From a virus, in the IMG/VR virus record IMGVR_UViG_3300036795_000442, positions 1-36,886 of that record: a DNA stretch of 36,886 bases; one strand, written 5' to 3'. Position numbers and translations under genes: made by a program. The notes below the pieces were generated by a model. The model was not told the origin of the DNA and did no database searches. It saw only the letters and a list, made by a program, of their open reading frames with translations. This document shows, in pieces, positions 1-36,886 of this stretch. How positions within the stretch are numbered: the first letter of the stretch is position 1; every line of letters begins with the position of its first letter.

Positions 1-654
1 CTATTTCGCGTGGTCGTTCAAGGCGGTTTCCGACTTCACGACGGCGTTTTCCGACTTGGCAAAGTCGGACGTTCCCGAAATGGACACGAAGTTGGTGACG
101 GCGAAGGCGCCGTGGAGCGCCAGCGCGGCCTCGTCGTAGGCGCGCGCGGCGCTGACCGCATCCGGGTAGGTCCCGATATGGCGCCACTGTCCGTCGATGC
201 TGATGCGCGCGCGCCAGCTCCCGCTGCTGGTGCGCTGGACGCCGCGATAGCCGCTGCGGTTCTTGACCCGGCGGTTGATGACGTTCTCACGCTGGCCGCA
301 GAGCCGCAGGTTGGCGCGGCGATTGTCCAGGCCGTCGCCATTCCAGTGGTCGACCACCAGGCCGGCCGGCGCGCGCATGAGCACGCGGTGCATCATCTCG
401 CCGCCGGAGCACGCGTAGAAGCTCTTGGAGCCGTTCCTGGCGGGCTTGGCGTACCACGGCCGCTCGCACAGGGCGTCAAAGTCCGCGGCGTCCACGATCG
501 CCACCAGGCCGCGGCTCAGGGCGATCGCGCGGCAGCCTTCGGGCGGCACGCCGTGGAGTCGCGCGGGGGCCTCGCGGGCCGGCTGCTCGCCGGCGGCGCG
601 TAGCAGCGCCAGCACGATATCGGGGAGCGTGATGAGCGGCGCCTGTCGGAACAC
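1..654 (-). CDS. HNH endonuclease with C-terminal AP2 DNA-binding domain
   Basis: This 217-residue protein is probably a site-specific, homing-type nuclease. An HNH_3-like core lies near residues 88-117 (His89, Asp102-His103, Asn111, then an RRANLRL stretch). An AP2-like DNA-binding domain follows at about 136-189, beginning GYRGVQ and ending in the usual AxAYDEAA...HG helix. HNH plus AP2 is a familiar combination in freestanding phage homing endonucleases. The start is GTG at 654, eight bases beyond the stop of the preceding small gene, with no clear ribosome-binding site. It is the last gene of the leftward operon in this window. The stop codon is the first three bases, so the gene is complete. 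The first 60 residues match nothing I know. Confidence 0.85.
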   Translation of the reverse strand: MFRQAPLITLPDIVLALLRAAGEQPAREAPARLHGVPPEGCRAIALSRGLVAIVDAADFDALCERPWYAKPARNGSKSFYACSGGEMMHRVLMRAPAGLVVDHWNGDGLDNRRANLRLCGQRENVINRRVKNRSGYRGVQRTSSGSWRARISIDGQWRHIGTYPDAVSAARAYDEAALALHGAFAVTNFVSISGTSDFAKSENAVVKSETALNDHAK

Positions 655-662
655 TGCGACAG

Positions 663-833
663 TTAGCTCTTCGTCAGCAGAACGATCTGGAACGCCTCGA
701 CAGAGACCGTGTCGAGAGGGGCGCCCGGGAGGTCCGTGGCGAGGGCGAAGCGTTGGACGCGTACTGTGACCTCGTCGCGGTCGCGCGCGGGCGGGAGGTC
801 GTTCAGAACGTCGCGAAGCTCTTGCACGGTCAC
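663..833 (-). CDS. small conserved-type phage protein (56 aa)
   Basis: This small acidic/basic protein has 56 residues. It starts TVQELRDVLNDLPP and continues with a short beta-like segment (EVTVRVQ). The opening resembles small phage and bacterial proteins with an xxVxELxxxLxxLPxDxxV pattern; their function is unknown to me. The start is GTG at 833, overlapping the integrase stop as GTGA, which implies translational coupling. A second in-frame GTG lies two codons later. It sits between integrase and the HNH gene in the leftward operon. No catalytic or metal-binding residues are apparent. Confidence 0.6.
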   Translation of the reverse strand: MTVQELRDVLNDLPPARDRDEVTVRVQRFALATDLPGAPLDTVSVEAFQIVLLTKS

Positions 834-2155
834 AGCGCCAGGCCTTCCCGCTTCGCCCACGCTTCCAGCTTGGCGGCGTCCTCGAGGGCGGCTTCGTCCA
901 GCAGGGTGAGGTAGTGCTGGCGCAGGATGTCGTCGCGATCGTTGGGGGCGTGGCCGGTCCAGCCGGGGATGCGGTCCAGGTCGACGTCGGCGAGGTAAAG
1001 GCGGGTGACGCAGGTGTCGCGGCTGTCGGCCACGTGCTTGGGCTGGAAGCTCTCCAGGCCGCCGTCCAGCAGGTAGGCCGCCTTGGCCTCGCGGAAGCGC
1101 CCGCCGAGGCTGGCGGTGTCGTGGCGGCGCTGGGTGGCCGGGTTCCACAGGAACGGCGTCGGGCCGAGCGGCTTGACGGTCGCGGCCGCGGCGTCGCGGG
1201 CGCGGCGATCGACGCGGGCCTGCACCCGCGGCAGGATGCCGGGCACCGCCTCGCGGCCGCGGCGCTTGCCCTTGTTGGGGACGAAGCGCCAGGTGCGGCC
1301 CTGCAGCGTGGCGAGGTCGACGGCGCACAGGTCGTGCGGCCGGGCGCCGGTCCACAGGCCGAGGGTGAGGCCGTCGCCGACGTCGGCGAAGCCGTGGGCG
1401 TCGCACCAGGGCGTGAAGCTCAGCTCCTCGGCCACGGTGATGATGATGCGCCGGCCCGGGTTGGACTGCCGGCCGAGCTTGGTGGCCGGGCTCTCGCCGA
1501 TCCACCCCTGCCAGCTGGCCCAGCGCAGCAAGGCGCCCATCGCGCCGATCGCCAGGTTGCCGACGCCGACGCTGTCCTGCTTGTACATCTCGACCAGCCA
1601 GCTGCGCAGCGCCGGCCGATCGATCTCCGCCACCGCGCCGGAGAACTTGCGCAGGATCCTGGTGGACATGGTGCGGTAGTTCTTCCGGGTCGCGTCGGAG
1701 ATCTCCACCAGGCCGGCGTCGACGTCGGCGAAGTAGCCGTCGACCATGGCCTGTACGGTGCGCCGCGCCGGCGGCGGCTTCATCGCCGGCGCGGCCTCGC
1801 CGAGGCGCGCGTGCGCCAGCTGCACCAGGTCGTCGACCAGGCTGCGGCGGAGGCGGTCGCCGGCGTCCTTCGCCGGCGGCATGGCTTCGAGCGTGGCCCG
1901 CAGCGCCTGGCGCGCCTCGTCGCCGACCACGCCCGGCTCGGCCGCCTCGCGCACCAGCTTGGCCCACAGCGCCCGGGCGTCGGCCGCGGCGATCGCCGCG
2001 CCGCGCTCGAGCCAGGCGCCGGCCTCGTCCTTCAGGTCGACGCCCTTGATGCCGGCCTTGCGCGCCGCCGGCGACGGCTCCCAGCGCGGCCGGCCGTCGC
2101 GGAACTTCAGCCCGTTGCGGAGCGAGGGCATGACGGGGCGACGCGGGCGGGCCAT
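830..2155 (-). CDS. int: tyrosine-family site-specific integrase
   Basis: This 441-residue protein would catalyse prophage integration and, with a directionality factor, excision. The C-terminal catalytic domain has Arg272 in a TGARPHD motif, a lysine-rich beta-turn (Lys295/Lys297), Arg379, His402 in WTGH, and the nucleophile Tyr415 in RQHY. The usual His of the HxxR box is not in register: Ala376 stands three before Arg379 and the nearest histidine is His374. An SAM-like core-binding domain lies around residues 130-220. I chose ATG 2155 because GAGAGGA lies six bases upstream; the open frame extends further but without protein-like sequence. It lies downstream of an AlpA/Xis-like gene, the normal int-xis neighbourhood. 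Confidence 0.93.
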   Translation of the reverse strand: MARPRRPVMPSLRNGLKFRDGRPRWEPSPAARKAGIKGVDLKDEAGAWLERGAAIAAADARALWAKLVREAAEPGVVGDEARQALRATLEAMPPAKDAGDRLRRSLVDDLVQLAHARLGEAAPAMKPPPARRTVQAMVDGYFADVDAGLVEISDATRKNYRTMSTRILRKFSGAVAEIDRPALRSWLVEMYKQDSVGVGNLAIGAMGALLRWASWQGWIGESPATKLGRQSNPGRRIIITVAEELSFTPWCDAHGFADVGDGLTLGLWTGARPHDLCAVDLATLQGRTWRFVPNKGKRRGREAVPGILPRVQARVDRRARDAAAATVKPLGPTPFLWNPATQRRHDTASLGGRFREAKAAYLLDGGLESFQPKHVADSRDTCVTRLYLADVDLDRIPGWTGHAPNDRDDILRQHYLTLLDEAALEDAAKLEAWAKREGLAL

Positions 2156-2178
2156 CGGAAATCCTCTCGGAGGGGAAT

Positions 2179-2520
2179 TCAGCCGCCGGCGGCGGCGAGG
2201 AGCCGGGCGGCAAGATCGCCCGGGGTCAGCACCGGCGCAACGGGGTCGTTGGCGGCTGCGGGTTCGGCGCCGGCGTTCGGGCGTTGCGCCAAGTCGCCCC
2301 GGGTCGCCGTGGGCCGGGCGCGATGCACGCCGGCGGCCTTGGCGCCCTTCCAGGCCTCGATGTCGGCGACGCGCCACCACGGCCGGCCGCCTTTCTCCGC
2401 GCCGACGAACGGGCGCGGGAAGCCCTCGTCGACGACGAGGCGCCGCCACGCCTTCCGGAACCGGTCGCGATGCCGGTGCAGAAGGGCGGCGGCGCCCGCG
2501 ATGTCGACGTCGGCGATCAA
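2179..2520 (-). CDS. AlpA/excisionase-like HTH DNA-binding protein
   Basis: This protein has 113 residues and starts at TTG 2520, overlapping the previous stop as TTGA. Residues about 1-62 form a helix-turn-helix or winged-helix unit ending GFPRPF...RPWWRVADIEAWK, the signature of AlpA/MerR-type excisionases and of small DNA-binding proteins beside phage integrases. The rest is a low-complexity Ala/Pro/Arg tail ending in a short leucine-rich helix. Its place just before the integrase makes a recombination-directionality role the best inference. A regulatory role or small-terminase-like DNA binding cannot be excluded. Confidence 0.7.
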   Translation of the reverse strand: MIADVDIAGAAALLHRHRDRFRKAWRRLVVDEGFPRPFVGAEKGGRPWWRVADIEAWKGAKAAGVHRARPTATRGDLAQRPNAGAEPAAANDPVAPVLTPGDLAARLLAAAGG

Positions 2521-2975
2521 CCGGCCTTCGCCTGCTGGGCCGCGGCCTGGGCCTGCTGGGCCAGGACGGCGCGGCCGGCGTCGGTGATCTTGATCGAGCC
2601 GGCGGCGCCGCCGGAGGGCTCGAACTCGCACAGGCCGGCGTCGACCAGGGCCTTGGCCACGGCCTCGGCCATGAACGGGCCGTGCGGGGTGGCGCAGTAG
2701 CCCAGCTTGGCGAAGTAGTAGAGGCCGTAGCGCTGGCGGCCGACCAGGGAGAGGTCGGTCGCGTCCGGCGCCACGGTGTTCATGGTCGCGGCGGCCGGCG
2801 CGGCCGGGGCCTTGGCCTTGGGCGGCTTGGCGGCTGCGGCCGGCGGCGGGTCCGACGTCGGCTGGGTGTCGGCCGGCGGGGCTGGCGGCGCGTTCGGGTC
2901 GGCCGGCGCGGCCGGGTTCGGCTCGCCGGTCTGAGCGCCGGCGGCGGCGCCGGCGTTCGGGTCGTCAGTGAACAT
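2517..2975 (-). CDS. hypothetical protein, Pro/Ala-rich N-terminus with winged-helix-like C-terminus
   Basis: This protein has 152 residues. Residues 1-64 are disordered-looking, rich in Pro and Ala with scattered Asp and Lys. The remaining part is compact, with aromatic residues (YGLYYFAKLGY), an alternating helix, and the sequence IKITDAGRAVL. TDAGRAxL is a common ending of winged-helix folds, so a DNA-binding role is possible but unproven. The last residues are Gln/Ala-rich. The start overlaps the preceding gene by 11 bases and the stop overlaps the TTG of the Xis-like gene, so it is part of one leftward transcript. Confidence 0.65.
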   Translation of the reverse strand: MFTDDPNAGAAAGAQTGEPNPAAPADPNAPPAPPADTQPTSDPPPAAAAKPPKAKAPAAPAAATMNTVAPDATDLSLVGRQRYGLYYFAKLGYCATPHGPFMAEAVAKALVDAGLCEFEPSGGAAGSIKITDAGRAVLAQQAQAAAQQAKAG

Positions 2976-3300
2976 GAGCTTGGACTTTCTGCTGGTGGGC
3001 GGCGGCGAGGCGCTCGGCCTCGTCCGCGGCCTGGGTGAACCGCAGGCCGAGGCCGGCGGGATCGGGACAGGCGCCGGCGATGCGGGCGCTGATGGCGACG
3101 TGGACGGCGACCTGGCGCGCCGTCGCCGGCGACAGGATCGCGTCGAGCCGGCCGAGCGTGACCCAGACCAGCGGCGCGGCGCTTTCGCCGGGGCGATGGC
3201 GCGTGGCGGCCTCGACCCGCGCCACGCCGGCGCAGATCTCCAGCTCGTAGGCGAGGCGGCGCACCAGCTCGGGCGCTTCGAGTTCGAGCGGCGGGGTCAT
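2965..3300 (-). CDS. hypothetical phage protein (111 aa)
   Basis: I do not recognise this 111-residue protein. It is largely helical, with an ELVRRLAYELE segment near the start, a central hydrophobic strand (LVWVTLG) and a basic, histidine-containing tail. It has no signal peptide, membrane segment or recognisable catalytic motif. The ATG at 3300 overlaps the stop of the tiny membrane-peptide gene as ATGA. This unbroken chain of overlaps through the leftward operon supports its reality. Confidence 0.6.
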   Translation of the reverse strand: MTPPLELEAPELVRRLAYELEICAGVARVEAATRHRPGESAAPLVWVTLGRLDAILSPATARQVAVHVAISARIAGACPDPAGLGLRFTQAADEAERLAAAHQQKVQAHVH

Positions 3301-3386
3301 CGGCGGCGCGGCCGGGCCAGGTAGGCGCCGAGCGCCACGGCGAGCAGCGTCAGCTCGGCGAGCAGGAAGATGCCGGCGCCGGTCAT
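3297..3386 (-). CDS. tiny single-pass membrane peptide (29 aa)
   Basis: This 29-residue peptide is almost entirely one hydrophobic helix, from GIFLLAELTLL to ALGAYLA, followed by the basic tail RPRRR. That would anchor it in the inner membrane with a positively charged cytoplasmic end. It is linked by ATGA overlaps to both neighbours: its ATG at 3386 overlaps the upstream stop and its TGA overlaps the downstream ATG. This double coupling is the main evidence that it is translated. Function is unknown; small phage membrane peptides can modulate lysis, exclusion or host membrane enzymes. Confidence 0.55.
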   Translation of the reverse strand: MTGAGIFLLAELTLLAVALGAYLARPRRR

Positions 3387-3700
3387 CGCCGGCGCTCCCG
3401 CGGCGGCAGGGTGACGATCGGCTGCGCCTGCAGCCGCCGCCGCAGCGCGCGCCCGGCGTAGAAGCGGGCGGCGCTGAGGTCCTCCCGCGGCGCGACGGCG
3501 GCGCCGGCCACGCCGGCGCGGAAGGCGTCGCGGTCCATGGAGCGCAGGCGGATGTCCTGCAGCCAGAGGAAGCCGGCCATCTGGCGCTTGAACCGCTGCA
3601 GGTTCACCTCGAGGCGGGCGTACAGCTCGTCGGTGTCGGCGTCGGCCGGCAGCGGCGCCGGGCGCGTGAACGGAAACGGGAACACGTTGCTGCGGCTCAT
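3383..3700 (-). CDS. hypothetical phage protein (105 aa)
   Basis: This 105-residue protein belongs to no family I recognise. A short unstructured N-terminus with a FPFPF cluster is followed by a mainly helical, arginine-rich body (a YARLEVNLQRFKRQ helix, then WLQDIRLRSMDRDAF). The C-terminus is very basic (RRRLQAQ ... PRERRR). Basic charge and helicity would suit nucleic-acid binding, but no motif proves it. It begins at ATG 3700, four bases inside the end of the GapR-like gene, so it is probably translated from the same message. Confidence 0.6.
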   Translation of the reverse strand: MSRSNVFPFPFTRPAPLPADADTDELYARLEVNLQRFKRQMAGFLWLQDIRLRSMDRDAFRAGVAGAAVAPREDLSAARFYAGRALRRRLQAQPIVTLPPRERRR

Positions 3701-3954
3701 GCGCCCGCCTCCGCCACCGCCCGCTCGTAGAGGTCGAGCAGCTCGCCCTCCTCGCGGACCGCGTCGCGGCTCTGCTTGCGCCGCTTGACCAGGGCCTTGA
3801 AGGTTTTGGCGTCGAAGCCGTTCGACCGCAGCTGGCCCAGGATGCCCGCCAGGCTCTCGTCAATCCCGGCCTTCTCGCTCTCCAGCCGCTCGTAGCTTTC
3901 GAGCAGCTGTTTCAGCAGCGGACTGCCTTTCGGCGTGTTGGGTTGATCGGACAT
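3697..3954 (-). CDS. GapR/DUF2312-family nucleoid-associated protein
   Basis: This 85-residue protein matches the GapR (DUF2312) pattern. An N-terminal coiled-coil helix (LKQLLESYERLESEKAGI, 13-31) is followed by the hallmark NGFDAKTFKALVKRRKQ segment at 45-61 and a C-terminal helix EEGELLDLYERA. In Caulobacter, GapR is a tetrameric clamp that binds over-twisted, AT-rich DNA ahead of replication and transcription machinery. This copy has a shorter N-terminal region than some chromosomal members. ATG 3954 is preceded by GGAGGGAC at ideal spacing, so the longer open frame (from 4020) is not the start. It is the first gene behind the leftward promoter, with an operator between promoter and start. 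Confidence 0.85.
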   Translation of the reverse strand: MSDQPNTPKGSPLLKQLLESYERLESEKAGIDESLAGILGQLRSNGFDAKTFKALVKRRKQSRDAVREEGELLDLYERAVAEAGA

Positions 3955-3964
3955 GCGTCCCTCC

Positions 3965-3981
3965 GTCGCGTTTGCCGCGAT
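3965..3981. promoter_or_regulatory. repressor operator, left site 1
   Basis: The 17-base inverted repeat GTCGCGTTTGCCGCGAT (complement ATCGCGGCAAACGCGAC) has the same arms and A-rich or T-rich centre as the operators beside the repressor gene at 4816 and 4874. It lies just downstream of the predicted leftward start site and upstream of the GapR-like gene, so binding would block early leftward transcription. Its centre is 32 bases, about three helical turns, from the second left site. Confidence 0.65.
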
Positions 3982-3993
3982 AAGGCCGCAATG

Positions 3994-4020
3994 GATGTAG
4001 CGGTTTGCGCGAGGCGTCAA
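3994..4020 (-). promoter_or_regulatory. leftward early promoter, Caulobacter sigma-73 type
   Basis: On the minus strand the -35 is TTGACGC (4020-4014). Twelve bases follow, then the -10 GCTACATC (4001-3994). Both elements fit the Caulobacter housekeeping consensus TTGACGS-N10-14-GCTANAWC exactly. Transcription would start near 3987 and read the GapR-like gene and the int-xis operon. An operator copy occupies the spacer and another lies just downstream. Confidence 0.75.
3998..4012. promoter_or_regulatory. repressor operator, left site 2
   Basis: On the minus strand this reads TCGCGCAAACCGCTA, one mismatch from an ideal TCGCG-N5-CGCGA inverted repeat and sharing the CAAAC centre of its partner. 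It fits exactly between the -35 and -10 of the leftward promoter, so occupancy would exclude polymerase. Confidence 0.55.
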
Positions 4021-4072
4021 GCGCGCGCAATCAACGCTAAGCTCGCGCCACCGCGTTGGAGAGCCGAAATCG

Positions 4073-4324
4073 ATGACGGGTTGGGTGGTGGCGCAGCCGA
4101 GAAACGACGCGCAGGATTTGGCGGAGTTTGCGCCGGGCTCCCCGCCCGCACCTAACCCGTGGCAGGATGCGGTTGATGTTTCGGTGGCCTACGGGCCGGC
4201 GATCGCCTTGGCCGTGGTGGCGATCGGAGTCTGTCTCTTCGTCGATCGGCCTAGCGCCGCAAGATCACGGCGTGAACCGCCTTCACGCTGGCGCCTTCGA
4301 CCGAGAATTCCTCGGGCGGATTGA
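4073..4324 (+). CDS. small membrane protein with N-terminus resembling the 26323 virion protein
   Basis: This 83-residue protein reads rightward between the leftward promoter and the repressor, overlapping the last 74 bases of the convergent repressor gene. Residues about 10-30 (RNDAQDLAEFAPGSPPAPNPW) closely resemble residues 9-30 of the large internal virion protein at 26323 (RDDAQDLQDFNPGTPPAPVPF). The relation is also visible in DNA, for example a shared CGACGCGCAGGAT. A transmembrane helix follows (AYGPAIALAVVAIGVCLFV, about 39-57), then a basic tail. GGAGAG lies nine bases before the ATG. Function is unknown. It could be a remnant of a duplicated gene end, or a membrane-anchored mimic used in the lysogen. 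Confidence 0.5.
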   Translation: MTGWVVAQPRNDAQDLAEFAPGSPPAPNPWQDAVDVSVAYGPAIALAVVAIGVCLFVDRPSAARSRREPPSRWRLRPRIPRAD

Positions 4325-4805
4325 ACTGGGCCAGGTGCACCTTGCCGTCGCGCATGCCGCGGTATTGCTTCACCAGGGCCGTGCCGTCGCGCAGCTCCAC
4401 GACGCAGTCGCCAAAGCGCGCCGGCGGGATTTTGCGGGCGACGATCACGGTTTCGCCTGAGTAGAGGCGCGGCTCCATGCTGTCGCCGGCGACACGCACG
4501 CCGAACGGCTCGCCTTTGACGAGGCCGGCCGGAATCTCCAACTCGTCCAGCACGTCGTTCGCGGCGAGCGATATCCGCTCGTCGCCGCCGGCGGCGGCAT
4601 AGCCGTACACCGGGATGCGGATCATCTCGGGTTCGCGAGCGCCCGAGAAGAACGCCTCGACCTGCTGCGCCTCTGACGGGGGCAGCTCCTTGTCGCTGCG
4701 GATCAGCCGGCCGACCGAGTGGATGGACCTGTGAAGGTGACTGGCCAGGGCGGTGTTCGTCCTGCCCTCGCGCCGCAAGCGCTCGCCAATGTCCGTCCCA
4801 CGCAT
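4251..4805 (-). CDS. S24/LexA-family (CI-like) prophage repressor
   Basis: This 184-residue lysogeny repressor has an N-terminal DNA-binding region at about residues 1-55 (a divergent HTH, from DIGERLRREG to IHSVGRLIRS). A C-terminal S24 peptidase/dimerisation domain follows. It contains the expected self-cleavage bond Ala72-Gly73 in AAAGG, the nucleophile Ser109 in AGDSM, and the general-base Lys146 in ALVKQY, so RecA-stimulated cleavage during SOS induction is expected. I place the start at ATG 4805; an upstream in-frame ATG at 4862 would add 19 residues overlapping the operators. No strong ribosome-binding site precedes 4805. It faces the rightward early operon across a control region with matching palindromes. 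Confidence 0.92.
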   Translation of the reverse strand: MRGTDIGERLRREGRTNTALASHLHRSIHSVGRLIRSDKELPPSEAQQVEAFFSGAREPEMIRIPVYGYAAAGGDERISLAANDVLDELEIPAGLVKGEPFGVRVAGDSMEPRLYSGETVIVARKIPPARFGDCVVELRDGTALVKQYRGMRDGKVHLAQFNPPEEFSVEGASVKAVHAVILRR

Positions 4806-4815
4806 AAGCGCGGGT

Positions 4816-4832
4816 GTCGCGAAAAACGCGAC
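4816..4832. promoter_or_regulatory. repressor operator, right site 1
   Basis: GTCGCGAAAAACGCGAC is a perfect inverted repeat with 6-base arms and an A5 centre. It lies 11 bases upstream of the repressor ATG on the minus strand. Together with 4874-4890, 3965-3981 and 3998-4012 it defines the consensus TCGCG-(R/C)(A/C)AA(A/C)-CGCGA. Its position suggests autoregulation of the repressor or control of its translation start region. Confidence 0.7.
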
Positions 4833-4841
4833 GCTTGGCGA

Positions 4842-4873
4842 TTGACGTAGAGCGCGAAGCACCCGCGATAAAT
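4842..4873 (+). promoter_or_regulatory. candidate rightward early promoter
   Basis: TTGACG at 4842-4847 is followed, after 19 bases, by GATAAA/ATAAAT at 4867-4873. The spacing is longer than ideal, so this is a weaker match than the leftward promoter. It points at the Cro/Carph-type gene at 4909, and an operator (4874-4890) overlaps the predicted start site. Confidence 0.4.
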
Positions 4874-4890
4874 GTCGCGGAAACCGCGAG
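4874..4890. promoter_or_regulatory. repressor operator, right site 2
   Basis: GTCGCGGAAACCGCGAG has perfect TCGCGG/CCGCGA arms around AAA and matches the 4816 site at 14 of 17 positions. It overlaps the expected transcription start of the rightward early operon. A second, overlapping repeat (CCGCGA-N6-TCGCGG, 4863-4880) shares its left arm. Confidence 0.65.
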
Positions 4891-4908
4891 ACCGCAACTG
4901 CCTACGCC

Positions 4909-5175
4909 ATGAGCGCCAAAACAGCCCACACGCCCGCCCAAAGGCTCATCGATCGCTTCGGCGTCAAGCGCCTCGCCGCGTGGAGCGGTCGGCACCAGAG
5001 CCGCGTGTGGGCCTGGGCGTGGGCGCCGGCGAAAGGCGGCACGGGCGGCGTCGTTCCGCACCGGCTTCGCCAGCGCATCACCGAAGGCGCGCTGCAGGAG
5101 GTGGGCGTCCGGTTGACGCCGGCGGACTTCGAGCCGGCCGACGGCGAGGCCTACCTGTTCGAGGCCGCCGCGTGA
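4909..5175 (+). CDS. Cro/Carph-isopro-type HTH regulator
   Basis: This is the first gene of the rightward early operon (88 residues). The segment 11-55, from QRLIDRFGVKRLAAWSGR through a Trp-rich stretch to GGTGGVVPHRLRQRI, resembles the Carph-isopro HTH family of small phage regulators: a GVKRLA-type helix pair followed by a W...P...IP-type wing. By position, diverging from an S24 repressor, it should act as a Cro-like switch or early activator. The C-terminal 30 residues are acidic. No good ribosome-binding site precedes ATG 4909; the predicted leader is only about 30 bases. Confidence 0.65.
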   Translation: MSAKTAHTPAQRLIDRFGVKRLAAWSGRHQSRVWAWAWAPAKGGTGGVVPHRLRQRITEGALQEVGVRLTPADFEPADGEAYLFEAAA

Positions 5176-5555
5176 CGCATCGCTGGCTCCCCTCGGACGT
5201 GGTCCCTTGGCGGCGGCTGGCGCTGGCGGCGCTGGCGGCGGGGACGGACGCCGAGCGGCGGCAGACCGGCGAGGTGCGCAAGGCGCTGCTGGCCGACCTG
5301 CAGCGCGCGGCCAAGGCGGCGTTCAAGCGGCGCTTCCCGGCGCCGGAAGCGGACTGGCCGCGGTTCTCGGCCTTCCTGCGACTGTCGGAAGATTACGCCA
5401 CTTCGAGCGACGCCTGGCGCGCCTCCTGGACCGCCGCGCTCGACCGCGCCGCGCGCGAGCTGCTGGCGCGGCTGACGCCGGACGATCCCGAGCCGCCGCG
5501 CAGCGCCGCCGCCGCCGGCGGCGAGGCGCGCCGGCCCTGGTGGGATCGCGATTGA
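5172..5555 (+). CDS. hypothetical early protein (127 aa)
   Basis: This 127-residue protein starts at GTG 5172, overlapping the preceding stop as GTGA. It is helical and Trp/Arg-rich: a WLPSDVVPWRRL start, a long helix around residues 25-50 ending KRRFPAPEADW, and a second Trp-rich helical segment (WRASWTAALDRAAREL). The tail is Pro/Ala-rich and ends PWWDRD. No family is recognised. Its place in the early operon between regulators suggests a role in replication control or host takeover, but that is inference from position only. Confidence 0.6.
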   Translation: MTHRWLPSDVVPWRRLALAALAAGTDAERRQTGEVRKALLADLQRAAKAAFKRRFPAPEADWPRFSAFLRLSEDYATSSDAWRASWTAALDRAARELLARLTPDDPEPPRSAAAAGGEARRPWWDRD

Positions 5556-5860
5556 TGCCGAGCAGGGGACCGACAGCCGAAGGGATCGCCGCGGCTTGGG
5601 ATCATGTTCGCAGGCGCGTGCGGGACGGGTCTGACGGACCGTTCTGCTGCCTTAGCTGCTCCGGGCCGCGCACCTGGCCCGTGATGCTCTGGGCGTTGGG
5701 CGCCGCCTTCCCACGCCGCAGCCCAGTCGATTGGGCGCCCTTCCTCGACATCGATCCGGACGACGCGGCGGTCACGCTCGCGCGGGTCCGGACCTACCCC
5801 TGGTTCTCGTGGGACCTCGTCACCGAGGCCATGGCCATCATGATCGAGGCCTCGGCGTGA
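5555..5860 (+). CDS. hypothetical early protein (101 aa)
   Basis: This 101-residue protein begins at ATG 5555, sharing one base with the previous stop (TGATG). It has a cysteine cluster (FCCLSC at about 31-36), which could bind metal although a full set of ligands is not obvious. A Trp/Phe-rich second half follows (WAPFLDIDPDD, YPWFSWDLV), ending in a short acidic helix. No family is recognised. The stop overlaps the GTG of the DnaA-like fusion gene, so translation is probably coupled. Confidence 0.55.
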   Translation: MPSRGPTAEGIAAAWDHVRRRVRDGSDGPFCCLSCSGPRTWPVMLWALGAAFPRRSPVDWAPFLDIDPDDAAVTLARVRTYPWFSWDLVTEAMAIMIEASA

Positions 5861-6570
5861 TCGCGGCGCGCGAGGACCTGGGCCTGGCCGCGGCGATCGA
5901 CGCCGCCGGCGGCGTGCGCCCGCTGGCGGCGCGGCTGCAGCTGACGCGGCGGGCGGTGCAGAAGTGGGACCGCGTGCCGCAGGACCGGGTGTTCCCGGTG
6001 AGCCGCGCCACCGGCCTCGCGCCCGAGCGGCTGCGCCCGGACCTGGCCGAGTGGATCGCGGCCGAGCGGGCGCGCCAGCGGCTGGCGGCGGCGCGCGAGC
6101 GCTTCAGCCTGGTGCGGGCCGCGGCGCCGGCGCTGGCCGCCACGCCGCGCCAGGCGCTCGACCAGGTGCTGGTCGACTACCTGACCGCCTTCGCCGCGGT
6201 GCGCTTCGTCGCCGGCGAGCGCGAGCTCGGCCTCGCGCCGATCATCTGCGGGCGCAAGCGCGAGCTGATGGGCGCGCGCAGCTGGGCCATGGGCCTGGCG
6301 CACGTGGGCGCCGGCGCCTCGTCGACCACGGTCGGCCTCTTCTTCGGCACCTCGCGGCAGAACATCGACAACGCGTCGGAGCGCTACCTGCGGGCGCGCG
6401 ACGGCGACGACCCGGACGACTTCGTGGCGGGCAACGACGGCCGCGACCGCGTGCTGGAGCGCGGCCGGCTGCGCCCGGCCAAGGCCGCGGCCGTCGACCT
6501 GTGGGACGCCGAACAAAGGTTCCTGGCCCTGCTGGAGGGCCAGGTCATCGAGGAGAGGAAGAGAGCATGA
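5857..6570 (+). CDS. YdaS-type HTH fused to a DnaA domain IV-like HTH; putative replication adaptor
   Basis: This 237-residue protein starts at GTG 5857 (GTGA overlap). Residues about 8-60 (AIDAAGGVRPLAARL...RRAVQKWDRVP) match Cro-superfamily YdaS-like HTH proteins. Residues about 97-177 resemble the DNA-binding domain IV of DnaA: a basic RKRELMGARSWAMGLA segment (133-148), a short spacer, then the VGLFFGTSRQNIDNASERY helix pair corresponding to IGRxFGxRDHSTVxxA of DnaA. No ATPase domain is present. A protein with two sequence-specific modules just upstream of primase and helicase genes is a good candidate for origin recognition. It may bind the iteron cluster at 12.4-12.7 kb, which is inference. 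Confidence 0.7.
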   Translation: MIAAREDLGLAAAIDAAGGVRPLAARLQLTRRAVQKWDRVPQDRVFPVSRATGLAPERLRPDLAEWIAAERARQRLAAARERFSLVRAAAPALAATPRQALDQVLVDYLTAFAAVRFVAGERELGLAPIICGRKRELMGARSWAMGLAHVGAGASSTTVGLFFGTSRQNIDNASERYLRARDGDDPDDFVAGNDGRDRVLERGRLRPAKAAAVDLWDAEQRFLALLEGQVIEERKRA

Positions 6571-7031
6571 ACCGAGAGCAAGTCGCCATGGCGGCCGAGG
6601 AACTGCGCCGCCGCGCCAACGAGGCGGGGCACGACATAGAGCGCCAGCGCAAGCGCATCGAAGACCAGCACAGGCGGATCGAGATCGCCGGCGAGATGAT
6701 CTCCGTCGCGCGCGCTGGCATCGCCGCGCTCGAACAGCGGCGCGACGGGTTCCTGGCGGGGCACAGCGAATTGCTGGCGCGGCTGAACTTCATGTCCGCC
6801 TGCGCGGGAGACGACGCCGGGCATCCGGCCGAGCCCGTCACCGAAGCGCTCCACGGCGAGGCGACCGCGGCGGCGATCGAGGAAGCCTCGGCCAGGCGCT
6901 GCCCCGGCGACGGCCAGCGGTGCTGGACCGCGGCCGGCGCAAACCCCGGCTGGCGCTGCGGCTCGGCGCGGCGCTGCGGCAAGTACGTGGACGGCTACGA
7001 CATCGGCGCCGAGCGGTCGCAACGTGCCTGA
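6567..7031 (+). CDS. coiled-coil protein with cysteine-rich C-terminus
   Basis: This protein has 154 residues. A strongly charged helix spans residues 1-75 (EELRRRANEAGHDIERQRKR, then IEDQHRRIEI and LEQRRDGF) and should form a coiled coil. The C-terminal 45 residues hold five cysteines spaced RRCPGDGQRC, RC, RRC plus aromatic residues, suggesting a small metal-bound or disulfide knob. GAGAGGA and GAGAG precede ATG 6567, which overlaps the previous stop as ATGA. It sits between the DnaA-like fusion and the primase, so a scaffolding role in replication is possible. No family is recognised. Confidence 0.6.
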   Translation: MNREQVAMAAEELRRRANEAGHDIERQRKRIEDQHRRIEIAGEMISVARAGIAALEQRRDGFLAGHSELLARLNFMSACAGDDAGHPAEPVTEALHGEATAAAIEEASARRCPGDGQRCWTAAGANPGWRCGSARRCGKYVDGYDIGAERSQRA

Positions 7032-8121
7032 GACCGACGTCCGCGGGCTCAGCGAGATGCTGGCCGACGACATCGAGGACGTGGTGGGCGCGCTCGGCAT
7101 CGACGTGCGCCGGCGCGACGGGCGCCGGCTGACGTGCTTCGCGCCGTGGAGCGGCCACCACAAGCCCAAGCTGGAGATCGAGCTGTCGCCGCTGGCGGGC
7201 AAGTGGAACGACTGGGCCGAGGGGCGCTTCGGCGACGCCCTCGGCCTGGTCGCCTGCTGCATGCTGGGCCGCTGCGAGCCGAAGTCGAAGGAAGGGCTGA
7301 GCCAGGCGATCCGCTGGGCCAAGCGCCATTTCGGGCTCGAGGAGGCCGGCTTCGATCAGGCAGCGTGGGAGGCGCGCAAGGCCGAGGCGGCGGAGCGGGC
7401 GCGCAAGGCCAAGGCCCGCGCGGCCCGCGAACTGTCGCAACATCGCGTCACCGCGAAGGCGCAATGGCTGTCGGCGCGCCCGCTCGCCGCCGGCGACGTG
7501 GGCTGGAAATACCTGCTGGCGCGCGGCGTCGACCTGGCCCAGCTGCCGCGGGCGCCGCGGGCGGTGCGCCTGGCGCAGGCCGTGCCGTGGTTCGAGGACT
7601 ACGACGCGCGCGAGCCGGCGCACGTGGGGCCGTGCCTGATGAGCGCGATGACGCTGGCCAGCGGCGAGTTCGGCTCCCTGCACCGCACGTGGATCGATCC
7701 GGAGCGGCCGGGCGAAAAGGCCGACATCGAGCGACCGCGGAAGATGTGGCCGGCCTCGGAAGGCTGCGCGATCCGGCTCTGGCGCGGCGAGAGCGGGCTC
7801 TCCGACCGCCAGGCGGCCGACCGCGGCCTGGTCGAAGACCTGGTGCTCTGCGAGGGCGTCGAAGACGGCTTCTCGATCGCGCTCATGGCGCCGGAGCTGC
7901 GCGTCTACGCGGTCGGCAGCCTCGGGGGGCTGCTGAGCTTCGAGCCGCCGAAATTCGTGCGGCGCCTGATCGTGGCGGCCGACAACGATTGGGACAGGCC
8001 GCAGGCGCAGGCCACGCTGAAGCGCGCCTGCGGGCGGTTCGTCAGCGACTGCGGGAAGCCGGTGAGCATCGCCCGCAGCCCCGAAGGCAAGGACTTCAAC
8101 GATCTGCTCAAAGGCGGCTGA
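7024..8121 (+). CDS. TOPRIM-domain DNA primase
   Basis: This 365-residue primase would lay RNA primers for phage replication. The TOPRIM domain is clear: Glu277 in LVLCEGVEDG and the Asp-x-Asp pair Asp320/Asp322 in VAADND. The N-terminal 100 residues (CFAPWSGHHKPK then GKWNDW...GRFGDALGLV) resemble the start of phage primases, but the Cys/His set of a CHC2 zinc finger is absent. It starts at GTG 7024, eight bases inside the preceding gene. Between the parts is a charged helical linker (about 115-150). It is encoded two genes before the helicase, as in many phage replication modules. Confidence 0.88.
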   Translation: MPETDVRGLSEMLADDIEDVVGALGIDVRRRDGRRLTCFAPWSGHHKPKLEIELSPLAGKWNDWAEGRFGDALGLVACCMLGRCEPKSKEGLSQAIRWAKRHFGLEEAGFDQAAWEARKAEAAERARKAKARAARELSQHRVTAKAQWLSARPLAAGDVGWKYLLARGVDLAQLPRAPRAVRLAQAVPWFEDYDAREPAHVGPCLMSAMTLASGEFGSLHRTWIDPERPGEKADIERPRKMWPASEGCAIRLWRGESGLSDRQAADRGLVEDLVLCEGVEDGFSIALMAPELRVYAVGSLGGLLSFEPPKFVRRLIVAADNDWDRPQAQATLKRACGRFVSDCGKPVSIARSPEGKDFNDLLKGG

Positions 8122-8381
8122 TGGTCGGCGATCCGCATGGCAATGCCGCCGGTGGCGCCAACCCGTTCAGTTGGTCGCAGTACGACAAGCTTCCCCCTGT
8201 CGTGCGCCGCGCGATCCAGATAGCGCCCGTCCAACTTGGCACCGCGCGGGCCACCTATGCGATTTTGGAAGGCACAGCCGCGGCCCTCGTCGCGCGCCTT
8301 GAGCTGCAGATCGCCGAGCGCGCGCGCCGGCGCCTCCTGAGACAGTATTGGCCAGCAGGCCACCCGGAGCTGCCCGAGTGA
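8121..8381 (+). CDS. small early protein, possibly DUF6525-like
   Basis: This 86-residue protein begins at ATG 8121 (TGATG overlap with the primase). The middle reads QYDKLPPVVRRAIQIAP, reminiscent of small phage proteins with a YDxLPxxxRxxLxxA pattern (DUF6525-like), followed by an Arg-rich helix (ERARRRLLRQYWP). No enzymatic motif is present. It lies between primase and helicase and its stop overlaps the helicase GTG. The assignment is a pattern impression, not a firm family call. Confidence 0.55.
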   Translation: MVGDPHGNAAGGANPFSWSQYDKLPPVVRRAIQIAPVQLGTARATYAILEGTAAALVARLELQIAERARRRLLRQYWPAGHPELPE

Positions 8382-10363
8382 GTGACGCGCTTCCTCCGGA
8401 GGATCCCCACGGCGATCGCGCGTGGCAGGCCGAGCAGCGCAAGAAACGCGGGCGCCGCGCCATCTTCGACGAGCTCGAGGAATTCAGCGCCACGCTCGAA
8501 AGCGAAGATGCGCCGGCGGAGGATGGCGAGGGCTCGCCGCCGGCGGCCGACGTCACCGGGGACGTCAAGTTTGACCGGGTGATGATCTCCCGGCTGTTCG
8601 GCAAGGTGCTGCGCCTCGTCCCGATCAGCCTGCCGGAGAACTCGCCGGTGACGGCGCTCGGCCGGAGCGGGCGGACGTACTACTACCTGACGCCGAAGGG
8701 CGAGCTGGTGGCGCTCACCGACGCCGAGCACGGCCAGGCGCATATCGCCGGCGTCTGGGCGCCGGAGACCGACGCGCTCAATGCGGCGTTCCCGCAGATC
8801 GACCAGAGCCTCCGGTTCACCGGCTTCCGCGCCAACTACGCCCGGGACGCGATGATGGCCGCGTGCGCCCGCAAGCCGGCGTTCCAGCCGCACGAACGCT
8901 TGCGCGGGCTCGGCTGCTGGCTCGACGACGAAGGGCGCCTGGTGCAGCACCTCGGCGACCGCATCCTGGTCGGGGCCGAGGAACGCAAGCCGGGCGAGAT
9001 CGACGGCTACGTCTATCCCGGCCGGCCGCCGCTGCCCGCCGGCGACGCCGGCGAAGGCGCGATCGACAAGTGCCGCGGCGTCTATTCGCGGCTGCAAAGC
9101 TGGAACTGGGCCCGCGGCGAGCTGGACGCGCGCCTGGCGTTCGGCCAGCAAGCGACCATGGTGCTGGGCGCCGCGCTGGGCTGGCGGCCGATGGCGTTCC
9201 TGTGCGGCGACGCCTCGACCGGCAAGAGCACCCTGCAGACCTGGCTGCGCGACATGCTGCCCCGGCGCCTGATCGGCACGGTGGACGCCTCGGAGGCCTC
9301 GCTGAGGGCGTTGCTGGGCCAGGACGCCGTCGGGGTAAGCTTCGACGAGATCGAGGCCGACGCGTCCAACGAGCGCGCCCAGCAGGTGATGAAGCTGGCG
9401 CGCACGGCCGCCAGCGGCGACGTGGCCTATCGCTCCGGCTCCGACCAGCAGGCGCGGCAGTTCACGCTCCGCGGCTCGTTCTTCTTCTCGGCCATCGTGC
9501 CGCCCTCGATGCGCCAGCAGGACATGCAGCGTTTCGTGTTCCTGATGCTGCGCACCCTGCCGAAAGACGCCCGGCTGGCGGCCTGGACCACGCCCCAGAC
9601 CCGCGAGGCCGGCGCGGCGATCGTCGGCCGCATCACCGGCGCGTGGCCGCGGTGGCCAGCGGCGCTGGAGGCGTTTCAGCTGGGCCTGGCGCGGCAGGGC
9701 CACGCCCAGCGCTCGCAGCTGCAGTTCGGCAGCCTGCTGGCCGCCGCTCACCTCATGTTGGAGGACCGCGCGCCGACGCCGGCCGACGTCGACCTCTGGT
9801 GCTCGCAGCTGAAGCGCGAGACGCTGTTCGAGTACCAGAGCCAGACGCCGGTCTGGCTGCGGGCGCTGCGGACGGTGCTGGAGGCGCAGCCGGACGTGTG
9901 GCGGGGGGATGGGTCGCCCAGCGTCGGCCAGGTGCTGCGCAAGTTCCTGCGGGCTCAGGTGCGCAGCGAGGACGCCGACCGGCTGCACGACAAGCTGACC
10001 AGCGTCGGCCTGGCAGTGACCCGCGAGCGCGACACCGGCCGGGTGTTCCTGGCCGTGCCGCCGCGTCACCACGGCGTCGCCCAGATGTTCCGCGGCACCG
10101 ACTTCCAGGCCGCCGGCGGCGGCGAGGGCGCGTGGCACATTCCGCTGAGCCAGGCGCCGAAGGTGGAGGGCGCGCCGGAGGACCGCCGCGGCGTCTACCG
10201 CTCCGAGAAGGTCCCGCGGCTGAGCCGCGAATACCGCTGCGACCTGTTCTGGCTCGACGGCCGCGCGGAGATCTCCGGCGAGCTGACGCCGATCTTCGAC
10301 CGCACCCTGGCCGATGACCAGATCGAGGCCGAGGCCCAGCGCGAGCCGGGCGAGGAAGGGTGA
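8378..10363 (+). CDS. D5-like/SF3-type phage replicative helicase
   Basis: This 661-residue ATPase is probably the phage replicative helicase. Walker A is at about residues 275-283 (GDASTGKST) and Walker B at about 319-325 (GVSFDEIE). A sensor-like segment follows around VAYRSGSDQQ...LRGSFFFSAIVPP, the arrangement of D5/SF3-type phage helicases. The N-terminal 60 residues are charged and disordered-looking, and the C-terminal part is a helical, probably DNA-binding extension. The start is GTG 8378, overlapping the previous stop as GTGA. It follows the TOPRIM primase in one operon, so the two presumably act together at the fork. Confidence 0.85.
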   Translation: MSDALPPEDPHGDRAWQAEQRKKRGRRAIFDELEEFSATLESEDAPAEDGEGSPPAADVTGDVKFDRVMISRLFGKVLRLVPISLPENSPVTALGRSGRTYYYLTPKGELVALTDAEHGQAHIAGVWAPETDALNAAFPQIDQSLRFTGFRANYARDAMMAACARKPAFQPHERLRGLGCWLDDEGRLVQHLGDRILVGAEERKPGEIDGYVYPGRPPLPAGDAGEGAIDKCRGVYSRLQSWNWARGELDARLAFGQQATMVLGAALGWRPMAFLCGDASTGKSTLQTWLRDMLPRRLIGTVDASEASLRALLGQDAVGVSFDEIEADASNERAQQVMKLARTAASGDVAYRSGSDQQARQFTLRGSFFFSAIVPPSMRQQDMQRFVFLMLRTLPKDARLAAWTTPQTREAGAAIVGRITGAWPRWPAALEAFQLGLARQGHAQRSQLQFGSLLAAAHLMLEDRAPTPADVDLWCSQLKRETLFEYQSQTPVWLRALRTVLEAQPDVWRGDGSPSVGQVLRKFLRAQVRSEDADRLHDKLTSVGLAVTRERDTGRVFLAVPPRHHGVAQMFRGTDFQAAGGGEGAWHIPLSQAPKVEGAPEDRRGVYRSEKVPRLSREYRCDLFWLDGRAEISGELTPIFDRTLADDQIEAEAQREPGEEG

Positions 10364-10926
10364 GCGTGCAGGGCGCGTCGGAGCGGCGGCTGCGCGCCTG
10401 GCTCGAATACGTGATCGAGACGGCGATCGACATGCTCGACGCGCTCGACGCCGGCGCCGAGGACCGCGAGGACGACGAGCTGGGGGACGACGATCTGGGG
10501 GCGCCGCGGCGCGCTCAGCGGCCGTTAGCTGTCGGAATGTTGCGACACGAGAAGGGCGGCGTTTATGCCCGCCGCCACGATGTCCATGGGATTGTCCCTC
10601 AGCCAGGCTTCGAAGCGTGTCTCGAAGCGCGCGACGACAGCTTCGGCAATGAGGAATGGGCGACCATAGTCGGGGGCTTCCACACTGCACCGGATCTCCG
10701 AGACGAGCCGCTGAAGCGTGAGGTAGAGCGCGAGCTCGTCGAGCCTGGGGGCAGAACCGAGGAACATCGTCGAATGGATATCGCCCATAGCCCAAGTCTA
10801 CCTTCCTTGGGCCACGCTTCCGGCTTGGAGGCGGGCCCCGTCAAGCTCAGCCTCTTAGGCCTCTTTGAGCGAATCGCCGCACATAGATCGCCTCGCAGCG
10901 AGCCTGGCGCTGCGAGGGGAGGCTAG
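10360..10926 (+). CDS. small acidic helical protein; 3' part of frame doubtful
   Basis: The open frame has 188 codons from GTG 10360 (GTGA overlap with the helicase). Only the first 55 or so residues look like a conserved product: a helix RLRAWLEYVIETAIDMLDAL, then a very acidic Asp/Glu run ending DDDLGAP. This is reminiscent of small alphaproteobacterial phage proteins with an LIxxLDALDGD...E pattern. Beyond about 10525 the frame runs antisense to a better-looking leftward gene, and third-base GC falls. The true gene may have lost its 3' end when accessory DNA arrived. Treat the end coordinate as the frame limit only. Confidence 0.4.
   Translation: MSVQGASERRLRAWLEYVIETAIDMLDALDAGAEDREDDELGDDDLGAPRRAQRPLAVGMLRHEKGGVYARRHDVHGIVPQPGFEACLEARDDSFGNEEWATIVGGFHTAPDLRDEPLKREVERELVEPGGRTEEHRRMDIAHSPSLPSLGHASGLEAGPVKLSLLGLFERIAAHRSPRSEPGAARGG
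10525..10788 (-). CDS. accessory (moron-like) hypothetical protein, 87 aa
   Basis: This 87-residue leftward gene lies in an otherwise rightward region. Composition is natural for a helical globular protein (LDELALYLTLQRLVSEIR, then FETRFEAWL and IVAAGINAALLV), with no membrane segment or motif that I recognise. Third-position GC is higher than in the overlapping rightward frame, which favours this strand. AAGGAAGG lies upstream of the ATG, somewhat far at 12 bases. Opposite orientation and slightly lower GC suggest a lysogenic-conversion type insert with its own transcription. Confidence 0.5.
   Translation of the reverse strand: MGDIHSTMFLGSAPRLDELALYLTLQRLVSEIRCSVEAPDYGRPFLIAEAVVARFETRFEAWLRDNPMDIVAAGINAALLVSQHSDS
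10891..10922 (+). promoter_or_regulatory. perfect hairpin overlapping a ribosome-binding site
   Basis: CCTCGCAGCG (10891-10900) and CGCTGCGAGG (10908-10917) form a perfect 10-bp stem with a 7-base loop. The right arm runs directly into the GAGGGGAGG ribosome-binding site (10914-10922) of the ORF at 10929, so folding would hide part of it. There is no T-run after it, so it is not a typical intrinsic terminator. Confidence 0.45.
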
Positions 10927-10928
10927 AC

Positions 10929-11099
10929 ATGACCTCTGAAGGCGAAAAGAAGCTGCTGGCGACTTTTGAAACGATGTCAGGTAACCTGAAGCGCATCGGC
11001 GTCGACGTCCATTTGGGTCGCCGAGCGCGAGAAGACCAAGCTCGCCAACATAGAGCGCATGGCGCGCGAGCCGGGGCGACGTTCGCGCGCCCAAAGTGA
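10929..11099 (+). CDS. short ORF with strong ribosome-binding site; possibly a frameshifted remnant
   Basis: This ORF has 56 codons. A very strong GAGGGGAGG precedes the ATG by six bases, the best such signal in the accessory island. The first 30 residues (MTSEGEKKLLATFETMSG, then NLKRIGVDVHLG) look protein-like. After about 11020 the frame becomes Arg/His/Ala-rich, while another rightward frame reads AEREKTKLANIERMAREPG, which looks more natural. That suggests a frameshift in a formerly longer gene. No function is recognised. Confidence 0.35.
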   Translation: MTSEGEKKLLATFETMSGNLKRIGVDVHLGRRAREDQARQHRAHGARAGATFARPK

Positions 11100-11299
11100 C
11101 CTGGACGTCAAGGCGCGAGCGAGCACCACACGAACGCGCCGCCAGCGCAGCGCTCCCACCCGAAGCGCCGCGCCGGGCTGCTCGCGCGTCTGCAGGCCAC
11201 GGACAAGCCGCCGATCGCGCCCAGCACCGCCAGCTCGTCCCCGGCCCGCATGCCGTCCAGAAGCCCAGGAAGGCCGACGTGCTGCGTTGGTCGGACGCC
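11100..11299. other. no supported gene
   Basis: This 200-base stretch lies between the short rightward ORF and the end of the leftward pair. Several frames are open but all give Arg/Pro/Ala-rich translations typical of high-GC shadow frames. It may hold the decayed 3' part of the 10929 gene. I see no promoter, repeat or hairpin of note. Confidence 0.4.
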
Positions 11300-11524
11300 T
11301 CAGCGCAGACGGCGCCCCGCGTCGGGTTCGAGCCCATCGACGCGCCAAACCCGCGTCCAGCCCTGTTGATGGGCGCGAACGAACCGCGCTGCACCCGCCT
11401 CAGCCCGGCTGATCGCGGACGAGACCGAAGCGCCCGGCAACTGCACGGCTATGCAAGCCGCCGGTTCCAGCGCCCGAAGGGCCGCCACTAGGCCGCGCGC
11501 GACGGCGTCCGCCTCGGAGCTCAC
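11300..11524 (-). CDS. hypothetical accessory protein (74 aa)
   Basis: This 74-residue protein starts at GTG 11524, overlapping the stop of the upstream leftward gene as GTGA, so the two are probably co-translated. It has an amphipathic N-terminal helix (ADAVARGLVAALRALEP), a hydrophobic strand (ACIAVQLPG) and a basic aromatic stretch (HQQGWTRVWRVDG). The pattern helix-strand-serine-rich turn is unremarkable and no family is recognised. Coupling to its neighbour is the strongest argument that it is real. Confidence 0.5.
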   Translation of the reverse strand: MSSEADAVARGLVAALRALEPAACIAVQLPGASVSSAISRAEAGAARFVRAHQQGWTRVWRVDGLEPDAGRRLR

Positions 11525-11874
11525 GCGACGTCGGCCACGCGGCCGAGCTCTGGCGCCACGTAGTAATCTTGCAGCTGCTGCGCCATTGCCGGTGAAAGCA
11601 CCTCGAGCACGCGGCCGAGCGCTCGCGACGCCAGCTCGAGGGCGTCGGCCACGCCGTCATCGTCGAACTTCAACCAGGTCCTCGCCACTTCAATATCGCT
11701 GAGCCCCAGCGCGGCGAGCAGGGCGACTTCGGCCGCGTCGGCGGGTCGGCGGCTTCGGGCCTCTGCCTCGGCGCGTTCAAGCTCCCGGAGAAGGCATTCG
11801 TGGCGCGGCGGGTCCACCAACTCGGCAGCGTTGAGTGCCGGGATCAGCGTCGAGATAAGGACGTAAGGGCGCAT
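11521..11874 (-). CDS. hypothetical accessory protein (117 aa)
   Basis: This 117-residue, mainly helical and acidic protein begins MRPYVLISTLIPALNAAELV, and continues with a charged helix (LLRELERAEAEARSRR) and repeated Leu/Ala helices (AEVALLAALGLSDIEVA). I chose ATG 11874 because residues upstream of it in the open frame look non-coding; GGAG lies 12 bases before it. It is transcribed leftward, divergent from the ribbon-helix-helix gene at 12004 across a 130-base gap. Together with the next gene it may form a two-gene lysogenic module. Function is unknown. Confidence 0.5.
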   Translation of the reverse strand: MRPYVLISTLIPALNAAELVDPPRHECLLRELERAEAEARSRRPADAAEVALLAALGLSDIEVARTWLKFDDDGVADALELASRALGRVLEVLSPAMAQQLQDYYVAPELGRVADVA

Positions 11875-11994
11875 TTGGGCGACGGCTCCAGACTGGTAGG
11901 CGGACCCGGAGAGCCGGTCTCGCTGCGCCCCGGGCCCCCGCCATCCGGCCGCTGCCGGAAAACCGCCACGGCCTGGAGCCGATACGGGCGGGGT

Positions 11995-12011
11995 GTGTTC
12001 AGAATGAACAC
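11995..12011. promoter_or_regulatory. 17-base palindrome over the start codon of the RHH gene
   Basis: GTGTTCAGAATGAACAC is a perfect inverted repeat (GTGTTCA/TGAACAC, 3-base centre) and contains the ATG at 12004. Ribbon-helix-helix proteins usually bind short palindromes at their own promoters, so this is a likely autoregulatory operator. It could also serve the divergent gene pair ending at 11300. Confidence 0.6.
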
Positions 12012-12246
12012 CAAATTGACGAGCGGTCAAGGCGCAGGCAGAAAAGGCGTCGTGACGTCCTCGCCCGAAACCTTCTCCGTGCGCCTCGCCGACCCGGCTC
12101 GCCGGGCGTTGCGACGCGCGGCTCAACAGGACGGCCGCAGCGTCTCGAACCTGGTGCAGCGCATCCTGACCGAATGGCTGCGCGCCGGCGGCCACCTGAG
12201 CGCCGGCGACACAGTCACGACGCCCTGCGAGCACCCTGGCGCCTGA
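12004..12246 (+). CDS. ribbon-helix-helix (Arc/CopG-type) DNA-binding protein
   Basis: This 80-residue regulator has its RHH core at about residues 22-57: strand ETFSVRLAD, helix PARRALRRAAQQDG, turn RSVSN, helix LVQRILTEWLR. This is the standard Arc/CopG/MetJ architecture, acting as a dimer that inserts the strand into the major groove. ATG 12004 lies inside a perfect palindrome and lacks a ribosome-binding site. GTG 12052, preceded by AAAAGG, is an alternative start that would leave the palindrome upstream and keep the RHH core complete. No toxin gene is recognisable next to it, so I do not call a toxin-antitoxin pair. Confidence 0.7.
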   Translation: MNTKLTSGQGAGRKGVVTSSPETFSVRLADPARRALRRAAQQDGRSVSNLVQRILTEWLRAGGHLSAGDTVTTPCEHPGA

Positions 12247-12753
12247 GCGGGCTTCTCGATGCCTCTGGGCCGCGTCTTACCCTGCTGAAACTGCCTTCGG
12301 CCTCCCCGACCCGCACCGCACCAGCTCACACCCGAGCCCCGACCCCGGAGCGGCGAGGCTTGTGCAGCGGCTATCCATAAGGCAGCATGCCTGGGCGTCG
12401 GGCGGCGGCGGCGGTCAAAGTCCCACGCAAGTCCCAGCGACGCCCCTGGCGGGCGGGACATCGAACGCCAGCCAAAATCAATCAGTTAGCGGCCATGTCC
12501 CGGATGTCCCGGAAGTCCCGTGGCCCGGCCTCGTACGCGTGCGCGCAGGCGAGACGACAATGCGCCAATCCGGCCATAGCGCGAGAGGTAAGGGACATAT
12601 GGGACATTGGGACTTCTATTATTAACCCTTTGCCCAGCCTCGCTTTTTCGATGTCCCAGGATGTCCCAAAGCGCCGCCGGCCGTGGGACATCGGCGCGTT
12701 GCCGGCTGGCCCGGTGAGGCGAGGATCGCGGGCAGGTAAACAACGGGTGCGAT
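12247..12753. other. 500-base gene-free region between accessory and late modules
   Basis: No frame here gives a convincing protein. The first 170 bases are pyrimidine-rich and featureless. From 12418 to 12691 lies a dense cluster of short repeats around an AT-rich patch. The last 60 bases lead to the small terminase start at 12754, which has only a weak ribosome-binding site. I see no clear promoter or terminator. Confidence 0.6.
12418..12691. repeat. iteron-like cluster of twelve A(T/A)GTCCC / GGGAC(A/T)T repeats
   Basis: A(T/A)GTCCC occurs at 12418, 12429, 12495, 12504, 12513, 12651 and 12661. The complement GGGAC(A/T)T occurs at 12455, 12592, 12601, 12609 and 12685. Three copies at 12495-12521 are tandem with a 9-base period; three inverted copies at 12592-12615 have 9- and 8-base steps. 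An AT-rich patch (TTCTATTATTAA, from about 12614) lies between the inverted triplet and the 12651/12661 pair. This resembles replication-origin iterons beside an unwinding element, or multiple terminase binding sites, since the small terminase gene starts 63 bases further on. Confidence 0.75.
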
Positions 12754-13347
12754 ATGCCGAACGGCTCGGCGGAGGGTTTGCGGCAGGCGGTGGACGCCTT
12801 CCAGGGCGACGCGGAAGACGCCGAGGCAGCTGGCGGCGACCTGTTCGGCGAGGTGACGGGCGCGCTCGATGCGCCCTCGCCGCTGTCGGCGCTGTTCGAG
12901 CCGCGCAAGGGCGGCGGGCGCCCGAAGGGCTCGCCGAACCGGATGACGACGCAGACCGCGCAATGGCTGTTGTCGCAGGTGCGTCACCCGCTGCTCGTTC
13001 TCGCCGAGGCTTACAGCATGTCGCCGGCCGAGCTCGCGCAGCGGATCGGGCTGGCGTCGGGCCGGTGGGAGAAGGCTGAGGGCGAGAAGGAACCCAGATG
13101 GGTGGAGGGCTACAGCGACGAGGTGCTGTTGCAGCTGTTCAAGATGCAGATGGGCTTCGCCGCCGACCTGGCCCCGTACGTGGCCAAGAAACAGCCGCAG
13201 GCGATCGATCTGAGCGCCGGCGCGGGCGGCGACTTCACCTTGGCCGTTCTAGGGGTATCGCTTCCCGCGCGCGGCGGGGTGGTGGGAAATCCTGGCGGCG
13301 TGATCGACGGCGAGACCCTCCGGCTACCCTCCAAGTCGGACGACTGA
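12754..13347 (+). CDS. terminase small subunit (probable)
   Basis: This protein has 197 residues. A basic KGGGRPKGSPNR hinge (about 51-62) precedes a helical segment (QWLLSQVRHPLLVLAEAYSM, then SPAELAQRIGL), followed by a FKMQMGFAADLAPYVAKKQP stretch. This hinge-plus-helix pattern is common in small phage DNA-packaging proteins directly upstream of the large terminase, and such proteins recognise the packaging site. The C-terminal 50 residues are Gly/Val-rich. It begins just after the repeat cluster, which fits a protein that binds a nearby site. Assignment rests on position plus pattern. Confidence 0.65.
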   Translation: MPNGSAEGLRQAVDAFQGDAEDAEAAGGDLFGEVTGALDAPSPLSALFEPRKGGGRPKGSPNRMTTQTAQWLLSQVRHPLLVLAEAYSMSPAELAQRIGLASGRWEKAEGEKEPRWVEGYSDEVLLQLFKMQMGFAADLAPYVAKKQPQAIDLSAGAGGDFTLAVLGVSLPARGGVVGNPGGVIDGETLRLPSKSDD

Positions 13348-13548
13348 AGTCGGAAACGCGGCTAAGGCGTTGAAATCCCTGAGTTCCTAGGTTCATTGCC
13401 GGTGAACCACGGGCGCCGAGGGCCTTTGACAGGCCGCCCGGCCGAACCCTTCCCTGTCTTGCGTCCCGCACGGATCGGCGTTGCGAAACCGGCCTCTCAC
13501 CGAACCTCAAAGCGAGACGAAGGGTCGGGGTTTGGGTGCGCGCGCGCG
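13348..13548. other. 200-base spacer between terminase genes
   Basis: Gene-free. It contains a 6-bp stem/7-base loop hairpin (GGTTCA ... TGAACC, 13390-13408) with no T-run. At 13480 there is GTTGCGA, 69 bases before the large terminase start, with GAACCT at a -10-like distance; it weakly matches the GTTGCC/G element found before other late genes. I considered and rejected a tRNA fragment here. Confidence 0.35.
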
Positions 13549-15165
13549 ATGACGACGTTCAGACTGCCACCCTACGAGCCGACGCCTACCATGGGTCGGT
13601 TTCACGCGTCGAGCGCCTTCCACCGGCACGTGGCCGGCCCAATCGGGTCGGGAAAGACGACGGCCGCGGCGCCGTGGGAGGCGGTGCTCACGGCGATGCA
13701 GCAGAAGCCCGACTCGAACGGGGTGCGCTTCTGCAAGATCGGCGTGCTGCGCGACACCTACCGGAACGTCTACCGCAGCCTGATCCCGACGTGGAACAAG
13801 GTCTTCCCGCGCGACCTCGGTAAGTTCGTCGGCTCCGACGACCGGCCGGCGATGCACCACCTGCGATTTCCGGCCCCGCTGCTCGACCGGCTGGGCCAGC
13901 CGACGCGCCAGGTGGGCATGTGCGAGCTGCAGACCGAGTTCCTGGCGCTCGGGACGAACACGGTCGAGGCCGTCTGCCGTGGCTGGGAGACGATGGGCGC
14001 GTACCTCGATGAGGAGGATCTGTTGCCGCCTGAGGCGCGCAGCTTCCTCGCCGGCCGGGCGCAGCGCGGCGGCGATGCGCGCTATCGGGTCAGCCGCGGC
14101 GTCTGGGGGTGCTTCAACAAGCCCGACATCGACCATCCGCTCTATCTGACCTGCGTCGAGGCCCCGCCGCCCGGGTGGGAGTTCTTCGACCAGCCGCCGG
14201 GCTTGCTTCCGGGGGGTCCGCCCTACATCACGAACCCAGACGCGGAGAACCTGCGCTGGCTCGATCCGAGCTACTATCCGCTCTCGGCCGACGGTCAGCC
14301 CGAGTGGTACGTGCGGCGCATGCTCCGAAACCAGTGGGGCGCGAGCGTCGCCGGCGAGCCGGTCTATCCGATGTTCAGCCGCGAGCGCCACGTGCTGTCG
14401 GCCGAGCTCGAACCGCCGGACGGCGCGGAGCTGGCGCTCGCGGCGGACGGCGGCGGAACGCCGGCGGCTGTCGTCGGGGGGCGCACGGAGACCGGGCGCC
14501 GCATCATCTACGCCGAAATCGTGCTGATCGACCCAAGCGACAAGCGCCGCATGCGGCTGCTCCACGGCGTGGGTCCGAGGCGCTTCGCCGAGGCGATCGC
14601 CGACGCCATCTGGCCGCGCTTCCGGCACTGCCGGATCACGATGGCCTACGGCGATCCGGCGGCCTTCTACGGGGCCGACCGCGAGATGGGCGAGTATTCG
14701 TTCATGGAGGTGGTCGGCAATCACCTCGGCATCGCGATGATGCCCGCACCCTCCAACGAGATCGATCTGCGGATCGAGGCGGTGCGCACGCCGCTGTCGC
14801 GGCTCAACCGCTACGACGGCCAGCCGGACCTGATGGTCAACCCGAGCTGCCGCCATCTGATCCGCGGCTTCACCAGCGACTACAAGTGGGAGGCGGTCGA
14901 CCCGAAACAGCCGGGCAAGCGGCTGAAGCCGCAGAAGTCCGCGACCTCCCACGTCCACGACGCCGGCCAGTACTTCGCGCTGGGCGACCAGGGCCGCGCG
15001 GCCGTCGTGGCGGGCCCGAAGTACGACCGCTTCCAGCCGGCCGCGGCGCCCAGCAGCGAGTTCGCGGACGCGTCGCGGAACATCTGGCGGGAGCATGAGC
15101 AGCGGGCGGCCGGCGAGCGGGGCGGCAACAGCTACAGCGCGGACTTCGACCTGTGGCGCTCGTGA
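13549..15165 (+). CDS. terL: terminase large subunit (packaging ATPase/nuclease)
   Basis: This 538-residue motor drives DNA into the prohead and cuts it. Walker A is GPIGSGKT at 30-37, and Walker B is at about 150-155 (GAYLDEED, Asp154-Glu155). The RNase H-like nuclease domain has candidate metal ligands Asp300 (ALAADGGG), Asp369 (AYGDPAAF) and Asp471 (SHVHDAGQY). I chose ATG 13549 because it starts a compact N-terminus close to the Walker motif; the open frame extends 153 bases upstream in non-protein-like sequence. The ribosome-binding site is weak. The gene follows the small terminase after a 200-base gap and overlaps the next gene. Confidence 0.92.
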   Translation: MTTFRLPPYEPTPTMGRFHASSAFHRHVAGPIGSGKTTAAAPWEAVLTAMQQKPDSNGVRFCKIGVLRDTYRNVYRSLIPTWNKVFPRDLGKFVGSDDRPAMHHLRFPAPLLDRLGQPTRQVGMCELQTEFLALGTNTVEAVCRGWETMGAYLDEEDLLPPEARSFLAGRAQRGGDARYRVSRGVWGCFNKPDIDHPLYLTCVEAPPPGWEFFDQPPGLLPGGPPYITNPDAENLRWLDPSYYPLSADGQPEWYVRRMLRNQWGASVAGEPVYPMFSRERHVLSAELEPPDGAELALAADGGGTPAAVVGGRTETGRRIIYAEIVLIDPSDKRRMRLLHGVGPRRFAEAIADAIWPRFRHCRITMAYGDPAAFYGADREMGEYSFMEVVGNHLGIAMMPAPSNEIDLRIEAVRTPLSRLNRYDGQPDLMVNPSCRHLIRGFTSDYKWEAVDPKQPGKRLKPQKSATSHVHDAGQYFALGDQGRAAVVAGPKYDRFQPAAAPSSEFADASRNIWREHEQRAAGERGGNSYSADFDLWRS

Positions 15166-15593
15166 TCGCGGCGGCGCTGGGGACGGACTTCCTCGAGGCG
15201 CTGGGGGACGACGGAGGTGTCGTAACCTGGCGACAGCGGCGGCACGTGGGGCTGTTCGCGCGGCAGGCCGCCGGCGGGGCGGCGCTGGCGGCGCGGACCG
15301 CGGCGGGCGAGCTCGTCTGCCTCGGCGGCGTCTATGCCGGCCCGGACGGCGACGGCGAGGCCTGGTTCGCGGCCGGCGCGGCGTTCAAGGCCCACACCGT
15401 CGCCGGCGTGCGGGCGCTGCGGAGCTACTTCGAGGTCATCGGCGACGGCTGCGCGCCGCTGACCGTCGTCGCGCTCGTCCGTCCGGAGGGCGTTGCCGGG
15501 GCGCGGCTGGCCCGATGGTTGGGCTTCGAGGACGACGGCCCGCGGGAAACCGGGTTCGGCCTCATGCAGCGCTGGGTGCGGAGGTTCGAATGA
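15162..15593 (+). CDS. GNAT-acyltransferase-like virion-region protein
   Basis: This protein has 143 residues from GTG 15162 (GTGA overlap with terL); GTG 15153 is an in-frame alternative three codons earlier. The central part alternates short strands and helices. The C-terminal region, PLTVVALVRPEGVAGARLARWLGFEDDG, has the ARxLxRxLGFxxxG ending of GNAT-fold proteins. Small GNAT-like proteins in this position, between terminase and connector, occur in T7-like podoviruses; their substrate is not established. I cannot see an intact acetyl-CoA-binding R/QxxGxG/A motif, so enzymatic activity is doubtful. Confidence 0.6.
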   Translation: MIAAALGTDFLEALGDDGGVVTWRQRRHVGLFARQAAGGAALAARTAAGELVCLGGVYAGPDGDGEAWFAAGAAFKAHTVAGVRALRSYFEVIGDGCAPLTVVALVRPEGVAGARLARWLGFEDDGPRETGFGLMQRWVRRFE

Positions 15594-15850
15594 GCGGCGT
15601 CGTGGACAGCATCTTCGGGATCAAGACCTCGGCGCAGAAGCAGGCCGAGGCCCAGCAGGCGCAGGCCCAGCAGATCCAGCAGCGCCAGCTCTACGCCAGC
15701 CAGGAGAGCCAGGCGCAGACCGCGGCCGAACAGGTGGGCTCCGGCCGCCGGCTGCGCGGCCTCGGCCGCCAGGCGCTGGCGTTCCAGGGCAACACGCTGG
15801 GCGTCGGCACCGACCTCACCGGCGGCGCGAACCCCGGCGCGGCCAGCTGA
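15590..15850 (+). CDS. small Gln/Ala-rich protein upstream of the portal
   Basis: This 86-residue protein starts at ATG 15590, overlapping the previous stop (ATGA). Residues 15-50 are a Gln/Ala-rich helix (AQKQAEAQQAQAQQIQQRQ) that should be coiled-coil. The tail is Gly-rich (GNTLGVGTDLTGG). The style resembles short internal or head-assembly proteins of podoviruses. It shares one base with the portal start (TGATG). No enzymatic role is apparent. Confidence 0.6.
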   Translation: MSGVVDSIFGIKTSAQKQAEAQQAQAQQIQQRQLYASQESQAQTAAEQVGSGRRLRGLGRQALAFQGNTLGVGTDLTGGANPGAAS

Positions 15851-17451
15851 TGGCGGCCTGGTCCGACAAGCTGGTCTGCGAGCGCCAGCGCGCGGCGGAA
15901 ACGGCGCGCGGTCCGGTTCTGCCCTACATCCGCGAGGCGCTGTACTACTCGATGCCCTGGCGGCTGCCGGGGAACCTCGGCCTCGCGGCGATGCAGCGGC
16001 TGTTCGACGGCACGGCGCCGAACGCAGCGCAGCGGGCCGCCAACAAGCTGCAACAGGAGATCGTGCCGCCCGGCCAGCGCTGGGGCGAGCTCGAGGCCGG
16101 GCCGCTGGTCCCGGCGAACATGATCGAGAAGGTGAACCGCCAGCTGGCGACCCCGAACGACGTCATCCTGTCGGCGCTCAACGCCGTCGACAGCGCCTTC
16201 AACAGCAAGACCACGGAGGTGTTCACCGACTTCCTGCTGGGCACCGGCGCCATGCTGGCGCTCGAAGGCGACGACCGCGTGCCGATCAGGTGGCAGACGG
16301 CCGCGGCGTGGGCGCTGGCGATCGAGGAGGGGGCGACCGGGCGCATCGACAACGTCTTCTGGCGCAAGAAGTACCCGGCGTGGCTGCTGCCGCAGCACTG
16401 GCCGCAGGCGGCCTGGTCGGGCGCGACCCAGAAGCTGATCGCCTCCGGCTCGACGGACAAGGTCGAGATCACCCAGGCGACCTACTTCGATCCGGACATC
16501 GTCGGCTGGCGGCTCTGCATCATGGAGAACGACCGCTGCGTCTACGACGTGGCGCGCGACCGCACCAATCCGTGGATCATCCCGCGCTACTGGACCTCGC
16601 CGGACGACCCGTGGGGCCGCGGCCCGCTGATGCTGGGCCTGCCGGACGTGCGCACCGCCAACAAGACGGTGGAGATGATCCTCCGCGCGGCGGCCTTCCA
16701 GCTCGCGCCGCCGTTGATGGTGCTGCACGACGGGGTGGTGAACCCCGACACGCTGCGGCTGGCGCCCCAGGCGCTGATCCGGGTGGCGCGCACCGGCGGC
16801 CCGATGGGCGCCTCGATCACGCCGCTGGACGTCGGCGCGAACGTCAACCTGGGGCAGATCATCCTGCAGGACCAGCGCCAGAACATCACCAAGACCATCG
16901 GCGACACTCAGCTGCCGCCCGAGGCCGGCGCGGTGCGCTCGGCCACCGAGTGGGTGCAGCGGACCAAGGATCTCCAGTACGACAACGGCGCGGCCTTCGG
17001 GCGGCTCACGTTCGAGTTCGTGCCGCAGGTCTACGCCCGGACCATCGACATCCTGGACCGCAAGAAGGTGTCCACGCTGGTCTTCGACCAGCTGAAGATC
17101 GACCAGCTGGTGATGCGGGTGAAGCTGACCGGGCCGCTCGCCCGGGCGCAGAACCTCAACGACGTCGAGACCATCGTGCAGTTCTGGGAGCTGGCGCGCA
17201 GCATCGGCGGCGAGGCGGCCTTCTACCAGGTCGCCGCGCTGCAGGACGGCCTGCCGCGGCTCGCCAAGCTGATGGGCGTGCCGATGTGGGCGGTGAACGA
17301 CGAGGCGACGCGCCAGATGCTCGCCAAGGCCGCCGGCACGATGGCGGCGCAGGTGATGCAGCAGAACGGCGGGGCGCCGCAGGGCGGCGCGCCGAACCCG
17401 TACGCGCCGGCCGCGCCGCCCTCGTCGCCGTCGCTGAGCCTGGTGGCGTGA
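15850..17451 (+). CDS. head-to-tail connector (portal) protein, T7 gp8-like
   Basis: This 533-residue protein is close to the usual length of podoviral connectors (T7 gp8 is about 536). It shows the characteristic start (a charged helix, then LPYIREALYYSMPW), a KLQQEIVPPGQRW segment, DPWGRGPLMLGLPD near residue 255, and the long C-terminal helical region with PEAGAVRSATEWVQR. In the virion it would form the dodecameric ring through which DNA is packaged and ejected. The last 30 residues are Gly/Pro/Ala-rich. It is coupled on both sides by TGATG overlaps. Confidence 0.9.
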   Translation: MAAWSDKLVCERQRAAETARGPVLPYIREALYYSMPWRLPGNLGLAAMQRLFDGTAPNAAQRAANKLQQEIVPPGQRWGELEAGPLVPANMIEKVNRQLATPNDVILSALNAVDSAFNSKTTEVFTDFLLGTGAMLALEGDDRVPIRWQTAAAWALAIEEGATGRIDNVFWRKKYPAWLLPQHWPQAAWSGATQKLIASGSTDKVEITQATYFDPDIVGWRLCIMENDRCVYDVARDRTNPWIIPRYWTSPDDPWGRGPLMLGLPDVRTANKTVEMILRAAAFQLAPPLMVLHDGVVNPDTLRLAPQALIRVARTGGPMGASITPLDVGANVNLGQIILQDQRQNITKTIGDTQLPPEAGAVRSATEWVQRTKDLQYDNGAAFGRLTFEFVPQVYARTIDILDRKKVSTLVFDQLKIDQLVMRVKLTGPLARAQNLNDVETIVQFWELARSIGGEAAFYQVAALQDGLPRLAKLMGVPMWAVNDEATRQMLAKAAGTMAAQVMQQNGGAPQGGAPNPYAPAAPPSSPSLSLVA

Positions 17452-17927
17452 TGAGCGAGCCGTCGATCGAGGACGCCATGCGCTGGCTGTCGGCCGGGCA
17501 GATCGCGCCGGACGGGACGCTGCGCGCCGAGGTGCAGTCGGCCGGCCAGGACGACTACGACTACCGGGCGCGCTGCGTCTACGAGGCGTTCCGCAGCGAG
17601 GCCGGCCGCGTGGCGCTCGAGACGCTGCTGAAGGTCACGCTGTTCCGCGCGCCGGTGGATCACCGGCTGCCGAGCGAGGGCGAATACCTGCGCTTCGCGC
17701 AGCTGCGGCAGGGCCAGAACCAGGCCGCGGCGGCCCTGCTCGCCTACTTCGACCACGGCCAGAGCTTGGAGAGACCCCGTGCATCCGCACCGCTACCAAC
17801 TGATGACGCAGCGAGCGACCTTCTCGCCGGACGACGGAGCTACGGCAGCGCCGCCGACGACGCCGGCGACCCCGCCAGCTGGCTCGACTGGTTCGACGGA
17901 GGCCCCGGCGTCGCCGTCACCGCCTGA
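17451..17927 (+). CDS. Bbp19-like phage protein
   Basis: This protein has 158 residues. The core (residues about 38-105), YRARCVYEAFRSEAGRVAL, then LLKVTLFR and LRFAQLRQGQNQAAAALL, resembles the Bbp19-type small proteins found between portal and scaffold/capsid in BPP-1-like podoviruses. Those have a Y..vF.s..GR.VL..L pattern and an EGxR/Q helix. Function is not established. The last 50 residues overlap the scaffold gene's first 149 bases in another frame and look low-complexity, so only the first two thirds may be under strong constraint. Confidence 0.65.
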   Translation: MSEPSIEDAMRWLSAGQIAPDGTLRAEVQSAGQDDYDYRARCVYEAFRSEAGRVALETLLKVTLFRAPVDHRLPSEGEYLRFAQLRQGQNQAAAALLAYFDHGQSLERPRASAPLPTDDAASDLLAGRRSYGSAADDAGDPASWLDWFDGGPGVAVTA

Positions 17928-18606
17928 AGGCGCTGCGCCGGCCGCGCCGGCCGCCGCGCCAGCGCCGGTCCCCGCCGCGACCGCGCCCGATCCCGCCGCG
18001 GCGCCGGCGCCCGCGCCCGACCCTGCCGAGGCGGCGCGGGCGATCGTGCCGGAGAGCTTCGAGGCCTACCAGGTCAACCTGCCGCCGGAGCTGGTGAAGT
18101 ACACCGGCGCCGCGACGGACCCGGTGATGAAGGCGCTGCGCGAGCACGCGCTCGAGCAGAAGTGGCCGCAGGGCCGCTTCGACGACACGCTGAGCCTGAT
18201 CAAGGTGTTCGCGGACAAGGGCGTGCTCGTGCCGCTGTTCGACCCGGCGGCCGAGGCGGCCAAGCTCGGCGACAAGGGCGCGGCGCGCCGCCAGGACGTC
18301 GAGATCTTCGCCAAGAGCCTGAAGTCGCGAAACGAGATCACCGACGAGGAATTCGGCGAGATGGCCTCGCTGGCGGCCACCGCCGCCGGCGTGCAGCTGG
18401 TGGAGAAACTGAGGAAGATGATGGGCGACGCAGGCAAGACCCCGATCGACGCGCCGAGCGGCGGCGACCAGAGCGCGAGCAGCCCGGCGATGGCCGAGGC
18501 TCAGACCATGCGGGCCGATCCCCGCTACGGCAAGGACAGCACGTTCACCCGGTCCGCGGACCGCAAGTGGGTCGCGGCTTGGGAGGCCGACAAGACCACG
18601 AAGTAG
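17779..18606 (+). CDS. capsid assembly scaffolding protein
   Basis: This protein has 275 residues. The first 95 are Pro/Ala/Thr-rich and disordered. The rest is charged and helical: PESFEAYQVNLPPELVKYTG, then a LIKVFADKGVLVPLF segment and DEEFGEMASLAATAAGVQLVE. It ends with a basic KWVAAWEADKTTK tail. Position directly before the major capsid gene and the disordered-plus-helical layout fit a T7 gp9-type scaffold, whose C-terminus contacts capsid protein. The start is GTG 17779 with GGAGAG six bases upstream; ATG 17803 is an alternative. Its first 149 bases overlap the Bbp19-like gene. Confidence 0.75.
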   Translation: MHPHRYQLMTQRATFSPDDGATAAPPTTPATPPAGSTGSTEAPASPSPPEGAAPAAPAAAPAPVPAATAPDPAAAPAPAPDPAEAARAIVPESFEAYQVNLPPELVKYTGAATDPVMKALREHALEQKWPQGRFDDTLSLIKVFADKGVLVPLFDPAAEAAKLGDKGAARRQDVEIFAKSLKSRNEITDEEFGEMASLAATAAGVQLVEKLRKMMGDAGKTPIDAPSGGDQSASSPAMAEAQTMRADPRYGKDSTFTRSADRKWVAAWEADKTTK

Positions 18607-18607
18607 C

Positions 18608-18635
18608 GTTGCGGCGCCGGCGCACCCGCCAGTCT
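18608..18635 (+). promoter_or_regulatory. candidate late promoter before the major capsid gene
   Basis: GTTGCG at 18608 follows the scaffold stop codon directly (TAG-C-GTTGCG). At the same distance as in the other copies (29376, 32129, 35586) there is a [GC]ANNNT hexamer, here CAGTCT at 18630-18635. Transcription would start near 18642, leaving a leader with a hairpin and an AGGAG ribosome-binding site before the capsid ATG. Confidence 0.4.
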
Positions 18636-18648
18636 CGGAGGGTCAACC

Positions 18649-18665
18649 GCCGGCGTCCCGCCGGC
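18649..18665 (+). promoter_or_regulatory. GC-rich hairpin in the capsid leader
   Basis: GCCGGCG/CGCCGGC forms a 7-bp stem with a 3-base loop, followed by TCTCTCTC rather than a T-run. It lies 24 bases before the capsid ATG and just ahead of the ribosome-binding site. It could protect the 5' end of an abundant message; a terminator role is less likely. Confidence 0.4.
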
Positions 18666-18688
18666 TCTCTCTCAGGAGCTAGCCCTCG

Positions 18689-19597
18689 ATGTCCGGCCAT
18701 AACCTGCCCGACTGGTTCATTCCCAAGTACCAAGAAGAAGTCACCCTGCGCGGCCAGCAGAAGATGCGGCGCCTGATGGGCTCGACGGTCGACACCGGCA
18801 CCTTCATCGGCGACGACTGCCACTTCCCGCGCTTCGGCTCGGTCGAAACCTACAAGTCCGACCGCATGGCCGAGCTCGCCTTCGCCAACGCGAAGATGGA
18901 CTGGGTGAGCTCGAAGGCCACCCCGGAATTCGTCGCCTTCGGCATCTGGGACCCGGACAAGAAGAAGCTCGGCCCGAACGCGCCGGGCCAGTTCGCGGAA
19001 GCGGCCGTCAAGGCGGTCAACCGCGCCCACGACCGCCAGCAGATCGACGCCTTCAACGACGCGGCGGCCAACGGCGTGGTCAACACCCGCAACGACGCGG
19101 CCGAGACCATCACCACCATCGGCGACTACACCGACACCGCGGACCTCACCGTGATCATGGACGCCTACCAGACGCTCGGCACCAACGAGATGCTGGACGG
19201 CGCCCAGGTCTGGGTCGTGGCCCCGCAGAAGCTGCTGACGCAGTGGTCGCTCGATCCCTACCTGGCCAAGAACGACATGAAGACCAACCGGCCCTGGGAC
19301 AACTTCAACTTCGTCCAGTACGAGCGCCTGGCCGGCAACGGCGGCACCGGCCTCGGCTCCCTGGCGGACGGCGCGACCGGCGTCGACTGCTTCATGTGGG
19401 TCAACGAGGCGGTGGCCAGTTCGCAGAACGACCCCGACACCCCCGTGGTCGAGCGCATCGGCAACAAGCTCACCGACATGATCGGCTCCTGGTTCCAGGC
19501 CACCACCAAGGTGCTGCTGCCGGAGGGGCTGATCCGCATCAAGTCGGAGATCGACTTCACCCTCAGCAAGGCGCCGGTCATCACCCAGGCGGTCTAG
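18689..19597 (+). CDS. major capsid protein
   Basis: This 302-residue protein forms the head shell. It starts SGHNLPDWFIPKYQEEV, has a spine-helix-like region around residues 60-115, and a C-terminal domain with DMIGSWFQATTKVLLPEGLIRIK, typical of HK97-fold capsid proteins from podoviruses. No N-terminal delta domain is evident, which fits the separate scaffold gene. It is the only late gene flanked by its own candidate promoter, leader hairpin and strong terminator, as expected for the most abundant product. AGGAG lies ten bases before the ATG. Fold assignment is by position and pattern. Confidence 0.85.
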   Translation: MSGHNLPDWFIPKYQEEVTLRGQQKMRRLMGSTVDTGTFIGDDCHFPRFGSVETYKSDRMAELAFANAKMDWVSSKATPEFVAFGIWDPDKKKLGPNAPGQFAEAAVKAVNRAHDRQQIDAFNDAAANGVVNTRNDAAETITTIGDYTDTADLTVIMDAYQTLGTNEMLDGAQVWVVAPQKLLTQWSLDPYLAKNDMKTNRPWDNFNFVQYERLAGNGGTGLGSLADGATGVDCFMWVNEAVASSQNDPDTPVVERIGNKLTDMIGSWFQATTKVLLPEGLIRIKSEIDFTLSKAPVITQAV

Positions 19598-19653
19598 CCG
19601 CGCCGGCTTCCGGTTCCTCCGCGGCCCTCTGCCCCTCAGCGGGCCGCAGACCT

Positions 19654-19686
19654 GGCCCCGGCGCTCATACCGCCGGGGCCTTTTTT
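19654..19686 (+). terminator. strong intrinsic terminator after the capsid gene
   Basis: GGCCCCGGCG (19654-19663) pairs perfectly with CGCCGGGGCC (19671-19680), giving a 10-bp stem and 7-base loop, followed by six T (19681-19686). An additional hairpin (GCGGCCC ... GGGCCGC, 19621-19647) lies just upstream. It would end or attenuate capsid transcription before the tail genes; no obvious promoter separates it from the gene at 19705. Confidence 0.92.
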
Positions 19687-19704
19687 GTCGGAAGGTTACG
19701 ACAG

Positions 19705-20379
19705 ATGGCCCGCAGCGACCTCGACGTCTGCAACCTCGCGATCGGCAAGATCGGCGGCGAGCCGCTGGAAGCGATCGACGAGGACAGCCCGCTGGGCGTG
19801 TTCTGCGGGCTGAACTACGGCCCCAAGCGCGACTACCTGCTGGGCCTCTACGACTGGCGCTTCGCCAACACGATCGCGCTGCTCGGCCGCATCGCCCCGA
19901 CGCCGCCGGGCACGCCGCTGCGCAACCTGTTCAAGCCGCCGTCGGACATCGTCGGCGCAGTCCGCGCGTTCCGTGACGGGCCGGACGCGCACAGCCGCAT
20001 GGTGCGCTGCCTGATCTCGGCCGTGGGCGTCTCCAGCGACGCCAACCAGGTCTACGCCGAGTACACCGCGCTCGCGCCCGAGGCGGCGTGGCCGTCGTGG
20101 TTCGTGGAGCTGGCCGCCACCGCGTTCGCCGCGGACCTGGCGCGCCGGCGTCCGGATGCGGACCTCGCCAACGCCCTGCAGGTGGAGGCCTTCGGCACGC
20201 CGGAACAGAACGGCGAGGGCGGCAAGTACCTGACCGCGCGCCAGGCCGACAGCCGCAACGCGCCGCAGCGCCAGCTGTTCGCCTACGACGCCGGCGAGCT
20301 GGTGGAGGCGCGCATGGGCTACGGCGCGCTGCCGTACGCCGGGCGGCTGGTGTTCGTCGACACGGGCGCCGGCTCATGA
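19705..20379 (+). CDS. tail tubular protein A (T7 gp11-like)
   Basis: This 224-residue protein begins ARSDLDVCNLAIGKIG, then YGPKRDYLLGLYDWRFA, the recognisable start of tail tubular protein A (gatekeeper) in T7-type podoviruses: short N-terminal helix, DxxNxALxxLG-type turn and a conserved Trp-Arg-Phe. It would form the ring below the connector. It is slightly longer than T7 gp11 (196 residues), with a Gly-rich C-terminal extension. GGAAGG precedes the ATG by nine bases. It is the first gene after the capsid terminator and overlaps the tail tubular B start. Confidence 0.85.
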   Translation: MARSDLDVCNLAIGKIGGEPLEAIDEDSPLGVFCGLNYGPKRDYLLGLYDWRFANTIALLGRIAPTPPGTPLRNLFKPPSDIVGAVRAFRDGPDAHSRMVRCLISAVGVSSDANQVYAEYTALAPEAAWPSWFVELAATAFAADLARRRPDADLANALQVEAFGTPEQNGEGGKYLTARQADSRNAPQRQLFAYDAGELVEARMGYGALPYAGRLVFVDTGAGS

Positions 20380-20861
20380 GCTCGGAGATCCTGCGCCAGA
20401 CCTCCTGGAACTCGGGCGAGCTCGACCCGGACCTGCTCGGCCGCTCCGACGTGACGGTGAGCCGCAACGCCGCCGCGCGCATCGAGAATTGCCTCTGCAT
20501 CCCGCAGGGGCCGCTGACCCGGCGCCCGGGCCTGCCGCGCGTCGACATCGTGCGCCACCCGCTGGCGGCGATCGACTACAGCGGCGCGACGCTCACGGCG
20601 CCCAACGGCGGCGATGAAACCAAGCTGGCGGCGAACGACGGCGACCCGCTGCTGACCACCGCGGACCTCGCGGCGACGGACGGCTACGTGGTGGTCGAGA
20701 TCGACTTCGGCGCGGCCGTCACCTTCCACGCCGTCGACCTGGTGGACTACGGCCTGCACGACACCTCGGGCGGCGGCACGGCGCCGGCGCCGGTCACCAT
20801 CGGCTATCCGTGGGGCGCCATCGGCCCCATCGACGTCGGCGGCTTCTACAACCTGCTATGA
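20376..20861 (+). CDS. tail tubular protein B, N-terminal part (split gene)
   Basis: This protein has 161 residues, with ATG 20376 overlapping the previous stop. Residues 1-52 (LRQTSWNSGELDPDLLGRSD, then NCLCIPQGPLTRRPG) are the classic N-terminus of tail tubular protein B (nozzle, T7 gp12-like). Residues from about 68 form the start of a beta-sandwich, discoidin-like insert (VVVEIDFGAAVTFHAVDLV). The frame ends in the middle of this domain, and the remainder continues in the next ORF, a -1 frame away. Either two coupled chains form the nozzle, or a frameshift broke a single gene. Confidence 0.8.
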   Translation: MSSEILRQTSWNSGELDPDLLGRSDVTVSRNAAARIENCLCIPQGPLTRRPGLPRVDIVRHPLAAIDYSGATLTAPNGGDETKLAANDGDPLLTTADLAATDGYVVVEIDFGAAVTFHAVDLVDYGLHDTSGGGTAPAPVTIGYPWGAIGPIDVGGFYNLL

Positions 20862-22972
20862 CCCTCCCGGCCACCCTCACCGGCGCGGTCAAGGTCCAGT
20901 ACTGGGACGGCGCGGCCTGGCAGGACTTCGGCGACGCGCACGACCTCGGCACCATCGTGCGCACGCGCCGCTTCAGCCTGGCGCCGCGCGAGAGCGTCAC
21001 CGCCTCCAAGATCCGCGTGGTGCGCGCCGGCGCCGACGACCTGACCGGCTCGACCTTCTCGCTCGACGCGCTGAACCTCTGGGCGGAGACGGCGGACCTG
21101 TCGCCGGTGGAGATCTACAACTTCGACTTCGACGTCATCGCGCAGCGCTACGTGCTGGTCGCCACGCCCGGCAACATCGAGGTCTACAAGGGCGACGTGC
21201 GCCAGGTGTCGGTCCCGACGCCCTACACCGCCGGCCAGGTCAGCGCCGTCACCAAGGTGCAGGAGCTGGACACCTTCCTGGCCTTCCATGTCGCCGTGCC
21301 GCCGACCCGGATCACCCGCCAGGGCGCGGACGGCGAGTGGGACAGCCGCGTGGCGGCGTTCACCAACGTGCCGCTGTTCGACTACACCGGCAGCAAGGCC
21401 GGCGGCGTCAACGAGCAACAGCAGATCACGTTCGACAGCTACGCGAACGGCGAGACCTTCAACATCACGCTGGAGGCCTTCACCACCGACCCGATCGCCT
21501 ATTCCAGCGTCGCGGCGACGATGGAGGCGAACCTCACGTCGGCACTCGAGGCGCTGGACAACGTCGGCGCTGGCGGCGTCTCGATCACCACCCTCGGGAC
21601 CGACCAGTACCAGGTCGAATTCGTCGGCGACAACGCGGCCGAGGACGTCGGCCAGATGGCGCCGGTGAGCATCCACACCGCCGCCGGCGGCGTCTTCGCC
21701 GCGACGCTGACGCAGGGCATGGGCGGCGGCGAGCCGATCATCTCGGCGACGCGCGGCTGGCCGGGCTGCGGCGCCTTCTACCAGCAGCGGCTCTACATGG
21801 GCGGCCTGGGCTCGCGCCCGCAGGACGTGCTCGGCTCCTGCATCGGCGACTTCTTCAACCTCGACACCAAGGGCGAGCCCAGCTTCGCGGCGATCAGCGA
21901 GACGCTGGACACCGACGAGGCGGTGCTGATCTACGCGCTCTACCCCGGGCGCCACCTGCAGATATTCGGCTCCTCGGCCGAGTTCTACTTCCCGACCGAG
22001 CCGATCGTGTCCCCGGCCGGCATCAAGCAGACCACGCGCCGCGGCATCGCGCCCTACACGCCGCTGGGCTTCATGGACGGCGCCACGGTGTTCGTCAGCC
22101 GCACCGGCGAGGGCCTGTGCAAGTTCCAGTTCGACCAGATCCAGCAGAGCTACACCGCCCAGTGGCTCAACGTGCTGGCGCCCGACCTGGTGCAGGGCGT
22201 CGTCGGCATGGCCTTCCGCCGCGCGCTCGGCCCGAAGGAGACCGACCAGGCGCTGCTGGTCCGCAACGACGGGCTGATCGCGATGATGATGGCGCTGCTG
22301 GACCAGAACGTGGTCGGCTTCTCGCGCTGGAGCACGGACGGCCACTTCCTGACCGCCTGCGCCGACATCGCCGGCAACATGCACGTGGCCACGCTGCGCA
22401 CCTTCGGCGCGGCGAGCGAGATCTACCTCGAGGCGGTCGACGCCACGGCCTACCTGGATCACCAGCTCGACTTCGCCGTGGACGGCGACCCGATCACGAC
22501 GGTCGACGTCCCGGCCTACCTCGACGGCGTCACCCTGACGGTGATGATCGACGGGGCCGACGCCGGCGACGTCGTGGCCGCGGACGGCGCGGTGGCGCTG
22601 CCGTATCCGGCGTTGCGCCAAGTCGCCGTCGGTCGCCTCTTCACCCCGAGCTTCGACACGCTGCCGCTCGAGACCGAGAACGATCCGCGCCCGCCGCCGG
22701 ACCGGCAGATGCGGATCGGCGAAATCTCGGTGCTGCTGGGTCCGACCGGCGGCGTGCTGCGCGCCGGCGCCAAGGGCGGCCGCGACTATCCGCTGCCGCT
22801 GAAGCGCCGCCCGGACGCGCTCTGCGACGCGGCCGACGCGGCGACGCCGTTCCAGGGCTGGACCCAGCTGAAGGACATCAGCGGCTTCTCCACCGAGGAG
22901 GCGGTCACGATTACCCAGACTCGGCCGGGCCCGCTCAACATCAAAGTTCTCTCCGTGAAGGTCGACACCTGA
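20858..22972 (+). CDS. tail tubular protein B, C-terminal part (split gene)
   Basis: This 704-residue protein starts at ATG 20858, overlapping the upstream TGA as ATGA. Residues 1-85 (AVKVQYWDGAAWQDFGD ... SKIRVVRAG) complete the beta-sandwich begun in the preceding ORF. The rest matches the body of tail tubular protein B: TRGWPGCGAFYQQRLYMGG, SRPQDVLGS, then DEAVLIYALYPGRHLQIFGS and a C-terminal GGRDYPLPLKRRP region. Combined length (161 + 704) is near T7 gp12 plus an insert. It would form the tail nozzle, and is coupled to the next gene by TGATG. Confidence 0.85.
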   Translation: MTLPATLTGAVKVQYWDGAAWQDFGDAHDLGTIVRTRRFSLAPRESVTASKIRVVRAGADDLTGSTFSLDALNLWAETADLSPVEIYNFDFDVIAQRYVLVATPGNIEVYKGDVRQVSVPTPYTAGQVSAVTKVQELDTFLAFHVAVPPTRITRQGADGEWDSRVAAFTNVPLFDYTGSKAGGVNEQQQITFDSYANGETFNITLEAFTTDPIAYSSVAATMEANLTSALEALDNVGAGGVSITTLGTDQYQVEFVGDNAAEDVGQMAPVSIHTAAGGVFAATLTQGMGGGEPIISATRGWPGCGAFYQQRLYMGGLGSRPQDVLGSCIGDFFNLDTKGEPSFAAISETLDTDEAVLIYALYPGRHLQIFGSSAEFYFPTEPIVSPAGIKQTTRRGIAPYTPLGFMDGATVFVSRTGEGLCKFQFDQIQQSYTAQWLNVLAPDLVQGVVGMAFRRALGPKETDQALLVRNDGLIAMMMALLDQNVVGFSRWSTDGHFLTACADIAGNMHVATLRTFGAASEIYLEAVDATAYLDHQLDFAVDGDPITTVDVPAYLDGVTLTVMIDGADAGDVVAADGAVALPYPALRQVAVGRLFTPSFDTLPLETENDPRPPPDRQMRIGEISVLLGPTGGVLRAGAKGGRDYPLPLKRRPDALCDAADAATPFQGWTQLKDISGFSTEEAVTITQTRPGPLNIKVLSVKVDT

Positions 22973-23559
22973 TGGCTGAAATGGTCACCACCCTGTTCGC
23001 CACGCTGGGCGCGAGCGGCGCCGCCGCCGGCGGCTCCAGCCTCGGCGGCGCGATGGCCGCCAGCGGCGCCGCCGCGGCCGGCGCCTCGGCCGCCGGCGCC
23101 AGCGCCCTCACCGCGCTCAGCGCCGGGACGTCGATGATCTCCGGCCTCTCGGCCTACGCCCAGGGGCGCCAGCAGGCGCAGGCGCTCGAGGACCAGGCGG
23201 CGAGCGAGCGCATGGCCGCCACCGGCGAGCTGACCGACGCCCAGCAGAAGGCGACGGCGATCCAGAACCAGTACAACCAGGTCGTGGCCGACCAGTTCGC
23301 CGTCGCCTCGGCCTCCGGCTACGACGTCTCGTCCGGCTCCGTGGTCGCGGCGCGCCAGTTCGCCCAGACCCAGGCCGACACGCAGATCAGCATCGTGCAG
23401 AACGGCGGCCAGATGAACGCCGCGCTGCGCCGCGCGCGCGCCTGGCAGGACCAGAACGCGGCCTCGCTGGCGACGGAGAGCGGCGCGATCACCGCCGTCC
23501 AGAAGGTCGCCCAGGGCCTGTTCGACATGGCCAGCATCGGCGGCGGCTCGGGAGCCTGA
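22972..23559 (+). CDS. internal virion protein, T7 gp14-like
   Basis: This 195-residue protein is Ala/Gly/Ser-rich over the first 60 residues, with a hydrophobic stretch that could insert into a membrane. A helical region follows (MISGLSAYAQGRQQAQALED, and NQVVADQFAVASASGYDVSSGS). The SGYDVSSGS turn followed by a long Gln-rich helix is typical of the small internal core protein of podoviruses (gp14-type), which is ejected first into the outer membrane during infection. It starts by TGATG overlap and ends four bases before the next gene. Confidence 0.75.
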   Translation: MAEMVTTLFATLGASGAAAGGSSLGGAMAASGAAAAGASAAGASALTALSAGTSMISGLSAYAQGRQQAQALEDQAASERMAATGELTDAQQKATAIQNQYNQVVADQFAVASASGYDVSSGSVVAARQFAQTQADTQISIVQNGGQMNAALRRARAWQDQNAASLATESGAITAVQKVAQGLFDMASIGGGSGA

Positions 23560-23563
23560 CGCC

Positions 23564-26323
23564 ATGCCGAACTTTTCGAGCGAGAGCTCCGGTCTCAACT
23601 TCCCGCGGCTGAACGTCGGCGACCAGGTCTCGCCCGATCCCGTGCCGCTGGCCACGTCCGGGAACGCCGGCGCGCTGGCGGAGATCTCCAACGCGGCCGA
23701 CAGCTTCGGCAAGAGCCTCACCGACCTGGCCACCCGGGCGGCGCAGAGCTCGGCGCGCGCCCAGGCCACGGCCGACGCCACCGGGGCCGGCGCGACCGGC
23801 GCCCTGACGCCGCAGAGCGACATGACCGTGTGGGGCCAGACCTACAACGAGATCGCCAAGCAGCAGCTCGGCGTGCAGCGCCAGGCCGCGCTGCGGACCT
23901 CGATGGCGCAAGCCTACGTCGACAACCAGGACGATCCGGGCGCGCTGAACAAGGCGCTGACCGACATCCAGTCCGGCTTCGGCACCACGGGCTTCGCCGA
24001 CCTCGACGCCAGCCTGGCCACCGACGCGGCGGCCCAGCGCGGCGACTACATGACCCGCGCGGCGTCGGCCCTGCGAGATCGCGCCATCGCCCAAGGCAAA
24101 GCCAACTTCGCCGACACGCTGGCGCTCGGCCTCTCCACCCTGACGCAGACCGCCAGCGGGGCGAGTTTCGACGACGCCGGTTCGACCCGCGTCACCGGTG
24201 CCTACGCCAACCTGGTGCAGAACCTGTCGAAGTACGGCCCGAAAGAGGCCTTCGACGTCGCCGGCCTCCACTTCGACGCCGATCCGACGCGCCTTGGCGC
24301 GCTCGACGCCTCCGACATCGAGAACGTCGCCGTGGGCGCCAATCGCGAAGCGAAGACCGCGTGGATCCTCGGCGCCGCCCAGCGGCTGCCGGACGCCGCG
24401 GCCAAGCAGCAGTTCGTGACCGACCTGCGCAACCGCTACGCCATCGGCGACCCGATCTTCTCCGGCGTGGACGGCAAGAGCGCTGAGACCCTGTTCGATC
24501 ACCTCGACGACGAGGCGAACAAGACCCACACCGCCGAGGCCGCGCAGCGCGAGTTGCACATTCACAACGTCAACAGCGCGATCGGCGCGCTGAGGTACGG
24601 AGCCGACGCCGACATTCCGACCATGCTGGCCGAGGCGAAGGCGTCCGACGATCCTGAGACGATCGCGGCGGCTGACTTCTGGTCGCAGGTTCCCCAGGCG
24701 ACGCGCGGCGTCTTGCGGACCGTCGTCGCGCGCTCGTTCGGGTTGATCCCGGAGCCGGGTGAAGGCATCCCGACGCAGGCCTTGGACCCGAACGGCGTGC
24801 CGATCGGGCCGGCGTTCAGCACCGCGCCGGGCGCGAACGTGCCGCCGCCGACGCTCGGCACCCGGGCGCAGCGCAACAACAACCCGGGCAACCTGACCAA
24901 CCTCGGCGGCGGCCGGCTGTGGCCGGGGCAGACCGGGACCGACGGCCGCTTCGCCATCTTCGGGACCCAGGCGGCGGGCGCCGCCGCGGCCGACCAGAAC
25001 CTGGTCGCCAAGCAGACCCAGCACGGCCTCTCGACGCTGACCCAGATCATCGGCGACCCGCAGCACGGCTGGGCGCCGGCGGCGGACGGCAACAACCCGG
25101 CCGCCTACGCCGCCGCGGTCGGCCGCGCCGCCGGCGTCGACCCGAACGCGCCGATCGACCTAGTCCACGACACGGCCCTGCGGCATCGGGTGCTGACGGC
25201 GATGTTCGGCGTCGAGAGCGGCGGCTCCGGCGCGGCGGCCGCTGCGCCGGCGCCGGCCGCGAACCCGTGGTCGCCACCAGCCGGCGTGCAGCCCGGCTCG
25301 CCGGCGGCCTACGCCTGGGCCAACACCCTGCCGGACTTCACCGCCGACCCAGTGCGCTTCGCCCAGGCCAAGGGGATCGCGAATGTGCCGCCGCTGATGC
25401 CGCAGGCCGGCTTCAGCGATCCGGCCTCGGCTGAAGCGTCGCAGTTCGCGAACGTCGTCCAGCAGCGCTGGGGCATCGCGAAGACGGTGAGCGCCAAGTA
25501 CCTTGTCCCGCAGCGCCTCTTCACCGACGCCGAGCGCGACACCCTGAAGGGCGTCCTGGCGCAGGACCCCGGCAACGCGGTCGCGCTGGCGCGCAACCTG
25601 CAGGGCGCTCTCGGCAATGACGGCGCCTCCCAGGCGCTGCGCGAGCTGGGCGAAAGCGGCCCCGACGTGCTCACCCAGTTGCATCTCGCCGACCTCGTCG
25701 TGCAGGGCGGCCAGAATAATCTCGTCAGCTCAGCCCTGGACGGCATGCGGCTGCGCGGCGAGGGCGCTGAAATTCCCAAGTGGGCGGCGCCCGGAACGAT
25801 GGGCCACGTGCGCGACTTCGACGACGTCACCCGCCAGTACGGCGCGGCGTTCCAGTACCACCCCGACGCGCTGCAGGCGATCCGCAACGTCGCCGAGGAC
25901 GCGCGCGTCTCGGACCTTCACAAAGGGCTTTCGCAGTCGCCCGACTACTACATGCAGCACGCTGCCGGCGGCACCGACCGCGGCCAGTTCGGCGCGTTCG
26001 GCGGCTTCTGGGATGTCAACGGCCGCGCCGCCTTGTTGCCTTCCTGGTTGCGCCAGGACTCGATGCCGCAGGCGCTGGAGACCCTCGGCCACGGCTGGGC
26101 GTTGACCTCGAGCGGACCGGTCCACGCCAATGGCCAGCCGTATCGGCCGGACGAACTTGGCAACATGCAGGTCGTCAGCCGGCCGGGCGGCGCCTACTGG
26201 CTCACCGATCCGAAGACCAACCAGGTGCTGCGCCGTCGCGACGGCTCGGCCTTCGAGCTCAATATGGACGACAACACCCGTCGCGCCCTCGCGGTCTCGA
26301 TGCCCAACCAGGTGCTGCACTGA
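23564..26323 (+). CDS. large internal virion protein with P5-type lytic domain
   Basis: This protein has 919 residues. Residues about 435-530 contain RNNNPGNLTNLGGGRLWPGQ, then GRFAIFGTQAAGAAAAD, QIIGDPQHGWAPAADGNNPA and AAYAAAVGRAAG. That is the pattern of structural protein P5-like muralytic domains, which help phages open the cell wall during DNA entry. Flanking regions are long helical segments as in ejection (core) proteins. By order (gp14-like, this, two more giants) it fits T7 gp15/gp16-type ejectosome components. The ATG lies four bases after the previous stop. Substrate bond specificity cannot be read from the sequence. Confidence 0.8.
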   Translation: MPNFSSESSGLNFPRLNVGDQVSPDPVPLATSGNAGALAEISNAADSFGKSLTDLATRAAQSSARAQATADATGAGATGALTPQSDMTVWGQTYNEIAKQQLGVQRQAALRTSMAQAYVDNQDDPGALNKALTDIQSGFGTTGFADLDASLATDAAAQRGDYMTRAASALRDRAIAQGKANFADTLALGLSTLTQTASGASFDDAGSTRVTGAYANLVQNLSKYGPKEAFDVAGLHFDADPTRLGALDASDIENVAVGANREAKTAWILGAAQRLPDAAAKQQFVTDLRNRYAIGDPIFSGVDGKSAETLFDHLDDEANKTHTAEAAQRELHIHNVNSAIGALRYGADADIPTMLAEAKASDDPETIAAADFWSQVPQATRGVLRTVVARSFGLIPEPGEGIPTQALDPNGVPIGPAFSTAPGANVPPPTLGTRAQRNNNPGNLTNLGGGRLWPGQTGTDGRFAIFGTQAAGAAAADQNLVAKQTQHGLSTLTQIIGDPQHGWAPAADGNNPAAYAAAVGRAAGVDPNAPIDLVHDTALRHRVLTAMFGVESGGSGAAAAAPAPAANPWSPPAGVQPGSPAAYAWANTLPDFTADPVRFAQAKGIANVPPLMPQAGFSDPASAEASQFANVVQQRWGIAKTVSAKYLVPQRLFTDAERDTLKGVLAQDPGNAVALARNLQGALGNDGASQALRELGESGPDVLTQLHLADLVVQGGQNNLVSSALDGMRLRGEGAEIPKWAAPGTMGHVRDFDDVTRQYGAAFQYHPDALQAIRNVAEDARVSDLHKGLSQSPDYYMQHAAGGTDRGQFGAFGGFWDVNGRAALLPSWLRQDSMPQALETLGHGWALTSSGPVHANGQPYRPDELGNMQVVSRPGGAYWLTDPKTNQVLRRRDGSAFELNMDDNTRRALAVSMPNQVLH

Positions 26324-28677
26324 TGCCCGGCTTCGCGGTCGATCGCCCACGCGACGACGCGCAGGATCTGCAGGACTTCAACCCGGGCACCCCGCCCGCG
26401 CCGGTTCCGTTCTGGGACTCGGTGTCGCAAAACTACGACAACTCGGTCACCAACGGCCGGCTGGGCGCGCGCGAGGACATGCTCGCCGAGGCGTTCGAGC
26501 AGCGGCACGAGCTGGTGGAGCAGCGGCTGGGTCAGAAGTTCGATTTCCCGGACGGGGTCTATCCCGGCATGTCGGAGGCGCCCCCCGGGCTGCTGGTGTC
26601 TCAGCTCGAGCTCGGCGGCGCGGGCGACGAGCCGCAGATCGCCGCTTACCGGCAGAAGTATCCGCAGCTGATGGCGGACATCCCGACCGCCGACCAGGTG
26701 CGCCAGTCGGTCGACGCCAGGCTGCAGGCGATCTCGCAGCGCGCCGGCCTGGCGTCGTCGCAGCATCCCGTCGGCGGTGTCCTCGGCAGCCTCGGCGGCG
26801 GCCTCACCGACCCCACCAACATCGCCCTCGGCCTCGCCACCGGCGGCATCGGCGACGGCGGCCCGCTGCTGGCGCGCATGGCGCTGCAGTCGGCGCTGTG
26901 GGGCGGCCTGGCGGCGGCCCAGGCTCCTGCCCGGGCGGCGGAGGCGCAGATGGTCGGCGGCGCGCCCTACGGGGCGCCGGAGGCCCTGCAGGACGTCGCC
27001 GGCGGCCTCGCGGCGGGGCCGATCTTCGAGGGCGGCGGAGCGCTGGTGAAGGCGGCGCTGCGGCCGATCCTCGGCCGGCTGTTCGACGCCTCGTTCCCCG
27101 CCGCCGAACAGATCGTGCGCGACACGCTGGCGGCCGATCCGGTGGCGCGCGGCGCGGCGATGAGCCTGGACGCCTCGGCCCGCGACGCCGCGGCCGTGGG
27201 GCCGCTGCGCGACGGCGGCGACTTCGACGCCGGAACCTACGCGCTGCAGGCCGACCAGCCGCCGCCGATGCCGGAGCCGAACGCGGACGTGGCGGACCTG
27301 TTCGCCGACCCGGCGCCGGCCTCGCCGCAGCTGGCGGACGCGGCGCAGCGGATCACGGACCCCAACGGCGCGCAGCTCTACGACGCCACCGAGTACCGCG
27401 GCCGGCCGATCTACGCCGGCCGCTTCGACCCGGGCCAGGTCGCCACGGCGCCGGAGACCTTCCAGTACAAGGCCGGCGGCGACGGCGCCGGCGTCACCGA
27501 CCGGCTGCGCGGCGTGCAGGCGTGGGACCCGGCCAGCTCCGGCAAGACCATCGTCTTCCAGGACCCGAGCGGCCAGCTGACGATCGCCGACGGACACCAG
27601 CGGCTGGCGCTGGCGCAGCGGCTGCAGCGCCAGGGCTTCGCGCCGACCCTCGACGGCCTGCTGTTCCGCCAGCAGGACGGCTGGAGCCCCGCCGAGGTCC
27701 GCACGATCGCGGCGCTGAAGAACATTAAGGAAGGCGCCGGCAGCGCGCTCGACGCGGCCAAGGTGTTCCGGGACGCGCCGGCCGCGCTGAACGACGACAG
27801 CCTGCCGGTGTCCGGGACCCTCATCCGGCAGGCGAAGGGATTGGCGCGGCTTTCGCCCGACGCGTTCGGGGCCGTGGTCAACAAGGTCATCTCCGAGCCT
27901 TACGGCGCGGCGATCGGCGGGCTCGCCGGCGCGCGGCCCGACCTGCACATGGGCCTGGTGCGGCTGCTGCACGCCGGCGAGCCCGCCAACCTCGACGAAG
28001 CCCACGCGCTGATCCGCGAAGCTCTAGTCGACGACTGGGTGCACCAGCAGGGCGCCGAAGGCGATCTCTTCGGCCACACCTCCATGCAGAGCCTGGCGAT
28101 CGGGCGCGCGAAGCTGAAGGCGTTCATCGTGCGCAGCCTGAAGGGCGATGCGCGGATCTACCAGCAACTGGTGAGGCACGCCGATGCCATCGAGGCCGGC
28201 GGCAACGTGCTCGCGCGCGACGCCAACGAGGCGGCGCTGGCGGTCGACCAGGCGGCGCTGGAGATCGTCACCAAGCTCGGCATGCGGGTCGGCCCGATCG
28301 GCGACGCCATGAACGAAGCCGCCCACGCGATCACCGACGGCGCGCGGCCGGCGGACGCCGGCAAGGGCGTGCTCGCCCGCATCCGTGGTGCGATCCAGCG
28401 CGGCGAGCGCCTCGACCTCGGCCGCGCCCAGCAGCTGGACCCGGCGCCGCCGAGCGAGAACGCGCAGGCCAAGGCCGAGGCTTTCGCCGAGCCGGCCGGC
28501 AAGGGGCAGCTGGCCCAGGTCACGCCGAAGCCGGAGGAGGCCACCGGTGAGCGCGTTGAGCCGGGGACGGAGGCGCCGCGAACGTCGGCGCTGCCGGCGG
28601 ACGATCTCTTCGGCCTGATCGAGGACGACAGACGCCCCGCGGCCGCGCTAGAGGAGTTGAGGGGATGCGCACCGTGA
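26323..28677 (+). CDS. large virion/ejection protein with ParB-like domain
   Basis: This 784-residue protein starts by TGATG overlap. Its first 30 residues (with DDAQDLQDFNPGTPPAPVPF) recur in the small membrane protein at 4073. A Gly/Ala-rich region (about 145-250) may be membrane-active. Residues about 405-432 (IVFQDPSGQLTIADGHQRLALAQRL) match the core of ParB/Srx-like domains, as in DdrB-like proteins associated with phage-delivered defence functions. A helical domain follows, and an acidic tail ends ADDLFGLIEDDRRPA. It is probably packaged and ejected with DNA; whether the ParB-like domain acts on DNA or nucleotides is unknown. Confidence 0.75.
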   Translation: MPGFAVDRPRDDAQDLQDFNPGTPPAPVPFWDSVSQNYDNSVTNGRLGAREDMLAEAFEQRHELVEQRLGQKFDFPDGVYPGMSEAPPGLLVSQLELGGAGDEPQIAAYRQKYPQLMADIPTADQVRQSVDARLQAISQRAGLASSQHPVGGVLGSLGGGLTDPTNIALGLATGGIGDGGPLLARMALQSALWGGLAAAQAPARAAEAQMVGGAPYGAPEALQDVAGGLAAGPIFEGGGALVKAALRPILGRLFDASFPAAEQIVRDTLAADPVARGAAMSLDASARDAAAVGPLRDGGDFDAGTYALQADQPPPMPEPNADVADLFADPAPASPQLADAAQRITDPNGAQLYDATEYRGRPIYAGRFDPGQVATAPETFQYKAGGDGAGVTDRLRGVQAWDPASSGKTIVFQDPSGQLTIADGHQRLALAQRLQRQGFAPTLDGLLFRQQDGWSPAEVRTIAALKNIKEGAGSALDAAKVFRDAPAALNDDSLPVSGTLIRQAKGLARLSPDAFGAVVNKVISEPYGAAIGGLAGARPDLHMGLVRLLHAGEPANLDEAHALIREALVDDWVHQQGAEGDLFGHTSMQSLAIGRAKLKAFIVRSLKGDARIYQQLVRHADAIEAGGNVLARDANEAALAVDQAALEIVTKLGMRVGPIGDAMNEAAHAITDGARPADAGKGVLARIRGAIQRGERLDLGRAQQLDPAPPSENAQAKAEAFAEPAGKGQLAQVTPKPEEATGERVEPGTEAPRTSALPADDLFGLIEDDRRPAAALEELRGCAP

Positions 28678-29162
28678 GCGACGACTTCTGGGCTCAGGTC
28701 GACCGCTCAGCCGGGCCGGGCGGCTGCTGGCCGTGGCTGCGGCGTAAGCAGAAGGGCGGCTATGGCCAGCTGCACACCGCCCTGTTCGGCCGGCCTCGCA
28801 CCCAGCTAACGCACGTCGTGGCGTTCTTTCTCCACTTCGGCTGGCAGCCGTGCAGGGCCAACGGTCTGGTGGTGCGCCATACCTGCGACAACCCTCCCTG
28901 CTGCAACCCCGCACATCTGGTGTCGGGAACGCAAAAGCAAAACGTCCGCGACGCGATCGAGCGCGGAAGGATGCGGCCGGAGCACAAGGCGCGGCCCGGG
29001 GCGGGCAACGGGCGCGCCAAGCTCGATGACCAGAAGGTCGCGGAGATACGGGCGCGGCTGACCGCGGGCGAGCCACGTCGAGCCTTGCGGCAAGAATTCG
29101 GCATAGGGGCCAGCGTAATGTCGCGCATCGCGCGTCGCGAGAGCTGGGACCACGTCGCGTAG
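28665..29162 (+). CDS. HNH homing-type endonuclease
   Basis: This protein has 165 residues. The HNH core includes His72 (VVRHTCDNPPCCNPAHLVSG), a Cys-rich zinc site (Cys74, Cys79, Cys80) and His84, followed by a QNVRDAIERGR helix. The C-terminal 45 residues (KLDDQKVAEIRARLTAG then a REFGIGASVMSRIARRESW helix pair) are a resolvase-like HTH that would provide DNA specificity. Such genes are usually freestanding homing endonucleases and selfish. It overlaps the previous gene by 13 bases and interrupts the run of ejection-protein genes. GAGGAG lies upstream of the ATG. Confidence 0.9.
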   Translation: MRTVSDDFWAQVDRSAGPGGCWPWLRRKQKGGYGQLHTALFGRPRTQLTHVVAFFLHFGWQPCRANGLVVRHTCDNPPCCNPAHLVSGTQKQNVRDAIERGRMRPEHKARPGAGNGRAKLDDQKVAEIRARLTAGEPRRALRQEFGIGASVMSRIARRESWDHVA

Positions 29163-29170
29163 GCAGCGAA

Positions 29171-29374
29171 ATGAGTCACTTCTTTATCTGGCTCGTCGGC
29201 TGTCTGATCATCTCCGCGATCTTCGCTGTCGCGAACATCGTCGGTCAGCTGGTCCTGCCGACATTCATCACGAGCCATGATCTCCGCAGGTTACTCTATC
29301 GGCTCATCGTATGGGGCCTGGTCGCCGTCGCAGGTGCGATCTTCTTCCTCGTGGCGTGGGCGCTCAATCTCTAG
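29171..29374 (+). CDS. small two-helix membrane protein (67 aa)
   Basis: This 67-residue protein has two hydrophobic segments: residues about 3-30 (IWLVGCLIISAIFAVANIVG) and 43-66 (LIVWGLVAVAGAIFFLVAWA), joined by a short charged loop HDLRRLLYR. The size and topology would fit a class II holin, but it is not next to the endolysin and lies beside the HNH gene. A moron or exclusion protein is equally possible. GC is lower than in its neighbours, consistent with recent arrival along with the HNH gene. The start is ATG 29171 with a weak ribosome-binding site. Confidence 0.6.
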   Translation: MSHFFIWLVGCLIISAIFAVANIVGQLVLPTFITSHDLRRLLYRLIVWGLVAVAGAIFFLVAWALNL

Positions 29375-29375
29375 G

Positions 29376-29409
29376 GTTGCCGCCGCCGCCGCCGCGCGAC
29401 CCTGCGGCC
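29376..29409 (+). promoter_or_regulatory. GTTGCC element, 34 nt before the ejection-protein ATG
   Basis: GTTGCC starts at 29376, one base after the TAG of the upstream gene, and the ATG follows exactly 34 bases from its first G. A [GC]ANNNT hexamer (GACCCT, 29398-29403) ends six bases before the ATG. There is no ribosome-binding site. The same geometry occurs at 32129 and 35586, suggesting a promoter giving a leaderless message. The spacer contains a GCC triplet run. Confidence 0.45.
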
Positions 29410-32127
29410 ATGCCAAACAGCTTCAAAGACTGCATCGTGGACGGCGTCGCCAAGGGTGCGATCGACCCCGAGACCGGCGACGCGGTGATGAAAGCCTACC
29501 AGAACGCCTACGCTGACGCAGAGGCTACGCTGGGCCATGCCGAGGCGGACCGGCAGGCTGGCGCGGCGGTGATGGACGCGCTGGAGAAGGCGAAGATCGA
29601 GGCGCGCCGGCGGCAGGTGCTGCAGGTGCGCAGCCGGCGCGGGTTTCTGGACGACGTCGCCGATCTGAAGCGCCGTCGCGGCTACACGAACGTGCCCGAG
29701 CTGGCGGGCTCCGGCGGCAAGCCGCCGCCGGGCGGCCGCGAGGGCTGGACCCAGGGCGGCGAGCCGCCGAAGGACGGGCCGCTGAAGTCGGGCGCGGTCG
29801 CCGCACGCTCGCTCGTGCTGCTGATGCGCAACAAGGCCGGGCTCTCCGGCAAGGCCGGCGTCAGCGCCGAAGGCCAGTCGATGGCCGTGCGCGGAATGTT
29901 CGACGCCCAGATGGCCGACCTGATGGAGAAGTTCGAGACCCACACGGGCTTCGACAGCCCCAACCGCGCGCTGTTGGACAACGTCGGCCGCGAGGGCTTC
30001 GGCGAAGCCAGCGGCGACCGCGCGGCCAAGGAACTGAACACGGCGTGGCAGGGCACGGCGGAGCTGGCCCGGCAGATGTTCAACGGCGAAGGCGGCCAGA
30101 TCGGCAAGCTGGAAGGCTGGGGCTTTCCGCAGAGCCATGACGCCGCCGCCATCTGGCGCGCCGGCAAGGATCAGTGGGTCGGCTTCACCGCCAAGCTGCT
30201 GAAGCGCGGCGCGATGGTCGACAAGCTGACCGGCGCGCCGTTCACGCCCGAGCGGCTGACCGCGCCGGACGGCATACTGTCGCAAATCTACGACAGGATC
30301 ACCACCCACGGCCTGATCGACGCTTATCCGCCGGAGCACCCGGGCGCCGGCGCGCTGGCGCTGAGCCGCGGCGAGGAGCGGTTCCTGAGGTTCGACGGCT
30401 GGGACGCGTGGAAGACGTACCAGCGCCAGTTCGGGCAGGGCGACCTCTTCGCCGCGATGATGGGCCACCTCGACGGCATGGCCCAGGATATCGGCCTGAT
30501 GCGCGCGCTGGGGCCGAACCCGGCGGCCGAGTGGCGCTGGCGGGTGGCGTTCGCGCAGCGCGAGGCCGCGCTCGAGCGCAGCCTCTCCCGCACCGAAGCG
30601 GCGGTGCGCGAGGCCAACAGATACGTCAAGCGCGCCCAGGACATGTACGACCACTTCACCGGGGGCGCCTCGATGCCGGTGAACGACAAGTTGGCGGCGT
30701 TCGGCTCGGGCGTGCGCAACTACCTCAACGGCGTCGACCTCGGCTCGGCGATCCTCAGCGACATGCCCTCGGCACCGATGTTCGGGGCGCTGGCCCGCAG
30801 CTTCATGGGCGTCAAGTTCCAGGGCGACATGGGCCAGCTGGCGGCGCTGCTGGCGGACCCCGGGATGCGGGCGATCGCCCGGCGCTCCGGCTTCATCAAC
30901 GAAGTGGCGCGCGACGGGCTGATCGGGGTGACGCAGGACACCATCCGCACGATGACGGCCGGTGAGCGGACGGTGCAGGGCATGAACGGCTTCGCCCGCC
31001 GGCTGCCGGCGTCGGTGATGCGGCTGCAAGCGCTGACCGGCATGTTCGAGGCGCGGCGCCGCTCTTGGCGGATGACGTTCATGGGCGCGCTGGCGGACGC
31101 GGCGCTGAAGGATCTGCCGGCGCTGGCAAACGGCAGCGGCCAGGAGCGCGCGCTGGCGGCCGAGTTGGACCGCCGCGGCTTCACCAACGCCGACTGGGAG
31201 CAGGTGCGCCAGGTGACCCCGTGGCGGCCGCGGGCCGGCGTCTATTTCCTACGTCCACAGGACATCGCGCGGGAAGCGAACCTCGACCTCGGGCTGCGCG
31301 TCGGGGAAATGGCGCTCAATGCCGAACAATATGCGATCCCGGTTTCGGGGTCGCTGTGGACGCGCGCGCGGCTGCTGGGCCAGCTGCCGCCGGGCACGCC
31401 GGAAGGCGAGCTCGCGCGCAGCTTCACCATGTTCAAGACCTTCTCGATCAACACGGCCTACCAGTACGCCGAAGAGATCTACCTCCGCGGCGTCGAGAAC
31501 GTCTGGGACCGCTGGAACTTCATTCCGCCGGCGCTGAAGCCTGCGGCCTTCCACGCGTGGCTCGGCGCCTGGGCTGCGGGCGTGGTGGGCGCCTTGACCC
31601 TGGCCGGCGGGGTGACGCTGCAGATGCGCCAGCTGGTCAACGGCAAGGACCCGCTGCCGATGAACACGCCGCAGTTCTGGGGCGCGGCGATGCTGCAGGG
31701 CGGCGGCCTCGGCATCCTGGGGGACTTCTTCTACGCGCGGACCGCGCGCAACGAGAAGTCAGCGCCGATCGCGGCGATCGGCCCCACCGGTCAACTCCTC
31801 TCCGATGCGTTCGACCTCACGGCCGGCGAGGTCGGCGACCTCGCCACCGCGTCCCAGCACCCGAAGCGCCATGACGCCGAGGCGGCGCGCATCGCTCACG
31901 ACCTCACGGCCTATATGCCGGGCGCGTCGCTGTGGTGGGCGCGCACGGCCTACGACCGCATGATCATCGACCAGCTCGAGCAGCGGATGGACCCGGACGC
32001 CAAGCGCCGCTTCGCGCGGGCGGCGCGCGAGGCGCAGACCGAGACCGGGGCCGGCGCCTGGTGGCCACGCGGCAGCGCCCTGCCGACGCGCGCGCCGGAC
32101 TTCTCGCGGATCCTCGGGGGACAGTAG
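29410..32127 (+). CDS. very large internal virion (ejection) protein, gp16-like position
   Basis: This protein has 905 residues. The first 100 residues are charged helix (PNSFKDCIVDGVAKGAIDPE, then KIEARRRQVLQ). The rest is a long, mostly helical body with amphipathic segments, including MRLQALTGMFEARRRSWRM and FKTFSINTAYQYAEEIYLRG. A hydrophobic stretch at about 720-740 (AWLGAWAAGVVGALTLAGGV) may cross the host membrane. Length, position after other core proteins and before the fibre genes, and helical make-up fit the largest ejectosome subunit of podoviruses. I see no catalytic motif. The ATG lacks a ribosome-binding site and is preceded by the GTTGCC element. Confidence 0.75.
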   Translation: MPNSFKDCIVDGVAKGAIDPETGDAVMKAYQNAYADAEATLGHAEADRQAGAAVMDALEKAKIEARRRQVLQVRSRRGFLDDVADLKRRRGYTNVPELAGSGGKPPPGGREGWTQGGEPPKDGPLKSGAVAARSLVLLMRNKAGLSGKAGVSAEGQSMAVRGMFDAQMADLMEKFETHTGFDSPNRALLDNVGREGFGEASGDRAAKELNTAWQGTAELARQMFNGEGGQIGKLEGWGFPQSHDAAAIWRAGKDQWVGFTAKLLKRGAMVDKLTGAPFTPERLTAPDGILSQIYDRITTHGLIDAYPPEHPGAGALALSRGEERFLRFDGWDAWKTYQRQFGQGDLFAAMMGHLDGMAQDIGLMRALGPNPAAEWRWRVAFAQREAALERSLSRTEAAVREANRYVKRAQDMYDHFTGGASMPVNDKLAAFGSGVRNYLNGVDLGSAILSDMPSAPMFGALARSFMGVKFQGDMGQLAALLADPGMRAIARRSGFINEVARDGLIGVTQDTIRTMTAGERTVQGMNGFARRLPASVMRLQALTGMFEARRRSWRMTFMGALADAALKDLPALANGSGQERALAAELDRRGFTNADWEQVRQVTPWRPRAGVYFLRPQDIAREANLDLGLRVGEMALNAEQYAIPVSGSLWTRARLLGQLPPGTPEGELARSFTMFKTFSINTAYQYAEEIYLRGVENVWDRWNFIPPALKPAAFHAWLGAWAAGVVGALTLAGGVTLQMRQLVNGKDPLPMNTPQFWGAAMLQGGGLGILGDFFYARTARNEKSAPIAAIGPTGQLLSDAFDLTAGEVGDLATASQHPKRHDAEAARIAHDLTAYMPGASLWWARTAYDRMIIDQLEQRMDPDAKRRFARAAREAQTETGAGAWWPRGSALPTRAPDFSRILGGQ

Positions 32128-32128
32128 C

Positions 32129-32162
32129 GTTGCCGCCCTGACGCGCCCGCCACAGTGCGGGC
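32129..32162 (+). promoter_or_regulatory. GTTGCC element, 34 nt before the fibre-adaptor ATG
   Basis: GTTGCC starts at 32129, one base after the TAG of the upstream gene; the ATG lies exactly 34 bases on. The -10-like hexamer is CACAGT (32151-32156). The leader also contains a short hairpin (GCCCGC ... GCGGGC) abutting the ATG. No ribosome-binding site is present. Confidence 0.45.
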
Positions 32163-32978
32163 ATGTCGACGCTGCCGCTGAACGATCGCCTGACGCCCGA
32201 TCCGGGCACGACGTACGAGGCCATCGCCGGCCAGACCGACTTCGTCGCCGACTTCCCGCTGATCCGCAACGGCGCGGGCGCGATCGAGGGGCTGTACGTG
32301 CGCCGCGTCCGCGCCGGCGCCGAGACCATCCTCAGCTACCAGGCCGCCGATTTCACCACCACGGCCGAGGGCGACGACGGCTTCACCGCGCGGCTGGCGG
32401 TCGGCGCGCTCGCCGGCGACCTGGTGCAGGTCTATTCGCAGCTGCCGGCCGCGCGCGACCGCGCCCACGCCTTCGGCGGCCAGATCCGCACCGACACCCT
32501 CGAGGGCGACGCCGACAGCTTCGAGGCCCAGCTGCAGGAGGTGCGGCGCGACCTCGGCCGCGCGGTGCTGGCGCCGATCGGCGACGTCTTCGGGACGCTG
32601 CCCTCGGCCGCGGCGCGCGCCGGCCAGCTGCTGGGCTTCGACGGCGCCGGCGCGGTCACGGTCTATCCGCGCCCGGGCGGCATCATCGCGGCGCTGAACG
32701 TCGCCCTGGCGGAGGGCGGCGACTACGGCGTGGATACGACGGCGCCCACCAGCGCCATCCTGCCGGCCTGGAACACGGTGCGGCCGGGCTCGACGGTCCG
32801 CTGCGCCGACGTCGCCTACAACGCCGGCGTCAACCCGCTCACCGTCACCGTCCAGGGCGGCGGCGACATCTACGACCACGGCGAGCCGGACAACGTGTTC
32901 CAGCTCGAAACCTCCAACACCGGCGTCGAATTCCGGGCCGGCACGGCCGCCTGGGTCGCCATTCCCTACGGGTCCTGA
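32163..32978 (+). CDS. tail fibre/spike adaptor protein (virion-attachment type)
   Basis: This 271-residue protein begins with a fold seen at the N-terminus of T7-type fibres and spikes. The segment YEAIAGQTDFVADFPLIRNG is followed by LYVRRVRAG, a FTTTAEGDDGFTARL strand pair and AGDLVQVYSQLPAARD. A conserved helix then reads LEGDADSFEAQLQEVRRDL. This region anchors receptor-binding proteins to the tail nozzle. The C-terminal 100 residues are beta-rich (VTVYPRPGG ... YNAGVNPLTVTVQGGG), ending VAIPYGS. No depolymerase-like repeats are visible. The signal-peptide-bearing fibre gene follows two bases after the stop. Confidence 0.75.
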   Translation: MSTLPLNDRLTPDPGTTYEAIAGQTDFVADFPLIRNGAGAIEGLYVRRVRAGAETILSYQAADFTTTAEGDDGFTARLAVGALAGDLVQVYSQLPAARDRAHAFGGQIRTDTLEGDADSFEAQLQEVRRDLGRAVLAPIGDVFGTLPSAAARAGQLLGFDGAGAVTVYPRPGGIIAALNVALAEGGDYGVDTTAPTSAILPAWNTVRPGSTVRCADVAYNAGVNPLTVTVQGGGDIYDHGEPDNVFQLETSNTGVEFRAGTAAWVAIPYGS

Positions 32979-32980
32979 CC

Positions 32981-35275
32981 ATGAACACGCCCCTCACCGG
33001 CCGCGCGATCGCCCGCGCCTCCGCGGCCTTCCTCGCCGTCGCGCTGCTGCTGGCGAGCTTCGTCGCCGGCGCGACGCCGGCCGCCGCCCAGACCTATCAG
33101 AGCGCCACCAATCCGGACGGCTCGGAGATGGTGCTGTGCAAGCAGGGCGGCGCCTGGAAGGCCTGCAGCCTGGCCCTGATCAAGGCCTACACCGGCAGCG
33201 CCGGCGGCACGGGCCTGGCCGGCGGCAACGTCGGCGACGTCCAGGTCAACAGCGGCGGCGTGCTGGGCGCGACGGACAACTTCAAGCTCACCGGCGCGTC
33301 CGGCGACACGGCCTCGGGCCTGCCGACCTATGGGCCGAACGTCAGCGCCACCGATCCGGACGTGCTCAACACCCACAACGAGACCGTGGCCGCGTCGATC
33401 GCCGCCTCGACCGACGCGGCGAACACCGCGCCGACCTTCGCCGACGCCGGAACGGTCTCGGTGACGCTCAACGCCCATGACGGCGGCAGCGTCTTCGGCA
33501 ACGGCATCAACGGCTCCAGCGTGCCGATCACCCAAAACAAGACGACGTTCTTCACCGGCAACTTCGTGCTCAACAGCACGGCCTCGGGGCAGAACAACGG
33601 GCTCGCCACCTTCACCCACGCCGAGGGCATGGGCGACGCCGCCTCGTTCGACATGCAGACCTACTTCGGCGGCGCGAACACGCCCGGCGGCGAGTGCGAC
33701 TGCCTGTTCCCGTTCGCGCACCTGCAGCAGGACGACTTCGTCCCCGGCTACGGCAGCGCGCTTACGGCGCTGACGGCCTACGCCTGCGACGCCGTCCTGA
33801 CCCAGGTCGTGCACCGCTCGGAAGCGCCGCAGACGGTGACGGTGAGCGGGACCTGCCCAGGCCCATGGGCGATCGCGGACCTGGCGTCGCCGAACTTCAA
33901 CATGAACGAGGCCGCGGTCTACATCACCGGCACGGGCTCCGGCACGGTCACTGGCATCTTCCGGGTCGACCTGCCGATGGCGACCTTCACCGGCGCGCAG
34001 TCCGGGACCACGCTCACCGTCACCGCGCTGACCGCCGGCGAGACGCTGGTGCCGGGCCAGAGCGTGCAGGGCGCGGGCGTGCCGTCCGGGGAAGTGATCG
34101 TCGCCTATGGCCCCGACAATTTCGGCGGCGCGGGCACCTATGTGGTTTCGGCGAGCGCCACCGTCAGCAGCGAGGCCATGACGAGCGCGGGCGTGCTCTC
34201 GACCGCGTACAAGGCCCAGGAAACCGCCTGCAACGGCTACTGCGGCCAGGACCGGGTGTGGATCGACGTCTCGCGCGCGGGCTACGCGGCCGGGCAAGCC
34301 GGGGTGCTGACGGACGGCAAGAGCGTCACCGGCTCGAGCGGCGCGAGCTGGAGCACCACGAGCGCCGGCGGCGTGCCGCTGCGGCCCGGCTGCATCCAGC
34401 TGACCGCCGACCAGAACAACGGCGGCGGCACCTTCAACGGCACGAGCGTCGACTACTACGAGGTCCAGCAGGTGACGTCGTCGACGACGCTCGACATCTA
34501 CCGGCTCGATACGGCGGGCAACCAGTCCTACCACGGCTTGGGTACGACGGCGGGGGACTACAGCTGGTATCCGTGTGGCCGCTCGGTGCTGGTCGGCCCG
34601 ACCACGGCCGCGCTCGGGTCGCTTCTCAGCAACGAGTTCATTCTGGACGTCGCCCCGGGCTTCACGGTCGGCGACACCATCATCCAGCCCAACAGCCCCT
34701 ATCCGGACGTGAGCGGCGGCACGATCGACGTCGCGCTCTACTCGCCTGGCGCGACGGCCCGCTCCAGCGGCCTCCTGGTCCTCAACACCGGCAGCGTCGA
34801 GTTCGACAGCAGCTTCGAGATCAACGGCGGCGCCTTCCATCCCTCGGCCGGCTTCCCGATGGCGCACCACAAGGGGTTCTTCTGCGAGGTCGCGGCGGAG
34901 GTCTGCTTCTACTCGCAGGGCGACCTGGCGTTCGGCTCGGCCCAGCTCGCCGGCCAGAGCGGCTATGGGCTCAGCCTCTCGAACACCAGCGGGACCGGCA
35001 CGCAAGGCGGCGTCATCCTCTTCGGCTTCAAGGGGCCTGACCTGACCCTTGCCGACCAAGCCACCGGCAGCGGCTTCGACTGCCTGCATATCGGCACCTC
35101 GGGCGCGATCGCCGACACGTCTGGCGATTGCTTCGTCGGCGTCAGCGCCGGCAGCAACATCGCCGTCAGCACGACCGCCGGGACGGCGACGGTGTCGGTG
35201 TCGAGCACGCCGGCCTTCGCCACGATCGGCGGCAAGAACGCCATCTCGTCGATCGCCGGGGGGTCTCGACGGTGA
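32981..35275 (+). CDS. tail fibre-like protein with signal peptide; main part of a frameshifted gene
   Basis: This protein has 764 residues. The N-terminus looks like a Sec signal peptide: Arg8/Arg12, a hydrophobic core at 14-29 (SAAFLAVALLLASFVAG) and an AxA site before Gln37 (PAAAQ). The body is Gly/Ser/Thr-rich beta structure with many cysteines (GECDC, ACNGYCGQ, FFCEV, EVCFY), consistent with an exported, disulfide-bonded protein. Position between fibre adaptor and endolysin indicates receptor binding. The frame ends abruptly at 35275 after a G6 run (35258-35263), with AISSIAGGSRR. The next frame supplies the expected fibre C-terminus; one more G would join them. Confidence 0.75.
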   Translation: MNTPLTGRAIARASAAFLAVALLLASFVAGATPAAAQTYQSATNPDGSEMVLCKQGGAWKACSLALIKAYTGSAGGTGLAGGNVGDVQVNSGGVLGATDNFKLTGASGDTASGLPTYGPNVSATDPDVLNTHNETVAASIAASTDAANTAPTFADAGTVSVTLNAHDGGSVFGNGINGSSVPITQNKTTFFTGNFVLNSTASGQNNGLATFTHAEGMGDAASFDMQTYFGGANTPGGECDCLFPFAHLQQDDFVPGYGSALTALTAYACDAVLTQVVHRSEAPQTVTVSGTCPGPWAIADLASPNFNMNEAAVYITGTGSGTVTGIFRVDLPMATFTGAQSGTTLTVTALTAGETLVPGQSVQGAGVPSGEVIVAYGPDNFGGAGTYVVSASATVSSEAMTSAGVLSTAYKAQETACNGYCGQDRVWIDVSRAGYAAGQAGVLTDGKSVTGSSGASWSTTSAGGVPLRPGCIQLTADQNNGGGTFNGTSVDYYEVQQVTSSTTLDIYRLDTAGNQSYHGLGTTAGDYSWYPCGRSVLVGPTTAALGSLLSNEFILDVAPGFTVGDTIIQPNSPYPDVSGGTIDVALYSPGATARSSGLLVLNTGSVEFDSSFEINGGAFHPSAGFPMAHHKGFFCEVAAEVCFYSQGDLAFGSAQLAGQSGYGLSLSNTSGTGTQGGVILFGFKGPDLTLADQATGSGFDCLHIGTSGAIADTSGDCFVGVSAGSNIAVSTTAGTATVSVSSTPAFATIGGKNAISSIAGGSRR
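35258..35263 (+). other. G6 tract at the fibre frameshift
   Basis: Six consecutive G. In the present frame it encodes Gly-Gly and then runs to a stop at 35273-35275. With seven G the reading becomes IAGGVSTVIGTG and continues for another 102 codons to 35580. Candidates are phase variation, programmed -1 slippage or an assembly error at a homopolymer. Confidence 0.7.
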
Positions 35276-35580
35276 TCGGGACGGGCGGCTCGGTCGCCTG
35301 CGCCAGCGGGCACGTGTGCGACAGCGTCAGCGGCGAGATCGCCATCACCGTGGGGTCCAGCGTCTCCGCGGCCGGAACCCTGGTGACGGTCTACTTCGCC
35401 GACGCGCGCACCAACACGCCCAACTGCACGGCCAGCCTGTACAGCACCGCCGGCGCGACGCCCTCCAACAACAACAAGGCGGGCGTCATCGAGACCACGA
35501 CCAGCGTGGCGATCTTCGACGCCTCAGTGGTGAACTCGAGCCAGCCGTTGACGGCCAGCTACGTCTGCATGGGGAACTGA
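35272..35580 (+). CDS. C-terminal segment of the tail fibre (out of frame)
   Basis: This segment has 102 residues if translated from GTG 35272, which overlaps the upstream stop as GTGA. The sequence (VIGTGGSVACASGHVCDSVS, then EIAITVGSSVSAAGTLVTVYF and a final LTASYVCMGN) is the type of C-terminal beta domain that closes many phage fibre proteins, with an aromatic-Val-Cys ending. It is almost certainly part of the protein encoded upstream. Whether it is made by slippage on the G6 run, by re-initiation at GTG, or only in G7 variants cannot be told here. Confidence 0.7.
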   Translation: MIGTGGSVACASGHVCDSVSGEIAITVGSSVSAAGTLVTVYFADARTNTPNCTASLYSTAGATPSNNNKAGVIETTTSVAIFDASVVNSSQPLTASYVCMGN

Positions 35581-35585
35581 GCGGC

Positions 35586-35619
35586 GTTGCCGGGCGGCGG
35601 GGCGGCTGAAGATCGCGTC
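35586..35619 (+). promoter_or_regulatory. GTTGCC element, 34 nt before the endolysin ATG
   Basis: GTTGCC starts at 35586, five bases after the fibre stop codon; the endolysin ATG lies exactly 34 bases from its first G. The -10-like hexamer is GAAGAT (35608-35613). There is no ribosome-binding site before the ATG, unlike the gene that follows. Confidence 0.45.
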
Positions 35620-36225
35620 ATGATCGAAGCCGCCCAATTCCTCGCCTTCGCCCCGCACGCCGACCCGGCCTTCGCCCCGCTGATCGACGAGGCCGCCGGC
35701 GCGCACGACATCGCCACGCCGCTGCGCGTCGCCCACTGGCTGGCGCAGATGGCCGAGGAGACCGGCTACTTCCGGGTCTTCGAGGAGGACCTCGACTACA
35801 CCAGCGCGGCGCGCATCGCCGAGGTCTGGCCGTCGCGCTTCACGCCGGCGAGCGCGGCCCGCTTCGTCGGCAATCCCGAGGCGCTGGCCAACAGCGTCTA
35901 CGCCGGCCGCATGGGCAACGGCGACGCCGCCAGCGGCGACGGCTGGCGCTACCGCGGCCGCGGCGCGCTGCAGACCACGGGCCGCGACGGCTACGCCCAG
36001 GCGGCGAAGATCGTGGGGACCGACTTCGTGGCCGAGCCGGACCTGCTGGCGCTGCCGGAGCACGCCTTCATGAGCGCTGCGGCCTTCTGGCAGGCCAACG
36101 GCTGCAACCAGCTGGCCGACGCCGACGACATCGCCGCCGTGACGCGCCGCGTCAACGGCGGCCTCACGAACCTCGGCCTTCGGGTGCAAATCCTCGGCCG
36201 GGCCAAGGGCGTCTGGAAGCCCTAA
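35620..36225 (+). CDS. GH19-family endolysin (chitinase/lysozyme type)
   Basis: This 201-residue enzyme would hydrolyse peptidoglycan glycan strands at the end of the lytic cycle. It carries the GH19 endolysin pattern: HWLAQMAEETGYF at 39-51 with the probable general acid Glu47, a second acidic region at Glu55-Glu56, and DYTSAARIAEVWPSRFTP. Then come NSVYAGRMGNGDAASGDGW, YRGRGALQTTGRDGY, and a C-terminal AAAFWQANGCNQLAD. There is no signal peptide, so release needs a holin, which I cannot assign with confidence. The ATG has no ribosome-binding site and follows the GTTGCC element. Confidence 0.92.
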   Translation: MIEAAQFLAFAPHADPAFAPLIDEAAGAHDIATPLRVAHWLAQMAEETGYFRVFEEDLDYTSAARIAEVWPSRFTPASAARFVGNPEALANSVYAGRMGNGDAASGDGWRYRGRGALQTTGRDGYAQAAKIVGTDFVAEPDLLALPEHAFMSAAAFWQANGCNQLADADDIAAVTRRVNGGLTNLGLRVQILGRAKGVWKP

Positions 36226-36250
36226 CCGCTCACAGAAAAGGAGAACGCCC

Positions 36251-36673
36251 GTGAGCACCGGCAGTGTCATCACCAACATCTGGAACGGCGTCGTGAAGGA
36301 CGCCGAGGCCGTGGAAAACTGGGTGAACACCCAGGTGGCGGCCATCGAGAAGGCCCTCCCGGGCTCGACCGCGGCGATCAACGACGTGGTCAACGACGTC
36401 AAGCAGGCCGCCGGCGACGCGCTGGACGCCGTGGACAGCGGCCTGAACGCCGTCGCCCCGGCCCTGACCAAGTCGGTCGAGGTGGCGGCGGACGCCGCCC
36501 TGACCTCCTACACCGGCGGCCTGGCGCTGCCGCTGACCGGCCTGACGAACGACGGCATCGAGAAGGTGTCGGCCACCCTCGTCGCCGCCGCGAACGCGTG
36601 GGAGCTGAAGGCGAAGGCCGCGCTGGCCGTCAACAACGGCAACGCGGTCGCGTCCGCCGTAGGTCCTGGCTGA
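36251..36673 (+). CDS. hypothetical lysis-region protein (140 aa)
   Basis: This 140-residue protein has an acidic helical N-terminal half (NGVVKDAEAVENWVNTQVAA, IEKALPG, NDVVNDVKQAAGDAL). A moderately hydrophobic C-terminal half (DAALTSYTGGLALPLTGL, then an Ala-rich helix) follows. The hydrophobic parts are too short and polar for a confident membrane call. It starts at GTG 36251 with AAAGGAGA at ideal spacing, so expression should be efficient. Lying directly behind the endolysin, it could assist lysis, but no holin or spannin signature is present. Confidence 0.65.
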   Translation: MSTGSVITNIWNGVVKDAEAVENWVNTQVAAIEKALPGSTAAINDVVNDVKQAAGDALDAVDSGLNAVAPALTKSVEVAADAALTSYTGGLALPLTGLTNDGIEKVSATLVAAANAWELKAKAALAVNNGNAVASAVGPG

Positions 36674-36676
36674 GCC

Positions 36677-36886
36677 ATGGGCGTGCTCGAGGACTTCTTC
36701 GAAGCGGAGGTGGAGGCCGAAGCCCGCAGCCTCCTCAAGGCCAACCTCTTCGACAAGTGGGTCGCCGCGGGCGACATCCCGGCCGACAAAGAGCCGGAGA
36801 TGGTGGACGCGACGCTGATCGCCGTCGCGGCCATCCTGAAGATGGTGATGGCCAAGCAGCCGGCCGCGCCGGGCGCCGGCGCCTGA
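36677..36886 (+). CDS. hypothetical small protein (69 aa)
   Basis: This 69-residue protein has an acidic N-terminal helix (VLEDFFEAEVEAEARSLLKA), a central loop (DKWVAAGDIPADKEPEM), and a short hydrophobic helix (ATLIAVAAILKMVMA, about 45-59) before a Pro/Gly/Ala tail. That helix could associate with a membrane but is short. It follows the previous gene by three bases and ends at the last base of the window, so it is complete. Function is unknown. It belongs to the lysis-region cluster by position. Confidence 0.6.
   Translation: MGVLEDFFEAEVEAEARSLLKANLFDKWVAAGDIPADKEPEMVDATLIAVAAILKMVMAKQPAAPGAGA

What the first reader, a model, noticed from the sequence alone, without database searches (positions are those of the whole stretch)
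4073..4324. Immunity-region membrane protein sharing the N-terminus of an ejected virion protein
Residues 10-30 of this small protein and residues 9-30 of the 784-residue virion protein at 26323 share a DDAQDL..F.PG.PPAP.P pattern, also visible in DNA. In the small protein the segment is followed by a membrane anchor. A lysogen could use such a mimic to interfere with incoming related virions, or the peptide may be a sorting tag. No family I know describes this pairing.
Basis: partly seen in the sequence, partly recalled or inferred. Interest (0 to 1): 0.65.

Follow-up and report, generated by a model that had tools for sequence, protein, structure and literature searches.

The report
Prophage membrane protein copying own injection-protein tail
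A dormant virus of bacteria makes a small membrane protein whose front end copies the front end of one of the proteins that the same kind of virus probably injects when it infects, and at least two other, unrelated-looking copies of the trick turn up in other dormant viruses, which suggests a decoy that locks out rival viruses.

Summary
P0001 (4073-4324 +, 83 aa) and the 784-aa virion protein at 26323 ("ej2") share 20 of 34 residues from Met 1. DNA identity (66/102) is only what the amino acids predict (69.3 +/- 2.6): synonymous sites are saturated, so it is no recent DNA duplication.

P0001 sits between the S24-type repressor and a GapR-like gene. That slot holds small membrane proteins in at least 12 of 25 related phages/prophages whose repressor I could find.

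Among 36 phages, 405 membrane-ORF tails and 36 ej2 N-termini, only three own-pairs score >=57: the window, an Altererythrobacter prophage, and a sphingomonad prophage. Their peptides differ from each other; each matches its own ej2 best; all three lie beside the repressor. A fourth (G260) is suggestive only. Most relatives lack it, including the closest, and 8 known podoviruses lack it.

By charge, the copied tail should face the periplasm. Best reading: a self-derived decoy for superinfection exclusion at DNA entry, SieA-like in stage and location but not a SieA homologue. Function is untested.

The parts
4073..4324 (+). P0001, 83-aa slot protein: ej2-like N-tail, one membrane helix, arginine-rich C-tail
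   Evidence: no Pfam or PHROG match
4073..4174 (+). codons 1-34: copied ej2 N-terminus (20 of 34 identical); net charge of the whole N-tail -4
4184..4240 (+). predicted membrane helix, residues 38-56
   Evidence: Kyte-Doolittle mean 2.32
4241..4321 (+). C-tail, net +7 in the 25 residues after the helix (predicted cytoplasmic); overlaps the repressor 3' end
   Evidence: positive-inside rule (established knowledge)
26323..28677 (+). ej2, 784-aa putative internal/ejected virion protein, positional counterpart of epsilon15 gp16
26323..26424 (+). ej2 codons 1-34: variable tail ending in the AP[VIT]PF[WF]D helix start found in close relatives (L006 departs from it); tail predicted with low confidence, perhaps disordered
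4251..4805 (-). S24/CI-type repressor, convergent with P0001
   Evidence: Peptidase_S24 6.5e-12; PHROG transcriptional repressor
3697..3954 (-). GapR-like DNA-binding protein bounding the slot
   Evidence: PF10073 1.7e-17
22981..23559 (+). small internal virion protein (gp14-like by position)
   Evidence: phrog_418, weak, E 0.0038
23564..26323 (+). ej1, ejection-cluster protein with an endolysin/tape-measure-labelled segment; epsilon15 gp15 by position
29410..32127 (+). ej3, virion structural protein family of epsilon15/phiV10 gp17
   Evidence: phrog_684 2e-112 on the 938-aa reading from 29311; tblastn hits incl. phiV10
830..2131 (-). putative integrase, named by position and recall; no Pfam match
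   Evidence: conserved in G143 and G145

Best explanation
P0001 is a real lysogeny-module protein of the inner membrane. It displays to the periplasm a copy of the N-terminal tail of its own phage's ejection protein ej2. When a related phage injects, ej2 and its partners have to assemble a conduit across the periplasm; the anchored copy of the ej2 tail occupies whatever that tail normally docks on (another ejection protein, the portal/nozzle, or a host membrane protein) and blocks DNA entry. It would thus be a superinfection-exclusion decoy whose specificity is set by copying 'self'. SHOWN by sequence: the shared tail, the membrane segment, the slot beside the repressor, recurrence with different peptides in two further prophages, own-best matching. 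INFERRED: membrane topology, expression in the lysogen, that ej2 is ejected, docking competition, exclusion.
For: (1) The match is strong, starts at both N-termini and has saturated synonymous sites, so peptide similarity has been kept or has arisen at protein level. (2) The slot between repressor and GapR/Xis genes holds small membrane proteins in at least 12 of 25 phages with a detectable repressor, a usual place for lysogen-expressed genes. (3) Recurrence: the Altererythrobacter G010 slot ORF (L169:15724-15930) has HHRFQRN...PAADTR as in its own ej2, then one TM and RRIKI, behind an XRE repressor gene on the same strand; the sphingomonad G787 slot protein (159 aa, three TM) has LSTMTPRQDQT...DTRD against its own ej2 LSTLTRRQDQT...DTRD, directly behind the repressor. 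(4) Specificity: in 405 tails x 36 ej2 N-termini, own scores of 57 or more occur in exactly these three, each best with its own ej2 (110 vs next 58; 72 vs 32; 57 vs 44) (ranks); shuffles reaching the score: 0 of 5,000 (window), 0 of 20,000 (G010), 0 of 20,000 (G787). (5) Charge pattern predicts tail outside, C-side inside (N-tail / 25 residues after the helix: -4/+7, +1/+3, -7/+3). (6) Precedent: P22 SieA, an inner-membrane protein, blocks DNA entry, and escape mutations map to ejection proteins gp16 and gp20 (PMC10883804, passages read).
Against: No experiment or expression data. Only 3 of 36 phages screened show it clearly; the relatives nearest by ej2 (G143, G145-G148) carry either a different membrane protein or nothing recognisable in the slot. 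No homologue of P0001 itself was found in the collections searched (motif), so selection on P0001 cannot be measured directly. Its codon usage and its coding score on the phage's own codon model are poor. No sigma-70-like promoter was found upstream. The Rhodomicrobium copy has no membrane segment and lies in the virion operon, not the slot. The partner of the ej2 tail is unknown, and that ej2 is ejected is inferred from gene order. Why a lysogen should exclude its own kind when its repressor already gives immunity needs the assumption that heteroimmune phages share ej2 tails.
Confidence: 0.5

Rival explanations
1. Virion or assembly role: the tail is a docking peptide for a virion partner, and the small proteins use it to join or regulate particle assembly rather than to exclude phages.
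For: The conserved aromatic-acidic end of the ej2 tail (AP.PFWD in close relatives) suggests a docking site. The Rhodomicrobium prophage has a 51-aa TM-less copy directly upstream of ej2 in the virion cluster.
Against: The window, G010 and G787 genes lie beside the repressor, not in the late operon; in G010 and G787 they follow the repressor gene on the same strand. They carry membrane helices that a capsid-interior peptide does not need. No other large protein of the window shares the tail.
Confidence: 0.2
2. Counter-exclusion or self-protection: the copied tail shields the phage's own ej2 from a neighbouring exclusion protein or host sensor, as P22 Esc protects against SieB.
For: In G010 a second small membrane ORF lies between the repressor and the mimic. 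P22 carries sieB and esc overlapping in one frame (annotation).
Against: Window and G787 slots show no such second gene between repressor and mimic. The mimic would have to act in the periplasm.
Confidence: 0.12
3. Neutral debris: a partial duplication of the 5' end of ej2 that happens to be open and to run into a hydrophobic stretch.
For: Absent from close relatives; poor codon usage.
Against: Saturated synonymous sites with 20 of 34 residues kept. The same anatomy recurs with different peptides in the same slot of two other prophages. Nothing beyond the tail is shared.
Confidence: 0.08
4. An ordinary SieA-like exclusion protein in which the tail is only a convenient N-terminal extension picked up from the phage's own genes, with no docking role.
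For: The slot often holds membrane proteins without a copied tail.
Against: In the window and G010 the tail is about half of the protein, which has a single helix and little else. Own-best matching in three prophages.
Confidence: 0.1

Closest known systems
P22 SieA superinfection exclusion protein (PMC10883804, passages read; sequence in L231)
   Same: Inner-membrane protein of a short-tailed temperate phage; acts at DNA entry; genetic evidence points to ejection proteins gp16/gp20; some slot proteins of relatives are of similar size with 2-4 predicted helices
   Different: No SieA segment copied from an ejection protein was seen (no such pair in P22); P0001 is half the length with one helix, and is not placed in a SieA family by PHROGs; in P22 sieA lies in the mnt/arc/ant region, not next to c2
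HK97 gp15, TP-J34 Ltp and Tuc2009 Sie2009 exclusion proteins (from PMC10883804 passages; of the Ltp paper PMC3952083 only the search listing was seen)
   Same: Prophage-encoded, membrane-associated (Ltp a lipoprotein), block DNA injection; tape-measure changes overcome Ltp and gp15
   Different: Long-tailed phages; none is described in what I read as a copy of the target protein's own tail; not compared by sequence here
epsilon15/phiV10 gp16 (for ej2)
   Same: Same position between gp15-like and gp17-like proteins
   Different: Sequence similarity of ej2 to gp16 itself not shown; only ej3 matches the phiV10 gp17-like protein

Membership tests
SieA-type exclusion proteins of short-tailed phages | sequence similarity to SieA (PHROG/Pfam match) | tested here: not met
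   P0001: 0 families in Pfam and PHROGs; the G010, G787, G260 and four other slot proteins: 0 PHROGs
SieA-type exclusion proteins of short-tailed phages | inner-membrane protein encoded among lysogeny genes | tested here: inconclusive
   one predicted helix and a gene beside the repressor are met; location in the inner membrane itself is inferred
SieA-type exclusion proteins of short-tailed phages | blocks DNA entry of related phages | not testable with these tools
   needs plating and DNA-entry assays
SieA-type exclusion proteins of short-tailed phages | escape mutations in ejection proteins | not testable with these tools
   needs selection of escape phage
Self-matched mimic (proposed) | tail matches own ej2 better than any other phage's ej2 | tested here: met
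   window, G010, G787 rank 1 of 36; G260 rank 2 of 36
Self-matched mimic (proposed) | gene lies in the repressor-GapR/Xis slot | tested here: met
   window, G010, G787, G260
Self-matched mimic (proposed) | tail faces the periplasm | tested here: inconclusive
   charge rule only
epsilon15-like ejection cluster (for ej1-ej3) | gene order tail, tail, small internal protein, gp15-, gp16-, gp17-like | tested here: met

The most novel reading that the evidence does not exclude
Temperate short-tailed phages build self-specific entry blockers by anchoring a copy of their own ejection protein's N-terminal tail in the host inner membrane, facing the periplasm. Each lineage copies its own tail, so exclusion specificity is encoded by self-mimicry and can follow changes in the ejection protein, and the tail marks an essential docking site in the DNA-entry machine.
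Probability: 0.42. Interest if true: 0.87.

Novelty: new variant of a known kind. Interest (0 to 1): 0.74.

Why it matters
How membrane exclusion proteins recognise the ejection machinery is open: the SieA paper itself says it is hard to see how interactions are maintained given the diversity of SieA and ejection proteins (PMC10883804, passages). A decoy made from the phage's own ejection protein would give a simple rule for specificity, would point to a roughly 30-residue tail as a docking site needed for DNA entry, and can be tested by swapping tails. In the seven literature searches made (open-licence PubMed Central papers only) no listed title or abstract start described such a self-copied tail; I did not read all listed papers.

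Tried and rejected
Close relatives by single-protein pattern scans of viral contigs (P0001, P0002, MCP), by a two-row ej3 alignment and by a motif DNA pattern found nothing; an ej2 alignment in viral contigs and the ej3 alignment in genome contigs worked. P0001 homologues: none in 390 Caulobacteraceae genomes above background nor in 50,697 phage records. The apparent P0001 match in G144 (E 4.6e-5) lies inside an open frame of 653 codons, not a small ORF, and was judged chance. A second screen of 19 sets gave no ej2-tail pair at E < 1e-3; G787 was found only by a more sensitive search. Other small/large pairs in the screens (antisense frames, paralogues, N-termini of other large proteins) were set aside as not involving ej2 or a membrane segment. 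Eight known records: no such pair.

Left out of the 36-phage matrix: the Brevundimonas ASV9 prophage (contig ends), G640 and G067 (truncated), 10 IMG/VR records for which no ej2 start was defined; G002 and G006 are represented by their near-identical IMG/VR records G148 and G146. ej2 starts were chosen by hand from operon spacing. For the G260 shuffle test the ORF was started at an internal ATG. The AlphaFold model of ej2 is poor (mean pLDDT 55.7), so no fold search was run.

Full report
1. Observation. ORF 4073-4324 + encodes 83 residues; ORF 26323-28677 + encodes 784. From Met 1 they share 20 of 34 residues without a gap; blastp E is 5e-11 in the six-frame window and 1.5e-9 with SEG and composition correction. 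After residue 34 little or nothing is shared. The likeness starts at the first residue, not at 9-10 as first reported. The DNA likeness is not independent evidence: 66 of 102 bases match, against 69.3 +/- 2.6 expected from the amino acids alone, and 9 of 19 identical non-Met/Trp residues use the same codon against 12.0 expected for independent choice. Synonymous positions are thus saturated while the peptide is alike, which argues against a recent DNA duplication.

2. Not a common pattern. P0001 has no Pfam or PHROG match, no match in 50,697 phage records at E up to 10, and only background matches in 390 Caulobacteraceae genomes (28 of 390 at E <= 0.01, best 4e-4). A degenerate DNA pattern of the motif has no exact match in the viral collection.

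3. What ej2 is. The window is a whole 36,886-base virus record of a temperate short-tailed phage: S24 repressor, GapR-like protein, large terminase, portal (by likeness to annotated head-tail connectors), then 22981-23559, ej1, ej2 and ej3. Order and families agree with epsilon15/phiV10, where gp13-gp17 occupy these positions, and with SI2. ej2 is therefore taken to be an internal, probably ejected, protein (inferred). Its close relatives have a variable N-terminal tail of about 25 residues and then AP[VIT]PF[WF]D (7 of 8 members of the alignment; L006 has APRPLVD); AlphaFold gives low confidence for residues 1-24 and a helix from residue 30. T7 gp15, a conduit protein, likewise has a mobile far N-terminus that is thought to associate with gp14 after ejection (PMC8954989, passages read).

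4. The slot. Relatives came from an ej2 alignment scan of viral contigs (72 loci) and an ej3 scan of genome contigs (14 loci). In the same place as P0001, between the repressor 3' end and the GapR or Xis-like gene, there are small membrane proteins: G143 (133 aa), G146 (150), G147 (157), G148 (134), and G787, G010, G260, G240, G011, G1068, G509. With the window that is at least 12 of the 25 phages in which tblastn found a repressor (of 36 looked at); the other 13 have none that I could call with confidence. Most of those compared are unrelated to each other (G147 and G148 are related, 38% over 78 residues). P0001's place is thus a recurrent site for membrane proteins; in the window, G143, G146, G147, G148 and G260 the gene is convergent with the repressor, in G787 and G010 it follows the repressor on the same strand.

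5. Recurrence of self-matching. A screen of small frames against large frames within each of 20 sets found an ej2-tail partner in 3 of 20: the window, G010 and G009. A second screen of 19 further sets found none at E < 1e-3. A more sensitive tblastn with ej2 tails (16 tails) added G787. G010 (Altererythrobacter MAG): 68-residue ORF, tail HHRFQRN...PAADTR as in its ej2, one helix (mean hydropathy 2.86), RRIKI end, behind an XRE repressor gene and a two-helix ORF. G787: 159 residues, tail LSTMTPRQDQT...PSENAPTADTRD against ej2 LSTLTRRQDQT...PSAIGGDTRD, then three helices, directly behind the repressor. G009 (Rhodomicrobium): a 51-residue ORF without a helix next to ej2, 61% identical over 36 residues. 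It is a different arrangement.

6. Specificity control. All membrane ORFs of 40-260 residues in 36 phages gave 405 tails, each scored against 36 ej2 N-termini. Own scores: 110 (window), 72 (G010), 57 (G787), then 42 (G260), then 36 and lower. Of 14,175 non-own pairs the highest is 58 (P0001 against the homologous ej2 of G143), three reach 50 and 52 reach 40. G260, a Caulobacteraceae prophage with its gene in the same convergent slot, has MPTNFALAEAYPPRPEAP against MSQFAVAATVTPREEAP; 57 of 20,000 shuffles reach its score and it ranks second of 36, so it is suggestive only. Eight known records (phiV10, BcepC6B, P22, epsilon15, Sf6, MPK9, MT835534, BPP-1) show no ej2-tail pair.

7. Mechanism. By the positive-inside rule the tails face the periplasm (N-tail / 25 residues after the first helix for window, G010, G787, G260: -4/+7, +1/+3, -7/+3, -2/+5). 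Ejected proteins of short-tailed phages form a transperiplasmic conduit, and P22 SieA blocks injection from the inner membrane with escape mutations in gp16 and gp20 (PMC10883804, passages). An anchored copy of an ejection protein's tail in that compartment is best read as a decoy that occupies the tail's docking site. Shown: tail, helix, slot, recurrence, own-best matching. Inferred: topology, expression, docking, exclusion.

8. Known or new. It works, if the reading is right, like SieA, HK97 gp15 and Ltp. It is not a SieA family member by sequence. A self-copied tail was not seen in the search listings and passages read. I rate it a new variant of a known kind.

9. Limits. Only three clear cases in 36 phages; no expression or function data; P0001 codon usage is unlike the phage's and no sigma-70-like promoter was found; ej2 starts were set by hand; the sets were chosen because they carry an ej3 or ej2 homologue and most belong to Alphaproteobacteria.

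Noticed in passing
L014:6545-6733 + (Rhodomicrobium prophage): A 51-aa ORF without a membrane helix, immediately upstream of ej2, repeats the ej2 N-terminus (61% over 36 residues). Could be a virion peptide or a remnant.
   Followed up: partly
L039 and L041 (Brevundimonas phages), ej2 start: The first 31 residues of ej2 (MSIRFRSVRRDQPRQTDDVAPAIAAPVPFWD) are identical in the two phages, and the sequence right after them diverges strongly: the tail behaves as a module.
   Followed up: partly
window 3697-3954 and relatives (G143, G148, G010, G787, G240, G260 and others): A GapR-like (PF10073) gene is a regular member of the lysogeny region in these phages.
   Followed up: partly
window 27415-28360 (ej2 residues about 365-680): The conserved core of ej2, with an ADGHQR motif that recalls ParB/sulfiredoxin-like domains (recalled, no Pfam match), is also found in a very large protein of Ruegeria phage 45A6 and in many other viral contigs.
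   Followed up: no
window 28665-29162: An HNH endonuclease gene sits between ej2 and ej3 in the virion operon.
   Followed up: no
NC_023841 (L004): 'Dunaliella viridis virus SI2' is labelled with an algal host but has a tailed-phage gene set like this window's; the host label looks wrong.
   Followed up: no
L195/L196, L203/L204 (IMG/VR records): Small ORFs share the N-terminal parts of large proteins in other phages too, without a membrane helix.
   Followed up: no
G147 and G148 slot proteins: Both carry an SGLP[FT]WKL motif; the PFW of G148 recalls the APVPFWD of its ej2, but this may be chance.
   Followed up: no

Follow-up and report, generated by a model that had tools for sequence, protein, structure and literature searches.

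The window analysed here is a 36,886-base stretch of viral DNA, taken at its full length, in which a dense cluster of seven-base repeats (iterons) lies in non-coding DNA between the genes for a primase and a helicase and those for the terminase. The features are as follows (strand in brackets where there is one).

7024–8121 (+): Toprim primase (DUF7146 plus Toprim_3)
8378–10363 (+): replicative helicase with an AAA+/MCM-like core and a C-terminal winged helix; proposed initiator and candidate iteron binder
12418–12691: whole iteron array, 12 AWGTCCC sites, 6 + 6 mirrored; putative replication origin
12418–12424 (+): iteron 1, AAGTCCC, left outer
12429–12435 (+): iteron 2, AAGTCCC, left outer
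12455–12461 (-): iteron 3, ATGTCCC, left outer
12462–12494: left spacer between outer and inner iterons; contains ATCAATCAGTTAG, which resembles ATCAAnnnCTTAG of several relatives
12495–12519 (+): left inner triplet, iterons 4–6 (12495, 12504, 12513), 9-base step
12532–12547: alternating purine-pyrimidine centre, CGTACGCGTGCGCGCA; a run this long occurred in 0 of 500 shuffles
12592–12615 (-): right inner triplet, iterons 7–9 (12592, 12601, 12609), steps of 9 and 8
12612–12631: AT-rich 20-mer, the best in the array at 15/20 A+T; possible unwinding element
12651–12667 (+): right outer pair, iterons 10–11 (12651, 12661)
12685–12691 (-): iteron 12, ATGTCCC, right outer single
12754–13347 (+): probable small terminase subunit, the next gene after the array; its place is kept in near relatives, not in L381 or L383
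13483–15165 (+): large terminase subunit (phrog_2), used as query for a repeat-independent search of relatives

Counted over both strands, AWGTCCC matches the window 13 times and 12 of these matches fall within the 274 bases of the array (seven on the + strand, five on the - strand), as against a whole-window expectation of 5.33 and a maximum of 11 in dinucleotide shuffles. The 460 bases upstream of the ATG at 12754 hold ATGTCCC eight times and AAGTCCC four times, while the commonest 7-mer in 200 mononucleotide shuffles of the same bases reached an average of 2.9 and a maximum of 5. The two-strand cluster described in the original prediction is thus real, as are its 9-base-step triplet and the mirrored one, and the comparison with shuffled controls that it proposed comes out in its favour. 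The AT-rich stretch that it placed inside the cluster is present, mostly within the right spacer (12616–12650), but it is modest, and a 20-mer with at least 14 A+T is absent in L061 and L362. Cumulative GC skew, another check then proposed, shows no turning point near 12.5 kb and climbs to about 17.5 kb.

Three features go beyond that prediction: the array as a whole is mirror-symmetric, its centre alternates between purines and pyrimidines, and its spacers have fixed lengths. Relative to the centre of CGTACGCGTGCGCGCA, the sites of the left half lie at -120, -109, -85, -43, -34 and -25 and those of the right half at +52, +61, +69, +113, +123 and +145, such that each half consists of a triplet with 8–9 base steps beside the centre, a step of 42–44 bases and then the outer three sites. 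When the window array is taken alone, an opposite-strand partner exists within 3 bp for 10 of the 12 sites; of 1000 random placements 5 attain this score, and by the same measure L379 reaches only 6. Between the last site and the ATG at 12754 lie 62 bases. A conserved motif resembling ATCAAnnnCTTAG is located outside the iterons in the left spacer, at about 12469–12490, and recurs in L061, L363 and L367.

Relatives were collected through the large terminase or the helicase, independently of the repeat. An alignment of three large-terminase sequences recovered relatives at 52–69% identity together with two more distant ones, and an alignment of the helicase recovered eight loci in alphaproteobacterial genomes. 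A repeat array is present in 12 of the 15 lineages found in this way (L362, L363 (= L364), L365, L367, L368, L369, L370, L379, L380, L381, L383 and L386); that of L384 is weak (GTCCC, six cores), and in L382 and L385 no array is visible. With the small terminase as query, viral contigs and phages gave zero relatives, megablast of the window's first 24 kb against phages gave no match, and family and order searches around the prophage hosts yielded nothing further.

Across this family the geometry is kept, with triplets at 8–9 bp steps, pairs at 11–12 bp steps, spacers of 41–45 bp and, in most relatives, an alternating purine-pyrimidine centre. The repeated word is not kept. AWGTCCC arrays lie upstream of the small terminase gene in L365 and L368, and in L362, L363/L364, L367 and L369 there is little or no AWGTCCC and another word stands in the same place (CAGTCCCC in L362, GGTTGCA in L363, a degenerate AGTTACGG in L367, GTCTCAC in L369). 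Shortly after the helicase stop codon the arrays are built of CGTTACG (L379), CCTAACG (L380), GGTTAC (L381), CCGTAAC (L383) or GTTAC (L386), and in L370 a CGTTAC array, by eye 3+3 | 3+2+1, overlaps the end of the helicase gene. The words across the family are GTCCC, GTTGC, GTTAC, GTTAG and GTCTC, with GTYNS as their common form. The five-base core is found 12 times in the window, L035, L362, L379 and L381, 13 times in L363 and L380, 11 times in L061, L365, L368, L369 and L383, and fewer than 11 times in L386, L384 and L367. Same-strand neighbours are dominated by steps of 9 (32 cases), 12 (22), 8 (14) and 11 (11) bases. Measured from the start of the small terminase gene, site places agree in the window, L061, L035, L365, L368 and L362 with shifts of at most about 15 bases, and the GTTGC or GTCTC core of L363 and L369 stands on the other strand over most of the array, its places unchanged. 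The original prediction held that repeats absent or unspaced in close relatives would count against it; the alignment of relatives revealed the opposite, since the spacing is kept and only the word is not.

In nine lineages (L363, L367, L369, L370, L379, L380, L381, L383 and L386) the array starts no more than about 200 bases from the helicase stop codon or overlaps it. The window, L362 and L368 have 2–4 kb and intervening genes between the two; in the window the array is 2.06 kb downstream of the helicase gene with other sequence between, and in L362 a divergent operon intervenes. Homologous genes in L362 (5001–7031) and L365 (1–729) are 51% identical and ParB-like by eye; on the opposite strand, they lie between the helicase gene and the array in the former and upstream of the array in the latter. 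In L379 and L380, as in the window, the array is followed by a small terminase gene. In L383 the array is at the helicase and the Terminase_4 and HK97-type terminases start about 1 kb further on, and in L381, where the array is likewise at the helicase, the GpA-type large subunit is about 3 kb further on. The same array therefore occurs with phrog_2-, HK97- and GpA-type terminases rather than with the single type expected of a packaging site. On this comparison of gene orders, helicase and array appear to be a module that travels together, and because the array stays with the helicase under other terminase families, a replication origin is favoured over a packaging site.

The helicase is also the sole protein common to every array-bearing family member in which the upstream region is covered. 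We modelled its structure from six sequences, with middling quality (mean pLDDT 65.6). The top Foldseek match of the model is SaPIbov1 Rep (8tch; E 1.9e-5, with low TM-scores), and residues 206–487 align with an MCM homologue over 243 residues (Z 14.9, 3.9 Å, 13% identity; VIA-align). A C-terminal helix-turn-helix with a two-strand wing is predicted at about residues 516–560 with good local confidence. The protein has zero Pfam or NCBIfam family matches, which places it in neither DUF927 nor D5_N, and we consequently do not file it as a member of the SaPI Rep family; a sequence search of solved structures returned only weak P-loop matches. Its best reading is as a helicase that works like SaPI Rep. 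No part of the protein diverges more than the recognition-helix segment, and between L363 and L367, which carry different words, this segment is 38% identical as against 73% for the core. Relative to the core, identity in the winged helix is lower by 12 percentage points in same-word pairs and by 19 in different-word pairs, figures drawn from a small number of non-independent pairs, so the apparent covariation of winged helix and repeat word is suggestive only.

Viral contigs were further scanned for tandem triplets of AWGTCCC and for a pattern mixing the two strands, giving dense two-strand arrays at 47 loci, the window included, which form 33 lineages after merging similar ones. In 18 of the 33 a primase/helicase gene abuts the array with its 3′ end or runs into it; the families are AAA_25 (with or without Toprim or Prim-Pol), VapE, DUF5906/D5, SF3-like or, in L334, DUF927 with a Cch HTH. 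Four of the 33, the window's own included, have the array 5′ of a terminase, and the remainder have other neighbours or are unclassed. In L334 a nine-site two-strand AWGTCCC array begins 34 bases beyond the DUF927 helicase gene with its Cch HTH (7497–9826), and by its domains this protein would be a direct initiator of the Cch/SaPI type that shares its iteron word with the window. In L010, L012, L069, L085 and L337, phages whose G+C is middling to low, ATGTCCC arrays stand at the 5′ end of a terminase module, away from any primase seen and with a GpA-type large subunit where one was seen; these arrays could be origins or packaging sites. Two pieces of one contig (L335 and L351, IMGVR_UViG_3300001686_000005) carry two dense two-strand GTCCC arrays; the stretches read contain 22 and 25 core matches. 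Small DnaA-domain-IV proteins are encoded in two phages with an AWGTCCC array, beside the primase-helicase gene in L034 (record G008, 2677–2859; PF08299 E 2e-13) and at 23255–23431 in L040 (record G010; E 9e-12).

The mixed-pattern scan returned 30 stretches as against 8 for a reversed-word control. At least two of those eight are real arrays of another word, namely the dense two-strand CCCTGTA/TACAGGG arrays of L356 (5713–5974) and L359 (4490–4750), each lying at the 3′ end of a DUF5906 helicase gene or close to it (L360 is perhaps a further case). AWGTCCC is therefore one of many words, and that unrelated phages share it is in part a consequence of having searched with it. Raw triplet counts were not used as statistics because the reversed control is dominated by coding-looking tandem repeats of 9-base period. 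Judged from these neighbourhoods, this type of origin appears to be widespread among phages.

Taken together, we consider it probable (about 0.8) that this temperate phage has its replication origin in the array and that its own AAA+/MCM-like helicase recognises the iterons. The original prediction had left the choice between an iteron origin and a site recognised by the small terminase. The origin half is borne out by the geometry, the position at helicase 3′ ends and the independence of terminase type. A packaging site (pac or cosB-like) for the small terminase encoded 62 bases downstream would account for an array directly upstream of that gene at near-constant distance in nine relatives, and for the unrelated phages L010/L012/L069 and L337, in which such arrays are 5′ of a terminase module, GpA-type where seen. 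Small-terminase recognition is nevertheless disfavoured, and we regard a packaging site as quite unlikely, because the arrays of L381 (GpA-type) and L383 (HK97-type) sit at the helicase and not at terminases, which are of other families and at least 1 kb off; in addition, the L370 array overlaps the end of the helicase gene and more than half of the unrelated lineages have theirs at a helicase/primase 3′ end.

It is unlikely, though somewhat less so, that the array is an origin bound by the YdaS/DnaA-domain-IV-like protein (5860–6570), which had been proposed as the binder, instead of the helicase. The N-terminal part of this protein is a YdaS/Cro-like HTH, a weak DnaA C-terminal match (PF08299, E 0.0066) covers 6253–6351, the gene is also present in L362, L363, L367 and L368, and DnaA-C-like proteins are encoded in the L034, L040 and L088 records. 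Against this, the DnaA-IV-like helix (SRQNVDNASERY and variants) is almost invariant although the repeat word varies, no homologue was found in the 5–6 kb around the arrays of prophages L379, L380, L381, L383 and L386, and PF08299 matches only 4 of the 48 records searched. We rejected the protein as a universal binder on these grounds. Its N-terminal HTH does vary, so it may be a binder in near relatives, and it may also serve as an accessory factor or repressor. In the window and in L362, L363, L367 and L368 the fusion gene lies just upstream of the primase gene. A DnaA-type origin is not supported either: the words share a GTYNS core and vary, and a DnaA-like binder was missing near those five arrays and, by PF08299, from 44 of the 48 records. 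Short repeated words are also bound by ribbon-helix-helix proteins, and an Arc/CopG-like gene of that kind (12004–12246) lies directly upstream of the array at the early/late boundary. An operator or late-control region served by such a regulator is very improbable, however, given that its homologue is absent between helicase and array in the relatives compared (L362, L365 and L368), that neither a sigma-70-like promoter nor a terminator was found in 12240–12800, and that the conserved 6 + 6 geometry and the helicase linkage would be left unexplained. G/C-rich words are enriched in high-G+C DNA and the reversed control triplet also matches coding repeats, but an origin of the cluster in chance or composition is scarcely credible when the AWGTCCC count exceeds every shuffle, the geometry is conserved among relatives and two-strand clusters form at 22 of 85 AWGTCCC loci as against 1 of 120 control-triplet loci.

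The best reading of the locus is an iteron origin of the SaPI/SCC-Rep kind, loaded by the phage's own helicase. In SaPI Rep and SCC Cch2, the C-terminal domain binds iterons directly downstream of its own gene, according to an account that cites earlier work (PMC7581432, citing Ubeda 2007). The phages resemble SaPI Rep and SCCmec Cch/Cch2 in having short iterons that, in many relatives, come directly after the helicase gene (12 sites of seven bases in a non-coding region in the window) and, as predicted by the model, an MCM-like AAA+ helicase with a C-terminal DNA-binding-type domain. They differ in that the carriers are temperate tailed phages that encode a terminase themselves, the helicase of the window falls outside DUF927 and D5_N in Pfam, two mirrored six-site halves surround an alternating purine-pyrimidine centre, and the window array is 2 kb from the helicase and beside the small terminase gene. 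The iterons of lambda are part of the initiator gene itself and serve to recruit the helicase of the host. The combination of iterons and AT-rich DNA is shared with such lambda-type origins (O protein iterons), whereas the window array lies 2 kb outside the helicase gene and the phage has a helicase of its own. The origin of the PLE satellite is likewise that of a phage-related element, with an initiator on repeats in a non-coding origin (binding being presumed here); its RepA is a RepA_N initiator, and its iterons are longer, semi-palindromic and differently laid out (PMC7145576). In geminiviruses the positions and repeat patterns of iterons are conserved while the word is highly diverse among close relatives (PMC12548392), and here too the places are fixed and the words differ; this is an analogy only, as geminiviruses are plant rolling-circle viruses of single-stranded DNA with an unrelated initiator. 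The literature searched, limited in extent, held no description of a mirrored 6 + 6 layout in tailed phages, and a full-text search for GGGACAT gave nothing relevant among the papers listed.

In the mechanism that we propose, the helicase (8378–10363) would recognise the seven-base iterons, probably through its C-terminal winged helix, and would assemble on both mirrored six-iteron halves, loading as two hexamers. The AT-richer spacers would melt upon this assembly, and copying would begin at the array in both directions from primers made by the Toprim primase (7024–8121). The 6 + 6 count hints at a double hexamer in which each subunit has its own site, and amounts to a prediction of stoichiometry. 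More tentatively, the array may be a geometric code, in which six plus six fixed spacings position a double hexamer head-to-head at a Z-DNA-prone centre and the word acts as a swappable key that tracks the recognition helix of the helicase; a change of word with that helix would then let phages escape cross-recognition by their relatives. Because the layout is kept almost to the base while the word changes, the link between origin sequence and helicase is directly testable, and the family offers a natural series in which a single scaffold carries at least five words and the matching helicases are graded in similarity. These arrays bear on how self-loading helicases assemble on double-stranded origins and on how origin specificity evolves, and they flag likely origins in many phages and prophages in which no origin is annotated.
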